A stretch of DNA of 52,767 bases from positions 1 to 52,767 of the forward strand of contig JAKLDS010000010.1 of the NCBI GenBank assembly GCA_022703375.1, given 5' to 3'. Below, one piece after another: positions 1-52,767 of this stretch. Below the pieces are notes generated by a model that searched no databases, was not told where the DNA came from, and saw nothing but the letters and a program-made list of their open reading frames with translations. A program made the translations under genes and the position numbers. This DNA comes from Deltaproteobacteria bacterium (GTDB lineage: Bacteria; Desulfobacterota; Syntrophia; Syntrophales; Smithellaceae). Each line of letters begins with the position of its first letter. The stretch's first letter is position 1.

Positions 1-572
1 CAGGCCAGACGGAAATATTGCGCATCGCGCTTCATATCCTTGCCGACCGCCGTTACGGCCAGAGTCGGAATGCCATAACGGGTGCCTAAATCAACCATTT
101 TTGTCATATTGATGATTGATTCCCGTTCATGCTCGCCGCCCACAAAAACCTGCACAGCCATGGCGCAGGCGTTCAGTCGGATTGATTCCTCGATATCCAC
201 AGCGATATCTTCATTGGAGAGTTCCTTGAGAATGCTGGTGCCGCCGGAAACCCGCAGCACTATGGAATTAGTGGCGGCAGGCGGGATGACGCTGCGGAGG
301 ATTCCCCGCGTGAGCATCAGGGTGTCGGCGTAGGGAACCAGAGGCAAAATGTTGATATCCACACGCTCCAGGCCGGTTGTCGGCCCCTGAAAATAACCGT
401 GGTCAATCGCCAGCATCACCGTGCGGCCGGATTCGGGATTGAATATCCGGGAAAGACGGTTTTTCATTCCCCAATCCAGCGAATTGGAGCCTTTGAGGAA
501 AAATCCTGCCGACTTTTGCGGCACATCGGCATAAAACATTTTGGCATCTTTCATTCCATCGAGGTCAGCCAT
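1..572 (-). CDS. lsrF: LsrF-like class I aldolase/thiolase, 3' end cut by window edge
   Basis: The gene reads leftward off the window edge, so only the first 190 residues are present of about 290 usual for the family. The start ([11 protein letters not shown]) has a GGAGAAG ribosome binding site. The stretches [32 protein letters not shown] and TRGILRS closely match, from memory, E. coli LsrF, the 3-hydroxy-5-phosphonooxypentane-2,4-dione thiolase that ends autoinducer-2 degradation. The catalytic Lys region lies beyond the edge. The neighbours upstream are recO and pyrimidine genes, not lsr genes, so the substrate may not be AI-2. A related alternative is the ADH synthase (AroA') aldolase of early aromatic synthesis, but the N-terminus fits LsrF better. 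A 271-bp gap separates it from recO. Confidence 0.8.
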
Positions 573-843
573 ATCATCTTCTCCTTTTCTTTCCGGCAAT
601 CAGGCAAGCATGATATTAATTGCCCGGTTATAAATGATGATTCTTTCTTATTACAATAACGCATATTTTTCAAGAATATACCGTTGACAAGGAACAGTTC
701 TGAGCGAAACATTTTGCGGCGGAGCGAACACGGAACAGGGTTTGGTAATGTGCCGTTAGCGGAGAGGTATGTCATTTCGGATGACAAACAGTTGTTGGAG
801 GCTGCTTAATTTCGCGTGATTCCGCCACTGGCCGGAAGTGATG

Positions 844-1620
844 TCAGTCGGCGCCGAGGCGGCGCACCTGTTCCATAATTTTCAGGGATTTTACTTCCCG
901 GCCCAGCACGTGGGTGATAAAACCGCAGAGAATATTGCGGGATTCCGCAGCCAGGCTGTCGCCCAGTGCAACCATTTTTATTTTACCGATATCCATGTCT
1001 TTGCCCATGAGCAGGGTTCGCACCGTGCCTGCCGAAACTGATTGGTCGCAGCGGTCGGCCCGGGCGCAGGAGGCGCACTTGAGGCCACCCTCCCGGGCGT
1101 AAAAATAGTAAGAGTTGCCGTTGGTCAACGGAGCTTTACAGCTGATGCAACCCTCCAGCGCCGGTTCAAATCCGGCGAGCTTGAGCAGTCGCAATTCAAA
1201 AAAACGCACGGCGGCTTCCGATGCTTTTTCTTCCTGCAACAGTGCCAGAAAACTCCTCAGCAGTTCAAAAACTTTTTCGTTCTTCTTGCCTTCGGGGTTG
1301 AAATGATCGGCAAGTTCGATAAAATAGGAAGCGATTAATGTTTTCTCCAGGTTTTCCCGAATGGGACGGTAATGCTCGATGACGTCGCAGGCTTCAATGA
1401 AAGCCAGCATGTCGCGGCTTTTGCGGGTAAACATGATATTGGTCAACGAAAAAGGTTCAAAGACATTGGCAAACCTTTTTTTGCTGCGCTTGGCGCCTTT
1501 GGCAATTCCTTTGAGCTTGCCGAAATCGCTGCTGTAAAAAGTGACGATTAAATCAGATTCGCCGTAATTGAGGCAGCGCAGTACGAATCCGGCAGTCTTA
1601 TGGCTTTCCCTGGCGCTCAT
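844..1620 (-). CDS. recO: DNA repair protein RecO
   Basis: A 258-residue protein, normal for RecO, which loads RecA onto SSB-coated gaps together with RecR. The N-terminal OB-fold begins with the typical TAGFVLRCLNYGESDLIVTF, followed by GKLKGIAKGAKRSKKRF. The central helical part is followed by a four-Cys zinc site, Cys158/Cys161 and Cys182/Cys185. It starts 9 bp after the pyrC stop codon and is probably the last gene of the pyrR-pyrB-pyrC-recO unit. No clear intrinsic terminator follows it. Confidence 0.93.
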   Translation of the reverse strand: MSARESHKTAGFVLRCLNYGESDLIVTFYSSDFGKLKGIAKGAKRSKKRFANVFEPFSLTNIMFTRKSRDMLAFIEACDVIEHYRPIRENLEKTLIASYFIELADHFNPEGKKNEKVFELLRSFLALLQEEKASEAAVRFFELRLLKLAGFEPALEGCISCKAPLTNGNSYYFYAREGGLKCASCARADRCDQSVSAGTVRTLLMGKDMDIGKIKMVALGDSLAAESRNILCGFITHVLGREVKSLKIMEQVRRLGAD

Positions 1621-1629
1621 ATCTTTTCT

Positions 1630-2928
1630 CTAAAAAAGTTCATTATGCCTGATTTTTCCGCCCACCATCGTGAGGACGGCGCGTCCCTTGAGCGGCCAGC
1701 CGTTAAAGGGCGAATTCTTACCTTTGGAATGGAAATCCCTGACGTCAACCGTCCATTTAAGCTGCGGATTGATGATGGTGATATCGGCATCGGCTCCGGT
1801 CTGCAGCGTTCCTTTCGGCAGTTTGAGGATGCGCGACGGATTCAGGCTCATTTTCTCAATCAGTTGCGGCAGAGTCAGGACGCCCTCTTCCACAAGACGA
1901 AGACTCAAACCCACAGAAGTTTCCAGGCCGCTGATGCCGCAGGCAGCATATTCAAATTCCAGCTCTTTATCGGTGCGGGCATGCGGGGCATGATCGGTGG
2001 CAATGACATCAAGCGTGCCGTCGGCCAACCCCTCTTTAATGGCCGCAACATCGGCGGCGCTCCTCAGCGGCGGGTTGACTTTCAGTGCAGTGCTGTAGGT
2101 CTGCAATGCTTCGTCCGTCAGGGTGAAATAATGAGGCGCGGTTTCCGCTGTTACTTTTACGCCGCGTACTTTGGCTTCCCGAATCAGTTGCACGGAACCG
2201 GCGGTGCTGACATGCGCAATGTGAACCGCTGTTTTGGTGAAAGCGGCAATCAGGATGTCGCGGGCAATCATTACTTCTTCGGCACACGCGGGAATGCCGC
2301 GCAAACCAAGAATGGTGGAATAGTAGCCTTCATTCATCTGGCCGCCGGCGGAGAGATTGCTGTCTTCACAGTGAACAATCACCGGTAATTGCAGGGAATG
2401 GGCATATTCGAGCGTCCGGCGCATTAAAGCGGCGTCCATTACGGGTTTGCCGTCATCCGAGACGGCAATGGCGCCGGCTTCCTGCAAATCCCAGAACTCC
2501 GTCAGTTGAGAGCCGGCGGAGCTTTTACTGATGGCGCCGATGGGATAGACATTGGCAAGATCCGCCTCGGCTGCCTTTCTGATGACGAATTCCGTAATGG
2601 AACGGTTATCATTGACGGGATCGGTATTCGGCATGCAGGCGATGGAAGTAAATCCTCCCGCAACTGCGGCGGCGGAACCGCTGGCCACGGTCTCTTTATA
2701 TTCCAGTCCCGGTTCGCGCAGATGCGTGTGCATATCCACCAGTCCAGGCGCGACAATCATTCCCGCAGCTTTGATGATTTTAATATCTTTGCCGTTTCTA
2801 TTCTTTGCTGTTTCCGCTGTATTGCTGCCGAGAGCGGCTATTTTCCCCGCCGCGATTAAAACATCCGTCACAGCATCCATTTTTTGCGCCGGGCAAATCA
2901 CCCGGGCGCCCGTTATCAGGATTTTCAT
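1630..2928 (-). CDS. pyrC: dihydroorotase (class I)
   Basis: A 432-residue amidohydrolase that closes carbamoyl-aspartate to dihydroorotate, the third step of pyrimidine synthesis. The metal motif [10 protein letters not shown] (His67, His69) and the [10 protein letters not shown] stretch are typical. The [25 protein letters not shown] and ATDHAPH motifs supply the remaining expected ligands and the catalytic Asp. As in the Aquifex-type enzyme, an Asp in SDDGKPV appears to stand in for the carboxylated Lys. The start has a GGAGGTAG site and overlaps the pyrB stop by 4 bp, indicating translational coupling. Confidence 0.95.
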
Positions 2929-3851
2929 TGACTACCTCCAGTGAGCAAGTAAAGCAGCGCCATGCGTACCGCCACTCCTTTGTTGACCTGGTCAAGAATC
3001 ACCGAACGGTCGGGATCATCCGCGATATCGGGCGATATTTCCACGCCGCGGTTGATGGGGCCGGGGTGCATGACAATAGCATCCTTTTTTGCGAGTGCGA
3101 TATTGCGGCGGTTCAGGCAGTAATGCTGCGAATATTCCCGAAGCGACGGGAAAATATTTTGTTTTTGGCGCTCCAGTTGAATGCGCAGCATCATGACCAC
3201 GTCGGCGTTACTGATGGCTTCCTCCATTTTATTGTGAACAGTGATGCCCATTTGCTCGATATCGCGCGGCATCATTGTTGCGGGCCCCGCCAGTGCAACA
3301 CTGGCGCCCATTTTGGTGAGTCCGTAAATATTGGAACGGGCCACGCGGCTGTGCGCAATATCGCCGATAATTGCTACTTTCAGGCCGGCGATTGCCCCCT
3401 TTTTTTCTTTAATCGTCATCATGTCGAGCAGAGCCTGCGAGGGATGCTCATGGGCGCCGTCGCCGGCATTGATGATGGATTGTCTGATGAGCGAGGCCAG
3501 CAGGCGCGGGGCGCCGGCGGCGCTGTGCCGGATAACAATAACATCGGGATTCATCGCTTCCAGATTGCGGGCGGTGTCAATCAGAGTTTCACCTTTGACG
3601 ACGGAGCTCGTTGAGGCGGAGATGTTAATCGTGTCGGCGCTGAGCCGTTTTCCCGCTATTTCAAATGAAGTCCTTGTCCGCGTGCTGGCTTCAAAGAACA
3701 AATTGATGACAGTTTTGCCGCGCAGCGTCGGCACTTTCTTAATTTCGCGGGTGGAGATTTCCAGGAAGGATTCCGCCGTTGCCAGAATCAGGTTAATCTC
3801 GCCTACTGATAGATCCTGGATGCCCAGAATATCTTTCTTTTCCAGTTTCAT
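2925..3851 (-). CDS. pyrB: aspartate carbamoyltransferase catalytic subunit
   Basis: Joins carbamoyl phosphate and aspartate, the committed step of pyrimidine synthesis. The carbamoyl-phosphate motif [12 protein letters not shown] and the [11 protein letters not shown] motif are both intact, as is the [12 protein letters not shown] stretch. The protein has 308 residues. I chose the ATG at 3851 ([10 protein letters not shown]) because AAGG lies 7 nt upstream of it. An ATG two codons earlier, at 3857, sits almost on that site. No pyrI regulatory subunit is adjacent, so control is likely through PyrR. It lies between pyrR and pyrC and overlaps pyrC by 4 bp. Confidence 0.95.
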
Positions 3852-3872
3852 AAGCATGCCTTATCTCATTAA

Positions 3873-4424
3873 TTATTTTGCATCCTCAACGATAATCACC
3901 TCATCAATGCCGTTTTTCTCCACGAGGTTGACGGTTACCGCTTCCCAGAGCGAAGAAGGAAGGTTCTTGCCGACAAAATCGGCGCGGATGGGCAATTCGC
4001 GGTGACCGCGGTCAATCAACACCGCGAGCTGAATCATTTTGGGCCGGCCGAAATCAATCAGGGCGTCCATGGCGGCGCGGATTGTTCTGCCGGTAAACAG
4101 AACATCGTCAACCAGCACTACCTTTTTACCGTCCAGAGAAAAAGTTATATCGGTTTTTCCCGGATGCTGTTTTTTGTAGGAGGTGGAAATATCATCGCGG
4201 TAAAGAGTTACATCCAGAATACCCAGAGAAATATCTCCGCCTTCAATGCCGGAGATTTTCTTTTTCAGCCTTTCGGCTAAAAAAACGCCTCCTGTTCTGA
4301 TGCCCACCAGAACCAGATCATCCATTCCCTTGTTTTTTTCCAGAATTTCGTAAGCAATTCTGGTCAGGCAGCGGTCAATGCCATCCCTGTCCATCACTGT
4401 TTTAAAGCTCTTCTTTTCCCCCAT
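3873..4424 (-). CDS. pyrR: PyrR, pyr operon attenuation regulator / uracil phosphoribosyltransferase
   Basis: A 183-residue phosphoribosyltransferase-fold protein with the PRPP motif [17 protein letters not shown]. PyrR binds nascent pyr leader RNA when UMP is high and causes early termination; many members also convert uracil to UMP. The family is supported by [29 protein letters not shown] and the C-terminal [15 protein letters not shown]. It is the first gene of the pyr unit, directly after a leader that contains a PyrR-type loop and an intrinsic terminator, so it probably controls its own operon. Confidence 0.94.
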
Positions 4425-4466
4425 GTTTTACATCCTTAAAATCGAAATGTGAATACGGCAGCGCAT

Positions 4467-4497
4467 AAAAAAAGCCTTTCCCCTTGCGGAGAAAGGC
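4467..4497 (-). terminator. pyr leader attenuator terminator
   Basis: On the minus strand GCCTTTC...GAAAGGC forms a GC-rich hairpin (4474-4497) followed directly by seven T (4467-4473). It lies between the pyr promoter and pyrR, so it is placed to stop transcription before the first gene rather than to end one. Confidence 0.85.
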
Positions 4498-4533
4498 CCG
4501 AAAATTTATTTTGCAAAGTTGACATTTTTCTTT

Positions 4534-4566
4534 CCTTTTTCAATCTCGCCGGATCAAATTAAAAGG
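4534..4566 (-). promoter_or_regulatory. PyrR-binding RNA hairpin (anti-antiterminator)
   Basis: The leader RNA reads GAUCCGGCGAGAUUG in the loop region (about 4543-4557), which fits the PyrR-binding consensus built on UCCNGNGAG as known from Bacillus pyr leaders. A flanking CCUUUU/AAAAGG pair (4561-4566 with 4534-4539) gives the lower stem. It lies just upstream of the attenuator terminator, the arrangement expected for PyrR control. Confidence 0.75.
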
Positions 4567-4581
4567 TTCAAACCTGACTCT

Positions 4582-4610
4582 TTCATATCCTGAAGCAGAT
4601 GAAGTGTCAA
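4582..4610 (-). promoter_or_regulatory. sigma-70-type promoter of the pyr operon
   Basis: Minus strand: -35 TTGACA (4605-4610), 17-bp spacer, -10 TATGAA (4582-4587). Transcription would start near 4575 and include the PyrR hairpin and the attenuator. Confidence 0.7.
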
Positions 4611-4662
4611 GGTAAAAAATTTCCGAAAAAAAGGAATCAATCCGTCAGGGGAAGCATTCTGT

Positions 4663-5304
4663 CTATTTCAGCAGATTGCCGAGACGACCAAGGCGCGGCG
4701 AGCGCTCTTCGGCATCCCACGACCAGTAGATAATCAATGCTTTTCCTTCGACGTCTTTTAAATCAACGAATCCCCAGAAACGGCTGTCCATGCTTTCATC
4801 GCGATTATCGCCCATCACAAAAAGATGTCCCTGCGGCACGGTCACCGGGCCGAAATTATCGCGCTCGTTAATCGCGGCGGGATAAATTTTACTGTCGCTG
4901 TAAACGCCTACGCCGTCGGAATATTCCTTGCCGTTGAGAAATATCTTTTTATTCTTGATTTCAATTTTGTCTCCGCCCTTGCCGATAACACGTTTGATGT
5001 AATCCTTGGATCTGTCCTGCGGGTAGATGAAAACAATGATATCACCTCTTTCCGGATCGGTAACAGGGATAATTGTTTTACGGAAATAGGGTATTTTTAC
5101 GCCGTAGATAAATTTATTTACCATCAGGTGATCGCCGATGAGCAGCGTTGGCTTCATGGAGCCGGAAGGTATTTTATAAGCGGCAATGATAAATGTCCGG
5201 ATAACAACGGCAATTAAAATGGCGATAATAATCGCTTCGGCGTATTCTTTGACTTTCCCTTTTATTTTATCCGGCGAAGCATTTTTTGCTTTCTTATCAG
5301 CCAT
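4663..5304 (-). CDS. lepB: signal peptidase I
   Basis: A 213-residue membrane serine protease that removes Sec and Tat signal peptides. One N-terminal membrane segment (about residues 22-43) precedes the catalytic region. PSGSMKPTL carries the nucleophile Ser49, YIKRVIGKGGD carries the general base Lys104, and MGDNRDESMDSRFWG is the conserved box E. It is the last gene of the queA-tgt-yajC-secDF-DUF456 run, 15 bp after DUF456, which fits its role downstream of SecDF in export. Confidence 0.95.
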   Translation of the reverse strand: MADKKAKNASPDKIKGKVKEYAEAIIIAILIAVVIRTFIIAAYKIPSGSMKPTLLIGDHLMVNKFIYGVKIPYFRKTIIPVTDPERGDIIVFIYPQDRSKDYIKRVIGKGGDKIEIKNKKIFLNGKEYSDGVGVYSDSKIYPAAINERDNFGPVTVPQGHLFVMGDNRDESMDSRFWGFVDLKDVEGKALIIYWSWDAEERSPRLGRLGNLLK

Positions 5305-5319
5305 ATTATTGAAAATCCT

Positions 5320-5832
5320 CTATGAGTAAATATTGGAAAGCGCCACGGCGATCATGGATAAAGTCAGCGCGCCCTTCAGCATCTTGCCGCCGATCATGAT
5401 AAAAAAAGAGCGGTAAGAGGCTTTAAAGGGAATTTTTAATTTCGACTGCCGGTAAATTTCGACGGCCAGGACTCCCGCAAAGCCGCCCAAAAAGAAGCCG
5501 GTGATAATGCCCGGCCCCCAAAAAACCGGCGCCAGAATGACTGCTCCGGCGAAGCCTCCCAGAAGAGCAGACAGAAAACCGGCTCTGGATGGCCAGATGC
5601 GCACTGATTCGGACACATCAAGCAGGAATTCCACCGTTTCCGCGACAAGACAGATGATTAAAAGGCTTAAAATAATCTTGATTCCGATGCCGGCAAATCC
5701 GGTAAGCAGGGCGTAAATCAGAACATCAAAAAAAACGATTACGGTGCCGGGCAGACCGAATAAAGACAAATAAATGCCGACAAACAGAAACAGGATAAAA
5801 ACATTTATTCCGACGGCGTCCAGAGAATACAA
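5320..5832 (-). CDS. DUF456 family membrane protein
   Basis: A 170-residue, very hydrophobic protein with about five membrane segments and glycine-rich motifs (LLGGFAGAVILAPVFWG, GFFLGGFAGVLAVE) typical of DUF456. The function is unknown. It starts with TTG, shortly after the secF stop codon, with GGGGAAG upstream at a workable distance. Its position between secF and lepB may mean a role linked to export or the membrane, but that is only contextual. Confidence 0.8.
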   Translation of the reverse strand: MYSLDAVGINVFILFLFVGIYLSLFGLPGTVIVFFDVLIYALLTGFAGIGIKIILSLLIICLVAETVEFLLDVSESVRIWPSRAGFLSALLGGFAGAVILAPVFWGPGIITGFFLGGFAGVLAVEIYRQSKLKIPFKASYRSFFIMIGGKMLKGALTLSMIAVALSNIYS

Positions 5833-5833
5833 A

Positions 5834-6742
5834 CTATTTCTTCCCCTTTAATTTGGCAATCCTGATGTTTTCAAAGAGAAGCACAATCGGGCTGGCGATG
5901 AAAACAGAAGAATACGTTCCAATTATTACACCTGCCAGGATGGCAAAAGACAAATCATGAATAACCGCTCCTCCCCAGATATACAGGGCTAAAACCGTCA
6001 GAAAAACGGTCAGCGAAGTAAGGATGGTTCGGCTCAGAGTCTGGTTGACGCTGAGGTTGATTACTTCAGCCAGGCTCTGCCGGGGATTCAATTTTATGTT
6101 TTCCCGGATTCTGTCCAGTACGACGATGGTGTCGTTAATGGAAAAACCGATGATAAAGAAAATAGCGGCCAGAATATTGATGGTGAATTCCATGTTCAGG
6201 ATGGAAACCAGGCCGAGAATGATGAAGACGTCATGGACAAGGGCGATAATAGCGCCCAAACCGTAACGGAATTCAAACCGCCAGGCAATGTAAATCAACA
6301 TGGCCAGCCAGGAAAGCACCACTGCCCAGATAGCTTTTTGCCGGAAATCCATGCCGACCTTGGAGCCGACTACTTCAACGCGCCGGATTTCGTAATCCTT
6401 GTTAAAAGCTTTGGCCAGGGGCGTTTCCAGATTATCAGCGAGCAGCTTCTGGTCGTTAAAAGATTCCTGTGTCCTGATTAAAAATTCGTTTGCCCCGAAT
6501 TGCTGGATTATGCTGTTTTCCAGCTTTGTCGCTTTCAGAGCTTCGCGTATTTTATCAACGGGGATATCTTTGGTGAATTTGACCTGAATGATAGAGCCGC
6601 CGGCGAAATCAATGCCCAGATTAAAACCGCCGTGCATGATGACGGATAAAATACAAATTATAATTATTATTGACGAGAGAATTACCGCATATTTCATTTT
6701 CCCGACAAAATCTATGTTAATTCCAGGTTTGATTAACTGCAT
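5834..6742 (-). CDS. secF: protein translocase subunit SecF
   Basis: A 302-residue inner-membrane protein that works with SecD to drive late steps of Sec export using the proton gradient. GFNLGIDFAGGSIIQVKF near the N-terminus is the SecF signature. The periplasmic part is followed by five membrane segments including IGFSINDTIVVLDRIREN, with the conserved Asp and Arg. It has an AGGAGA site and starts 28 bp after secD. Confidence 0.96.
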   Translation of the reverse strand: MQLIKPGINIDFVGKMKYAVILSSIIIIICILSVIMHGGFNLGIDFAGGSIIQVKFTKDIPVDKIREALKATKLENSIIQQFGANEFLIRTQESFNDQKLLADNLETPLAKAFNKDYEIRRVEVVGSKVGMDFRQKAIWAVVLSWLAMLIYIAWRFEFRYGLGAIIALVHDVFIILGLVSILNMEFTINILAAIFFIIGFSINDTIVVLDRIRENIKLNPRQSLAEVINLSVNQTLSRTILTSLTVFLTVLALYIWGGAVIHDLSFAILAGVIIGTYSSVFIASPIVLLFENIRIAKLKGKK

Positions 6743-6770
6743 ACAATGTCTCCTGACTGCAAAAATATTT

Positions 6771-8369
6771 TTAAATGCTCAACTTGTCAATCTTATAGTT
6801 CCAGGTAAAGTAATCGAAAATAATCCGCGTGACGAAAATTGCCGTAAAGAGGCTGGAGATAAGGCCGATAATTGTTGTCACGGCAAAACCTTTGATCGGT
6901 CCGGTGCCGAACATGATAAGAAATACGGCCGCCACTATACCGGTGATATGCGTATCGAGAATGGTGATAAAAGCCCGGGAATAACCGGCGTCTACGGCTG
7001 CCTTGATTGTCTTGCCCGAGCGCAGCTCTTCGCGCACCCGTTCAAAAATCAGAATATTGGCGTCCGTCGCGATACCGACCGTCAGCAGAATGCCGGCAAT
7101 ACCGGGCAGTGTGAGGGTGCCGCGGAAGGCGGCCATAGTGGCCAGTACGACGATAATGTTTGTCAGCAGCGCAAAATCGGCGACAAGTCCGGAAAGCCGG
7201 TAATAAACTGCCATGAAAACAATGACCAGCAGGGTGCCGATAATCGTGGCCATAATTCCCATATTAACCGAATCGGTTCCCAGTGAAGGACCGACTGTCC
7301 TTTCTTCCAGAATATTGACCGGTGCCGGCAGGGCGCCGGCACGCAGGACGATTGCCAGATCACGCGCCTCATCCATAGTGAAAGAGCCGCGGATAATGGC
7401 CTGGCCGCCGCTGATGCGGTCTTCAATGACCGGCGCGGAATGGACAACGCCGTCCAGCACGATGGCCAGACGCTTGCGGATATTTTCTCCCGTAATTCTT
7501 TCAAAATCAGCCGCGCCCTGCGAATTGAATTTAAGAGAGACATGCACTTCGCCATAGCGATCGGCTATCTGCACCTTGGCTTCTTCCAGTGAGGCGCCCG
7601 TTAAGAGACTTTTGCTTTTTAAGAGATAGGGTACGGAGCCGCGCTGTCCCGAAGATTTATCGGAGCGGGTTCCGTAAGCGATAATATCACCCTCGGGAAT
7701 AACGCCTTTGAGCGCTTCTTCCAGGGAGTTTTCATCGTCCACCAGCTTGAATTCCAGGAGGGCGGTTTTTCCGATGAGCTTTTTCGCCCTTTCCGGATCT
7801 TTAACGCCCGGTAACTGCACCATGATGCGGTTGTCGCCCTGCGGGACGATTTCCGGCTCCGCGATACCGAACTGATCAACCCTGCTGCGGATTGTTTCCA
7901 GGCTGTGTTCAACTGTCAGCCTGCTCAGCTCAACCGCTCTTTTTTCCTTTAACTTTAAAGTGACTTTCTGGCCGGCTTCTTTACTGCCGGATGAGATAAT
8001 TTCCAGATCGGGATACTGCTCGAGGAGTATTTTGTCCAACGTGGATTTGCCAGACGCTTCTGTCAGATCGAAGCTGATAAGGCTTTTGTTTGCTTCCAGA
8101 TTGCGGAAACGAACTTTGCCGGCCATCAGCGATTCTTTCATATCATTGGCCAGACGTTCCACCATTGCCTCCAGCGCCTTGGCCGTATCAACTTCCAGAA
8201 CGAGGTGCATTCCCCCCTGCAAATCAAGCCCCAGATGAATTTTTTCCTTGGGCAGGTAATCCTTCCACGGGGTTGGAATGTTAGTCAATACGGTGGGTAC
8301 CAGAAAAACCAGCGCCGTCACACAAACAACTATGGCGACCGCCGCTCTAATTTTTAAAGATTTGAGCAT
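6771..8369 (-). CDS. secD: protein translocase subunit SecD
   Basis: A 532-residue partner of SecF. It shows the N-terminal membrane segment, the LGLDLQGGMHLVLEVD motif, the large periplasmic P1 domain, and a C-terminal block of five membrane segments. That block contains GIATDANILIFERVREEL, with the proton-path Asp. The length is normal. An AAGGAAGG site precedes the start. It lies 20 bp after yajC. Confidence 0.96.
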   Translation of the reverse strand: MLKSLKIRAAVAIVVCVTALVFLVPTVLTNIPTPWKDYLPKEKIHLGLDLQGGMHLVLEVDTAKALEAMVERLANDMKESLMAGKVRFRNLEANKSLISFDLTEASGKSTLDKILLEQYPDLEIISSGSKEAGQKVTLKLKEKRAVELSRLTVEHSLETIRSRVDQFGIAEPEIVPQGDNRIMVQLPGVKDPERAKKLIGKTALLEFKLVDDENSLEEALKGVIPEGDIIAYGTRSDKSSGQRGSVPYLLKSKSLLTGASLEEAKVQIADRYGEVHVSLKFNSQGAADFERITGENIRKRLAIVLDGVVHSAPVIEDRISGGQAIIRGSFTMDEARDLAIVLRAGALPAPVNILEERTVGPSLGTDSVNMGIMATIIGTLLVIVFMAVYYRLSGLVADFALLTNIIVVLATMAAFRGTLTLPGIAGILLTVGIATDANILIFERVREELRSGKTIKAAVDAGYSRAFITILDTHITGIVAAVFLIMFGTGPIKGFAVTTIIGLISSLFTAIFVTRIIFDYFTWNYKIDKLSI

Positions 8370-8389
8370 GGATTATACCTTCCTTAATA

Positions 8390-8734
8390 TTATTCTTTTG
8401 TCGCCGGAGCTCCGGACTTTTGCACCACGCCGCTGATGAAGCTGCGGGAAACTTTAATCCGCACCTTGTCGGCTATTTCCAGTGTCGCCACCGTATCCGT
8501 CAGCCCCGTAACCTTGCCATGAATGCCGCCCGATGTGATGACTGTATCTCCATGAGCCAGATTATCCAGCATGGCTTTCAGTTCCTTCTGCTTTTTCTGC
8601 TGCGGACGAATCATCAAAAAATAAAAAATACCAAAAATCACCACCATCGTGATGATAAAGCCCCAGTCGCCAAAGCCGCCCTGAGCGCCGGCCGGCGGCT
8701 GATTAGTACCCATTGCATATGCTAAATTTGTCAT
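8390..8734 (-). CDS. yajC: preprotein translocase accessory protein YajC
   Basis: A 114-residue single-span membrane protein that associates with SecDF. The membrane segment (about residues 26-42) is followed by the signature MIRPQQKKQKE and by GDTVITSGGIHGKVTGL. It starts one base after the tgt stop codon and precedes secD, the standard order. Confidence 0.95.
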   Translation of the reverse strand: MTNLAYAMGTNQPPAGAQGGFGDWGFIITMVVIFGIFYFLMIRPQQKKQKELKAMLDNLAHGDTVITSGGIHGKVTGLTDTVATLEIADKVRIKVSRSFISGVVQKSGAPATKE

Positions 8735-8735
8735 T

Positions 8736-9851
<1,116 letters not shown>

Positions 9852-9862
9852 TTACCGGTTTA

Positions 9863-10903
9863 CTAAAGAATCAGCATGCAATCACCGTAGCTGTAAAAAA
9901 AATATTTTTTCTCAACCGCGCTCCGATAGGCATTTTTGACAGAATCGGTTCCGGCAAAAGCGCAAACAAGCAGAAACAATGACGATTTCGGCAAATGAAA
10001 ATTAGTGATAAGCCCGTCAATCCGTTTGAATTTATAGCCAGGATAGATAAAAATGGATGTCCAGCCCTTTTGCGGTTTAATCAGGCCGTTTTCCGCCGCC
10101 GCGCTCTCCAATGTTCTGACGGATGTCGTGCCCACGGCAATGACGCGCTTTGCTTGATTGATTAAGGCTGCTGTTTTTTCGCTTATCTCATAATATTCCT
10201 GTTCCATTTGATGGTCTTCCACTTGATCCGCCGTAATGGGCAGAAAGGTCCCGTAGCCGACATGCAGGGTTACCGGGGCTATACGCACTTCTTTTTGTGC
10301 CAGTTTTTGTATAACTTCCGGTGAAAAATGCAGTCCGGCCGTTGGAGCGGCAATGGAGCCGTCGTTTTTTGCGTAAATTGTCTGGTAGCGCTCACGATCA
10401 GCCATAATGTTTTTCGTCAGATTTTTTTGCCGGCGAATGTAGGGAGGCAGGGGAGCACGGCCATAAAGCCTGAGATATTCCAGAAAATCGCCGGGTGCGG
10501 TAAACTCCAGCAGCCATTTCTTGTCGGATATCCGGTCGAGAACCTTCACCTGCGTCTGGCCTTCCAGATAAATCGTGTCATTTTCCCGCAGTCTTTTCGC
10601 CGGTTTTAAGAGCGCTTCCCATGTTTGCGTCTCTCCTGTGCCTGATTTCTTTGTTAAAAGCAGGATATCGAACTGTGCGCCGGTTGCCTTGCGGCCGGAG
10701 ATTCTGGCCGGTATCACACGGGATTCATTGATTACCAGGACGTCGCCTTGCTGCAGGAATGAGGGCAGATCAAAGAAATTGAAGTCGGCGGCGCTGCCGG
10801 CCGCCCTGTTAAGCAGCATCATCCGGGAATGATCCCGCTGCGGACAGGGTTGCTGGGCGATGCGCTCCGCCGGCAAATCATATGAGAAATCTTTCAAATC
10901 CAT
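9863..10903 (-). CDS. queA: S-adenosylmethionine:tRNA ribosyltransferase-isomerase QueA
   Basis: Converts preQ1-tRNA to epoxyqueuosine-tRNA, using the ribosyl part of SAM. The 346-residue protein shows DFSYDLPAERIAQQP at the start, VINESRVIPARI, IAAPTAGLHFSPE, HVGYGTFLPI, and near the end GLITNFHLPKSSLFLLVCAF. I chose the ATG at 10903 because GGAG lies 9 nt upstream; a TTG three codons earlier abuts that site. It is the first gene of a seven-gene run ending with lepB. Its upstream region carries unusual tandem hairpin modules. Confidence 0.96.
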   Translation of the reverse strand: MDLKDFSYDLPAERIAQQPCPQRDHSRMMLLNRAAGSAADFNFFDLPSFLQQGDVLVINESRVIPARISGRKATGAQFDILLLTKKSGTGETQTWEALLKPAKRLRENDTIYLEGQTQVKVLDRISDKKWLLEFTAPGDFLEYLRLYGRAPLPPYIRRQKNLTKNIMADRERYQTIYAKNDGSIAAPTAGLHFSPEVIQKLAQKEVRIAPVTLHVGYGTFLPITADQVEDHQMEQEYYEISEKTAALINQAKRVIAVGTTSVRTLESAAAENGLIKPQKGWTSIFIYPGYKFKRIDGLITNFHLPKSSLFLLVCAFAGTDSVKNAYRSAVEKKYFFYSYGDCMLIL

Positions 10904-10943
10904 TTTTTGCAACTCCAGAGCGCTTCCGGAAAATTAAACTTAT

Positions 10944-11126
10944 AATTATCCCGCTGTGACTTCGCTTCGGGGATAATTCCCCGTTTGGCAATGCAAACGG
11001 GATAATTTGCTCATCAAACTTTAGTGTGTTTCGCTTCTAAAGTTTGTGGCTCATTACGACCAGCAAATTCCAGTACACTTCGTCCGGCATTCGCCGGATT
11101 CCATTTCTGAAATTTGGGTCTCATTA
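10944..11126 (-). repeat. three tandem hairpin modules upstream of queA
   Basis: Read on the minus strand, three modules follow one another, each with an ATGAG-containing lead and then a 10-bp stem. Module 1 has lead TAATGAGACC (11117-11126) and arms 11107-11116/11064-11073, pairing fully with one G-U; its loop holds a small TCCGGC/GCCGGA hairpin. Module 2 has lead TAATGAGCCA and perfect arms CAAACTTTAG/CTAAAGTTTG (11037-11046/11015-11024). Module 3 has lead ATGAGC and perfect arms AATTATCCCG/CGGGATAATT (10998-11007/10944-10953), with a CAAACGGG hairpin nested inside. Stem sequences differ while pairing is kept. A related single copy lies at 31905-31945. Confidence 0.75.
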
Positions 11127-11177
11127 AAAGGTTGCGGCAAATAAGCAAAATTAAACGCTTATGTCAATTAATTAATA

Positions 11178-11363
11178 TTAAAGGCGTCCCAGATACAGCA
11201 GAAGCAGTCCCACGATTATTACGGAGATACCGGTAAACCGCAACGTTGCCTCGGGCAAGGCCACAATTTTCAACAGGTATGTTTTTATTTTTTCCGGGAA
11301 GAGAAAATAGGGCAGACCTTCAATTATCAAAACCATGCCTAAAACACAGAGAAAATATTTCAT
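11178..11363 (-). CDS. DUF2065 family small membrane protein
   Basis: A 61-residue protein with two membrane segments (about residues 1-20 and 40-59) separated by LFPEKIKTYLLKIVALPEATLRFTG, the arrangement of the DUF2065/YjeT family. The function is unknown. Its start codon overlaps the mazG stop by 4 bp, so the two are probably translated together. Confidence 0.8.
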   Translation of the reverse strand: MKYFLCVLGMVLIIEGLPYFLFPEKIKTYLLKIVALPEATLRFTGISVIIVGLLLLYLGRL

Positions 11364-12166
11364 TTTGCCTTGGCCTCTTTTTTCTTTATTTCATTCCAGA
11401 GAGCATCCATTTCTTTTAAGCCGGTCTCGCCCGGCTTAATCCCTCTTGCGGCGAGCGTCGCCATAATTGCGGAAAAACGACGCACGAACTTATTGGTTGT
11501 TTGGGATAAAGCCGTTTCCGCATCAACATTAACAAACCGGCTTAAATTCACCACGGTAAACAGGATATCACCCAATTCTTCCTTGATCAGACTTTGATTG
11601 TTGCTTTGCCGGGCGGCGATGAATTCACCCAGTTCTTCATTTAATTTATCAATAACTTCATTTGTTGTTTCCCAGTCAAAGTGATATTGCGCGGCTTCTC
11701 CCGTGATTTTCTGCGCTCTCAGCAGGGCCGGCAGAGAACGGGGAATGCCGTCAAATATTTTTTTTTCACGGTTTTTCGATTCCCGCTCTCTGGCTTTAAT
11801 CTTCTGCCAGTTTTCCTTCACTTCTTCGGTGGAACTGACCTTTACATCCCCGAAAACATGAGGATGCCGCCGGATCATCTTCTCTCGGATGCCCGTCAGG
11901 ACATCGGTCAGGGAAAAATCTCCGGCCTCATCGGCCATTTCGGCCAGAAACAGTATTTGAAAGAGTAAATCACCCAGTTCCTCCTTAAGCCCCTGAGAAT
12001 CTGCCTCTGCCAGCTCATCAATGACCTCGTAAGCTTCAGCCAAGAGGTATTTACCGATATCTTCCTTCTTTTGCTGTTTATCCCACGGACAGCCATTGGG
12101 CGCCCGCAATTTCTTAATCAGGGCGACAAGCGCCGCCAGTTCCTGATAAACTTCCTCGTTATCCAT
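11360..12166 (-). CDS. mazG: nucleoside triphosphate pyrophosphohydrolase MazG
   Basis: Hydrolyses (d)NTPs to monophosphates and pyrophosphate, a house-cleaning role. The protein has two MazG domains. The N-terminal one shows LRAPNGCPWDKQQ and EAYEVIDELAEAD...EELGDLLFQILFLAEMA; the second shows ELGEFIAAR and KEELGDILFTVVNLSRF. The EExxE...ExxD metal pattern is present. I chose the ATG at 12166 (MDNEEVYQE, 268 residues) because AAAGGA lies about 7 nt upstream. An ATG six codons earlier, at 12184, has no such site. Confidence 0.93.
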   Translation of the reverse strand: MDNEEVYQELAALVALIKKLRAPNGCPWDKQQKKEDIGKYLLAEAYEVIDELAEADSQGLKEELGDLLFQILFLAEMADEAGDFSLTDVLTGIREKMIRRHPHVFGDVKVSSTEEVKENWQKIKARERESKNREKKIFDGIPRSLPALLRAQKITGEAAQYHFDWETTNEVIDKLNEELGEFIAARQSNNQSLIKEELGDILFTVVNLSRFVNVDAETALSQTTNKFVRRFSAIMATLAARGIKPGETGLKEMDALWNEIKKKEAKAK

Positions 12167-12462
12167 GGCAATTCCTTTAATCATTTGTGTGCGGTTGAAT
12201 CACTAGCATAGAACAAAGAAGCGGGCAATAGGTGGTGGTATATTGATAATTGCGTCTTGTCGGACCAAAGCCGGAGCGCAACTTCTAAGACACAGCAGGT
12301 AATGATGGATCATCTCCTAAAGCTTTTAACTGTAATACCCGATTTGCAAAGAAGACAGGGCAGGCGTCAATGAAATAGTTCCGTCTATTAATAAGGGAGT
12401 GTTTTCTGCTCAGAACATTGAAATAATAACAGTATTACACCATATGTTGTATTAAAAAAATA
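12167..12462. other. intergenic region between divergent mazG and the PhaC-like gene
   Basis: No coding sequence is supported here. The right half is AT-rich and ends in the promoter at 12463. A loose inverted repeat (TTGCG/CGCAA near 12250-12295, with GTCTT/AAGAC around it) is too imperfect to name. Confidence 0.5.
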
Positions 12463-12491
12463 TTGACACACAAGATAACCTCGATTATATA
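12463..12491 (+). promoter_or_regulatory. sigma-70-type promoter of the PhaC-like gene
   Basis: -35 TTGACA (12463-12468), 17-bp spacer, -10 TATATA (12486-12491). Transcription would begin near 12498, after the ATG at 12495, which argues against that ATG as the start codon of the next gene. Confidence 0.75.
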
Positions 12492-12536
12492 GGGATGGCA
12501 GCGATTAATCGAAGTAGCTGTAAAAAGGGAGGTAAA

Positions 12537-13592
12537 GTGATCAGAGATAATATGAACAGAAGTTTGTATAATCAGGCGCGTTTCATCAAACTCACCGTTG
12601 GCAGAGAAAAACCTCTTCCTTACTGGAGCACCAAAAATGAAGTTCTTCTTCACAAAAAAACTTTAAAACTCAGGCATTTTCCCCATCGTAAAATAAAGCA
12701 GAAGATACCGGTGCTGATTTTACCGCCCCAGGCCGGTAATCACTGCAATCTGGCTGATTTTGCTCCTGATCAGAGCTTGGTACGAGTTTTTCAGGGATAT
12801 GGTTTTGACGTTTATGTAACCGAATGGCTTTCGGCGACAGTAAAAGATAAGGATATGGGAATTGAAGACTATATCAATCTGACTGATGAAGCCGTTGACA
12901 CGGTGATGGCGAAAGCGGGCTCGGACAAGGTTCATATCGTGGGCGAATGTCAGGGAGGGTGGCAGGCCGCCATGTATACCAGTCTGCATCCGGAAAAAAT
13001 AGAAAGTCTTGTTGTGGCCGCAGCGCCGATAGATATGGAAGCCGATAAATGCCGAATCGCTGATTACGTGAAAATGCCGCTTTCCTACTTCCGGTTTTTC
13101 ATTGCCCTGGGTTACGGTTTAATGGATGGACGGATAATGATCATGGGTTTTAAAATCATGCAGATGAATGAATTTTATCACCAGAAATACAAACGGCTCT
13201 GGCAGATGATTGAAAACGGAGACGAGGATGGCATTGAAAGGCATCAGAGATTTGAAAACTGGTTTGGCTATACGCAGAAATTGCCGGGTCGGTTTTATCT
13301 GGAAGTGGTGGACAAACTCTTCAAGAAAAACGGCCTGGTGAAAAGGCTGATAGCAGTAAATGATAATATTATCGACTTGAAAGATATCAAATGCCGGACG
13401 GTTTTGATGGCCGGAGAAAAGGATCAGATAACGACACCCGGGCAGGTTTTGGCCTTAAAAAATTATATTTCCACGCCGAAAAAAGATATTCATTCATTTA
13501 TGACGACGGGCGGTCATATCGGAACTTTAATGGGCAAGGATTCCTTAAAAGACAGCTGGCCCAAGGTGATTGAGCTGTTGCGGGCCTCGTAA
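12537..13592 (+). CDS. PhaC-like alpha/beta hydrolase with Cys nucleophile
   Basis: A 351-residue alpha/beta-hydrolase resembling short (class III) polyhydroxyalkanoate synthases. The strand and loop IPVLILPPQAG, SLVRVFQGYGFDVYVTEW and the nucleophile elbow GECQGG (Cys138) match the PHA synthase lipase-like box, where Cys replaces Ser. Asp296 (AGEKDQIT) and His327 (GGHIG) complete a likely triad. The start is GTG at 12537 with AAGGGAGG 4 nt upstream. No phaE, phasin or phaA/B lies nearby, so true polymer synthesis is not shown; an acyl-CoA or oligomer hydrolase or acyltransferase is possible. The gene is transcribed alone. Confidence 0.75.
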   Translation: MIRDNMNRSLYNQARFIKLTVGREKPLPYWSTKNEVLLHKKTLKLRHFPHRKIKQKIPVLILPPQAGNHCNLADFAPDQSLVRVFQGYGFDVYVTEWLSATVKDKDMGIEDYINLTDEAVDTVMAKAGSDKVHIVGECQGGWQAAMYTSLHPEKIESLVVAAAPIDMEADKCRIADYVKMPLSYFRFFIALGYGLMDGRIMIMGFKIMQMNEFYHQKYKRLWQMIENGDEDGIERHQRFENWFGYTQKLPGRFYLEVVDKLFKKNGLVKRLIAVNDNIIDLKDIKCRTVLMAGEKDQITTPGQVLALKNYISTPKKDIHSFMTTGGHIGTLMGKDSLKDSWPKVIELLRAS

Positions 13593-13595
13593 TAC

Positions 13596-13638
13596 CGGAA
13601 ATTCGGGCGGCAAAATAATCAGGCGGCGCGAATTTCCG
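13596..13638 (+). terminator. inverted repeat after the PhaC-like gene, possible terminator
   Basis: Perfect 10-bp arms CGGAAATTCG (13596-13605) and CGAATTTCCG (13629-13638) lie 4 bp after the stop codon. The loop is long (23 nt) and the following T-run is weak (ATTCTTTATT), so this may be a poor terminator or an mRNA-end stabiliser. Confidence 0.45.
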
Positions 13639-13692
13639 ATTCTTTATTGCTAAATGTATTGATATTATTGATTTTTGTTTAAAAAAATTATC

Positions 13693-13720
13693 TTGACAAG
13701 CCAGAAAAAAAGCGTATCCT
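13693..13720 (+). promoter_or_regulatory. promoter of the Ala/Pro-rich lipoprotein gene
   Basis: -35 TTGACA (13693-13698), 16-bp spacer, -10 TATCCT (13715-13720), with the start codon at 13794. The following terminator at 14042 makes this a one-gene transcript. Confidence 0.65.
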
Positions 13721-13793
13721 TTGCCGTCAAAAATCAGGGTATTCAATACCTGCTTTAATAAAATTGAAAATCTTGGAAAGGAGGTTAGCTCAA

Positions 13794-14009
13794 ATGAAAA
13801 AAGTATTTGCCATTCTTCTTACCGTGCTTTTCTTAGCTTCATTATCAGTATTAGGCTGCAAAGAAGCACCCCAGCAGGAAGCAGCTCCGAAAGTTGAAGC
13901 GCCTGCAGCGGCACCGGCAGCAGCAACAGCGGCACCGGAAGCAGCAGCAACAGCAGCAACAGCGGCACCGGCAGCAGCAACAGCGGCACCGGCAGCACCT
14001 GCAAAATAA
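13794..14009 (+). CDS. small Ala/Pro/Thr-rich lipoprotein
   Basis: A 71-residue protein with an excellent AAAGGAGG site. MKKVFAILLTVLFLASLSVLGC is a lipoprotein signal peptide with a SVLGC lipobox (Cys22), giving a mature chain of about 50 residues. That chain is Lys/Glu-poor and consists mainly of repeated ATAAPAAA-type units (residues about 37-70). The DNA under the repeats is a tandem array of GCAGCAGCAACAGCGGCACC units, so copy number could vary by slippage. It has its own promoter and terminator. Such chains often act as abundant, flexible lipoproteins; no specific function can be given. Confidence 0.75.
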   Translation: MKKVFAILLTVLFLASLSVLGCKEAPQQEAAPKVEAPAAAPAAATAAPEAAATAATAAPAAATAAPAAPAK

Positions 14010-14041
14010 TTTCATAATAAATATTTTACGCAGGATAAAAC

Positions 14042-14080
14042 AACCGAGTATCCGATTTTCCAAGGTACTCGGTTTTTTTA
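14042..14080 (+). terminator. intrinsic terminator after the lipoprotein gene
   Basis: AACCGAGTA (14042-14050) pairs perfectly with TACTCGGTT (14066-14074) and is followed by a T-run. This is a textbook rho-independent terminator. Confidence 0.9.
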
Positions 14081-14113
14081 TACGTTTTTCCTGCATCCCG
14101 TTGTATTTATGGC

Positions 14114-14141
14114 TTGCTTTAATGAAAAGTAATATTATAAT
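14114..14141 (+). promoter_or_regulatory. promoter of the ytxH-DUF948 pair
   Basis: -35 TTGCTT (14114-14119), 16-bp spacer, consensus -10 TATAAT (14136-14141). The start codon is at 14177. Confidence 0.6.
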
Positions 14142-14176
14142 AAAAAATAAACCATAAATAATATTGGAGGTGTCTT

Positions 14177-14560
14177 ATGTCTGAAAGAACGGGAGATCTT
14201 TTCAAGGGACTGGTCATCGGCGGATTAATCGGGGCGGCTCTGGGAATTTTATTTGCGCCCAAAAGCGGCAAAGAAACCAGGGAAGATATAGGGCGCAAAA
14301 CAGATGAAATTATCAGCAAGGCCAAAGAAGAATATGAAAAAGCAGTGGAAAAAAGCAAACTGGCTTATGAAGCTGCCGTAAAGCGCCTGGGAGATTTACA
14401 GACATCGGCCAAGGCAAAAGTTGAGGAAGTGGAAACCAAGGTGACGGAACTTGCCAGTCAGGGAGCGGAAACGATTCAGGATAATAAAACGCGCTTGAAA
14501 AAAGCAATTGATGCCGGTGTGGAAGCTTATCGGGAAGAAAAGAGTAAAAAACCGGCATGA
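14177..14560 (+). CDS. YtxH domain protein
   Basis: A 127-residue protein with one N-terminal membrane segment, GLVIGGLIGAALGILFAPKSGKETRE. This is the YtxH signature, in which glycine-zipper-like helix residues are followed by a FAPKSGKE motif. The remainder is a charged coiled coil rich in Lys, Glu and Ala, with LEA-like helical repeats. YtxH proteins are stress-associated in Firmicutes; the role here is unknown. A TTGGAGG site precedes the start. It pairs with the DUF948 gene 61 bp downstream, a common association. Confidence 0.85.
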   Translation: MSERTGDLFKGLVIGGLIGAALGILFAPKSGKETREDIGRKTDEIISKAKEEYEKAVEKSKLAYEAAVKRLGDLQTSAKAKVEEVETKVTELASQGAETIQDNKTRLKKAIDAGVEAYREEKSKKPA

Positions 14561-14621
14561 AGGATAACTTCATGATTGATATTTTGCTTGCAGCGAAATA
14601 GTCAGATTCAAGGAGAGATAC

Positions 14622-15011
14622 ATGTATCTGGAAATCAGTTTGTTGATTTTAGGCATAGCGTTTCTTATTCTGGTAATTTTTTGCATTCCCATTCTGGTCC
14701 AGGTATGGCGCACGGCAAAGGATATAACGATTACTCTGAATTCTCTTAATTCCAGCCTGCCCTTGCTGTTGAAGAATATGGAAGAGATAACAACCAATAT
14801 TAATAAATCAACGGCCGCTGTTAATCAGGAGGTGCAATATTTTTCCCTGACGCTTAACCGGTTTAATTCTTCACTTGCCGGCATTGCTGATGATATGGAG
14901 CATCTTCTGCCGCTGTTGATGAACACGCCGGTTTACCAAAAAATCAGAAATGTGGTTGCTGTTATAAAAGGAGTGCGGGCATTCCTGGATGTACTCACGG
15001 CCAAAGAGTGA
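14622..15011 (+). CDS. DUF948 family membrane-anchored coiled-coil protein
   Basis: A 129-residue protein with one N-terminal membrane helix (residues about 4-28) and then ITLNSLNSSLPLLLKNMEEITTNINKST, a heptad-like helix as in DUF948 proteins. An AAGGAGAG site precedes the start. It shares orientation and probably a transcript with the YtxH gene. Both look like inner-membrane tethered coiled coils, possibly an envelope-stress pair, but no function is established. Confidence 0.75.
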   Translation: MYLEISLLILGIAFLILVIFCIPILVQVWRTAKDITITLNSLNSSLPLLLKNMEEITTNINKSTAAVNQEVQYFSLTLNRFNSSLAGIADDMEHLLPLLMNTPVYQKIRNVVAVIKGVRAFLDVLTAKE

Positions 15012-15137
15012 CGACTTGGTTTAAGAAGTCCTGATGCCGTTTGCCGCCTTGTCCGTTGCTACCGGTTGAGGAATAGTGCTTTTGCCAAGACGTCAGGAGA
15101 AACAACTTATAAACTTTACCGGCATTAATTAGCTATT

Positions 15138-15596
15138 ATGGGTAAAACTTCGTTTTCTGGAAAATGGGGCAGGGTTCAGGTTCAGAAAAAAGCGCCCGTT
15201 GCCCCGGAACCAACAAAATCACCGGAGGAATCAGTGCGTCAGATGAAGCAGGCGCAAAAGTCCGCCGCCGATGATGATTACCGGGAGAAGGCGCTGGCGA
15301 TGCACGGGCTTTTGTGCGCGCGGTGCGGCCGCGAGTTTACCGAAGCAAACAGAAAGCTTTTGACTGTTCATCACAAAGACGGCAATCATTTCAACAATCC
15401 GCCCGACGGCAGCAACTGGGAGAATCTCTGCGCTTATTGTCACGAGGATGTCCACAGCAGGGGAGTGTTGGCCGAGTATCTGGGCAACAGTAAGGCTAAC
15501 CGCGAATACAGCGTTGTTTATAAAGATACGCAGGCAGCGGCCGGTTCGGGATTGCTGGCGGAGAAATTAAAGAAGGCTTTGCAGAAAAGAAGCTGA
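15138..15596 (+). CDS. HNH nuclease family protein, YajD-like
   Basis: A 152-residue protein. A variable basic N-terminus precedes an HNH core: CARCGREF, then LLTVHHKDGNHFNNPPDGSNWENL and CAYCHEDVHSR. Two CxxC pairs bind structural zinc, and the HH...N...H residues form the metal site. The compact layout resembles E. coli YajD, whose role is unknown. No restriction, toxin or immunity gene is adjacent, so a defence or homing role is not indicated. Confidence 0.85.
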   Translation: MGKTSFSGKWGRVQVQKKAPVAPEPTKSPEESVRQMKQAQKSAADDDYREKALAMHGLLCARCGREFTEANRKLLTVHHKDGNHFNNPPDGSNWENLCAYCHEDVHSRGVLAEYLGNSKANREYSVVYKDTQAAAGSGLLAEKLKKALQKRS

Positions 15597-15629
15597 TTTT
15601 CCTGTTCATTATCTGCCGGCGATTGGCAA

Positions 15630-15830
15630 TCAGTGGATGATGCTCTTATTCTTTGTTTCCCGGACTACTTTATCGCCGACTGATGTCCCGCAGTGAACGC
15701 AGGTGTAGTCATACTTTTCACCCTCCGGCAATATCAGCAGTAGCCTCTTTCTCACCTGGACGGCCTTTTGGCAACGCGGGCAGAATAATTCAGTGGCGTC
15801 AAAATCCTGGTAGCTCTGTCTCATCGTCAA
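15630..15830 (-). CDS. small zinc-ribbon protein coupled to nadE
   Basis: A 66-residue protein with two CxxC pairs (FCPRCQK and CVHCGTS) that form a zinc ribbon. Its ATG overlaps the nadE stop codon (ATGA), so it is probably translated by coupling. A second ATG two codons in could also be used. The family and function are not recognised; it could be a metal-binding adaptor. Confidence 0.7.
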   Translation of the reverse strand: MTMRQSYQDFDATELFCPRCQKAVQVRKRLLLILPEGEKYDYTCVHCGTSVGDKVVRETKNKSIIH

Positions 15831-17893
15831 TCAGTCTCCGGTATTTTTTTCCAGTTCGCAAGCCAGATATCCGGCTCGCTGTCGCTCGGCGCCCGATAAT
15901 CGCCGCGCGGCGAAAGGGATCCCCCCGAACCGACTTTCGGACCGTTGGGGATGCAGGAACGTTTGAACTGGGATGTTTTGAAAAAGCGATACAGATAAAC
16001 GTAAAGCCATTTTTTTATTTCTTTCAAAGTGTAGGACTTTCTCTTTGCGTCAGGGATATCAGGCCAGTCGCCTTTTGTCTTATCCCGCCAGACGCAGTAA
16101 GCCAGAAATGCGACTTTTGCCGGCTGATAGCCGAATCGCGTCAGGAAAAAATTGTTAAAATCCTGTAATTCGTAGGGGCCGACAGACTCTTCCGTTTTCT
16201 GGGAAGGCTGAGAGCCCAGATTGCCAGGAATGAGTTCGGGTGAAATTTCGGTTTGCAGAACATCAACCAGAGTTTCCGATACTGCCGCAGAAAACTGGCC
16301 GGTTTGAGCCACCCAGCGGATTAAATGCTGAATCAGCGTTTTCGGGACGCTGGCGTTGACGTTGTAGTGTGACATATGATCGCCGACCCCGTAAGTACTC
16401 CAGCCCAGCGCCAGCTCGCTCAAATCCCCTGTGCCGACAACAATAGCCTTTCTCAGATTGGCCAGGCGAAACAAACTGGAAGTGCGCGCGCCGGCCTGCA
16501 CGTTTTCGAACGTTATATCATATTCCTTTTTCCCGTCAGCAAAGGGATGGCCGATATCCTTGAACATCTGGCGGGAGGCCTCTTTGATGTCCAGTTCATT
16601 GACTTCCACTCCGATGGCCTGCATCAGCCGCAGAGCATTATTGTATGTTTTAGCCGATGTGGCAAAACCCGGCATTGTGTAACCACGGACATTGCTGCGG
16701 GGCAGTCCGAGCAGATCCATTGCTTTAGCGGCGACCAGCAGGGCGTGCGTCGAATCCAGGCCGCCGGAAACGCCGATGACGATATTTTTAATGCCCGAAG
16801 ATTCGAGTCTTTTTGTCAGTCCCTGCACCTGGATATTATAGGCCTCGTAACAGCGCGCGTCGCGTTGCGCGGACTCGGCGGGGATGTAGGGAAAACGCGG
16901 GTATCGGCGATTGAGCAATAACCGGCCGGCAGGCTGTGATACCGAAAAATCAATCCTGCGGAAAGATGATATCCTTTCTTTATGATCAGAGGCGTTTTTA
17001 CTGAAAGTATTCTGCCGCATCCGGTCTTGCGCCAAACGGTCCAGGTCCAGATCAGAGTAAATTATCTGCGCCTGTTTGGAAAACCTTGACGATTCGGCAA
17101 GCAGATTGCCGTTTTCATGAATCATGGCGTGGCCGTCCCAGGCCAGATCCGTTGTTGATTCGCCATAGCCTGCGGCAGCATAAAGACAGGAGGCGATGCA
17201 GCGCGCCGACTGATTGGCGGCCAGTTCCAGACGATACCGGGATTTGCCTATGGTAACATTGGACGCCGATAAATTGCCGATAACGGTTGCTCCCGCGAGT
17301 GCGGCAAAGCTGGAAGGGGGAACGGGAACCCATAAATCCTCGCATATTTCGAGGTAAAAAATAAAATTAGCAATATTGGTGACGCGGAAAAGAAGATCGG
17401 CGCCGAACGGCACATTTTTTTCGCCGGCCAGATCAATCGTCGGGGAAAGTGCTTCTGCGGCGGGAGTAAATTGGCGAGCCTCATAAAATTCACGGTAGTT
17501 GGGCAGATATGATTTAACGGCAACTCCCGGAATCCGGCCGCGGTAAAAAACAACAGCGCAATTAAACAGCCGGCAATCAACGCGCAGGGGAGCGCCGACA
17601 ACCATGACGGTGTTTATTTTCCGGGATTCCTCCTTGATTTTCAGCAGGGCTTTCTCAACACCCAGCAGCAGGGCATCCTGCTGGAATAAATCATCGTTGG
17701 AATAAGCGGATATTCCCAACTCCGGGAAAACGGTGAAGACAGTTTTTTTCGCCGCGGCGGCGCGGGCCAGTTCAATTGTCTTTTGCGTATTAAAGGCGGG
17801 ATCGGCAACCCTGACTTCCGGCACGCCGACAGCAACGCGGATAAAGCCCTGATTGTACAAATTGAAAAAATCATTCTTTTGTTTTACCGGCAT
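15827..17893 (-). CDS. nadE: glutamine-dependent NAD(+) synthetase
   Basis: A 688-residue two-domain enzyme making NAD from deamido-NAD with ammonia from glutamine. The N-terminal nitrilase-type glutaminase domain (about 1-290) shows the Glu in FPELGISAYS, the Lys in VKSYLPNYREFYEAR and the Cys in YLEICEDLWVP. The C-terminal synthetase domain has the PP-loop VIGVSGGLDSTHALLVA and VVGTGDLSELALGWSTYG. The length fits the long form. It follows folE2 by 3 bp. NadA, an earlier enzyme of the same pathway, is encoded at 37413-38318. Confidence 0.96.
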   Translation of the reverse strand: MPVKQKNDFFNLYNQGFIRVAVGVPEVRVADPAFNTQKTIELARAAAAKKTVFTVFPELGISAYSNDDLFQQDALLLGVEKALLKIKEESRKINTVMVVGAPLRVDCRLFNCAVVFYRGRIPGVAVKSYLPNYREFYEARQFTPAAEALSPTIDLAGEKNVPFGADLLFRVTNIANFIFYLEICEDLWVPVPPSSFAALAGATVIGNLSASNVTIGKSRYRLELAANQSARCIASCLYAAAGYGESTTDLAWDGHAMIHENGNLLAESSRFSKQAQIIYSDLDLDRLAQDRMRQNTFSKNASDHKERISSFRRIDFSVSQPAGRLLLNRRYPRFPYIPAESAQRDARCYEAYNIQVQGLTKRLESSGIKNIVIGVSGGLDSTHALLVAAKAMDLLGLPRSNVRGYTMPGFATSAKTYNNALRLMQAIGVEVNELDIKEASRQMFKDIGHPFADGKKEYDITFENVQAGARTSSLFRLANLRKAIVVGTGDLSELALGWSTYGVGDHMSHYNVNASVPKTLIQHLIRWVAQTGQFSAAVSETLVDVLQTEISPELIPGNLGSQPSQKTEESVGPYELQDFNNFFLTRFGYQPAKVAFLAYCVWRDKTKGDWPDIPDAKRKSYTLKEIKKWLYVYLYRFFKTSQFKRSCIPNGPKVGSGGSLSPRGDYRAPSDSEPDIWLANWKKIPETD

Positions 17894-17896
17894 ATC

Positions 17897-18664
17897 CTAG
17901 CCTTTCTCGACATAAGCGTAAGCGCTGTGATTATGAATGCTTTCAAAATTCTCGGCCTCGACGCTGTACCAGGTAAAATTATCATCGCTGTTGAGGTGCA
18001 CGGCCACCGAGCGCACGACATCTTCCACGAACTTGGGATTTTCGTAGGCCTTTTCCGTGACAAATTTTTCATCAGACCTCTTCAGGAGGGAATAGACCTC
18101 GGAGCTCGCGGAATCCTCCACGATTTTGATAACATCTTCAATCCAGAAAAATTTCTTATAACGAACCCTGACTGTAACGAGGCTGCGCTGATTGTGCGCA
18201 CCGAACCGGCTGATTTCCCGTGAACAGGGGCACACCGTTGTCACCGGAACGACAATTCCCACCAGATAATCATTTTTCTCGTTGCTGTTTTCCGCCTTAA
18301 TGAAACAGCGGTATTCCATCAGGCTTCTGGCTTTGGAAACCGGGGCGGTTTTTTCCAGGAAATAGGGGAACTCTATTTCCAGATGCGCCGACTGGGCGTG
18401 CAGTTTCTGTTTCATTTTTTCCAGCATGGCCTGAAAAGTCCGGATGCTGATTTGCCCCTGGAATTCGTTGAGCACTTCCACAAAACGGCTCATATGCGTG
18501 CCTTTGAGATGGTGCGGCAGATCAACATACATATTGATTGTTGCGTTGACGGCTTGTGTGCCGCGGGCGCGATCAAGCACGATAATCGGGTATTTGATGT
18601 TCTTTACACCGACTTTTTTAATGTCTATATTGCGAAAATCTTTCTGGTTTTGAATGTCAATCAC
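17897..18664 (-). CDS. folE2: GTP cyclohydrolase FolE2 (type IB)
   Basis: A 255-residue enzyme converting GTP to 7,8-dihydroneopterin triphosphate for folate and queuosine. Typical parts are ARGTQAVNATINMYVDLPHHLKGTHMSR-like sequence and VTTVCPCSREIS with the conserved metal-site Cys, plus FVEDVVR near the end. FolE2 replaces FolE and does not depend strictly on zinc. The start is GTG with a GAGG site. It lies between queD and nadE, so its product probably feeds QueD directly. Confidence 0.94.
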   Translation of the reverse strand: MIDIQNQKDFRNIDIKKVGVKNIKYPIIVLDRARGTQAVNATINMYVDLPHHLKGTHMSRFVEVLNEFQGQISIRTFQAMLEKMKQKLHAQSAHLEIEFPYFLEKTAPVSKARSLMEYRCFIKAENSNEKNDYLVGIVVPVTTVCPCSREISRFGAHNQRSLVTVRVRYKKFFWIEDVIKIVEDSASSEVYSLLKRSDEKFVTEKAYENPKFVEDVVRSVAVHLNSDDNFTWYSVEAENFESIHNHSAYAYVEKG

Positions 18665-18720
18665 GACAGCCTCGTAAAACGTCCATATATCCCGCCCAAG
18701 CGGGAAAAACCCTCATCCCG

Positions 18721-19092
18721 TCACTCTTCTGTATATACTACAGACGCTTCGTCCGATTCCCAAATTTTTACCCTCGATAGAGTAACCTGTTCGGCCGTTG
18801 CACGTTTGGCGATTTCCTGAAAAATAAACCTGGCCATGTTTTCCGCCGAGGGATTGCTTCCCGAAAAAGCCTCAAGATCATTGATATATTTATGGTCAAG
18901 GCAAGCAAGGACTTCGCCCAGCCATTTTTTTACCGTGCGGAAATCAATTAATATTCCCAAATCATTTAATTTAGCCGCGGCGACGGTCACTTCCACCTGG
19001 AAATTATGCCCGTGCAGCTCTTCACATTTTCCCCCTATTTCCGCAAGCTTATGTGCCGCCGCGAATGATTTTCTTATCGTAACTTCGTACAT
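18721..19092 (-). CDS. queD: 6-carboxy-5,6,7,8-tetrahydropterin synthase QueD
   Basis: A 123-residue enzyme of the 6-pyruvoyl-tetrahydropterin synthase fold that turns dihydroneopterin triphosphate into carboxytetrahydropterin, the first dedicated step to preQ0/preQ1. FAAAHKL and CEELHGHNFQ supply the zinc histidines and the catalytic Cys, and LDHKYIND and NPSAENMARF are typical. It is the first gene of queD-folE2-nadE. A small CCCGC/GCGGG hairpin (18691-18704) lies in the 56-bp gap to folE2. Confidence 0.95.
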   Translation of the reverse strand: MYEVTIRKSFAAAHKLAEIGGKCEELHGHNFQVEVTVAAAKLNDLGILIDFRTVKKWLGEVLACLDHKYINDLEAFSGSNPSAENMARFIFQEIAKRATAEQVTLSRVKIWESDEASVVYTEE

Positions 19093-19359
19093 TTTTCTCC
19101 CCGAATATTATTAATTCTTTAGCATACTTTTACAAGACAGGAAATAATTAAAAATTCCGGAAGTTGCTTCGTATCGTGCTGCCCATACCGGTTGTTTTCC
19201 CCCTCTTTATTTGTGAGGAAAAAGACTTTATGCTGGTGAAAATGACCATTAAATGATTTGACAATCGCCGGAAAAACAGACGGCAATTGCCGTTAATAAT
19301 AAATAAACCTCAAAAAAACAATAGATTGCGCCACTGCTGCCGTAGGCATAGTGCTGATG

Positions 19360-19375
19360 TGGCACACTAGTTGCT
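19360..19375 (+). promoter_or_regulatory. sigma-54 (RpoN) promoter of pilA
   Basis: TGGCAC-ACTAG-TTGCT matches the -24/-12 consensus TGGCAC-N5-TTGC exactly. pilA genes are commonly transcribed by RpoN with the PilS/PilR pair. Initiation would be near 19387, giving a 5' leader of about 140 nt. Confidence 0.88.
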
Positions 19376-19386
19376 GAAAGTACAGC

Positions 19387-19527
19387 AAAAATGATAAAGA
19401 CAAACAACCAATATAAATAAGGAGGTGACAGGCAAATAAAAAATGTTGGACAAAGTCCAAAGAATGATGTAATTTTCCAACACACAAAGCACAAAGCAAA
19501 ATCAAATGCCATTATAAGGAGGGTAAT
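19387..19527 (+). other. long pilA 5' leader with an orphan Shine-Dalgarno
   Basis: The leader contains a full-strength AAGGAGGTGA at about 19420 with no start codon at the right distance. The next ATG begins a nine-codon ORF (MLDKVQRMM), 14 nt after that site, and its first codons overlap a TTGGAC/GTCCAA hairpin. The real pilA site, AAGGAGGG, lies next to 19528. The rest of the 435-bp gap (19093-19359) shows no gene. Confidence 0.5.
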
Positions 19528-19938
19528 ATGTTAAAGATTTTCAGTAAAAAAGGACAAAAAGGTTTCACGTTGATTGAGTTGATGATTGTTATCGCGATTA
19601 TCGGTATTCTGGCAGCTATCGCTATTCCGCAGTTTCAGGCATACCGGGCGAGAGGTTATGCCTCAAGCATGATTGCGGATGCGAAAAATGCTCATACGGC
19701 TATCGCCGCCTATCTGGCTGACAATCCTGGTGTAGCAGCGCCTGCTGATGCTGCTGTCGGTCCCGCTGCAGGAGCTGTTTATACGCAGATGAGGGCGACT
19801 TCGGGAAATACAATTACGGTAGCCGCCGGTGGAGATGTGACAGTCACAGAAACTGCGGGTGGTCGCGGTTTAACTGCCGGTTCTAACTATGTAATCACTT
19901 CGGCAGGCGTCAATACTAACAATATAACCGTTCAATAA
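19528..19938 (+). CDS. pilA: type IV major pilin PilA
   Basis: A 136-residue prepilin. After the basic leader [12 protein letters not shown], cleavage is expected between Gly12 and Phe13, exposing [20 protein letters not shown] with the essential Glu5. The mature chain has 124 residues, no Cys pair, and a C-terminal half rich in Thr, Ser, Gly and Val. Only seven aromatics are present (F1, F24, Y27, Y32, Y50, Y73, Y109). It is transcribed from an RpoN promoter and ended by a strong terminator. No pilus assembly genes are in the window. Confidence 0.95.
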
Positions 19939-20006
19939 TCAATAGGCCTGGAAAGCGGGAGTGAGATCACATACTTTCGCGATCGAGGTAGCTGACAGAA
20001 AAGTAT

Positions 20007-20033
20007 GGGGGACAATTGTCCCCCTCTTTTTTT
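20007..20033 (+). terminator. pilA terminator
   Basis: The 18-bp perfect palindrome GGGGGACAATTGTCCCCC (20007-20024) is followed by a T-rich tail to 20033. It would end the pilA transcript before the membrane TPR gene. Confidence 0.9.
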
Positions 20034-20171
20034 ACCAATTATTTTTACTATGACCCATACGTTTAATGCGATATTCGCTGCTGCTATGGTTGGTCTGGAA
20101 CGGATAATTCATCTCCGGCAGAAAACTTTCAAAATAATTTAGAAACATAATCTCCCTCACAGGATTCTAAA

Positions 20172-21938
20172 TTGCCAATGTTTGCTGATTTCAAAATAAA
20201 GAGGGAACACCTCGTATCTCTGATTATCCTGACTTTGGCATTTCTTACCCTTGTTACCTACTGGCAAACACAAAATCATGATTTCATAGATTACGATGAT
20301 CAGATTTATGTTACGGAAAATCATCTGATTCAGGAGGAGATAAGTTTAAAGAGCATTGCCGGCACATTGACAAATGTGCACCCCCGTCACGGTCACTGGC
20401 ATCCCCTGACGATGCTGTCGCACATGCTGGACTGGCAGCTTTTCGGGAACAGGGCAGGAGGGCATCACTGGACTAATGTCATAATTCATGTTTTCAACAC
20501 AATTTTGCTTTTTTTGCTCTGGCGGATAATGACCGGAGCACTGTGGCGCAGCGCCTTTGTCGCCGCGCTGTTTGCCATTCATCCGATTAATGTCGAGTCT
20601 GTAGCCTGGATAGCTGAGCGGAAAAATGTTTTGAGCACATTTTTCTGGTTGCTGACGATGATCTGTTATGTCTGGTATGTCCGGTCACCCGTTTTTAAAC
20701 GGTATTTGACCGTTTTGCTTTTTTTTATTCTGGGGTTGTTGTCCAAGGCAATGCTCGTGACATTGCCGTTAGTTCTGCTGCTGATGGATTACTGGCCGTT
20801 GCAACGAACAAACCTCCGTCAGCAAGAAGAGCGATCAATTTCCGCTGCTTTAGTCCAGAGGCAGAAGCTGTCTTTTCTGATTCTGGAAAAAATTCCGTTG
20901 TTCATTATCGCACTGGTGTTTTCAGGCCTGGCTTTATCTGCAGCGAAAACCGGATATGCCTTTGCCAATTTGGAGTCCGTATCCTTCTCTGACCATGCCC
21001 TGAACGTCATTTTTTCTTATGCGTTGTATGTTAAGAAATTATTCTGGCCGACGGACCTCGCTGTTTTTTACCCTCACGGAATTATACTCGCGTGGCAGGC
21101 ATCACTGGCGGCAATATTTCTCATTGTTGTGACTTTTCTCGTTTGTAAAAATTTCCGAAAATATCCCTATCTCCCTGTCGGATGGTTTTGGTATCTGGTC
21201 ACTATGGTTCCCGTTGGCGGCCTGATTCGGGTTGGCGACCAGTCCATGGCTGATCGTTATGCCTATGTTCCCTTTGTAGGACTTTTCGTTATGTTGGCCT
21301 GGCTTGTTCCGCAGGTTTTTGCCAAATTACGCCAGGCAAAAAAATACATCTTTTCCATATTTATTACGTGCATCATCATTCTTACGATTTTAACATATAC
21401 TCAAATAGGAATGTGGAAAAATACGACATCTCTTTTTGAAAAAGCCTTGCAGGTCAATCCGGAGAATTACACGGCTTATAATATACTGGGCTCGGAGGAA
21501 GCCCGAAGAGGAAAACACAAGCAGGCTTTGTTCTATTATCAGAAGGCGCTGCAAATCAATCCGAAATTTTCCCGTGCGTACAGTAACGCGGGTAACTCAT
21601 TTCTCGCATTGGGGAGATATGAAGAGGCGGATGACTACTACCAGAAAGCAATCGCCATTAATGAAAAACTGGATATAGCGCATTACAATCTTGGAGTATT
21701 GAAGCTGTTGCTGAATAGACCCCGGGATGCTGTTCAATATTTTGAAAAAGCCCTGATAATCACACCGGGTTTCGTTAATGCCCGTTTCAATCTGGGTGTT
21801 GCGCTGTTCAGAACGGGAAGGATTTCAGATGCTGTTGAACATTTTGAAAAAGCGTTGGAATTGAATCCCGCGAACACGGAAGCTCAGAGGGCATTACAGG
21901 TATGTCGCGATTGGCAGAAAAAAAGCGGGGTTGAATAA
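20172..21938 (+). CDS. TMTC-like multispanning membrane protein with C-terminal TPRs
   Basis: A 588-residue protein with about ten membrane segments in the first 410 residues and about four TPR units after that (about 420-575). The first external loop carries DYDDQIYVTENHLI, an acidic pair where GT-C glycosyltransferases keep theirs. HPLTMLSHMLDWQLFG and HPINVESVAWIAERKNVLS are typical of bacterial relatives of animal TMTC O-mannosyltransferases. It may use lipid-linked sugar donors on the periplasmic side, but activity is inferred. The start is TTG at 20172 with AGGA 7 nt upstream; ATG at 20178 is the alternative. It lies directly after pilA. Confidence 0.75.
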   Translation: MPMFADFKIKREHLVSLIILTLAFLTLVTYWQTQNHDFIDYDDQIYVTENHLIQEEISLKSIAGTLTNVHPRHGHWHPLTMLSHMLDWQLFGNRAGGHHWTNVIIHVFNTILLFLLWRIMTGALWRSAFVAALFAIHPINVESVAWIAERKNVLSTFFWLLTMICYVWYVRSPVFKRYLTVLLFFILGLLSKAMLVTLPLVLLLMDYWPLQRTNLRQQEERSISAALVQRQKLSFLILEKIPLFIIALVFSGLALSAAKTGYAFANLESVSFSDHALNVIFSYALYVKKLFWPTDLAVFYPHGIILAWQASLAAIFLIVVTFLVCKNFRKYPYLPVGWFWYLVTMVPVGGLIRVGDQSMADRYAYVPFVGLFVMLAWLVPQVFAKLRQAKKYIFSIFITCIIILTILTYTQIGMWKNTTSLFEKALQVNPENYTAYNILGSEEARRGKHKQALFYYQKALQINPKFSRAYSNAGNSFLALGRYEEADDYYQKAIAINEKLDIAHYNLGVLKLLLNRPRDAVQYFEKALIITPGFVNARFNLGVALFRTGRISDAVEHFEKALELNPANTEAQRALQVCRDWQKKSGVE

Positions 21939-21939
21939 A

Positions 21940-23373
21940 ATGACGGTAATTTTCGAAAAAGAGAAATCCGCCTACCGGGAAACCCGGCGAGCTTTTTGGA
22001 ATCGTAATTCTGAAATTAAAGGTAATTCGTGGGGTGGCTACTATCACAAAAGACTAAAGCAGGTATATCGTTTTGTCATCCCCGAGGGATCTTCCGTCCT
22101 CGAAGTCGGATGCGGCCATGGGGATCTGCTGGCGTCATTAAAGCCGTCGCATGGTGTCGGAGTTGATTTCTCGGAAAGAATGATTGTCGTTGCCCGAGAG
22201 CGTCATCCCGGCCTGGAATTTATAGTTACCGATGCTCACGAACTGTCTCTTACCGGCCGAACTTTTGATTACATTGTTATTTCTGATCTGGTCAACGATC
22301 TCTGGGATGTGCAGGCGGTTCTCGAACGGCTGAAGAGCTGTTGTAAACCGCAGACACGAATAGTCTTTAATTACTATAGCCACTTGTGGGGCGGCGTGCT
22401 TCGGTTGGCACAGAAGCTGGGCATTGCTACACCTACCTTGCCCCAGAATTGGCTCACAAGAATAGATATGGTTAATCTGCTGGAGCTCTCCGGATTTCAA
22501 AGTCTGCGCAGTTGGAAGGAAATAGTGTTTCCGTTGCATATTCCATTTATCTCGGGAATTGCCAACCGTTATCTGTCCAAGATTAGTCCTTTTCGCTTCA
22601 TGTCGCTCACAAATTTTCTGGTGGCGCGCTTACGTCCGCAACCCCGAAAAGACTTGCCCGCAGTTTCTGTAATTGTGCCCGCCCGCAACGAAAAGGGAAA
22701 CATTGCCGAGTTGATGACCAGAATTCCGGAAATGGGGGCAGGTACAGAGATTATCTTCGTTGAGGGGCATTCTGCGGATGATACCTATGCGACTATCGAA
22801 CGCGAGATAGAAAAGAATCCACAACGTCGCTGTAAGTTGATTAAGCAATTGGGTAGGGGTAAGAGAGATGCGGTGCGGCTGGGATTTGCTGAAGCATCGG
22901 GAGATATTTTGATGATCCTTGATGCGGACATTACTGTTCCACCCGAGAATCTCACCCGTTTCTTTAATGTCATAGCCACGAGAGAGGCCGAGTTCGTCAA
23001 CGGTGTACGGCTTGTTTATCCGTTGCAGAATGGCGCCATGCAATTGGCCAATCTGGTCGGCAATAAATTTTTCTCCTGGTCATTCAGTTGGTTGTTGGGT
23101 CAACCAATTCGGGATACCCTCTGCGGTACCAAAGTGCTTTGGGCGGATGACTATCGCAGGCTTGCTGACAGCCGTAACTATTTCGGTGATTTTGATCCTT
23201 TTGGTGATTTTGATCTTTTGTTTGGCGCAGCCAAGCTCAACCTTAAGATTATGGAAATACCAATTAGATATCATGCCCGACGCTATGGTGACACCAATAT
23301 TCAAAGATGGCGTCACGGGGTCTTATTGCTAAAAATGGCGGTTTTTGCCGCCCGCCGCATTAAATTTGTGTAA
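21940..23373 (+). CDS. fused SAM-dependent methyltransferase / family 2 glycosyltransferase
   Basis: A 477-residue fusion. The N-terminal half (about 1-230) is a class I methyltransferase with VLEVGCGHGD, GVGVDFSERM and FDYIVISDLVND. The C-terminal half (about 240-477) is a GT-A glycosyltransferase with VSVIVPARNEKGNIAEL, FVEGHSADDT and the DAD metal motif (about 328-330) followed by DTLCGTKVLWADDY, as in polyprenyl-phosphate sugar synthases. A likely product is a lipid-linked sugar donor. The ATG at 21940 lies one base after the previous stop codon; an upstream TTG at 21931 is less likely. Confidence 0.83.
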   Translation: MTVIFEKEKSAYRETRRAFWNRNSEIKGNSWGGYYHKRLKQVYRFVIPEGSSVLEVGCGHGDLLASLKPSHGVGVDFSERMIVVARERHPGLEFIVTDAHELSLTGRTFDYIVISDLVNDLWDVQAVLERLKSCCKPQTRIVFNYYSHLWGGVLRLAQKLGIATPTLPQNWLTRIDMVNLLELSGFQSLRSWKEIVFPLHIPFISGIANRYLSKISPFRFMSLTNFLVARLRPQPRKDLPAVSVIVPARNEKGNIAELMTRIPEMGAGTEIIFVEGHSADDTYATIEREIEKNPQRRCKLIKQLGRGKRDAVRLGFAEASGDILMILDADITVPPENLTRFFNVIATREAEFVNGVRLVYPLQNGAMQLANLVGNKFFSWSFSWLLGQPIRDTLCGTKVLWADDYRRLADSRNYFGDFDPFGDFDLLFGAAKLNLKIMEIPIRYHARRYGDTNIQRWRHGVLLLKMAVFAARRIKFV

Positions 23374-23386
23374 GGAATTAAAAGCG

Positions 23387-24235
23387 ATGATTATCACGAC
23401 AGCAAGAAAAATCGCATTGGCGAGTCTTGCCTTCAGGTTACTGGCCGGCGCCCGGGCTCTGTTCGGCCTGTCCCTGGAAATCAGGGCGGCGCGGGGCGGT
23501 GTAAACTGGGCGCTGGACCTTCGGGAAGGCATTGACTTCTCCATTTATCTGCTCGGTGGCTTTGAGCTTGCCACTCTTGCCCTGTATCGGCGTCTGATTT
23601 CCCCCGGTAACTATGTGGTGGACGTTGGTGCTAATATTGGTTCACACGCCCTGCCGCTGGCGCTGCTGGTGGGATCGCGAGGTAAGGTGCTGGCTTTTGA
23701 GCCGACCCGCTTTGCTGTCGAAAAGTTGCGGGCCAACGCTGCCTTGAATCCGGATTTGCAATCACATATCGAGGTTTACCAGCTAATGCTGACGGGATCA
23801 GCCACTGACGAAGTGCCGCCGGCAATCTATTCGAGCTGGCCCCTCATCGCAGCGGAAAATCTCCATGCGCATCATCGGGGACGACTTATGAGCACTGAAG
23901 GTGCCGGGGCGGTAACACTCGACGGATTTCTGACTGACCGGAAAGTGACGCATGTGGATTTCGTCAAGATCGATGTCGACGGCAACGAGCCGGCCGTTCT
24001 GCGGGGGGCGCTGAAAACAATAGAGCGCCATAAACCGAAAATTCTGATGGAGATAGCGCCCTGCCTCTACGACGATGCTCCGGAACAATTTCAATGGATG
24101 CTGAGCATTTTCGGTGATTTGGGCTACTCGCTTACTGATGCCAACACTACCAGAGAATTGCCTATGCAGTTTGACGCGCTTGCCCGGTTGATTCCGTCTG
24201 GTGCGTCCCGTAACGGACTTTTTAGCGCGAAGTAG
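23387..24235 (+). CDS. FkbM family methyltransferase
   Basis: A 282-residue SAM-dependent methyltransferase. YVVDVGANIGSHALPLALLVG is the SAM motif, VLAFEPTRFAVEKLRANAALN follows it, and VDFVKIDVDGNEPAVLRGA is the FkbM signature. Such enzymes O-methylate sugars or polyketides. The start at 23387 has AAGGA about 10 nt upstream, 13 bp after the previous stop codon. It is probably the last gene of the unit starting at 20172. Confidence 0.88.
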   Translation: MIITTARKIALASLAFRLLAGARALFGLSLEIRAARGGVNWALDLREGIDFSIYLLGGFELATLALYRRLISPGNYVVDVGANIGSHALPLALLVGSRGKVLAFEPTRFAVEKLRANAALNPDLQSHIEVYQLMLTGSATDEVPPAIYSSWPLIAAENLHAHHRGRLMSTEGAGAVTLDGFLTDRKVTHVDFVKIDVDGNEPAVLRGALKTIERHKPKILMEIAPCLYDDAPEQFQWMLSIFGDLGYSLTDANTTRELPMQFDALARLIPSGASRNGLFSAK

Positions 24236-24394
24236 AGATCGTCTGGTGCCGGGTCGAATTTCAATAAAAGGTTGTTTTGTCTTGTAACGGTGTGATGCAG
24301 AAATCATTAATTAACTTTCCTTAAGATATTATAAAAAATGTTGAAGGCAGATAGTTGAGATTTGGATAAATATTTAACGTAACTTAATATTTAA

Positions 24395-24423
24395 TTGACA
24401 TCAAAACATAGCTTCCCTATACT
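24395..24423 (+). promoter_or_regulatory. sigma-70-type promoter inside the glycan cluster
   Basis: -35 TTGACA (24395-24400), 17-bp spacer, -10 TATACT (24418-24423). It lies in the 252-bp gap after the FkbM gene, so the five genes from 24488 form a separate transcription unit. Confidence 0.78.
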
Positions 24424-24487
24424 CCTGCTGGCAAAAGTATTTTCTTACAAACTAAGTTGTTTAAATGATTAAAGGCGGAGGTAATAT

Positions 24488-25444
24488 TTGATCGAAGGTA
24501 AAAAAATACTAATCACAGGCGGCGGCGGGTTTATCGGATCGCACCTTTGTGAGCGATTGGCACCGTATAACCGGATAGTGGTTTACGACAATGGGCATCG
24601 CGATGCTATCCGTTACACCGAGTTATTGGATATGCCCAACGTCACTCTGATTAAAGGGGATGTTCTGGATGCGGTTCATCTGCAGCGGGCTATCGCTGGC
24701 TGTCAAATCGTCGTACACATGGCAGCCATTGCCGGAATTGATACTGTTATTAAAAAGCCTATAGTCACGATGAATGTTAACTTGATGGGTACCAAAAATG
24801 TTCTGGATACTGTAATTAAGAATGGTGGAGTGACGCGCTTGATAGATTTTTCAACCAGCGAGGTGTATGGGCCTTACGTCTATCAAGCGGACGAGAATGG
24901 TTTGACCACCCAGGGGCCGGTCGGTGAGATGCGATGGGCTTATGCCGTCAGCAAGCTGGCCGCCGAGCACCTGACGCACTGCTATTACGAAGAATACGGT
25001 TTGCCTGTGGTTACAATCCGGCCATTCAACATCTATGGCCCGCGGCAGGTGGGTGAAGGAGCGATTCACCGCTTCATCGTGGCGGCCAGGCAGGGGATTC
25101 CCCTGACAGTCTATGGCGATGGCAATCAGATCCGCGCGTGGTGCTACATCGACGACTTCATCAATGGCTTGCTTCTGGCTTTGGAAAAAGAGGAAGCCGT
25201 AGGTCAGGTGTTCAACATCGGAGATCCCAAGCAGACAACCTCAATCCTGGGATTGGCGGAGCAAATCGTCAGGCTGACAGGCAATCATACGCACATAAAG
25301 TTTGCTGAGGCTACCATGCCCGACGTGCAGGTACGCGTACCCTCGATCCATAAGGCCAGGCAGATCCTGGGTTATGAGCCGGCCGTCAGCCTGGAGGATG
25401 GGCTGTCCCGGACAATAGTCTGGTACGGAGAACACCAAGAATGA
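24488..25444 (+). CDS. NAD-dependent sugar epimerase/dehydratase (extended SDR)
   Basis: A 318-residue nucleotide-sugar enzyme. ILITGGGGFIGSHL binds NAD. The catalytic elements are FSTSEVYG and Tyr152/Lys156 in YAVSK, followed by RPFNIYGPRQ and a C-terminal half that binds the nucleotide. It resembles UDP-glucose 4-epimerases and UDP-glucuronate decarboxylases, but the exact substrate cannot be read. Its start is TTG with GGAGG 7 nt upstream. It overlaps the next SDR gene by 4 bp. Confidence 0.86.
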   Translation: MIEGKKILITGGGGFIGSHLCERLAPYNRIVVYDNGHRDAIRYTELLDMPNVTLIKGDVLDAVHLQRAIAGCQIVVHMAAIAGIDTVIKKPIVTMNVNLMGTKNVLDTVIKNGGVTRLIDFSTSEVYGPYVYQADENGLTTQGPVGEMRWAYAVSKLAAEHLTHCYYEEYGLPVVTIRPFNIYGPRQVGEGAIHRFIVAARQGIPLTVYGDGNQIRAWCYIDDFINGLLLALEKEEAVGQVFNIGDPKQTTSILGLAEQIVRLTGNHTHIKFAEATMPDVQVRVPSIHKARQILGYEPAVSLEDGLSRTIVWYGEHQE

Positions 25445-26388
25445 CGCTACGCGTGATTATCCCCGGCGCCTCAGGTTTTATCGGGCGCAATCTGATCCAG
25501 ACTATTCCGGCCGACTGGGAAGTGGTTGCCGTGTACAACAAAAGCAATGATTTTCCAACGTGGGTCGAGCAGAAAAAACTGCCGCATGTCACGGCCGTAG
25601 GTTGTGACTTGACGGATGAGGCGGCGGTGCGTCGGTTGGCCGGCCGTGCGGGAAAGCGGTTTGATGCCTGCGTTTTTCTTGCTGCTAATGGCGACCCGGC
25701 CTGCTCAGTCGAGCATCCTGTCCTTGATTTGCAAGCCACCGTGGTCACTCTTATAAATTTCCTGAGCCACTTTGAGATAAACAGATTTATTTATTTCTCC
25801 TCAGGAGCGGTTTACGATGGACTGTCAGGCGCTGTTTCCCCGGAAGTAAAGGTTTCTCCATATCTGCCCTATGCGATTACCAATTGGGCCTGCGAGCATT
25901 ATGTGCAGGCATTTACAAACCGGGGACGGATTGGGCAATACGTCAATCTGCGTTTTTTCGGCGCTTATGGCCCCTATGAGCCTACCCGCAAACTCTATAA
26001 CCGGTTGGTGCGTCGTTTTGCTTTCGAGCGTGTGCCGCAGTTCACCGTCCGGGGTAACGGATGCAACTACATTGATGCGATGTACGTGGAAGATGCGGTT
26101 CGTGGTGTCCTGGCTGTGCTGGAAAGCGATCAGGGAAACCTCACGTTGGATTTTTGCAGCGGTACGCCAATAACGATTAATGAGTTGGTGGAAATTGCCG
26201 GCCGTACCTTTGATATTGAGAATATTAAAATTGAACACAGCGGGCATGTTCCGGAATACATAAACTTCTCTGCTTCGGGGGAGGCAATGGCACAGATGTT
26301 TCATTTCCGTCCCCAAATATCCCTGGAGGAAGGATTACAAAGGTTCGCCGAGTTTCTGAGACAGAGAGAGGAAAACCCCCGTGGTTGA
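25441..26388 (+). CDS. SDR-family sugar enzyme lacking the catalytic Lys
   Basis: A 315-residue extended SDR with the nucleotide motif IIPGASGFIGRNL, FSSGAVYDG and RFFGAYGPYEP. The usual YxxxK is replaced by Tyr144-Ala-Ile-Thr-Asn148 (YAITN). The codon AAT is unambiguous. Without Lys the normal hydride-transfer chemistry is doubtful. It may be a regulatory partner of the SDR just upstream or use different chemistry. Its start overlaps that gene (ATGA), and its end overlaps the flavoprotein gene. Confidence 0.82.
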   Translation: MTLRVIIPGASGFIGRNLIQTIPADWEVVAVYNKSNDFPTWVEQKKLPHVTAVGCDLTDEAAVRRLAGRAGKRFDACVFLAANGDPACSVEHPVLDLQATVVTLINFLSHFEINRFIYFSSGAVYDGLSGAVSPEVKVSPYLPYAITNWACEHYVQAFTNRGRIGQYVNLRFFGAYGPYEPTRKLYNRLVRRFAFERVPQFTVRGNGCNYIDAMYVEDAVRGVLAVLESDQGNLTLDFCSGTPITINELVEIAGRTFDIENIKIEHSGHVPEYINFSASGEAMAQMFHFRPQISLEEGLQRFAEFLRQREENPRG

Positions 26389-27811
26389 ACCCATCGTTGT
26401 GATTGGAGGAGGTCCTGCCGGTATATCGGCAGCCTGGCAATTGGCTAAACGCGGTATCCCGGTCGCAGTAATCGAACGGGACAGCGTAGTGGGCGGCCTG
26501 GCAAAGACGATCTCTCATCGCGATGGTATGCAATACGATTACGGTCCGCACACATTTCACATCCGCGAGACGGAGTCCAGCCGCCGGGTTGTGTCTGAGG
26601 TGCAGTCATTGCTTAACGGCGAATATCGGGTACTCGATCGGGGTACACGTCTGTTCCTGGAGAGAAAGTACTTTGTTTACCCTCCTGAAGTATCCGAGGT
26701 CGTGCGCAAAGTCGGTCTGGGACTGGGGTTGCGGATTGCCCGGGATTATCTGTCCGCCGCACTGCGCTATACTCTCAATCCGGCCAAGCAGGAGGACTCG
26801 TTCGAGGATTGGGGAGTGCGCAATCTGGGACGGACGCTTTACGATACATTTTTCGGACTCTATTCTGAAAAAGTTTGGGGTATTTCGATGTCCCGTGTTT
26901 CTTCGCGTCAGGCACAGCGCGTGGCAAAGTTGAACTTGAAAAATCTCATTCTCCGGATGCTTAAGTTCAAGGCTGACCCGGAGACGTATTTCATCCAATA
27001 TTTCTACCCTCACGGTGGTATCGGCACTCTATACCAGCGGATGGCCGGGGAGGTAAAGGCCACAGGCGGGAAGGTCCATCTTAATGCCAGAGCAACGCGC
27101 ATCGAAATCCATGAACATAAGGTGCGCGCGGTGGTCTATGAACATGAAGGCCGGGAGCATATTGTTCCCTGTCAGGGAATGGTTTCTACCTTACCTCTAT
27201 CGGTGGTTACGCCGATGTTAACTCCGGGGCTTGCACCGGCAACGCTGGAGATGGCGGAAAAATTGGATTATTGCAGCTTGATATTAGTGTATCTGGTTGT
27301 CAATTGTCCGCGTGTAACCGATTATCACTGGTGTTATCTGATTGAGCCGCAGTTCCAAAGTAATCGTTTCGCAGAACAAAAAAATGTCAGCCCTGACCTG
27401 CTACCGGAGGATAAAACTGTGTTATGTGTTGAAATCAGTTGCCGGTACAAAGATGCTCTCTGGCGGGCGGCTGATTCTGATCTGGGGCGGTTGGCAGTTA
27501 ATGATCTGATAAAAATGGGCATCTTGCGGCAGGAAGATGTCGAAGAACATTTCGTCACGCGTGTCCGGCGCGCTTATCCGATATATCGTCTGGGGTTTGA
27601 AAGGGTATTGTATGCCCTGCTGAACGAATTGCATCAGGTGCGGAACTTTTATACAATCGGGCGGCACGGATTGTTTATGAACAACAGTATGGACGATAAC
27701 GTGGAAATGGGCATGCGCCTGGCTGAGCACATTGCGGAGGGCGAGTTACGCGAGACGTGGTGGCGAAGTGTGCTCAAATGGACACAGTTGGCAGGAGTGG
27801 GGGAGATTTGA
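26381..27811 (+). CDS. FAD-dependent oxidoreductase, protoporphyrinogen-oxidase/UGM-like
   Basis: A 476-residue flavoprotein. VVIGGGPAGISAAWQLAKRG is the dinucleotide-binding motif, VVGGLAKT follows, and YDYGPHTFH resembles the FAD-proximal motif of UDP-galactopyranose mutase. The C-terminal YTIGRHGLFMNNSMDDNVEMGMRLAEHI closes the FAD site as in related proteins from polysaccharide clusters. It may contract or oxidise a nucleotide sugar or a polyprenyl substrate; this is inferred from context. The start is GTG and overlaps the previous gene by 8 bp. Confidence 0.82.
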   Translation: MVEPIVVIGGGPAGISAAWQLAKRGIPVAVIERDSVVGGLAKTISHRDGMQYDYGPHTFHIRETESSRRVVSEVQSLLNGEYRVLDRGTRLFLERKYFVYPPEVSEVVRKVGLGLGLRIARDYLSAALRYTLNPAKQEDSFEDWGVRNLGRTLYDTFFGLYSEKVWGISMSRVSSRQAQRVAKLNLKNLILRMLKFKADPETYFIQYFYPHGGIGTLYQRMAGEVKATGGKVHLNARATRIEIHEHKVRAVVYEHEGREHIVPCQGMVSTLPLSVVTPMLTPGLAPATLEMAEKLDYCSLILVYLVVNCPRVTDYHWCYLIEPQFQSNRFAEQKNVSPDLLPEDKTVLCVEISCRYKDALWRAADSDLGRLAVNDLIKMGILRQEDVEEHFVTRVRRAYPIYRLGFERVLYALLNELHQVRNFYTIGRHGLFMNNSMDDNVEMGMRLAEHIAEGELRETWWRSVLKWTQLAGVGEI

Positions 27812-28425
27812 ACCGGGAGAGGAAACTTCACGAAGAGGTGGCTCAAAGGGAGAGCCACGAATCCCAGATCAGCGGGATTGTGGGATGGTTTTACCGTTCT
27901 TACATTAGTGCCACATGTTCTTTTTTGGACCGTCATCCACGTGAGCGCGTGCTTGAAGTAGGCTGCGGCGAAGGGGTGCTTTTACGTGACTCAGGCTTTT
28001 CACCAATTCAGTTGGACATCTCGATGAAGCGACTGGAAAAGGCAAAAGCAACGGGAAACCCACTGGTATGCGCTGATGGGATGGCCTTGCCTTTTGCCGC
28101 CGCCGTTTTTGACATTGTATTGCTGATTGCGGTTCTGGAGCATGTCAGCCTGCCGGAGAGGATCATTGCTGAGGCGTGGCGAATATTGAAACCAGGTGGA
28201 CAAATTGCCATTCTGATACCTAACGATGTGTGGATGAGTCTGGGGCGGCTTATTTTGCTCAAGTGGCCGCCGCGCTACCCTGATCATCTCTCCTGGATTA
28301 CTCCACGGCGCATCAGGCAAATGGCCGAAGGGCGCTTTGGTTTTGAGGAATCGTTTTCGCTGCCGTTCAAACGGTTACCGTTTATTCTGAATATGTACTA
28401 CTGGGCCATATTGCGTAAAAGATAA
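27808..28425 (+). CDS. class I SAM-dependent methyltransferase
   Basis: A small methyltransferase, 205 residues from the chosen start. VLEVGCGEGVLL is motif I, PIQLDISMKRLEKAKA and VCADGMALPFAAAVFDIVLLIAVLEHV are the next motifs, and RILKPGGQIAILIPND the post-motif. I chose TTG at 27808 because it overlaps the previous stop codon and follows a purine-rich GGAGTGGGGGAG. An ATG at 27778 would add ten residues. The substrate is probably a sugar or lipid-linked glycan of this cluster. Confidence 0.8.
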   Translation: MNRERKLHEEVAQRESHESQISGIVGWFYRSYISATCSFLDRHPRERVLEVGCGEGVLLRDSGFSPIQLDISMKRLEKAKATGNPLVCADGMALPFAAAVFDIVLLIAVLEHVSLPERIIAEAWRILKPGGQIAILIPNDVWMSLGRLILLKWPPRYPDHLSWITPRRIRQMAEGRFGFEESFSLPFKRLPFILNMYYWAILRKR

Positions 28426-28435
28426 GGGGGACGAT

Positions 28436-30121
28436 TTGTCCGCTTTCCTGATGAAGATAATACAGTCCAACAGAATAAACATTTTCATTCAAGCGCTTCT
28501 CGCTGTTTTTATTCTAGTGCTGTATTTTTTTGCAATTGTTATTGCACTGACACCCCCTATTGCCGGTGATGTCCTGATTCATCATCTGGCCATTCCCAAA
28601 CTCTGGTTGATGAATGGCGGATTCTATGAGACAAAATGGGCGGACTTTTCCTATTATCCCATGAATCTGAACCTGCTTTACATGATTCCCCTGTATTTCA
28701 AAAACGATATTGTTCCCAATTTCATCCACATGGCATTCGGGATCGGAACCGCATGGCTTATTTATATCTATCTAAACAGCAAATTCAATAGTATTGCGGC
28801 GCTGTTGGGAGTTCTTGTTTTTGCCAGTACGCCGATAGTCTTGCGAATGTCGACGGTAGCCTATGTTGATCTCGGTCTGACTTTTTTTACAACGGGCAGT
28901 GTCCTCGCCTTTATTCACTGGCGTACCGGGGGCTATAAAGAAATTAAGTGGCTATTAATCTCTTCCATCGCCATGGGTTTGGCCTTGGGAACCAAGTACA
29001 ATGCCCTGATTGCCTGGATGTTTCTGTCTTCCGCCATTGTTTTCTTGTATGCCAGAGAAACGGGGGCACAGTGGCGGGCAATCCGATATGGTATCGTCTT
29101 TTTTCTTATTTCTCTTATTGTGTTTTCTCCTTGGCTCATAAAAAATCTGTTCTTGACTGGTAACCCCTTGTATCCGCTATTTGCCGGCCTGTTCAATTCA
29201 GGGGTAAACAATATTATCCCTGACGGAAGTATCATTTCCGTTGTTCCCGGAAACGCTAAGATGGGGATGTTTCAGCTTCGGGAGATGCTTTACGGTGAAA
29301 CATTCTGGGAAACGCTGCTGATTCCTATCCGCTTTTTCTTCCAGGGGCAGGATTATTCCGGCCGTTACTTCGACGGGGTCCTGAATCCGATCGTGATTGT
29401 CCTGGTTCCCTTTGCATTTATGAAAAAATCTTTCTATGACCATAAACTTTATTTTGTATTCTTTTCCGTATTTTTCGTCCTCGCTGCTTTTTTTCTCGAT
29501 CAGCTGTACATCCGCTATATCCTTCCGGTGATTCCCTTTCTATCAATTCTGACTGTCATGGGTATTGTGAATATTTATTTCTGGATATCCGCAAGGAGCG
29601 GGTCGGCGAGAGCTGTTTGTGCTTGTATTGCGCTGATCATTTTGCTTGTATCCGGAGCTAAAAATGTCTTTTATCTGAAGCAATATTTCCAGGGAATTGC
29701 GCCGGCGAATTATGTTCTTAATCGAGAGACAAGGGATGATTATCTGAAACGTCATCTGAAAAGCTATGCAGCCATGGATTATATCAATCGGTATACACCC
29801 CCCGATTCAAGAATCAGACTGCTGTTCCTGGCGAGACGCGGTTATTATCTGGATCGAATCTATGAGGACGATCCAACTTACGGTATGAATGTTATCCGTA
29901 GGCTCGCAGCAAGCTCTGGCCAAGATAAAGCTTTCCGAAAGAGTCTTGATTATCTTGCCTGTACCCATTTGCTGATACGCATGGATTTATTCAACAGGTT
30001 TCTGCTGGATAATTATCCCCAAAAAACGGTTGATGACTTATTAAGACTTCTGGGCGGGGAAACGGCAATGATTTACAATGCATATGGATACGCTGTTTAC
30101 AGAATTATTCCCCGGAAATGA
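28436..30121 (+). CDS. polytopic GT-C-like membrane glycosyltransferase
   Basis: A 561-residue protein with about eleven membrane segments and a soluble C-terminal part (about 430-561). The first external loop has GDVLIHHLAIPKLWLMNGG, with an Asp where GT-C enzymes keep their metal or catalytic acid, and KYNALIAWMFLSS lies between later segments. This looks like the ArnT/PMT-type fold that uses polyprenyl-phosphate sugars, but identity to a named family is uncertain. The start is TTG with AAGGGGG 5 nt upstream; ATG at 28451 is possible. It is the last gene of the unit. Confidence 0.7.
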   Translation: MSAFLMKIIQSNRINIFIQALLAVFILVLYFFAIVIALTPPIAGDVLIHHLAIPKLWLMNGGFYETKWADFSYYPMNLNLLYMIPLYFKNDIVPNFIHMAFGIGTAWLIYIYLNSKFNSIAALLGVLVFASTPIVLRMSTVAYVDLGLTFFTTGSVLAFIHWRTGGYKEIKWLLISSIAMGLALGTKYNALIAWMFLSSAIVFLYARETGAQWRAIRYGIVFFLISLIVFSPWLIKNLFLTGNPLYPLFAGLFNSGVNNIIPDGSIISVVPGNAKMGMFQLREMLYGETFWETLLIPIRFFFQGQDYSGRYFDGVLNPIVIVLVPFAFMKKSFYDHKLYFVFFSVFFVLAAFFLDQLYIRYILPVIPFLSILTVMGIVNIYFWISARSGSARAVCACIALIILLVSGAKNVFYLKQYFQGIAPANYVLNRETRDDYLKRHLKSYAAMDYINRYTPPDSRIRLLFLARRGYYLDRIYEDDPTYGMNVIRRLAASSGQDKAFRKSLDYLACTHLLIRMDLFNRFLLDNYPQKTVDDLLRLLGGETAMIYNAYGYAVYRIIPRK

Positions 30122-30286
30122 TATCCGCAGGCAAAAACGAACCGTTGCCGCAAAAGGCACACTAGGCTTGAGTCAATTCCGTTGTAAGCAGAGCAATTAG
30201 CGTTAGCACCAGGATGGGCAGCAGCTTAATATATGTTTCCCTCTCAATGTTCTTCGTTGGCTTATGATGATTCTTTTCCCGGATAA

Positions 30287-30811
30287 TTAAACAATCCGTT
30301 TCATTGTCGTCAGGTATTTCCGGCAAAGACCGCGGTAAACATTAATGCCGTATCTGGCTGATTCTTTGTGCCGGTCGCCAACATCGCCGACTATTTTGGC
30401 GGGATTGCCCATGGCGATTTTACCTGCCGGAATCTGCATCCCCTGGAGAACGAGTGAGCCCGCCGCCACAATGGCGTCTTCCCCGCAGACAACATTGTGC
30501 ATGACGACAGCTCCCATTCCGACGAGACATCTTGCTTTGATATGAACGTCGTGCAGGATGACGCCATGCGCTATGGAAACATCTTCTTCAATGATTACGG
30601 TTTTACCAGTATCAACGTGAATAACAGAGGTATCCTGAACATTGGAGCGGTCGCCTATCTTTATCAGGCCGAAATCCGCCCGGATACAAACACCCGGCGC
30701 AATCAGGCATTCATGGCCGAGTTGAACATCGCCGATCAGCACGGCATCAGGGTGAACAAAAGAATCGGTTGGTATCTGCGGTTTTTTACCGTCAAACTCG
30801 TAAATGGGCAT
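30287..30811 (-). CDS. gamma carbonic anhydrase family protein
   Basis: A 174-residue left-handed beta-helix protein with hexapeptide repeats. His65, His82 and His87 (VIHVD and IAHGVILHD) match the spacing of the zinc/iron ligands of archaeal Cam-type carbonic anhydrase. Many members lack the proton-shuttle loop and have unproven activity. It starts 9 bp after kdsD and is probably co-transcribed with it. Confidence 0.88.
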   Translation of the reverse strand: MPIYEFDGKKPQIPTDSFVHPDAVLIGDVQLGHECLIAPGVCIRADFGLIKIGDRSNVQDTSVIHVDTGKTVIIEEDVSIAHGVILHDVHIKARCLVGMGAVVMHNVVCGEDAIVAAGSLVLQGMQIPAGKIAMGNPAKIVGDVGDRHKESARYGINVYRGLCRKYLTTMKRIV

Positions 30812-30820
30812 AAAGTAATC

Positions 30821-31816
30821 CTAGGTGTTTATTGAAATATTAATGGAGCCGCCGCGTCCCAGAATATCATGCATGTGAAGATATCCCTTGACCTCATTTT
30901 TTCCGTTGACGACCGCCAGCGCCATAATCTCATCTTTTTGCATTCTTTCCACTGTCTGCGCCAGTGACGCCTTTTCATCAATTGTTTTGGGGTTGCCGGT
31001 CATCAAATCATCCACTGTTCTGTCGGTGAAAGAGACACCCCTGCTGACCAGCCGCCGAACATCCCCGTCGGTCAGAATTCCGAGCAGTTTATCATTCCGG
31101 CTTGTTACCAGAACGAAACCGACATTCTTGATATTAATTTCCCGGATTGCTTTTATAGCGGATGTCCCGGAAAGCACCCGGGGAATCTTGGCGCCGACAA
31201 TCATAACATCGGCGACTGTCGCGCGCAGGCGCACGCCGAGACTGCCGCCGGGATGAAATTTATAAAAATCCTTTTCCAGAAAATCTTTTTTGTCAATCAA
31301 CGCGATGGCCAGGGCATCGCCCATTGCCAGAGCGGCTGTTGTGCTGGAAGTTGGCGCCAACCCGAAGGGGCAGGCTTCCTTTTCCACAGCAACATTGATG
31401 ACGATGTCGCTTAATTTCCCCAGCGTGGAAGACATCCTGCCGGTCAAGGCGATTACCGGAGCGCCGATATGGCGCACGGAACTGATTATCGGCAGTAATT
31501 CCTGAGTTTCGCCGCTGTTGGATATGGCCAGCAGAACATCTTTACGGGTTACGATACCCAGATCGCCGTGGATTCCTTCCACCGGATGGAGAAAGAGAGC
31601 CTGTGTTCCGGTGCTGGTCAGCGTGGCGACAATTTTTCGCCCGATTAAACCGGATTTGCCGATGCCGGTGATGATGACGCGGCCTTTGGACCGGGAAATC
31701 AAGTCAACGGCCCGGGAAAAGTTTTTGTCTATTTTATCTATCAGTTGCGTTATGCTTTGTGCTTCGGTTTTTAATACTTCTTTCGCCCGGCTGATGGCGT
31801 CTTTTTTCTTTGGCAT
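30821..31816 (-). CDS. kdsD: D-arabinose-5-phosphate isomerase KdsD
   Basis: A 331-residue enzyme making arabinose 5-phosphate for Kdo in LPS. The N-terminal SIS domain has IITGIGKSGLIGRKIVATLTSTG, AISNSGETQEL and FLHPVEGIHGDLG; the C-terminal half (about 205-331) has two CBS domains. Its presence supports a Gram-negative cell with LPS. An AGAGGTAG site precedes the start. Confidence 0.95.
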   Translation of the reverse strand: MPKKKDAISRAKEVLKTEAQSITQLIDKIDKNFSRAVDLISRSKGRVIITGIGKSGLIGRKIVATLTSTGTQALFLHPVEGIHGDLGIVTRKDVLLAISNSGETQELLPIISSVRHIGAPVIALTGRMSSTLGKLSDIVINVAVEKEACPFGLAPTSSTTAALAMGDALAIALIDKKDFLEKDFYKFHPGGSLGVRLRATVADVMIVGAKIPRVLSGTSAIKAIREINIKNVGFVLVTSRNDKLLGILTDGDVRRLVSRGVSFTDRTVDDLMTGNPKTIDEKASLAQTVERMQKDEIMALAVVNGKNEVKGYLHMHDILGRGGSINISINT

Positions 31817-31904
31817 TGATCTACCTCTGATGACTTATTGGCTGCGCAGCGATTTTGCGAACTGTCCAGTAGCAAAAAAAGCGGAATATGACAAGAAACA
31901 ATTA

Positions 31905-31945
31905 TAGTGAGACCGCAACTTCAGAAGCGCAGCAAACTGAAATTG
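31905..31945 (+). repeat. single hairpin module, related to the array upstream of queA
   Basis: TAGTGAGACCG (31905-31915) is followed by arms CAACTTCAG (31916-31924) and CTGAAATTG (31937-31945), 8 of 9 pairs, around a 12-nt AAGCG loop. The lead, arm length, loop length and loop start resemble module 2 of the array at 10944-11126. It lies between kdsD and the crotonase gene, on the strand opposite to both. Confidence 0.6.
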
Positions 31946-32018
31946 GATGGTCGAACTATCCCGATAACGCAGTGTATCTGGACTATGGCCGGCATTCCTG
32001 ATTTAATGTTCATACCCG

Positions 32019-32828
32019 TTATTTTTTCCTGAGCGCGGCGGCGGTAATCGCCGCTTCGATTTCTTTAATATCCAGAAAAGCAGCGTTCCAGGAGGCAACA
32101 TAATCCATACCGTCCTGTGCGCTGTGGTTTTCCATGTACTTAAGAATCTTTTTCGTTCCCCGGACGACCGCCCCGGAATTTGCCGTAATTTCAGCAGCCA
32201 GAGCTATCGCTTTTTCCAGCAGGATTTCTCTGTCTTCATAAATTGCGCTGATTAACCCCATGCGCAGCGCCTCCGCGGCGTCAATATCCCTTCCCGTATA
32301 GGCCAGTAATTTCGTGTTGGCCTGTCCGATAATTCCCGGCAGCAGGTTTAACGAACCCATATCGGCAATGATGCTGATTTTAGTTTCACGCAGGGAGAAA
32401 ACAGCGTCGGTTGTTGCCAGACGCAAATCGCAGGCCGAAGCAATGTCCAGACCGGCGCCGATGCAATGCCGGTGAATGGCGGCAATATAAATCTTCCCGG
32501 AACGGGCAATCATACTGATTCCCTCCTGCATGGTTAAAATCAGCTGGAGCAGTTTTTGGCGGGCGGGAGCTGTGGCGGCGTTAAGGGCATCCTGATGATT
32601 AATGAACAATTCCATCACATCCAGCCCGACGCTGAAGGACTTGCCGAGGCCGGCAATTACTACGGCCAGAATTTCTCCGTCCTCCTCCAACTCACTGACG
32701 ACGGCGGGCAAATCCCGCCAGAATGGCCAGTTCATGGCGTTGAGTTTCTCCGGCCGGTTGAAATAAAGCACAGCCGTTTTTGCTGCGGGACGTTTTTCTA
32801 TCTGGAAAAAAGGATAGTCGCTGCTCAT
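32019..32828 (-). CDS. crotonase-family enzyme, dienoyl-CoA-isomerase type
   Basis: A 269-residue crotonase. The oxyanion-hole parts are SFSVGLD and HCIGAGLDIASACD. Asp128, Glu148 and Asp156 have the same spacing (20 and 8) as the Asp/Glu/Asp set of rat ECH1, delta3,5-delta2,4-dienoyl-CoA isomerase, which enoyl-CoA hydratases do not have. It therefore probably shifts double bonds in dienoyl-CoA rather than hydrating. In a syntrophic fatty- or aromatic-acid degrader this fits beta-oxidation of unsaturated acyl-CoA. It has an AAAGGAGC site and its own promoter. Confidence 0.8.
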   Translation of the reverse strand: MSSDYPFFQIEKRPAAKTAVLYFNRPEKLNAMNWPFWRDLPAVVSELEEDGEILAVVIAGLGKSFSVGLDVMELFINHQDALNAATAPARQKLLQLILTMQEGISMIARSGKIYIAAIHRHCIGAGLDIASACDLRLATTDAVFSLRETKISIIADMGSLNLLPGIIGQANTKLLAYTGRDIDAAEALRMGLISAIYEDREILLEKAIALAAEITANSGAVVRGTKKILKYMENHSAQDGMDYVASWNAAFLDIKEIEAAITAAALRKK

Positions 32829-32856
32829 GCTCTTGCTCCTTTTGTCTGATTGTTTT

Positions 32857-32886
32857 TTTATACAGTATATGTGATTATATTGTCAA
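32857..32886 (-). promoter_or_regulatory. promoter of the crotonase gene
   Basis: Minus strand: -35 TTGACA (32881-32886), 18-bp spacer, -10 TATAAA (32857-32862). A weaker divergent candidate for the LpxH-like gene is TTGACG at 32898-32903 with a poor -10. Confidence 0.65.
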
Positions 32887-32944
32887 ACTATCTGTTATTG
32901 ACGCCGCGTGTGTTAATCTGGTAAATACGCGAAAAAAGTAAAAA

Positions 32945-33730
32945 ATGGTGACCATGAAAGCCGTATTCCTGGCGGATGCCCATATCCGAAAAGCCGAAGA
33001 TGAACGAAGCCTTCAATTATTAAATTTTCTTGATGATATCAGGGAAGGCCGGGTGCGAACTTTAGTTGATCCGGGTGCCCTGAAGGACACGGTCGCCAAA
33101 ATTGATGATCTTTTTATTGCCGGAGATTTGTTTGATTACTGGTTTTGCGACAGAAATTACATTAATCCTGAATTTCGTTACATTATCAATAAACTAATCG
33201 AATTACAGAAGGCAGGTATCCGAGTTCATCTGTGTGAGGGTAATCACGATTTTTTTCTGGCCGATTATTTCAGCGATGTCCTGGGAATGAAAGTTTACGA
33301 GGAATGGGCGGATGTGCCGATTGAAAATATGAAGGCGCTGATAACGCACGGCGACACAGTGGATCGTCAGAACAAGTTCTATCTTATGCTCCGCCGGATA
33401 TTCCGCAGCCGTCCCTTCTATTGCCTTCAGCGCATTGTTCCGGCTCGTCTGCGCTGGGCCCTGGCCGGGTTGAGCTCGCAAACCAGTAAGAAAATCAATC
33501 TCGAAAAAGGCGAAGCGCTGGCGGAAAAAATGATAGCTTTCGCCCTGGAGAAATTTCAATCAGGCTACGATGTCTTTATTACCGGACACTGCCATGTCCC
33601 GCTGTTACGCCATTACTATTCTGACGGCCGGAGAAAAACGTTTGTGGCGCTGGGTGACTGGATTAAGCACTATTCTTTTCTATACTACGAAAACAGAAAA
33701 TTCACGCTGGGGTATTACAAGCCGCGCTGA
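32945..33730 (+). CDS. metallophosphatase, UDP-2,3-diacylglucosamine diphosphatase (LpxH)-like
   Basis: A 261-residue calcineurin-type hydrolase. ADAHI, IAGDLFDYWF, CEGNHDFFL, THGDTVD and TGHCHVP give the complete two-metal set. GDLFDYWF and the RPFYCLQRIVP-like cap helices resemble LpxH, which cleaves UDP-diacylglucosamine to lipid X in lipid A synthesis. The start is uncertain: ATG at 32945 or three codons later at 32954, neither with a strong site. KdsD is encoded nearby. Confidence 0.82.
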   Translation: MVTMKAVFLADAHIRKAEDERSLQLLNFLDDIREGRVRTLVDPGALKDTVAKIDDLFIAGDLFDYWFCDRNYINPEFRYIINKLIELQKAGIRVHLCEGNHDFFLADYFSDVLGMKVYEEWADVPIENMKALITHGDTVDRQNKFYLMLRRIFRSRPFYCLQRIVPARLRWALAGLSSQTSKKINLEKGEALAEKMIAFALEKFQSGYDVFITGHCHVPLLRHYYSDGRRKTFVALGDWIKHYSFLYYENRKFTLGYYKPR

Positions 33731-33777
33731 TATATCGATAAAACAATCAAATATGGCAGTGAAGGAGAGAGCGTTAT

Positions 33778-34068
33778 ATGAGCGATAAAGATGATGAGCA
33801 GCCGCCGCAGCATATAAAAATCAACACCGGTGATGAAATTTCGCGGGGACATTACAGCAACCTGATGCTTGCCTCTCACAGCCCGGATGAATTTATTCTG
33901 GATTGGCTTTTGAATTCGCCCAACGGCCCTCATCTGGTAGCGCGAATCATCATCAGCCCGGCCACCCTGAAGAGGACGATAGAAACCCTTTCGCTGAGCC
34001 TGAAACAGTATGAAGACAAGTTCGGCGCCGTCAAGTTGACCAAGCTGGATGAACAGAAATTTCATTAA
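33778..34068 (+). CDS. DUF3467 family protein
   Basis: A 96-residue protein with an AAGGAGAG site. GHYSNLMLASHSPDEFILDW, then ARIIISPATLKRTIETLSLSLKQYED, matches the DUF3467 pattern. The function is unknown. It is 47 bp after the LpxH-like gene and probably shares its transcript. Confidence 0.85.
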   Translation: MSDKDDEQPPQHIKINTGDEISRGHYSNLMLASHSPDEFILDWLLNSPNGPHLVARIIISPATLKRTIETLSLSLKQYEDKFGAVKLTKLDEQKFH

Positions 34069-34103
34069 TTCCGGGATATTTTCCCAGGCGGGAATCCCCA
34101 TCC

Positions 34104-34502
34104 TTATTTACTGCCCCACCGGTAAGGCAGATTGGGGCTTTCCTGCCAGCCGAATTTTCCGTAAAATACGGGATCTTTGCGCAGCAGATTGGAACGATGG
34201 GCGGCATGGAATTTTTTGTCGCCCAGCCAGGGAGGATAAGTTGTTCTTCCCCGAATTATCATTTTATGCATATGGTTTTTATAACCGCGTCTGATCCATT
34301 CATCCAGCGCCGCATTGTAATAAATCTTTAAGGCGTTTACATTATTTTGCCACATTTTTACCGCCGGATGGTTTTTGTACCCCCCCTTGAACTTAATGGC
34401 GCGAATAATCTGATAGGCTTCCACTCTTTGTTTGCCCAGACGCCTGTAATCGAGGGATTGCAGTGATTTTTTAAAATCGGGATAGGGAAGAAAGGTCTGC
34501 AT
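34104..34502 (-). CDS. Pyr_excise/MSMEG_6728-like protein
   Basis: A 132-residue protein beginning MQTFLPYPDF, with LDYRRLGKQRVEAYQI, NHPAVKMW and FHAAHRSNLLRKDP. I associate this with the MSMEG_6728 family grouped with T4 endonuclease V-like pyrimidine-dimer glycosylases. The T4 enzyme uses an N-terminal Thr at position 2; here position 2 is Gln and Thr is third, so glycosylase activity is doubtful. Its ribosome binding site (GGAG, 8 nt upstream) lies inside the left terminal repeat of the palindromic element at 34505-34775. Confidence 0.72.
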   Translation of the reverse strand: MQTFLPYPDFKKSLQSLDYRRLGKQRVEAYQIIRAIKFKGGYKNHPAVKMWQNNVNALKIYYNAALDEWIRRGYKNHMHKMIIRGRTTYPPWLGDKKFHAAHRSNLLRKDPVFYGKFGWQESPNLPYRWGSK

Positions 34503-34504
34503 GG

Positions 34505-34775
34505 TTATTACTCCGGCAATTAAATTATTAAAACAAATAAACTTATCAAAAACTGATGAACGATGGATGGCTCAACAGAGCCAATCAGGGAATATTTTGA
34601 CAAATGAATCAAGGCAAAGCGGAAGACCAGCGATTCCAATTGTTTGAGTCCGCCTGAAGGCGGATGAGTTTTGGAAGCGCCTGAAGCAAGCCTTAGATTT
34701 ATTCCAAAATGTTTCCGGCTCCGTTGAGTCGTCCGTCGTAAAAATAATTAATATGTTTAATTGCCGGAGTAATAA
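34505..34775. mobile_element. 271-bp MITE-like palindromic element
   Basis: The ends are perfect 20-bp inverted repeats (34505-34524 and 34756-34775, reading TTATTACTCCGGC inward). Further in, 34562-34582 pairs with 34717-34737 at 17 of 21 positions, all four differences being transitions. The centre carries a perfect TCCGCC-TGAA-GGCGGA hairpin (34649-34664) flanked by CCAA/TTGG. The whole element can fold into one long imperfect hairpin. It has no ORF. A TA just inside each outer end could be a target duplication but is part of the palindrome, so this cannot be proven. Confidence 0.72.
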
Positions 34776-35212
34776 TTGTTGTCGAGCACGGTTATCTCAT
34801 CGCCCACATGAATTACTCCTGCCGTTAAAACTCGCGTGAAGATTCCTTCTTTCGGCATGACACATTCGCCGACCGTATAAAAAATAGCGCAGGGCTTGGG
34901 GCAGACTTTCCCAATTTGTGTGACCTCCAGGAGGACATCATTTCCCACTTTTAATTTTGTTCCCAGCGGCAGGCTGATGAGGTCAATTTCCGCGGTCGTC
35001 AGGTTTTCCGCGAAATCGCCAAAAGAAACACACAGTCCCTGCCGGCGCATTTTACCGATGCTTTCGTCAGCCAGCAGGCTTATCTGCCTTAGTTCCCTGC
35101 CGGCGTGAGCGTCATTTTCCAGGCCTGTATTGATTAACGCCGGGCAGGAGGCGACAGGATGCTTTTTTTCACCTTTGTGATTGCTGATATTGACTGATAA
35201 AATCCTACCCAT
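34757..35212 (-). CDS. MOSC domain protein
   Basis: A 151-residue protein starting MGRILSVNISNHKGEKKHPV, the usual MOSC start; the longer upstream reading would run into ridA. ENDAHAG, FGDFAENLTT and GKVCPKPCAIFY, with a Cys pair, are typical. MOSC domains handle sulfur in molybdenum-cofactor chemistry; this stand-alone form may sulfurate a molybdoenzyme or act on N-hydroxylated compounds. The last codons (YYSGN and stop) lie within the right terminal repeat of the palindromic element, so the original C-terminus may have been replaced. Confidence 0.85.
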   Translation of the reverse strand: MGRILSVNISNHKGEKKHPVASCPALINTGLENDAHAGRELRQISLLADESIGKMRRQGLCVSFGDFAENLTTAEIDLISLPLGTKLKVGNDVLLEVTQIGKVCPKPCAIFYTVGECVMPKEGIFTRVLTAGVIHVGDEITVLDNNYYSGN

Positions 35213-35225
35213 TGTTCGCCAACAC

Positions 35226-35603
35226 CTATCTTCTTGCGGCGATGGCTTCGATTTCCACCCTGACTCCCCGCGGCAGAGAGCTAACCTCCACCGTGGAACG
35301 GGCGGGCGGCGCCGTGGGGAAAAATTCGGCGTAGACTTCATTAATCAGGGGAAAATCAACGATGTTTTTGAGGAAGATAGTTGTTTTCACGATATCCTGC
35401 ATATCCAAACCGTTTTCCCGCAAAATCGTTCTGATATTTTGCAGAACTTGTCGTGCGGCCGCCGCCGCATCATCTATAACTTCGCCGCTTGCGGCGTTGA
35501 GCGGCAACTGGCCTGACAGGAAAAGGAAACCATTGGCTTCCGCAGCTGTCGAATATGGTCCGGCGGCAGGAAATTTTTCCGAAACAAATACTTTTTTTGC
35601 CAT
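35226..35603 (-). CDS. ridA: RidA family enamine/imine deaminase
   Basis: A 125-residue RidA protein that hydrolyses reactive enamine/imine intermediates formed by PLP enzymes. PAAGPYSTA, LFLSGQLPLN and the signature PPARSTVEVSSLPRGVRVEIEAIA, with the substrate-binding Arg, are intact. It lies 11 bp after metW in the methionine gene run, which fits protection against dehydratase by-products. Confidence 0.94.
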   Translation of the reverse strand: MAKKVFVSEKFPAAGPYSTAAEANGFLFLSGQLPLNAASGEVIDDAAAAARQVLQNIRTILRENGLDMQDIVKTTIFLKNIVDFPLINEVYAEFFPTAPPARSTVEVSSLPRGVRVEIEAIAARR

Positions 35604-35614
35604 GACATCCCCCG

Positions 35615-36241
35615 CTATTGTTTTTGTTTTGTGATAACGAAAAGCGCATTGAGCGCCAGTAAATTGGGCAGAAACTTTATCTGCCCCGTTTTTCCGAGGA
35701 AATACTGCTGTTCAATATGAATATTTTTCCCCCGGCAATAATCGATAAAATCACGAATTGTTAAAAAACGGATATTCGGTGTTTCGAACCAGTAATAGGG
35801 GAGTGAATCAATCACCGGAGTTTTGCCATGAAACAGCAGTGTCAGACGCGCCCGGATATGGGCGAAATTGGGAAAGCCGACAATGACCCGTTTCCCCACG
35901 CGCAGGCTGTCCTGAATGACAAAATCCGCTTTTTTCAATTCCTGCATAATCTGGTTCAGGATTACGAAGTCGAAGGCCTGGTCGGGATAATCGGACAGGC
36001 CGCTTTCAATATCGCCCTGCAGCACGGTCAGGCCGCGTTCCACGCATTTATGCATTTCTTCATCATCCAGTTCGATGCCCTGCACTCTGGCGTTTTTCTT
36101 CTCCGTGAGCAACGAGAGCAGCTCGCCGTTGCCGCATCCCAAATCCAGCACATGAGCTTTTTCCGTGATAATCCGGGTAATAATCTGATGGTCTAATTTC
36201 ATGGATGACAATAACTTTCCTGAGAAATATTTTTGCATCAT
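35615..36241 (-). CDS. metW: methionine biosynthesis protein MetW
   Basis: A 208-residue methyltransferase-fold protein. VLDLGCGNGELLSLL, GIELDDEEM, VLQGDIESGL and DFVILNQIMQELKK are typical MetW, and NFAHIRARLTLLFHGKTPV is its signature. MetW is needed with MetX in many proteobacteria for homoserine acylation. It overlaps the metX stop by 4 bp. Confidence 0.95.
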   Translation of the reverse strand: MMQKYFSGKLLSSMKLDHQIITRIITEKAHVLDLGCGNGELLSLLTEKKNARVQGIELDDEEMHKCVERGLTVLQGDIESGLSDYPDQAFDFVILNQIMQELKKADFVIQDSLRVGKRVIVGFPNFAHIRARLTLLFHGKTPVIDSLPYYWFETPNIRFLTIRDFIDYCRGKNIHIEQQYFLGKTGQIKFLPNLLALNALFVITKQKQ

Positions 36242-37359
36242 GTGAGTCTGACATTCGCCAGAAAGTTTTTAATCAATTTTGTTTCTTCCCTGATTTCGAT
36301 TAAAAACGCGTCATGTCCATAGGACGATTTCAAATCGCAATAGGTCGTGTAGGCATGTTTTCTTTTTAACAGCCGCACAATATCCTGCGACTGGTGCGAA
36401 GGATAGAGCCAGTCGGAGGTAAACGAGATTACGAGAAAACGGACATTGGTTCTTTTGACCTGCGGCATGAATTTTTCGCCGGACAAATCAAAATAATCCA
36501 TCGCCTTGGTTATGTACAGGTAGGAATTGGCATCGAACCGCTTGACAAAATTGTAGCCGCGGTACCGCAGGTATCCCTCAACTTCAAAATCGTCGGTAAA
36601 CTGGAAGCTCAGCTTCTCGTTTTTCAATTTGCGGGAGAATTTTTCCTCCATGGACTGGTCGCTCATAAACGTAATATGCCCGATCATGCGGGCGACGGCG
36701 AGGCCCTTTTCCGGCTGGCCGCTTTCATAATAGTTGCCGCCTCGCCAGGCCGGATCAGCCATAATGGATTGCCGGATAACTTCGTCAAAGGCAATCTGCT
36801 GCGGTGAATGCTTTAAAGCAGTGGCAATGGGAATGCACGCGATAAGGTTGTCCGGATAGGCAGATGCCCATTGCAGTGCCTGCATGCCGCCCATGGAGCC
36901 GCCGATAACGCAGAGGAGTTTGGCAATGCCGAAATAATCAATTAAATGTTTTTGCGCGTCAACCATATCGGCAATGGTGATGACGGGAAAATCAATGGCG
37001 TAAGGTTTTCCCGTCCGGGGATTAATCGAGGATGGACCGGTGCTGCCTTTGCACCCGCCGATGACGTTCGAGCAGATAATAAAATATAATCTGGTATCGA
37101 GCGCCTTGCCCGGGCCGATCATGTCATCCCACCAGCCGGCCGTTTTGTCGCCTTCCTGAAAACCGGCGGCATGGGCGTCGCCGGAAAGCGCATGGCAGAC
37201 TAGAATCGCATTTGATTTTTCGTTGTTTAATTTTCCGTATGTTTCGTAAGCCAGAGTTGCCGGCCCTAAAGACAGTCCCGATTTCAGCTCCAGCCGGCAG
37301 GGCGGTTCGGCAAATGTAAAATACCGGGTTCTGACAAATTCGCTGTCCGTTTTTTTCAT
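36238..37359 (-). CDS. metX: homoserine O-acyltransferase MetX
   Basis: A 373-residue alpha/beta-hydrolase enzyme that acylates homoserine for methionine. LAYETYGKLN, NAILVCHALSGDAHAAG, GGCKGSTGPSSINP and the nucleophile elbow VIGGSMGGMQALQWA are all present; the Asp (TSDWLYP) and His (YGHDAFL) complete the triad. Acetyl or succinyl donor use cannot be settled by reading alone. It follows nadA by 53 bp and couples to metW. Confidence 0.95.
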   Translation of the reverse strand: MKKTDSEFVRTRYFTFAEPPCRLELKSGLSLGPATLAYETYGKLNNEKSNAILVCHALSGDAHAAGFQEGDKTAGWWDDMIGPGKALDTRLYFIICSNVIGGCKGSTGPSSINPRTGKPYAIDFPVITIADMVDAQKHLIDYFGIAKLLCVIGGSMGGMQALQWASAYPDNLIACIPIATALKHSPQQIAFDEVIRQSIMADPAWRGGNYYESGQPEKGLAVARMIGHITFMSDQSMEEKFSRKLKNEKLSFQFTDDFEVEGYLRYRGYNFVKRFDANSYLYITKAMDYFDLSGEKFMPQVKRTNVRFLVISFTSDWLYPSHQSQDIVRLLKRKHAYTTYCDLKSSYGHDAFLIEIREETKLIKNFLANVRLT

Positions 37360-37412
37360 ATGCCTGATGTTTCCGTGATAATAAGATTTATGCCGTAAAT
37401 CATGTTTAACAT

Positions 37413-38318
37413 TTATGCCGTTTGCAACATTCTATCAATAGCTATTTTAGCTTTTTTTCTGATTTCCTCAGCAACTTTGATTTCCTCCTCCATGTCCGTC
37501 AGTGACCAGAGAATTTTTTCCAGGGTAATTTTTTTCATGTTCGGGCAGGTAGCCGTGGCCGCAGCCGGGTAGAAGTATTTATCCGGATTTTCCTTTTTCA
37601 TCCGGTGGATGATGCCGGTTTCCGTGCCGATGATGAATTCATTTGCTTCGGCCTGCTTTGCATAGTGGCACATTCCTTCCGTGGAAGCGGCGATATCGGC
37701 AAGATCAGTCAATTCCGGCCGGCATTCGGGATGAACGATGACTTTGGCGCGTGGATGAAGTGATTTTGCCCGCATAATATCTTCCGGCAAAATCCGGGCA
37801 TGAGTGGGGCAATAGCCTTCCCAGGTTATGAATTGGCGGCCGGTCCGGCCGGCGACATAATGAGCTAGATATTTATCCGGCACGAAAATTATTTCCTTGT
37901 GCCCGCTTAAAATACTCCGGACCATTTTTAATGCATTGCCCGAAGTACAGCAGTAATCGCACTGGGCCTTGACTGCGGCGGAAGTGTTCACATAACACAT
38001 GGTGACGGCGGAGGGGTGTTCCGCCTTAAGCTGCTTTAAATCAGCGGCTTCAATCATATCGGCCATGGGGCAGCCCGCATGTTTATCCGGCAGCAGGACT
38101 GTTTTGTCCGGTGATAAGATTTTTGCCGTTTCGGCCATGAAATGAACGCCGCAAAACACAATAATATCGGCATTTGTTTTGGCTGCCTGCATGCTCAGAC
38201 CCAGCGAATCGCCGACAAAATCTGCGATATCCTGAACTTCGGGAAGCTGGTAATTATGAGCCAGAATTACCGCGTTTTTTTCCCGCCGCATTATTTTTAT
38301 TTTTTCCGCAATTGCCAT
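37413..38318 (-). CDS. nadA: quinolinate synthase NadA
   Basis: A 301-residue [4Fe-4S] enzyme that condenses iminoaspartate with dihydroxyacetone phosphate to quinolinate. NAVILAHNYQLPEVQDIADFVGDSLGLS is the N-terminal signature. The three cluster cysteines lie in MCYVNTSAAVKA, VHPECRPEL and TATCPNMKKI, as expected. Its start lies inside the 3' end of the Rrf2 gene (65-bp overlap), so the two are tightly coupled. Confidence 0.96.
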   Translation of the reverse strand: MAIAEKIKIMRREKNAVILAHNYQLPEVQDIADFVGDSLGLSMQAAKTNADIIVFCGVHFMAETAKILSPDKTVLLPDKHAGCPMADMIEAADLKQLKAEHPSAVTMCYVNTSAAVKAQCDYCCTSGNALKMVRSILSGHKEIIFVPDKYLAHYVAGRTGRQFITWEGYCPTHARILPEDIMRAKSLHPRAKVIVHPECRPELTDLADIAASTEGMCHYAKQAEANEFIIGTETGIIHRMKKENPDKYFYPAAATATCPNMKKITLEKILWSLTDMEEEIKVAEEIRKKAKIAIDRMLQTA

Positions 38319-38760
38319 TTTTTAATGAGCCTTTTGTTATTTTTGCGCCCGGAGAGTTTTTCTTCTTTATCAACTCCGCCAGGGTGGTCTTATTCAACGA
38401 GGCTTTGATTTTCGCCGACAGGGAACTCCAGAAATCGCGGGCTGGACAGCCGGCGGCGCGCGAACAAGATGAGGGATGTTGCACGCAGTCAACAAGGCAG
38501 ATGTCTCCCTCCAGAGCTTCTATCACCTGGAGCAGCCTGATCATTCCGGGCGCCCGCGCCAGGCAATAGCCGCCGTGAGCCCCGCGGACGGAAGTAATCA
38601 GACCGGCGGCGCGCAGGGGGATGACAATCAGACTTAAATATTTTTCCGATATCTCCTGGCTCCCGGCGATGTCTTTTAAAAAAACAGGTTTGCCGCCGTA
38701 GGCGGAGGCAAGCGCCGTCAGCAAACGCAAACCATATCTGGTTCTGGTGGAAAGTTTCAT
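38254..38760 (-). CDS. Rrf2 family regulator with three cluster-type Cys
   Basis: A 168-residue winged-helix regulator. MKLSTRTRYGLRLLTALA is the Rrf2 start, and GLITSVRGAHGGYCLAR is the recognition and wing region. CLVDCVQHPSSCSRAAGC contains Cys residues spaced like the [2Fe-2S]/[4Fe-4S] ligands of IscR and related sensors. The C-terminal 40 residues are Lys/Gly/Asn-rich and look disordered. A palindrome sits over its own transcription start. Downstream is nadA, an Fe-S enzyme gene, with which it overlaps by 65 bp. Confidence 0.9.
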   Translation of the reverse strand: MKLSTRTRYGLRLLTALASAYGGKPVFLKDIAGSQEISEKYLSLIVIPLRAAGLITSVRGAHGGYCLARAPGMIRLLQVIEALEGDICLVDCVQHPSSCSRAAGCPARDFWSSLSAKIKASLNKTTLAELIKKKNSPGAKITKGSLKNGNCGKNKNNAAGKKRGNSGS

Positions 38761-38776
38761 AAAACCATCCGTCTAA

Positions 38777-38795
38777 CACTATCTTAATGGTAGTG
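38777..38795 (-). promoter_or_regulatory. imperfect palindrome, likely Rrf2 operator
   Basis: CACTATCTTAATGGTAGTG is an imperfect 19-bp palindrome with CACTA/TAGTG arms. It directly follows the -10 box on the minus strand and would cover the transcription start of the Rrf2 gene, as expected for an autoregulatory operator. Confidence 0.55.
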
Positions 38796-38824
38796 ATTAA
38801 TTCAGAAAAAAAATGATTTGTCAA
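38796..38824 (-). promoter_or_regulatory. promoter of the rrf2-nadA unit
   Basis: Minus strand: -35 TTGACA (38819-38824), 17-bp spacer, -10 ATTAAT (38796-38801). It could also drive metX-metW-ridA-MOSC, since no terminator is seen before them. Confidence 0.6.
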
Positions 38825-38949
38825 GCGGTATGCAGAAAAGGAAGAATGAGGATGCTCTCAGGCGGCCGCCGCAGCATTCCTGTAAAAAGCGGAAAACAGC
38901 AAATCTGGCCTGCCGGATTTTCGGAGAGTTGATTTCCCGTATTAACTAA

Positions 38950-39507
38950 TTATTCGCCGCGGATGATGTGAGCGAGATATTCGGCAATCAATTGTCCTAA
39001 GTCCGCGGGCAGACTGCCTGCGGTGCCTCTGCTTTTGTGTTTTCCGGCAGCTTTGCTTTCTGCGGCGGATAATTTATTTGTCCGGACGATTTTTCCGGTT
39101 TCCGCGTCCATTAATTTCAAATCAACAGCCAGCTCTCCGCCGTCAGTGTCTGCTTTTCCCGCCGGACGTACCGAAGTAATGTAAGCCATAACCAGAACTG
39201 CCCCGGCGCCGCGAAAGGAACCGCTTCCGGATTTTTCAATACGGGAAACAGAGCTTTTCTTCAGCAGTTCGGCCATTACGGTATTTTCACAAAGGGACGA
39301 CGCATTCGGGAATCTTTTATCCAGGGACGGTTCGTTCTCAAAGTTAAATAAAATTATCTTTTTATATTGTTTATCCAGCGGTACTTCCGCCGCAGAGCTT
39401 AAGTCGCCCGGTTTGACGGCAGGGTAGATGTGACAGGAAAGGCAGCACAGGCTGGAGAGGCATGCCAGCATAAAAAAACAAAATAATTTCGGATTTCCTT
39501 TGTTCAT
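38950..39507 (-). CDS. lipoprotein, DUF4410-like
   Basis: A 185-residue protein with a signal peptide and a likely lipobox (LCCLSC, near residue 25). The mature part has a strand and helix layout: IILFNFENEPSLDKRFPNASSL, ENTVMAELLKKSSVSRIEKSG, VLVMAYITSVRPAG, and LAVDLKLMDAETGKIVRTNKL. This resembles DUF4410 or TolB-N-like envelope proteins. The assignment is tentative and no function is known. Confidence 0.6.
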   Translation of the reverse strand: MNKGNPKLFCFFMLACLSSLCCLSCHIYPAVKPGDLSSAAEVPLDKQYKKIILFNFENEPSLDKRFPNASSLCENTVMAELLKKSSVSRIEKSGSGSFRGAGAVLVMAYITSVRPAGKADTDGGELAVDLKLMDAETGKIVRTNKLSAAESKAAGKHKSRGTAGSLPADLGQLIAEYLAHIIRGE

Positions 39508-39545
39508 AAATCAAGCCCGCAAATTAATGATTGTCGCATGCTAAA

Positions 39546-39574
39546 TTAATATAATCCTTTATCCGTAAAGACAA
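39546..39574 (-). promoter_or_regulatory. promoter of the DUF4410-like lipoprotein gene
   Basis: Minus strand: -35 TTGTCT (39569-39574), 17-bp spacer, -10 TATTAA (39546-39551), about 40 bp upstream of the start codon. Confidence 0.5.
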
Positions 39575-39736
39575 GCAAAAAAAATCAATATTCTCATTTA
39601 CATGTCTTGTTATTCGGAACAATATTATGCTATGGTAACAAAGTTTGAAGGCACGCAAAAGCGGGTAAATATTTCCGGCGGCGGGAAATTAAATTAATTG
39701 TTAAAACGGGAACCGGATAAATAGCTGGAGGAAATT

Positions 39737-41908
39737 ATGGCCGATAATGATACCAGGCAAAAAACAATGGATATGCTGGTCGTTATGAACACGGCCGTTA
39801 AAAATATGCGATTATATCCTGCTGCCAGCGCTCCGGTAGTCAGCTGCGTTGAGAAACTTTATCGGGCTTTAACAGATATTCTCTCCACGGATGAATCCGT
39901 TATCATCTCCGAATCGGAAAAATGCCTGCTGATTGGCGGCGATGCCTTATCACAGAAAGATCATGAAAAATCACAGGTATCTTCCATGCTCGATATAATG
40001 CTCAGTTTCGGCATCAGGAGCATTACCATCAATGCCGGCCTCGAAAAGGATGAATTGAGAACTTTTCTTGAGGTTATGGGAAAAAAACCGGAGGCGGTGA
40101 AAAATGAAGGCGGCATTCAGCAGATTATTGAAGGGAAAAATTTTTTGCACATTTACCTGGATCAAAAAGTATATATTGCCAAGGACAAAAACCAGCAACT
40201 GATGTCCGGCGTTAATCTCAATGACGAACAAATACTGGATTTTTTAATGAAAACACATCCGGAACTGGCGGCTGATCCCGACAAAATGCAGGAGATGTCC
40301 GGAAATCCGGAATGGTTAATGGAAACATTTCAAAACGGTTTATCGCGGCTTATGGAGAAGAGAGGTGAACTCACGAGCGAGCAGCTTTCGGAAAATCTGA
40401 TTAATATGATTGTTTTGATGGATAAGGCTTCCGGAAGTTTTTCCCAAAACGACCGTGATAAAGTGGCTTTCGGCATCGGTCAAGAGCTGGCCGTACTGGA
40501 CCCTGAGCTTTCCCTGCTGATTACGGCCGAAAAACTGGAGCAGCTTTTCGGCGGCTCGCTTCTCAAGGAAATTATCAGTAATGCCGGAAATATCAATTAT
40601 GACGAAACAAAATCCACAGAAGTGTCATCTGCCGGCGGCGGCCGGAACCGTGTTCCCAATATGGAAAAAATACTTTATCAAATCCAGATGATGCAGCTTA
40701 AGGATAAATTAAATTCGTTTTTGAATGATGACGGTCAGGCGTTTCTGGATATTCCCTTTCTGCTCGTCTTACCCAAAATTTTCGAGCAGCTCGTTGAACA
40801 AAACGAACAGGAAGCCATGGCAATGATTATCAACCGTCTGCTGGAGAAGCTGATGAACGAAAATCCGGCCATTCGGGCGCAGGCTGCTAAAGCGCTGGCC
40901 GATATTTTCGATCCGTTGCCGCCGGGTCAGAAAAATGAACTCCTGGAGCTGCTCACGGAACCTCTGCTGGCCTGGATAAAGATGGAAACACTGGCAACTC
41001 CGGCCTATAAAAAGCTATGCAACAACGTGAAAAGCGTAATGCTTAAATTAATTGACGGAGAAAGATTTATCGAAACAATTCCGATTCTGCATGTTTTTAG
41101 AGATATCAGTGCGGGTAAGCTGGAAAAGAACGAACAAATAAGGGAAATTGCGTCGGAGATTATTCGTGATCTTGCCTCGGAAGAGCATTTGTCTTTTCTC
41201 TTTAATGAATTAAATCGTGGCGAATCGGTTAAGCAGGAAGAAGCGATCCAATTACTGCTTGTCCTGGGAGATGTTGCCGTTAACAGACTGCTCGATATGC
41301 TGCGGGATAATAAAGAAAGTGATGCGCGCGTGCGTATTATGAAAAACATCATTGCCATCGGCCAATCGGCCATTCCCGTCATTACCGAAAGAATCAACGC
41401 AGGCGTCCCCTGGTACTACCTGCGCAATCTTGCTTATATGCTGGGGCAGATCGGTTCGGGAAAATGCGCCGAAGCCCTGCAGCCTCTTTTGTGCCACGAA
41501 AACAATCGTGTGCGGATGGAAGCCCTGAAGAGTCTGCAGCGCACCGGCGGCGAGGAAAGGGTGCGCATAATGCTGGCCGTGCTGCCGGCGGCAGATGAAA
41601 ATTTTAAAATGAGCATTGTCGAAGCGCTCGGCTCGGCAAAAAACGCTGATGCGGTTAATCCTCTGCTGGATATGTTGAAGAACAGGCCGCTGGTGGCAAC
41701 GACAGCGCGCGCCGATCTGGAAGAAAAAATATGCGTAGCCCTGGGCGCTATCGGCTCCGGCGCGGCGCTGACGGCTCTGGCCGAAATAGCCGAATCAAAA
41801 TCGTTTCTGCGGGTTCGTGTTTATCCGGAAAAGGTTAAAAATGCCGCCGGGCGGGCGCTGGTGTCCATCAGAAGAAAACAGGCGGAAGCAACAGGAACAA
41901 AAAAATAA
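39737..41908 (+). CDS. HEAT-repeat protein, large
   Basis: A 723-residue soluble protein with no signal peptide or membrane segment. The N-terminal part (about 1-170) is alpha/beta: MLVVMNTAVKNMRLYPAASAPVV, ISESEKCLLIGG and FGIRSITINAGLEKDELRTFLEVMG. The C-terminal half (about 340-715) is a chain of HEAT-like helical pairs (NPAIRAQAAKALADIFDP, ENNRVRMEALKSLQRTGG, ADAVNPLLDMLKN). Such proteins occur in deltaproteobacteria next to signalling or motility genes; here no partner is adjacent. It is likely a protein-protein scaffold. AGCTGGAGG precedes the start. Confidence 0.75.
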   Translation: MADNDTRQKTMDMLVVMNTAVKNMRLYPAASAPVVSCVEKLYRALTDILSTDESVIISESEKCLLIGGDALSQKDHEKSQVSSMLDIMLSFGIRSITINAGLEKDELRTFLEVMGKKPEAVKNEGGIQQIIEGKNFLHIYLDQKVYIAKDKNQQLMSGVNLNDEQILDFLMKTHPELAADPDKMQEMSGNPEWLMETFQNGLSRLMEKRGELTSEQLSENLINMIVLMDKASGSFSQNDRDKVAFGIGQELAVLDPELSLLITAEKLEQLFGGSLLKEIISNAGNINYDETKSTEVSSAGGGRNRVPNMEKILYQIQMMQLKDKLNSFLNDDGQAFLDIPFLLVLPKIFEQLVEQNEQEAMAMIINRLLEKLMNENPAIRAQAAKALADIFDPLPPGQKNELLELLTEPLLAWIKMETLATPAYKKLCNNVKSVMLKLIDGERFIETIPILHVFRDISAGKLEKNEQIREIASEIIRDLASEEHLSFLFNELNRGESVKQEEAIQLLLVLGDVAVNRLLDMLRDNKESDARVRIMKNIIAIGQSAIPVITERINAGVPWYYLRNLAYMLGQIGSGKCAEALQPLLCHENNRVRMEALKSLQRTGGEERVRIMLAVLPAADENFKMSIVEALGSAKNADAVNPLLDMLKNRPLVATTARADLEEKICVALGAIGSGAALTALAEIAESKSFLRVRVYPEKVKNAAGRALVSIRRKQAEATGTKK

Positions 41909-42036
41909 ACGGTTGCTCCGGAGATAAGCTGCTGCAGGGGAAAATCATCCGGCAACCGAAAATTCCGGTAGCCGGTGCAACATGGGAAAATTAGTTGTTT
42001 TAATTTTAATATAAAAAACACATTACGGTAATCTTA

Positions 42037-42882
42037 ATGAACTTTTTGCGCAACTTTTGTTTGTTTTTTGTAACCGTTTTTTTATTGGTGGCAGGCGCAG
42101 CGGCCGCAGAAAAGCAATCTTTTGAATACCGGGCTGCTCTGGTCGTGGATATGGACAGCGGCAAAATCCTTTATGAACACGATGCGGACAGATTGATTCA
42201 GCCGGCTTCCCTTGCCAAAATCCTCGCGCTTTATCTGCTGCAGGAAGATATCCGTGCCGGCCGGGTTCGCCTCGACGACATGGTGAAGGTAAGCGCGAAG
42301 GCGGTAAATACCAACGGTTCCAAAATACTTCATGAAGAAGGCCGGGAAATTCCCCTGGCTGATTTGATGAAGGGCATGGCCATTCTTTCGGCCAATGACG
42401 CAACAGTTGCCGTGGCTGAACATCTGGCGGGCAGCGTCAGTTCCTTTGTGGCGAGAATGAATGCCAAAGCCAGAGAACTTGGTATGTCTCACAGTTATTT
42501 TGTCAATCCGCACGGTCTGCCGGACAGCCATCAATTCTCCACTGCCCGGGACGTCTACCTATTATCCAGTCAATACCTGCGGCGCTTTCCCGATTCCCTG
42601 AGTATTCATTCCGTGCAGTATTACATGTTCAATAATGTTACCCGGCATAATCGTAATACTTTACTCAAAGAATGCGCCGATGTGGATGGCCTGAAAACAG
42701 GTTATGTGCGGGCTTCCGGCTATCATCTGGTGGCAACTGCCAAAAGAGAAAATACCCGTCTGATTGTTGTCGTCATGGGGGCGAAGAATCCGCAGATTCG
42801 CAACAGGCAGACAAAAATGCTGCTGGAGATGGGTTTTAACAGACTGGGTAATAAAAAGCATGACAGCCTGATCGGAGCTTAA
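42037..42882 (+). CDS. serine-type D-Ala-D-Ala carboxypeptidase (S11 family)
   Basis: A 281-residue penicillin-binding protein that trims the peptide stem of peptidoglycan. A signal peptide ends near Ala23. SxxK is PASLAK (Ser58, Lys61), SxN is LSANDAT and KTG is DGLKTGYV. It ends soon after the catalytic domain, so the C-terminal beta domain and membrane anchor of PBP5/PBP6 are absent; the enzyme should be periplasmic and soluble. It is convergent with a lytic transglycosylase gene 11 bp downstream. Confidence 0.92.
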   Translation: MNFLRNFCLFFVTVFLLVAGAAAAEKQSFEYRAALVVDMDSGKILYEHDADRLIQPASLAKILALYLLQEDIRAGRVRLDDMVKVSAKAVNTNGSKILHEEGREIPLADLMKGMAILSANDATVAVAEHLAGSVSSFVARMNAKARELGMSHSYFVNPHGLPDSHQFSTARDVYLLSSQYLRRFPDSLSIHSVQYYMFNNVTRHNRNTLLKECADVDGLKTGYVRASGYHLVATAKRENTRLIVVVMGAKNPQIRNRQTKMLLEMGFNRLGNKKHDSLIGA

Positions 42883-42893
42883 TCTGGTAATCA

Positions 42894-44057
42894 TCATGGT
42901 ATGGCGGCATTATTCTTCTCTTCTTTAACACTGACGCTGTCTGCAGGTTTGCAGTCCGGGGCAAAGATAAACAGCTTGTCGCCCGGAGCAATCTTTCTGC
43001 CGTTGTTAATTCCATTCCAGATCATCAGAGCTTTCACCGGAACATTGCAGCGTGCTGCAATTACGGACAGATTCTCTCCCTTTTTTACAGTATAAATACG
43101 CTCTTTCTTTTCGGCGATCCACTGCGCCAGCAGTTTTTCATATCTCTCCGGGAAAGAGGCGGCGGCGCCCTGCGGAACAATTATCTGATGTCTGCCCTCG
43201 GGGAGATAGTAATTTCTAATCTGCGGATTCAGATCCTTGATGACTTTAAAGTATGTATTGGCCGCCTGAGCTATCAGGTAAAGGGGCACCGGCTGTTTGA
43301 TGGTGATTTCCAGACTGTCGAAATTAACCGGCTGATAGAGGTCTTCTCCGGGGATGGAAATTCCGAATATTTCCGGATCGGATAAGATGATTTTAGCGGC
43401 CAGAATCCGGAAAATATAGCGTTGTGTTTCCTGCGACAGGTAAAGCCGATAATAGTTGTTAACCTTTTGCATCAGTATTTCCGCCCGCAGTCCCTCCTCT
43501 CCCATATTATAGGCGGCGGCAGCCAGCGTCCAGGAGCCGAACATATTATAAAGATCCTTCAGGTAGGAAATTGCCGCGCCGGTTGAAGCGTAAAAACTGC
43601 GTCTCTCATCGGCATCGGCATTTATCTTCATACCGTATTTGATGCCCGTCCCTTCGATAAACTGCCAGTAACCGACAGCTCCCTTGTGGGAAGAGGCATG
43701 CGGCTTTAAGGCGCTTTCGGCAATTGTCAGGAATTTGAGATCATCCGGCAGGCCGTTTTTTTTCAATTCCTGTTCAATGTGCGGAAAATAACGATTGGCC
43801 CGTTTGAGCCAGAGGATTATTTGCGATTTGTTGTCGAGCGCCAGAAAAAATTCTCTTTCAAATCTTTCGCGCACTTCGGTATCCTCAAGAGGAACAGGCT
43901 CCCCGCAGAAATTTACAGCTCCGACTTTTTTCATGGCGTTAAGGAGGTGGTAAACTTCGGGGGAATGATGGAGAAGCGCGCTATCGGTGGCGCAGGCAGG
44001 CGTCAGTAATAAAAAAATGACTGAAAGTGCCGTTAGAAAGAATGATATATAATTCAA
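42894..44057 (-). CDS. membrane-bound lytic transglycosylase, MltD-like, with LysM
   Basis: A 387-residue peptidoglycan-cleaving protein. A signal peptide (about 1-23) is followed by a goose-lysozyme-like SLT domain with IAESALKPHASSHKGAVGYWQF, in which Glu114 is the catalytic acid, and by AAAAYNMGEEGL. A C-terminal LysM module (YTVKKGENLSVIAARCNVP, ending GDKLFIF) binds glycan. Only one LysM is present, fewer than in E. coli MltD. It is convergent with the carboxypeptidase gene. Confidence 0.9.
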   Translation of the reverse strand: MNYISFFLTALSVIFLLLTPACATDSALLHHSPEVYHLLNAMKKVGAVNFCGEPVPLEDTEVRERFEREFFLALDNKSQIILWLKRANRYFPHIEQELKKNGLPDDLKFLTIAESALKPHASSHKGAVGYWQFIEGTGIKYGMKINADADERRSFYASTGAAISYLKDLYNMFGSWTLAAAAYNMGEEGLRAEILMQKVNNYYRLYLSQETQRYIFRILAAKIILSDPEIFGISIPGEDLYQPVNFDSLEITIKQPVPLYLIAQAANTYFKVIKDLNPQIRNYYLPEGRHQIIVPQGAAASFPERYEKLLAQWIAEKKERIYTVKKGENLSVIAARCNVPVKALMIWNGINNGRKIAPGDKLFIFAPDCKPADSVSVKEEKNNAAIP

Positions 44058-44194
44058 AATAACTCCCCGATCTTTTTATCCGGTATTTTTACCGGCGGTT
44101 TGTCATCCGGCATTTGCTTGCCTTGCCTCCGGAACTTTTGCGCTTTTGCGTGATATTCCCGTTACAGGATTATTTATGAGATTGTCAGCCGATA

Positions 44195-44512
44195 TTATTT
44201 TTCCGGTTTGGCGGATGACGGCTTGATTGGCTTATTGAGCCCCTGCTTGATTTCTTTAACTTCCTGCTTCAGGCTTTCCTTAGCCTTGTCGGATGTCTTA
44301 ATAAAATCTTTTTTCACGTTCTTCATATCTTTTGGCGTCTGTTCTTTCATTTCTTTTAAATCCCTGGCTATGTCGTCTTTAGATTCGACGACCGCTTTTT
44401 TTACCTCTCTGGGAATGTTTTTCACCTCTTCGACGATTTTATCCGCCGCCGCTACAGCAGCGCCTGACAAAACAAATATCGCCAGGCAAATGTAAATAAG
44501 AATATTTTTCAT
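44195..44512 (-). CDS. small exported Lys/Glu-rich helical protein
   Basis: A 105-residue protein with a signal peptide (MKNILIYICLAIFVLSGAAVAAA). The mature part is almost entirely charged amphipathic helix, with repeated VKKAV-, LKEMKEQ-, MKNVKKDF- and LKQEVKEIKQG-like stretches. It resembles stress-type or LEA-like periplasmic coils. The family is not recognised. The start follows a GGGAGG site. Confidence 0.6.
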   Translation of the reverse strand: MKNILIYICLAIFVLSGAAVAAADKIVEEVKNIPREVKKAVVESKDDIARDLKEMKEQTPKDMKNVKKDFIKTSDKAKESLKQEVKEIKQGLNKPIKPSSAKPEK

Positions 44513-44670
44513 GGTCGGGCCTCCCGGAAAATGATTGTCGGATTAAATATTCTTTGTTAATACTTGAAAAAATATTTCCGGTCAATATGCAATTCTCATC
44601 ACAATGAGCACAAAAGCATTGCCAATGTCGGCACCGGATGTTATGAAGCACCACAGCGAGGCGCCGCCTG

Positions 44671-46194
44671 ATGAAAAAACAAGATGCCCTGTTTACCCGA
44701 AATGATTATTCGCGATTAAAATCCGCAGGAATTACACCGGCCGCCGTCAAAGAGCAGCTGGCAATGCTGCTGCGCGGTACCGGCTATCTGTCCCTACATC
44801 GTCCCTGCACCGTTAATGACGGCATCAAGGGTTTGAGCTTAACGGAAAAGAAAAAACTCACTGCCATTTTTGATCGGGAAGCAGGTAAATATCAATTGTT
44901 AAAATTCGTGCCGGCATCGGGAGCCGCCAGTCGGATGTTTGCCGACTGGTTTACGGCAATGGAAACGGGAGGCTTCGGCTCAGAACTTTCCGACCGGCAG
45001 TTTTTCCGTAATCTGGAAAAATTGCCATTCTTCCCTCTGATAAAAAATGACTTCCAAGGAAAAAGGCTGCTGGCTGGCAAAAAAACGGCAGAATTGCTGA
45101 AATTTATCCTTACTCAGGAGGGCCTGAACTTCGGGGCGTTGCCCAAGGCTCTGATTCCTTTTCACTGTTATTCCCCGGCGGAAATGCGCACCGCGCTGGA
45201 AGAGCATCTGGTGGAGGCTGGCCGCTATTTGCGAAACCCGGATAATACCTGCCACATCCATTTCACAACATCCGAAGAACATAGAAAGACTATGTTGGGC
45301 TACTTTAAAAGAAGAGCCGGTATTTATGAAAAATTCTATGGCGTCAGATTTCAGGTATCCTGGTCCGTGCAGGAGCCATTTACGGAAACAATAGCTGTTG
45401 ACGAAAACAATTTGCCGCTGCGCGATCAATCAGGCGGTCTTATTTTCCGGCCGGGCGGACATGGTGCGCTGCTCGGCAATCTGCAGAACCTTGATGCCGA
45501 TTTTATTTTTATTAAAAATATTGATAACATTGCGCCGCGGCCTCTTCTGGAAAGAAATCTTCCTTATAAAAAGCTGTTGGGAGGTCTGGCCTTCAAAATC
45601 ACGGAAGAAATTCGGACAATTATGAACAGGCTGGAAAAGGAGCAACTATCCTCCGCTGTGATTGAAGATATTGTCAAGTATTGTACGGAAACGGTCAATA
45701 TTGTTTTTCCGCCCAGCTTTGCGGGGCTGGCAAGAAAGAAAAAAATAGCCGCTGTTTTTTCCGCGCTAAACAGGCCCCTGCGTATTTGCGGTGTGGTGAA
45801 GAACACGGGAGAGCCCGGCGGCGGACCATTCTGGGTAAACGAAGATAACGGCAAGCAAACAGTGCAGATAGTAGAGAGCGGCCATGTTGATAAAAAAAAG
45901 CAGTCGGATATCTGGCGGCAGGCCGGATATTTTAATCCGGTGGATATGGTCTGCTGCATCAGAAATTACCGAGGCGAAAAATTCCAGCTGGAAAAATATG
46001 CCGATAAAAACGCTTATTTGATTTCAGCCAAGAAAGAAAAAGGCCGCAGTCTGAAGGTGCTGGAACTGCCCGGTCTCTGGAATGGCGGAATGGCCTATTG
46101 GAACACCGTATTCATCGAATTGCCGTTAATGGTTTTTAATCCGGTGAAGACAGTGGATGACCTGCTGCGTCCCGGGCACAGAAAGACATCTTAG
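44671..46194 (+). CDS. DUF4301 family protein, possible nucleotidyltransferase fold
   Basis: A 507-residue protein I associate with DUF4301. LLKFVPASGAASRMFADW, HFTTSEEHR, WSVQEPFTETIAVDENNLP and FRPGGHGALLGNLQNLDADFIFIKNIDNIAP are its clear motifs. The last stretch is laid out like the GHG...D(N) region of UDP-sugar pyrophosphorylases, with a nucleotide-like PASGAASRM loop near the start, so a UGPase-like fold is plausible. No substrate is known. GAGGCG lies upstream of the start. Confidence 0.75.
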   Translation: MKKQDALFTRNDYSRLKSAGITPAAVKEQLAMLLRGTGYLSLHRPCTVNDGIKGLSLTEKKKLTAIFDREAGKYQLLKFVPASGAASRMFADWFTAMETGGFGSELSDRQFFRNLEKLPFFPLIKNDFQGKRLLAGKKTAELLKFILTQEGLNFGALPKALIPFHCYSPAEMRTALEEHLVEAGRYLRNPDNTCHIHFTTSEEHRKTMLGYFKRRAGIYEKFYGVRFQVSWSVQEPFTETIAVDENNLPLRDQSGGLIFRPGGHGALLGNLQNLDADFIFIKNIDNIAPRPLLERNLPYKKLLGGLAFKITEEIRTIMNRLEKEQLSSAVIEDIVKYCTETVNIVFPPSFAGLARKKKIAAVFSALNRPLRICGVVKNTGEPGGGPFWVNEDNGKQTVQIVESGHVDKKKQSDIWRQAGYFNPVDMVCCIRNYRGEKFQLEKYADKNAYLISAKKEKGRSLKVLELPGLWNGGMAYWNTVFIELPLMVFNPVKTVDDLLRPGHRKTS

Positions 46195-46198
46195 TGTA

Positions 46199-46228
46199 CC
46201 GCCTTCAGGCGGCGTGGCGACGTTTTTT
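46199..46228 (+). terminator. possible terminator after the DUF4301 gene
   Basis: CCGCC-TTCA-GGCGG (46199-46212) is followed 10 nt later by six T (46223-46228). The distance is longer than ideal, so this is a weak call. Confidence 0.35.
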
Positions 46229-46297
46229 CCCGATGGTCGTTCTCTGACCGGCGTTTATGCGGGGCATTAAAGGACATTATTCCAATTGTGCGGTTAA

Positions 46298-47272
46298 TCA
46301 AATAATCCACTTCTCGCAATCATAGTTTGTCGCGGCTGTCGCGAAAATTTCCTCCAGCGCTTCCCCTTTCCGGCAAAGTACTTTGGCCTGTAATTCATTG
46401 CGGGCATCACTGTAACGGACGCAGAGAGAGGCGGCGGTTTGCAGAACTGATTCATTGCCGCCATAGGGTACAATCACCTGCGGGCCGGGAAAATCAGCCA
46501 TATACAGGACATTATCGCCTTTTTCCGTGAGGGATTGCAGCGCATCATTGTCTGATTTATTGCGCCCCACGATGGTTTTGCAGTTATCACTGATGCGGAA
46601 ATGACGGCCGTATTTCAATAATTCATAATCGCGGATATTTTTATCTTCATTGTGCGCAAATAAGTCCCGCAGGCGCCTGGTGAACATTACATCAGTCAAC
46701 AGACAGCCTCCTGCCGGAGGTGCGTAGTCTTTGATGCCGTAAGCGGCGGCCAGTTGAATCTGTTCTTTGCGGCCACGGCCGGAAATTGCCAGCAAGCGGG
46801 TGCGATCAATTTTCCCTTCTCTTTCCGCCTTAACCGGCTCCAGCAGTTTGGCGCTCAGGGGCCGCAGGATATAATCGGCATAGCCGGAATTTCTGGCGAC
46901 AACAAAAAGAGATTGTTTGCCCTGGGACATCGGGCGCTGGCCGAGTACTTCACCGGTTATGATAAAATCGGCGCCGGTTTCTTCCATTTTTTTTCCGGCA
47001 ATATTAAGCATCAGGGTGTGACAGTCAATGCAGGGATTAATATTTTTGCCGTAACCATAACGCGGATTTTTCAACATAATCAGATGTTCAGTGGTGATGT
47101 TATCCACGAGCAGCGGCAGATTGATTTGCCGGGCGGCGGCTTGCGCCTTTTTCGCATTAAAAAAAGGTGTTTCGAAGGCCAGGCCTATTACTGCAATATT
47201 CTGCAGGCTGATAACTTTTACCGCCAGCATGCTGTCCAGACCGCCGGAAAAAAGAGCGATTGCTTTAATCAT
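46298..47272 (-). CDS. PP-loop ATPase, tRNA-thiolation-like, with extra C-terminal domain
   Basis: A 324-residue protein. ALFSGGLDSMLAVKV is an N-type PP-loop that binds ATP. NINPCIDCHTLML (Cys81, Cys84) and PPAGGCLLTD (Cys190) resemble the catalytic cysteines of MnmA/ThiI-type thiolases, and the three could hold an Fe-S cluster. The C-terminal part (about 205-324), with YGRHFRIS, IVGRNKSDNDALQSL and FPGPQVIVPYGG, resembles an NFACT-R/DUF814-like RNA-binding domain. The predicted role is tRNA sulfur modification. It lies 9 bp after the LysM gene. Confidence 0.75.
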   Translation of the reverse strand: MIKAIALFSGGLDSMLAVKVISLQNIAVIGLAFETPFFNAKKAQAAARQINLPLLVDNITTEHLIMLKNPRYGYGKNINPCIDCHTLMLNIAGKKMEETGADFIITGEVLGQRPMSQGKQSLFVVARNSGYADYILRPLSAKLLEPVKAEREGKIDRTRLLAISGRGRKEQIQLAAAYGIKDYAPPAGGCLLTDVMFTRRLRDLFAHNEDKNIRDYELLKYGRHFRISDNCKTIVGRNKSDNDALQSLTEKGDNVLYMADFPGPQVIVPYGGNESVLQTAASLCVRYSDARNELQAKVLCRKGEALEEIFATAATNYDCEKWII

Positions 47273-47281
47273 ACCATAATC

Positions 47282-48955
47282 TTAATAGGAGACAACGTTA
47301 GCCGACCATAATTCCTGCAAAAGGCCGCGGATACCATGATCCATCTCGAAGTTAACGACATAATAATTCCGGGCGGATTTAATTTTTGTACCGTTGAAAT
47401 TCAAATGAAAAGGCGCCTGATTTTTTTCGAGGCCGGAAAAGGTGAAATAACCGGAAGTAAAATTAAATAATAAACCGCGCAGCACCTTTTCCATGATAAC
47501 CTTGGGAGAGTCTGTACCGGAGATAAATATCAATTCGTTGCCCGCTTCCTTCAGGACATTGATAAACTGGCGGTTGATATCGCGGGTAAAAATTATATAT
47601 TGCTTGTCAGCCTGCCTGATTGTTACATCGGCAGTGATGGACAGATTAAAACCGTGTTTTACGGTATCGAAAACCTTGACTTCCACGCTTTTTGCCGCAT
47701 CGAGCCCCAATACCTTCAGCAGGTTATAAATAAAATCACTGGCTGATGTCTGAGGTAAAACGGGCGCTTCGGGCAGCGAATAAACTTCTTCCGGTTTTGA
47801 CAGCAATCCCGTTTCCGGCGAGAACTCCGTGATGGCAAAACCGCTCTTACCTGCATAGTTGGTAATAGCCTTCGGCAGCAGCAGATTGCTTTCCGGCAAT
47901 ATGCGCAATCCCTGAACCGGCTTATTTCTGCTCCGGGGCTCCTTTTTCGCTATTATCCAGTCAACCATTAATTCAATTGCCGGCGCACTGCCGAAAGTCA
48001 TCAGCCCGTCATTTTTTGTCATGGTATAAACTTTTGTGGCTTCCATAACTTTTCGCAAAATGGCTATAACGTCATCTTTCTTGTCAATTCTGACCAAATA
48101 ATAATTCGTCCAGCTGTCGCGAATCACCTTCTTTAAATTATCGTTGGCCCTGTTATCCAAGTCCAGGAAAACAGTCGCCACGTTTTCCAATTCAATAACC
48201 GGGATTTTTTCGCAGTCAATGGTAACCTGCCCGGCGTTTTTAATGGGAAGGTAATAAAATCCCGTCGCGGTCAGAGAACCTTTCATCTGAGAGACGACAT
48301 GCCTGATGACGGCCAGGCGCTCTGCTGCTGACATGACTGGTTTTTCCTGCGTTACTTTGTCATCTTCTTTGATTTTCACTTCTTCCTGCTCTTCGATATT
48401 CATCTTATCCGGCGCTTTAACAAAAAAGGTTTTACCGGGTAGCTTGATAATCTGGCCGGCGTAAATTCTGTTCGGGTCAACAATAGAGGGGTTAAGGCTT
48501 TGAATGGTTTTGATTGTTTTTAAAACGTCGGCATTTTTGATTTTAAGCTCCTGATGGATTATCCTGATGAGGCTGTCCCCTTTTTTAATTCTGTAGGCTT
48601 CACTCTCCTCGGGAGGATTTTCAGTTTTATTGCTGTCTTCCGGAGCCGCGAAGCTCTTTCCGGGCAGGACTATGACCTGGCCGGCGTATAGTTTGTTGAG
48701 ATCGGCAATGTCAGGATTGAGCTCTTTTATTATGCGATAATTATCAGGGATATCATCGTTGGTGATTCCGGGAATTTTTCTGATGATTGATGATATTACA
48801 TCACCTTTTCTGACGGTGTACTCATGAGTGGTCTGCCGGGAAATGGCAGTTTTTTTAAGAGTTATTTGTGCGGTATCTTCCCGGGCTGCGACGGACCAGG
48901 GAAAAAACAGCATTCCGCAGAAAACAAATACCAGTAAAAAAATGTTTTTAATCAT
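47282..48955 (-). CDS. secreted protein with two LysM domains and a large unknown C-terminus
   Basis: A 557-residue protein with a signal peptide (about 1-24). Two LysM modules (about 45-100 and 118-175) begin EYTVRKGDVISSI and AYRIKKGDSLIRI and each end IYAGQ-like. They bind glycan. The C-terminal two-thirds is not recognised; it includes a stretch of alternating strands and helices with ARNYYVVNFEMDH near the end. It probably attaches to peptidoglycan in the periplasm. It is followed closely by the PP-loop gene. Confidence 0.75.
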   Translation of the reverse strand: MIKNIFLLVFVFCGMLFFPWSVAAREDTAQITLKKTAISRQTTHEYTVRKGDVISSIIRKIPGITNDDIPDNYRIIKELNPDIADLNKLYAGQVIVLPGKSFAAPEDSNKTENPPEESEAYRIKKGDSLIRIIHQELKIKNADVLKTIKTIQSLNPSIVDPNRIYAGQIIKLPGKTFFVKAPDKMNIEEQEEVKIKEDDKVTQEKPVMSAAERLAVIRHVVSQMKGSLTATGFYYLPIKNAGQVTIDCEKIPVIELENVATVFLDLDNRANDNLKKVIRDSWTNYYLVRIDKKDDVIAILRKVMEATKVYTMTKNDGLMTFGSAPAIELMVDWIIAKKEPRSRNKPVQGLRILPESNLLLPKAITNYAGKSGFAITEFSPETGLLSKPEEVYSLPEAPVLPQTSASDFIYNLLKVLGLDAAKSVEVKVFDTVKHGFNLSITADVTIRQADKQYIIFTRDINRQFINVLKEAGNELIFISGTDSPKVIMEKVLRGLLFNFTSGYFTFSGLEKNQAPFHLNFNGTKIKSARNYYVVNFEMDHGIRGLLQELWSANVVSY

Positions 48956-49111
48956 ATTTATTTACCCGTCCAGGATAGTAAAAATATTTATGACATTCAA
49001 TACTTCAAATGACGGGAAAAGTCAAATCCTCGAGAGAGGCAGCAAAGGATAATAAAGAAGTTCCTGTCTGAGCGAGTGATCAAGCGCTCATGTAATAAAT
49101 CATATTACATG

Positions 49112-49981
49112 TCAGACAACCTTTTTCATAGCTGCAATTGCCACTTCAATCTGATCATGGGAAGGCTCCCTTGTTGTGATTTTCTGCAGCAGCAAGCCGG
49201 GCCAGCTCAGCAACCGTACCCATTTCCATTCTGAGTGTTTACCCGTGAAACGGATTGCTTCGTAGGAAATACCGGCAACAACGGGCAGCAGAAGTATTTT
49301 AAATAAAACACGCTGCAGAAAATCAGGGCGTCCCAGCAGGGAAAAAACGACGATGGAAACAATCATCACAAACAGAATAAAACTTGTTCCGCAGCGGGGA
49401 TGGCGGGTGGAAAAAGCTTTGATGTTTTCCACCGTCAGTTCCTGACCGTGTTCCCAGGCGAAAACGGTTTTATGCTCGGCGCCGTGATACATGTAAACAC
49501 GTCTCATATCTTCCATCAGCAGAGTGCAGGAAAGAAAGCACAGAAAGATGCCGAGCCTTATACAACCCTCTAAAACATTCAAGAGAATAAGATGGGAAAT
49601 ATAAAGTTTCATTTTTGTGAAAAAGAAGGCCGGAACAACCACAAAGAAAAACAGCGCAATCAGCATACTCACTGCGATGGAAAGGGACATCTCCCAGCCT
49701 TTGGGTTTTCTCTCCTCTTCGGACAGGGCGACATCGGCGGAAAACATCAGGCACTTTATACCGATAGCCATCATTTCAAATAAAGTGATTGTGCCGCGGA
49801 CAAACATCAATCCCAGTATTTTATATCTTTTGGAGAGAGGAATATAATCTCTTTCCTGGATGACGATTTCCCCGTTTGGTTTTCGCACCGCAGCCGCTAT
49901 TTTGTTGCCGTGACGCATCATTACGCCTTCAATGAGCGCCTGTCCGCCTGCAATATCTTCAGTTTTGGGTTTGCTGGACAT
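49112..49981 (-). CDS. DUF1385 family membrane protein (YqhQ-like)
   Basis: A 289-residue protein. AGGQALIEGVMMRHGNKIAAAVRKPNGEIV is the DUF1385 signature, followed by several membrane segments, MYHGAEHKTVFAWEHG and THPRCGTSF-like sequence (STRHPRCGTSFIL). The conserved His, Glu and Cys hint at metal binding. The function is unknown. The ribosome binding site is weak. Confidence 0.9.
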   Translation of the reverse strand: MSSKPKTEDIAGGQALIEGVMMRHGNKIAAAVRKPNGEIVIQERDYIPLSKRYKILGLMFVRGTITLFEMMAIGIKCLMFSADVALSEEERKPKGWEMSLSIAVSMLIALFFFVVVPAFFFTKMKLYISHLILLNVLEGCIRLGIFLCFLSCTLLMEDMRRVYMYHGAEHKTVFAWEHGQELTVENIKAFSTRHPRCGTSFILFVMIVSIVVFSLLGRPDFLQRVLFKILLLPVVAGISYEAIRFTGKHSEWKWVRLLSWPGLLLQKITTREPSHDQIEVAIAAMKKVV

Positions 49982-50095
49982 AAATCCGATCCCGGCTAAT
50001 TATTTTGCGCGCATACTTACAGCAATTATCCTGCTGTGTCAAACATCTATTTGCGCTGCAGTCCACCGCATGCCGCAAGCAAGGTAATTTCTTTA

Positions 50096-50123
50096 TTGCA
50101 CAATCATGCTGCGATGATATAAT
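50096..50123 (+). promoter_or_regulatory. promoter of the 50152-52057 gene run
   Basis: -35 TTGCAC (50096-50101), 16-bp spacer, consensus -10 TATAAT (50118-50123), about 30 bp upstream of the start codon at 50152. Confidence 0.7.
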
Positions 50124-50151
50124 GCCATTAATTATTGGGAAAAGGAGAAAC

Positions 50152-50364
50152 ATGATGGATTCGTCAGGCGCTTTTATCAAGGAATATCAGGAACGATTCG
50201 ACCGGAAGTTGAAAGAAAATGAAATCGCCCTCCTGGAACACTGGAAGGGGCAACTCGATAAAATTGTCAGTATGAGACCGGACAGTATCGCCTCGCTGCA
50301 AATGCAGATAAGGAAAACGACGGAGATGATGGCCAACCGTATTAAAATTTTAAAGAAGGAATAA
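50152..50364 (+). CDS. small conserved-looking hypothetical protein
   Basis: A 70-residue soluble, helical, charged protein starting MMDSSGAFIKEYQERFDRKLKENE, with GQLDKIVSMRPDSIASLQMQIRKTTEMM. An AAAGGAG site precedes the ATG at 50152; the longer upstream reading has no site. It has no recognised family. It lies 10 bp before the HD gene and is probably translated with it. Confidence 0.65.
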   Translation: MMDSSGAFIKEYQERFDRKLKENEIALLEHWKGQLDKIVSMRPDSIASLQMQIRKTTEMMANRIKILKKE

Positions 50365-50374
50365 AAGGAATAAG

Positions 50375-50950
50375 ATGGACAGTATTGCAAATTTTTTGTT
50401 TGAAGTGGGCATGCTCAGCAAAACGCCGCGCAGCGGCTATCAGTTTCTCGGCAGCGGAAAAGAATCGGTAGCCGAGCATGTTTTACGAACAGTATTTGTC
50501 GGTTATGCGCTTTGCAAGGGAGAACCGGAGCTCGATGAACTGCGCGTGCTCAAAATGTGTATTTTGCACGATTTGCCGGAAGCGCGCACCGGTGATATGA
50601 ACTATGTTAATAAAAAATACGTTAATGTTGATGAGGAAAAGGCTGTGCGCGAATTGACGGAAAGCCTTTTTTTCGGAGCGGATATCAAATCGGTTATTGA
50701 TGAATTCAACGGAAAGCAGACAAGGGAATCTCTGATAGCGCGTGATGCCGATCAGATTGCCCTGATTCTCCAGTTAAAGGAATATGGCGATCTGGGAAAT
50801 AAATACGCTGCAGAATGGATAAGCTACGCCTTGCAGCGTCTGAACACAAAATCCGGCAAAGAACTGGCCGCCCGGATTATAGAAACGGATTCATCGAACT
50901 GGTGGTTCAGGGAAAAAAGCGACTGGTGGATTAACGGCAGTATAAAATAA
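50375..50950 (+). CDS. HD domain hydrolase, YfbR/HDDC2-like
   Basis: A 191-residue HD-domain metal hydrolase. His35 (SVAEHVLRT), His65-Asp66 (ILHDLPEARTGD) and Asp in IARDADQIAL form the H...HD...D set. The layout and length match HDDC2/YfbR-type 5'-deoxynucleotidases, which act on nucleoside monophosphates. AAAGGAA lies upstream. It lies in a run of small genes under the promoter at 50096. Confidence 0.86.
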   Translation: MDSIANFLFEVGMLSKTPRSGYQFLGSGKESVAEHVLRTVFVGYALCKGEPELDELRVLKMCILHDLPEARTGDMNYVNKKYVNVDEEKAVRELTESLFFGADIKSVIDEFNGKQTRESLIARDADQIALILQLKEYGDLGNKYAAEWISYALQRLNTKSGKELAARIIETDSSNWWFREKSDWWINGSIK

Positions 50951-50954
50951 CAGG

Positions 50955-51428
50955 ATGGCACAAACTGATGCTTTGTTCAAGATGAGAGAACTTGCGATTC
51001 GGCATAGATTGATATTTGTTTTGTTGCTGACGGCGGCTTTGCTGTCTGCTTGTGCGGCCAGCTTGGGCAATACGCGCATTGCAAAGCCGGATGAATACAA
51101 CCGTATTTTTGAAGCCAGGGAAAAAATTATTCTTGCCGCCCTGGCGGGGGTCTTTAAGGAAAAAATGATTGGCACCAATGTGCGGATTGACCAGAAAAAA
51201 AACATGGTGGAAACCGATTATCTCATACAGGACGAGTGGCGGACAAAAAGCATTGCCAGGGTAAAAAAACTTAATTGGAAAGAATGCGAAGTCACACTGT
51301 CGGTAATCACCGAAAAGAAAACACCGCAAGGCTGGGAATTGAGAAGATTGCTGGAGAAACCGCAGTTCGACAACCTTTTTTATTATCTTGATCTGAAGAT
51401 ATTCGAAGAAATGGCCAAAATAGAATAA
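50955..51428 (+). CDS. lipoprotein of unknown function
   Basis: A 157-residue protein with a signal peptide ending in LLSAC, a lipobox (Cys33 from the first ATG). The mature region contains GVFKEKMIGTNVRIDQKKNMVETDYL and a Tyr/Phe-rich end. The family is not recognised. The start could be 50955, 4 bp after the HD stop codon, or the ATG nine codons later, which would give a more usual signal peptide (MRELAIRHRLIF). Confidence 0.65.
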   Translation: MAQTDALFKMRELAIRHRLIFVLLLTAALLSACAASLGNTRIAKPDEYNRIFEAREKIILAALAGVFKEKMIGTNVRIDQKKNMVETDYLIQDEWRTKSIARVKKLNWKECEVTLSVITEKKTPQGWELRRLLEKPQFDNLFYYLDLKIFEEMAKIE

Positions 51429-51484
51429 ATGTTATCAATAAAATAAGCCATCAGCAATTGCCGCATTCAAGGGAGAAAACCATC

Positions 51485-52057
51485 ATGGCAGCTTTCATTG
51501 ATCCGCCCCGGAAGATTCCCTGCTATTTAAAGATAGGCATCTGGATAAGCAAAAAAGCGGCAGGGCGTGATCTTTTACCCGCCCGTCTGCTGGCATGGTA
51601 CCCGAAGGTTGCCATCAGTTCCGGCATTTTGGAGGTTCTGGTGGCGCATCAGGACGGTAAACTGGATAAACGGATGCTCAAGCTTGTCCGTTTGCAGACA
51701 TCATTCACCGTTGCCTGTCCGTTTTGTCTGGACATGAATTGTCACGATTATAAAGATTATGGAATAACGGAAAAAGAATTGCTCGCTTTACAGGACGGGG
51801 CTGTTTTTGCAGAAGCAAGCACCTTCTCCCTGCGGGAAAAGTTGGCGCTGGAATACGCCAGGTTAATATCAGGCTCAACTGTCGCTTTTCCGGCAGGCTT
51901 TATGATAAAATTGAAAGCAAACTTCACGGAAAGGGAAATAGTTATTCTCGCCAGCACGACGGCGCAGGTCAATTACTGGGCCCGCCTGTTGCAGGCATTG
52001 GGCGTTCCGCCGGCAGGATTTTCCGATCATTGCAATTTAAAATTGCCGTCCAAATGA
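51485..52057 (+). CDS. carboxymuconolactone decarboxylase/AhpD-like protein
   Basis: A 190-residue protein. The AhpD-like redox pair is Cys78 and Cys81 in TVACPFCLDMNCHDYK, with a nearby His. This is a two-Cys active site used for peroxide defence or thiol exchange. EREIVILASTTAQVNYWARLLQALGV near the C-terminus is a second typical part. The ATG at 51485 has AAGGGAG 9 nt upstream; a TTG nine codons earlier does not. Confidence 0.86.
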   Translation: MAAFIDPPRKIPCYLKIGIWISKKAAGRDLLPARLLAWYPKVAISSGILEVLVAHQDGKLDKRMLKLVRLQTSFTVACPFCLDMNCHDYKDYGITEKELLALQDGAVFAEASTFSLREKLALEYARLISGSTVAFPAGFMIKLKANFTEREIVILASTTAQVNYWARLLQALGVPPAGFSDHCNLKLPSK

Positions 52058-52328
52058 TGATTTCTTATCCAATATCAGGCGGTTTGTCTTTCATCGCCCG
52101 GGCAGTTGTTGGCCAGAAATCAGTCCATTTCAATATAACGAACAGCTTGCTTTTTCCCCTTTTCTTGTTTTGATTAGTGCCAAAGGATGGCGAAACAAGA
52201 AAATATATATTATTGCTTATTAATTAGCCGTCTGTTAATGTTCATCCATCCGTCGGAGTAATAATTAATGATGCGGACCGGCAAATCACCTCTGCAAAAA
52301 ATTTTTTTTCAAAAAAATAAAAATTTAC
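52058..52328. other. intergenic region before the tRNA promoter
   Basis: No coding sequence is supported. Around 52243-52269 it contains CGGAGTAATAATTAATG, which shares CGGAGTAATAA with the outer end of the palindromic element at 34505-34775, near CATCCATCCGTCGG that resembles that element's inner arm. It may be a decayed copy. Confidence 0.35.
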
Positions 52329-52357
52329 TTGACAAACAAAGGTATAAAAATTAGAGT
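52329..52357 (+). promoter_or_regulatory. promoter of the tRNA cluster
   Basis: -35 TTGACA (52329-52334), 17-bp spacer, -10 TAGAGT (52352-52357). It lies about 90 bp upstream of tRNA-Thr. Confidence 0.6.
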
Positions 52358-52445
52358 CGGCAATTCGCACGGTGGTGTGTTCTTGTATTTTTGTGCTTAA
52401 AATTATAAGTTTTTGATATTACAGGATAAAATAAAACCGTGTTTT

Positions 52446-52521
52446 GCTGGTGTAGCTCAATCGGTAGAGCAGCTGATTTGTAATCAGCAGGTTGCGGGTT
52501 CAAGTCCCATCACCAGCTCCA
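52446..52521 (+). tRNA. tRNA-Thr (anticodon TGT), with encoded CCA
   Basis: The 7-bp acceptor stem GCTGGTG/CACCAGC is perfect. The D arm is GCTC..GAGC. The anticodon arm CTGAT-TTGTAAT-CAG carries TGT, and the T arm is GGGTTCAAGTCCC. The discriminator is T (52518) and the CCA end is at 52519-52521. Confidence 0.96.
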
Positions 52522-52540
52522 GATTGCAACGTATTGCCGG

Positions 52541-52625
52541 GGAGGGGTTCCCGAGCGGCCAAAGGGAGCAGACTGTAAATCTGCCGGCGGAGCCTACGGA
52601 GGTTCGAATCCTCCCCCCTCCACCA
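52541..52625 (+). tRNA. tRNA-Tyr (anticodon GTA), with encoded CCA
   Basis: The acceptor GGAGGGG pairs with CCCCTCC. The anticodon loop is CTGTAAA with GTA. A long variable arm (class II) follows, as in bacterial tRNA-Tyr. The T arm is GGAGG-TTCGAAT-CCTCC. The discriminator is A, and CCA is at 52623-52625. The GUA anticodon makes it a target for Tgt and QueA, encoded at 8736-10903. Confidence 0.96.
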
Positions 52626-52640
52626 AGGATTATTGGGTAA

Positions 52641-52716
52641 GCGGGAGTAGCTCAGTGGCTAGAGCGTCAGCCTTCCAAGCTGAGGGTCGCGGGTTCGAAT
52701 CCCGTTTCCCGCTCCA
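52641..52716 (+). tRNA. tRNA-Gly (anticodon TCC), with encoded CCA
   Basis: The acceptor GCGGGAG pairs with TTCCCGC (one G-T wobble). The anticodon loop CTTCCAA carries TCC. The T arm is GGGTTCGAATCCC. The discriminator is T, and CCA is at 52714-52716. Confidence 0.96.
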
Positions 52717-52747
52717 TATTTTTTTGAGGAGTTTAATTAAAGGCGTT

Positions 52748-52767
52748 ATGCCTGAAAAATATGCCCA
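52748..52767 (+). CDS. possible start of a protein gene at the right edge
   Basis: An ATG at 52748 with AAAGG 5 nt upstream begins MPEKYA and runs off the window after six full codons. A GAGGAG lies further upstream. tuf often follows this tRNA set, but EF-Tu proteins do not usually begin this way, so no product is named. Confidence 0.35.

Follow-up and report, generated by a model that had tools for sequence, protein, structure and literature searches.

The tandem hairpins at positions 10944-11126 of the window (the whole stretch of DNA that was analysed, 52,767 nucleotides) are probably one copy of a dispersed, protein-free and non-autonomous family of palindromic repeats, REP-like or MITE-like in character and specific to the Smithellaceae. 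We confirmed that the three hairpins are real and far stronger than chance: the RNA fold of the array region lies well below that of shuffled sequences (z = −5.6), each module also folds strongly as single DNA (Table 1), and all three stand on the minus strand. A tandem hairpin array had been proposed from the sequence in an earlier note, which placed it just upstream of queA. The array lies about 40 nucleotides from the likely queA ATG, on the same strand as queA. Read on the minus strand, 11126-10944 runs TAATGAGACC-CAAATTTCAG..CTGGAATTTG-CT-GGTCG (module A1), followed by module A2, TAATGAGCCA-CAAACTTTAG..CTAAAGTTTG..AGCAAATTA, and then by module B, whose second stem can also be read as about 10 bp, AATTATCCC(C)G/CGGGATAATT.

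Three equivalent modules, each with an ATGAG lead and a 10-bp stem containing one G-U pair in all, had been described in the earlier note. The ATGAG strings at 11125-11121 and 11055-11051 are indeed homologous, both belonging to TAATGA-G leads, but the third (11014-11010) consists of the bulge and outer 3′ arm of A2. Module B is therefore a different hairpin, and the true repeats are A1 and A2. The 10-bp stem was found, with a single T.G pair in A1, but it is the inner part of a larger unit that adds a 4-bp outer stem, a 2-nucleotide 3′ bulge and a TAAT/ATTA helix. A1 has no downstream ATTA because A2 abuts it directly. The loop sequence said to be common to two modules is AAGCGAA (reverse complement), which occurs in A2 and B.

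Table 1. Features of the queA array, its flanks and the second element in the window
Feature	Position	Strand	Remarks
queA (PF02547)	9863..10903	-	Likely ATG at 10903 from relatives; listed ORF begins TTG 10912
Whole array	10944..11126	-	Two type-A modules, then type-B double hairpin; between putative queA promoter and queA
Module A1	11057..11126	-	R2 covariance model 34.5 bits; DNA fold −14.1 kcal/mol, z −3.9
A1 lead TAATGA; outer stem GACC/GGTC	11120-11117 / 11061-11058	-	
A1 inner stem CAAATTTCAG/CTGGAATTTG	11116-11107 / 11073-11064	-	One T.G pair
A1 CT bulge	11063-11062	-	
Secondary hairpin TCCGGC/GCCGGA in A1 loop	11083..11098	-	Same insert in two other copies, own genome
Module A2	11003..11056	-	R2 covariance model 64.9 bits; DNA fold z −4.9
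A2 lead TAAT, can pair with ATTA	11056-11053 / 11006-11003	-	Across GA/AA mismatch
A2 inner stem CAAACTTTAG/CTAAAGTTTG	11046-11037 / 11024-11015	-	
Module B, double hairpin	10944..11001	-	DNA fold z −4.0
B first hairpin CCCGTTTG/CAAACGGG	11001-10994 / 10987-10980	-	
B second stem AATTATCCC/GGGATAATT	10978-10970 / 10952-10944	-	AAGCGAA loop
queA promoter-like TTGACA-N17-TTATTT	11139..11167	-	Conserved in relatives; by-eye comparison with L135, L137, L140, L141
Second element, type-A, lead TAGT/ACTA	31902..32019 (A module 31902-31961)	+	Model match
Right-end motif TTCATACCCGT of second element	32009-32019	+	

Comparison of many copies shows that the type-A unit is a long imperfect hairpin, composed of a TAAT/ATTA-type outer helix, a tandem GA/GA mismatch, a 4-bp stem with a 2-nucleotide 3′ bulge, a 10-bp stem and a 12-nucleotide loop. 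The first alignment of copies was partly selected by a palindrome requirement; covariation was scored on alignment A2 (59 rows from the window's own genome, including one short antisense row), which, like alignment A3 from the genome G015, was collected with a model in which no pairing was assigned to the lead. In alignment A2, 94.3% of cells were paired and changes on both sides were seen at 16 of the 18 base pairs, values that no shuffle reached; when the pairing partner was slid, only 20 to 46% of cells were paired (38 to 46% for a slide of one column). Copies from G015, an independent species aligned with the same model, were paired at 94.9%, and their lead helix at 97.3%, two of the four lead pairs showing double changes. 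Pairing is kept through double changes in both species; the compensating differences may reflect selection on structure, as the note proposed, but hairpin-templated correction could also yield covariation among copies.

In the window's genome, the lead and its downstream partner are exactly complementary in 47 of 54 copies, in six sequence versions: TAAT/ATTA (32 copies), TAGT/ACTA (9), CAGT/ACTG (3), and CAAT/ATTG, TCGT/ACGA and TTGT/ACAA (one each). Between this helix and the stem, GA stands opposite GA in 45 of the 54. Because the lead pairs with a downstream ATTA-type partner, it is not a single-stranded tag, and the "conserved lead" is one side of a helix beside a tandem G.A mismatch. Sheared tandem G.A pairing is stable in a pyrimidine-GA-purine context, and pairing of this kind may form within these repeats. 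The loop is 12 nucleotides long in 47 of the 59 own-genome rows, and most loops of other lengths carry an inserted hairpin, for example TCCGGCGAATGCCGGA in module A1.

A blastn search with the array found 19 places in its own genome. With a covariance model (R1) built from 20 copies, we obtained 74 matches there at E<1 and 64 at E≤2.1e-4 (about 70 copies), 114 in G015 and at least 147 in a further relative, G005. The left-end motif GTGARACTCCWAT occurs 198 times in G005 and the right-end motif 131 times, each against 0 for the reversed control. Within the family, 29 of the 35 genomes searched carried copies, with counts from 0 to more than 90 per genome; in the other six, the covariance-model search detected none. 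Outside the family, the repeat was seen in one of 24 genomes sampled from the order's other families, as a single match, and in a phylum-wide search of 395 genomes (246 genera) all five genomes with the repeat belonged to the Smithellaceae. The repeat family is thus essentially confined to the Smithellaceae, where a genome that carries it holds from tens up to about two hundred copies. Copy number differs from 0 to about 90 even among species of one genus (genomes G001-G034, genera g3 and g5), as within g3, where G002 has 0 copies and G012 has 85. The genome-wide covariance search suggested in the earlier note returned many further copies across the family, while at the array's place upstream of queA there was no match in 15 syntenic relatives. 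Rfam contained no matching family at E≤1, searches for plasmid and phage carriers of the array gave no match, and we found no published account of these repeats within the open-access literature.

The modules are commonly assembled into mosaics, a B-like hairpin trailing the A module in many copies. Mosaics in G005 span about 90 to 420 bp, mostly 200 to 300, and typically start ..TTATT-GTGAAACTCC and finish TTCATACCCGTGA-TT; the right end of the second element in the window (Table 1) is nearly equal to this right end. Loops in G005 hold AACCT..AGGTCAC hairpins, which nest up to four deep (L269). In L269, L261 and L263 the arrangement is AACCT(AATAACCT(AACCACCT(GATACCCT..AGGGCACAAG)AGGTGGCAAG)..)AGGTCACAAG, as if fresh hairpins repeatedly insert at one apical site. 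A sub-type with a CAGTGA lead (L120, L123, L047 and L130; G000) is set in a larger repeated context, GATAACGAGGCG.. / ..CAAAGTTAGCCGAAGAAAGCG. Elsewhere in the window, at 13764-14009, we noted a short ORF with a lipoprotein-like signal followed by an Ala/Pro/Thr repeat tail, a case of low-complexity coding.

The gene order mazG - DUF2065 - queA is conserved among syntenic loci. The DUF2065 gene (61 amino acids, 11178-11363) lies between mazG and queA in all that were examined. In most syntenic relatives queA is preceded by a short gap containing TTGACA-N17-TTATTT and a T-tract, and at 15 syntenic queA loci there was no model match at the position of the array. In the window, a CCTTTT tract downstream of this putative promoter immediately precedes the array, which appears to be an insertion between the conserved promoter and queA, one that would give queA a structured leader of roughly 190 nucleotides. 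Its exact boundaries are uncertain because the relatives with an empty site are at most 66% identical in QueA. Two loci, L134 and L139, carry copies near queA at other positions and offer cleaner comparisons. L134 reads ..CCTTTATTT/GTGAAACTCC...ACCCGTGA/TTTTGC.. where L135 has CCTTTACTTTTGC, and L139 reads ..AAATTATT/GTGAGACTC...ACCCGTGA/TTTTTAGCG.. where L141 has AAATTATTTTTTGCG (slashes mark the element's apparent ends). At least two copies are thus clean insertions into T-tracts that left no target-site duplication. A TTTAAT duplication had been considered at the queA site; the two cleaner sites show none. In L134 and L135 the interval from DUF2065 to queA holds another repeat, a palindromic sequence similar to the context of the CAGTGA-lead sub-type, which suggests a further composite repeat family.

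We then considered other explanations. One is that the repeats are kept mainly for a host function, for example as DNA sites for nucleoid proteins or gyrase (as with the BIMEs of Escherichia coli) or as stabilisers or terminators at mRNA ends, and that they were mobile only long ago. Gene context, assigned by a simple ORF heuristic, agrees with this in part: the copies are mostly intergenic, several directly adjoin stop codons or terminator T-tracts, and old, diverged copies keep their structure through paired changes. Starts at such places are, however, also as expected from T-rich targets. Copies lie in either orientation (in the window's genome, 25/19 for upstream and 27/20 for downstream genes), although elements in G005 lean antisense to the downstream gene (7/21). 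This want of a consistent orientation argues for an element acting at the DNA level, and a strand-specific RNA role was set aside on the same ground. Since position at queA is not conserved in relatives and six family genomes have no copy, we consider a host function unlikely.

A second possibility is a true RAYT-driven REP, in which a Y1 (RAYT) transposase encoded in these genomes, and since lost or inactivated in some of them, would act on the hairpins. The earlier note had suspected a REP-like element whose lead is recognised by such an enzyme; the dispersed repeat was borne out, with about 70 copies in its own genome and a family-wide presence, but the recognised lead was not, the lead being base-paired and Y1 number being uncorrelated with copy number. 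Y1 genes (PF01797) are indeed frequent, occurring in 38 of 51 family genomes, with five in the window's own genome. Over 35 genomes, however, Y1 number did not track copy number (rho 0.06, p 0.73): G012 and G027, with about 70 to 85 copies, had no Y1 relative by Pfam and protein searches, whereas G004, G009, G014 and G030 carry Y1 genes and 0 copies. In G015 the Pfam search found none and the protein search one divergent Y1 relative (C2:25284, 36% over 84 amino acids). An element lies within about 1.5 kb of 3 of 32 Y1 loci, close to chance (about 1.7 expected for 27 of these loci). No autonomous, gene-bearing copy was found: only ordinary genes lie between close element pairs in G005 and G015, and there was none at the Y1 loci examined.

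The best case for a RAYT comes from one clade (L096, L311, L312 and L333, in G005, G446, G003 and, as a pseudogene, G444), which has elements within about 0.06 to 1 kb in 4 of 4 genomes. G005, which has a RAYT of this clade, holds the most copies counted, more alike than those of G015, and insertion into T-rich DNA without duplication resembles IS200/IS605. Yet L312, the clearest member, is flanked by its own perfect AATTAGGGACAGCGC inverted repeats, and most RAYT genes inspected likewise bear their own GGGGAC/GGGGTC-type or GGGACAGCGCCC inverted repeats. Flanks of this sort were seen in G000 (C42:19725, C86:10662, C24:61 and C24:29691; L010-L013), G003 (L312) and G031 (L104), with AGGGGTCAAATCTTTA, GGGGACGTACTTAAA and CCGGGGACATAACAC as examples; they match the TIRYT arrangement, in which a RAYT is flanked by inverted repeats (Di Nocera et al. 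2013, PMC3733652). The GTAG tag is absent as well. A RAYT was thus tried as mobiliser by co-occurrence, proximity and flanks, and failed on no correlation, near-chance proximity and inverted repeats of its own; the enzyme that moved the repeats is probably not the RAYT first suspected, and we regard a RAYT-driven REP as quite unlikely. Least credible, and in our view very improbable, is that the array is a riboswitch or attenuator, a structured leader RNA conserved for queA and the queuosine/sec operon. This strongly folding copy did land in the queA 5′ UTR, on the transcribed strand behind a conserved promoter-like sequence. Yet none of the 15 syntenic relatives has a model match at that place, most showing a short leader in its stead; modules of this type recur at about 70 places in the genome, and Rfam has no match. 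The relatives thus refute a conserved leader function, whereas a purely local effect on queA is conceivable.

We therefore return to a mobile, non-autonomous repeat family. Its copies would have been mobilised in trans while folded as single-stranded DNA, the responsible enzyme recognising the bulged hairpin and joining the hairpin's ends to T-rich targets in a manner resembling the handling of IS200/IS605 ends and REPs. Over at least 100 nucleotides the best pairs of copies are 94% identical in G005 and 84% in G015; the lower value indicates that the spread is older in G015. No copy has been caught moving, so we infer mobility from the scattered distribution and the empty sites. The window's genome may hold mostly old copies, whose structure may be maintained by selection for recognition, by a mobiliser or by a DNA- or RNA-binding host protein, or by repair templated on the hairpin. 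If this copy affects queA expression, that would be a by-product of the landing site. We advance only tentatively the bolder idea of a new superfamily among bacterial mobile elements, made up of single-strand hairpins, served by a mobiliser of its own, recognised through the fully paired hairpin, the GA/GA mismatch and the 3′ bulge, and growing by loop-nested insertion (up to four levels in G005) into mosaics of 200 to 420 bp at hundreds of places.

These observations add a family of palindromic repeats that is abundant, restricted taxonomically and unlike GTAG or CGTC REPs in its anatomy, and an example of hairpins nesting within hairpins. The 35 genomes, with 0 to well over 100 copies, provide a natural test of repeat spread without a matching RAYT, and variation in copy number within a genus is a natural experiment for finding the mobiliser. 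In Smithella annotation, single copies risk being mistaken for a riboswitch or terminator of the adjacent gene.

Set against known systems, the array differs from a queA (preQ1) riboswitch or leader RNA, as conservation upstream of queA and an Rfam match are both absent, and from classical DDE-type MITEs, as a target-site duplication is absent at both empty sites (L134/L135 and L139/L141). TIR/TIRYT elements (PMC3733652) occur in the same genomes but are separate, their GGGGAC-like RAYT-flanking repeats being unrelated to the hairpin. Mitochondrial double-hairpin and repetitive hairpin-forming elements of fungi and sponges may be similar as palindromes dispersed among genes, some of them inserted in one another, whereas the Smithellaceae repeats are bacterial, longer and of a defined, family-wide anatomy. 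IS200/IS605 terminal hairpins and derived miniature elements share the bulged hairpins, and the two empty sites, though too few to define a target, are consistent with their insertion 3′ of a short fixed T-rich sequence without duplication. The Smithellaceae repeats differ in that neither a cognate Y1 transposase nor a gene-bearing copy turned up in the clusters and at the Y1 loci that we inspected, and in their hundreds of mosaic copies. The CGTC repeats are likewise widespread palindromes without an identified transposase, but none of their features (an unpaired CGTC tag, 8-9-bp stems, 4-5-nucleotide loops and a CCA-like tail; Di Nocera et al. 2013, PMC3733652) fits a repeat with 10+4+4-bp stems and a 12-nucleotide loop in 47 of 59 copies. 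GTAG REPs and BIMEs are alike in their short, bulged, imperfect hairpins, high copy number, mostly intergenic position and mosaics. Their hairpin is preceded on its 5′ side by a GTAG tetranucleotide that is conserved and unpaired, in contrast to the paired TARTGA/CAGTGA lead and tandem GA/GA of the Smithellaceae repeat, whose units are 54 to 60 nucleotides and longer; here RAYT association is absent, and the local RAYTs are flanked by other inverted repeats rather than by the same repeat, with the exception of the one clade that has elements nearby in 4 of 4 cases. On the features tested, the family is thus REP-like in kind but outside the GTAG and CGTC REPs, and we take it as a novel variant of the dispersed bacterial palindromes.
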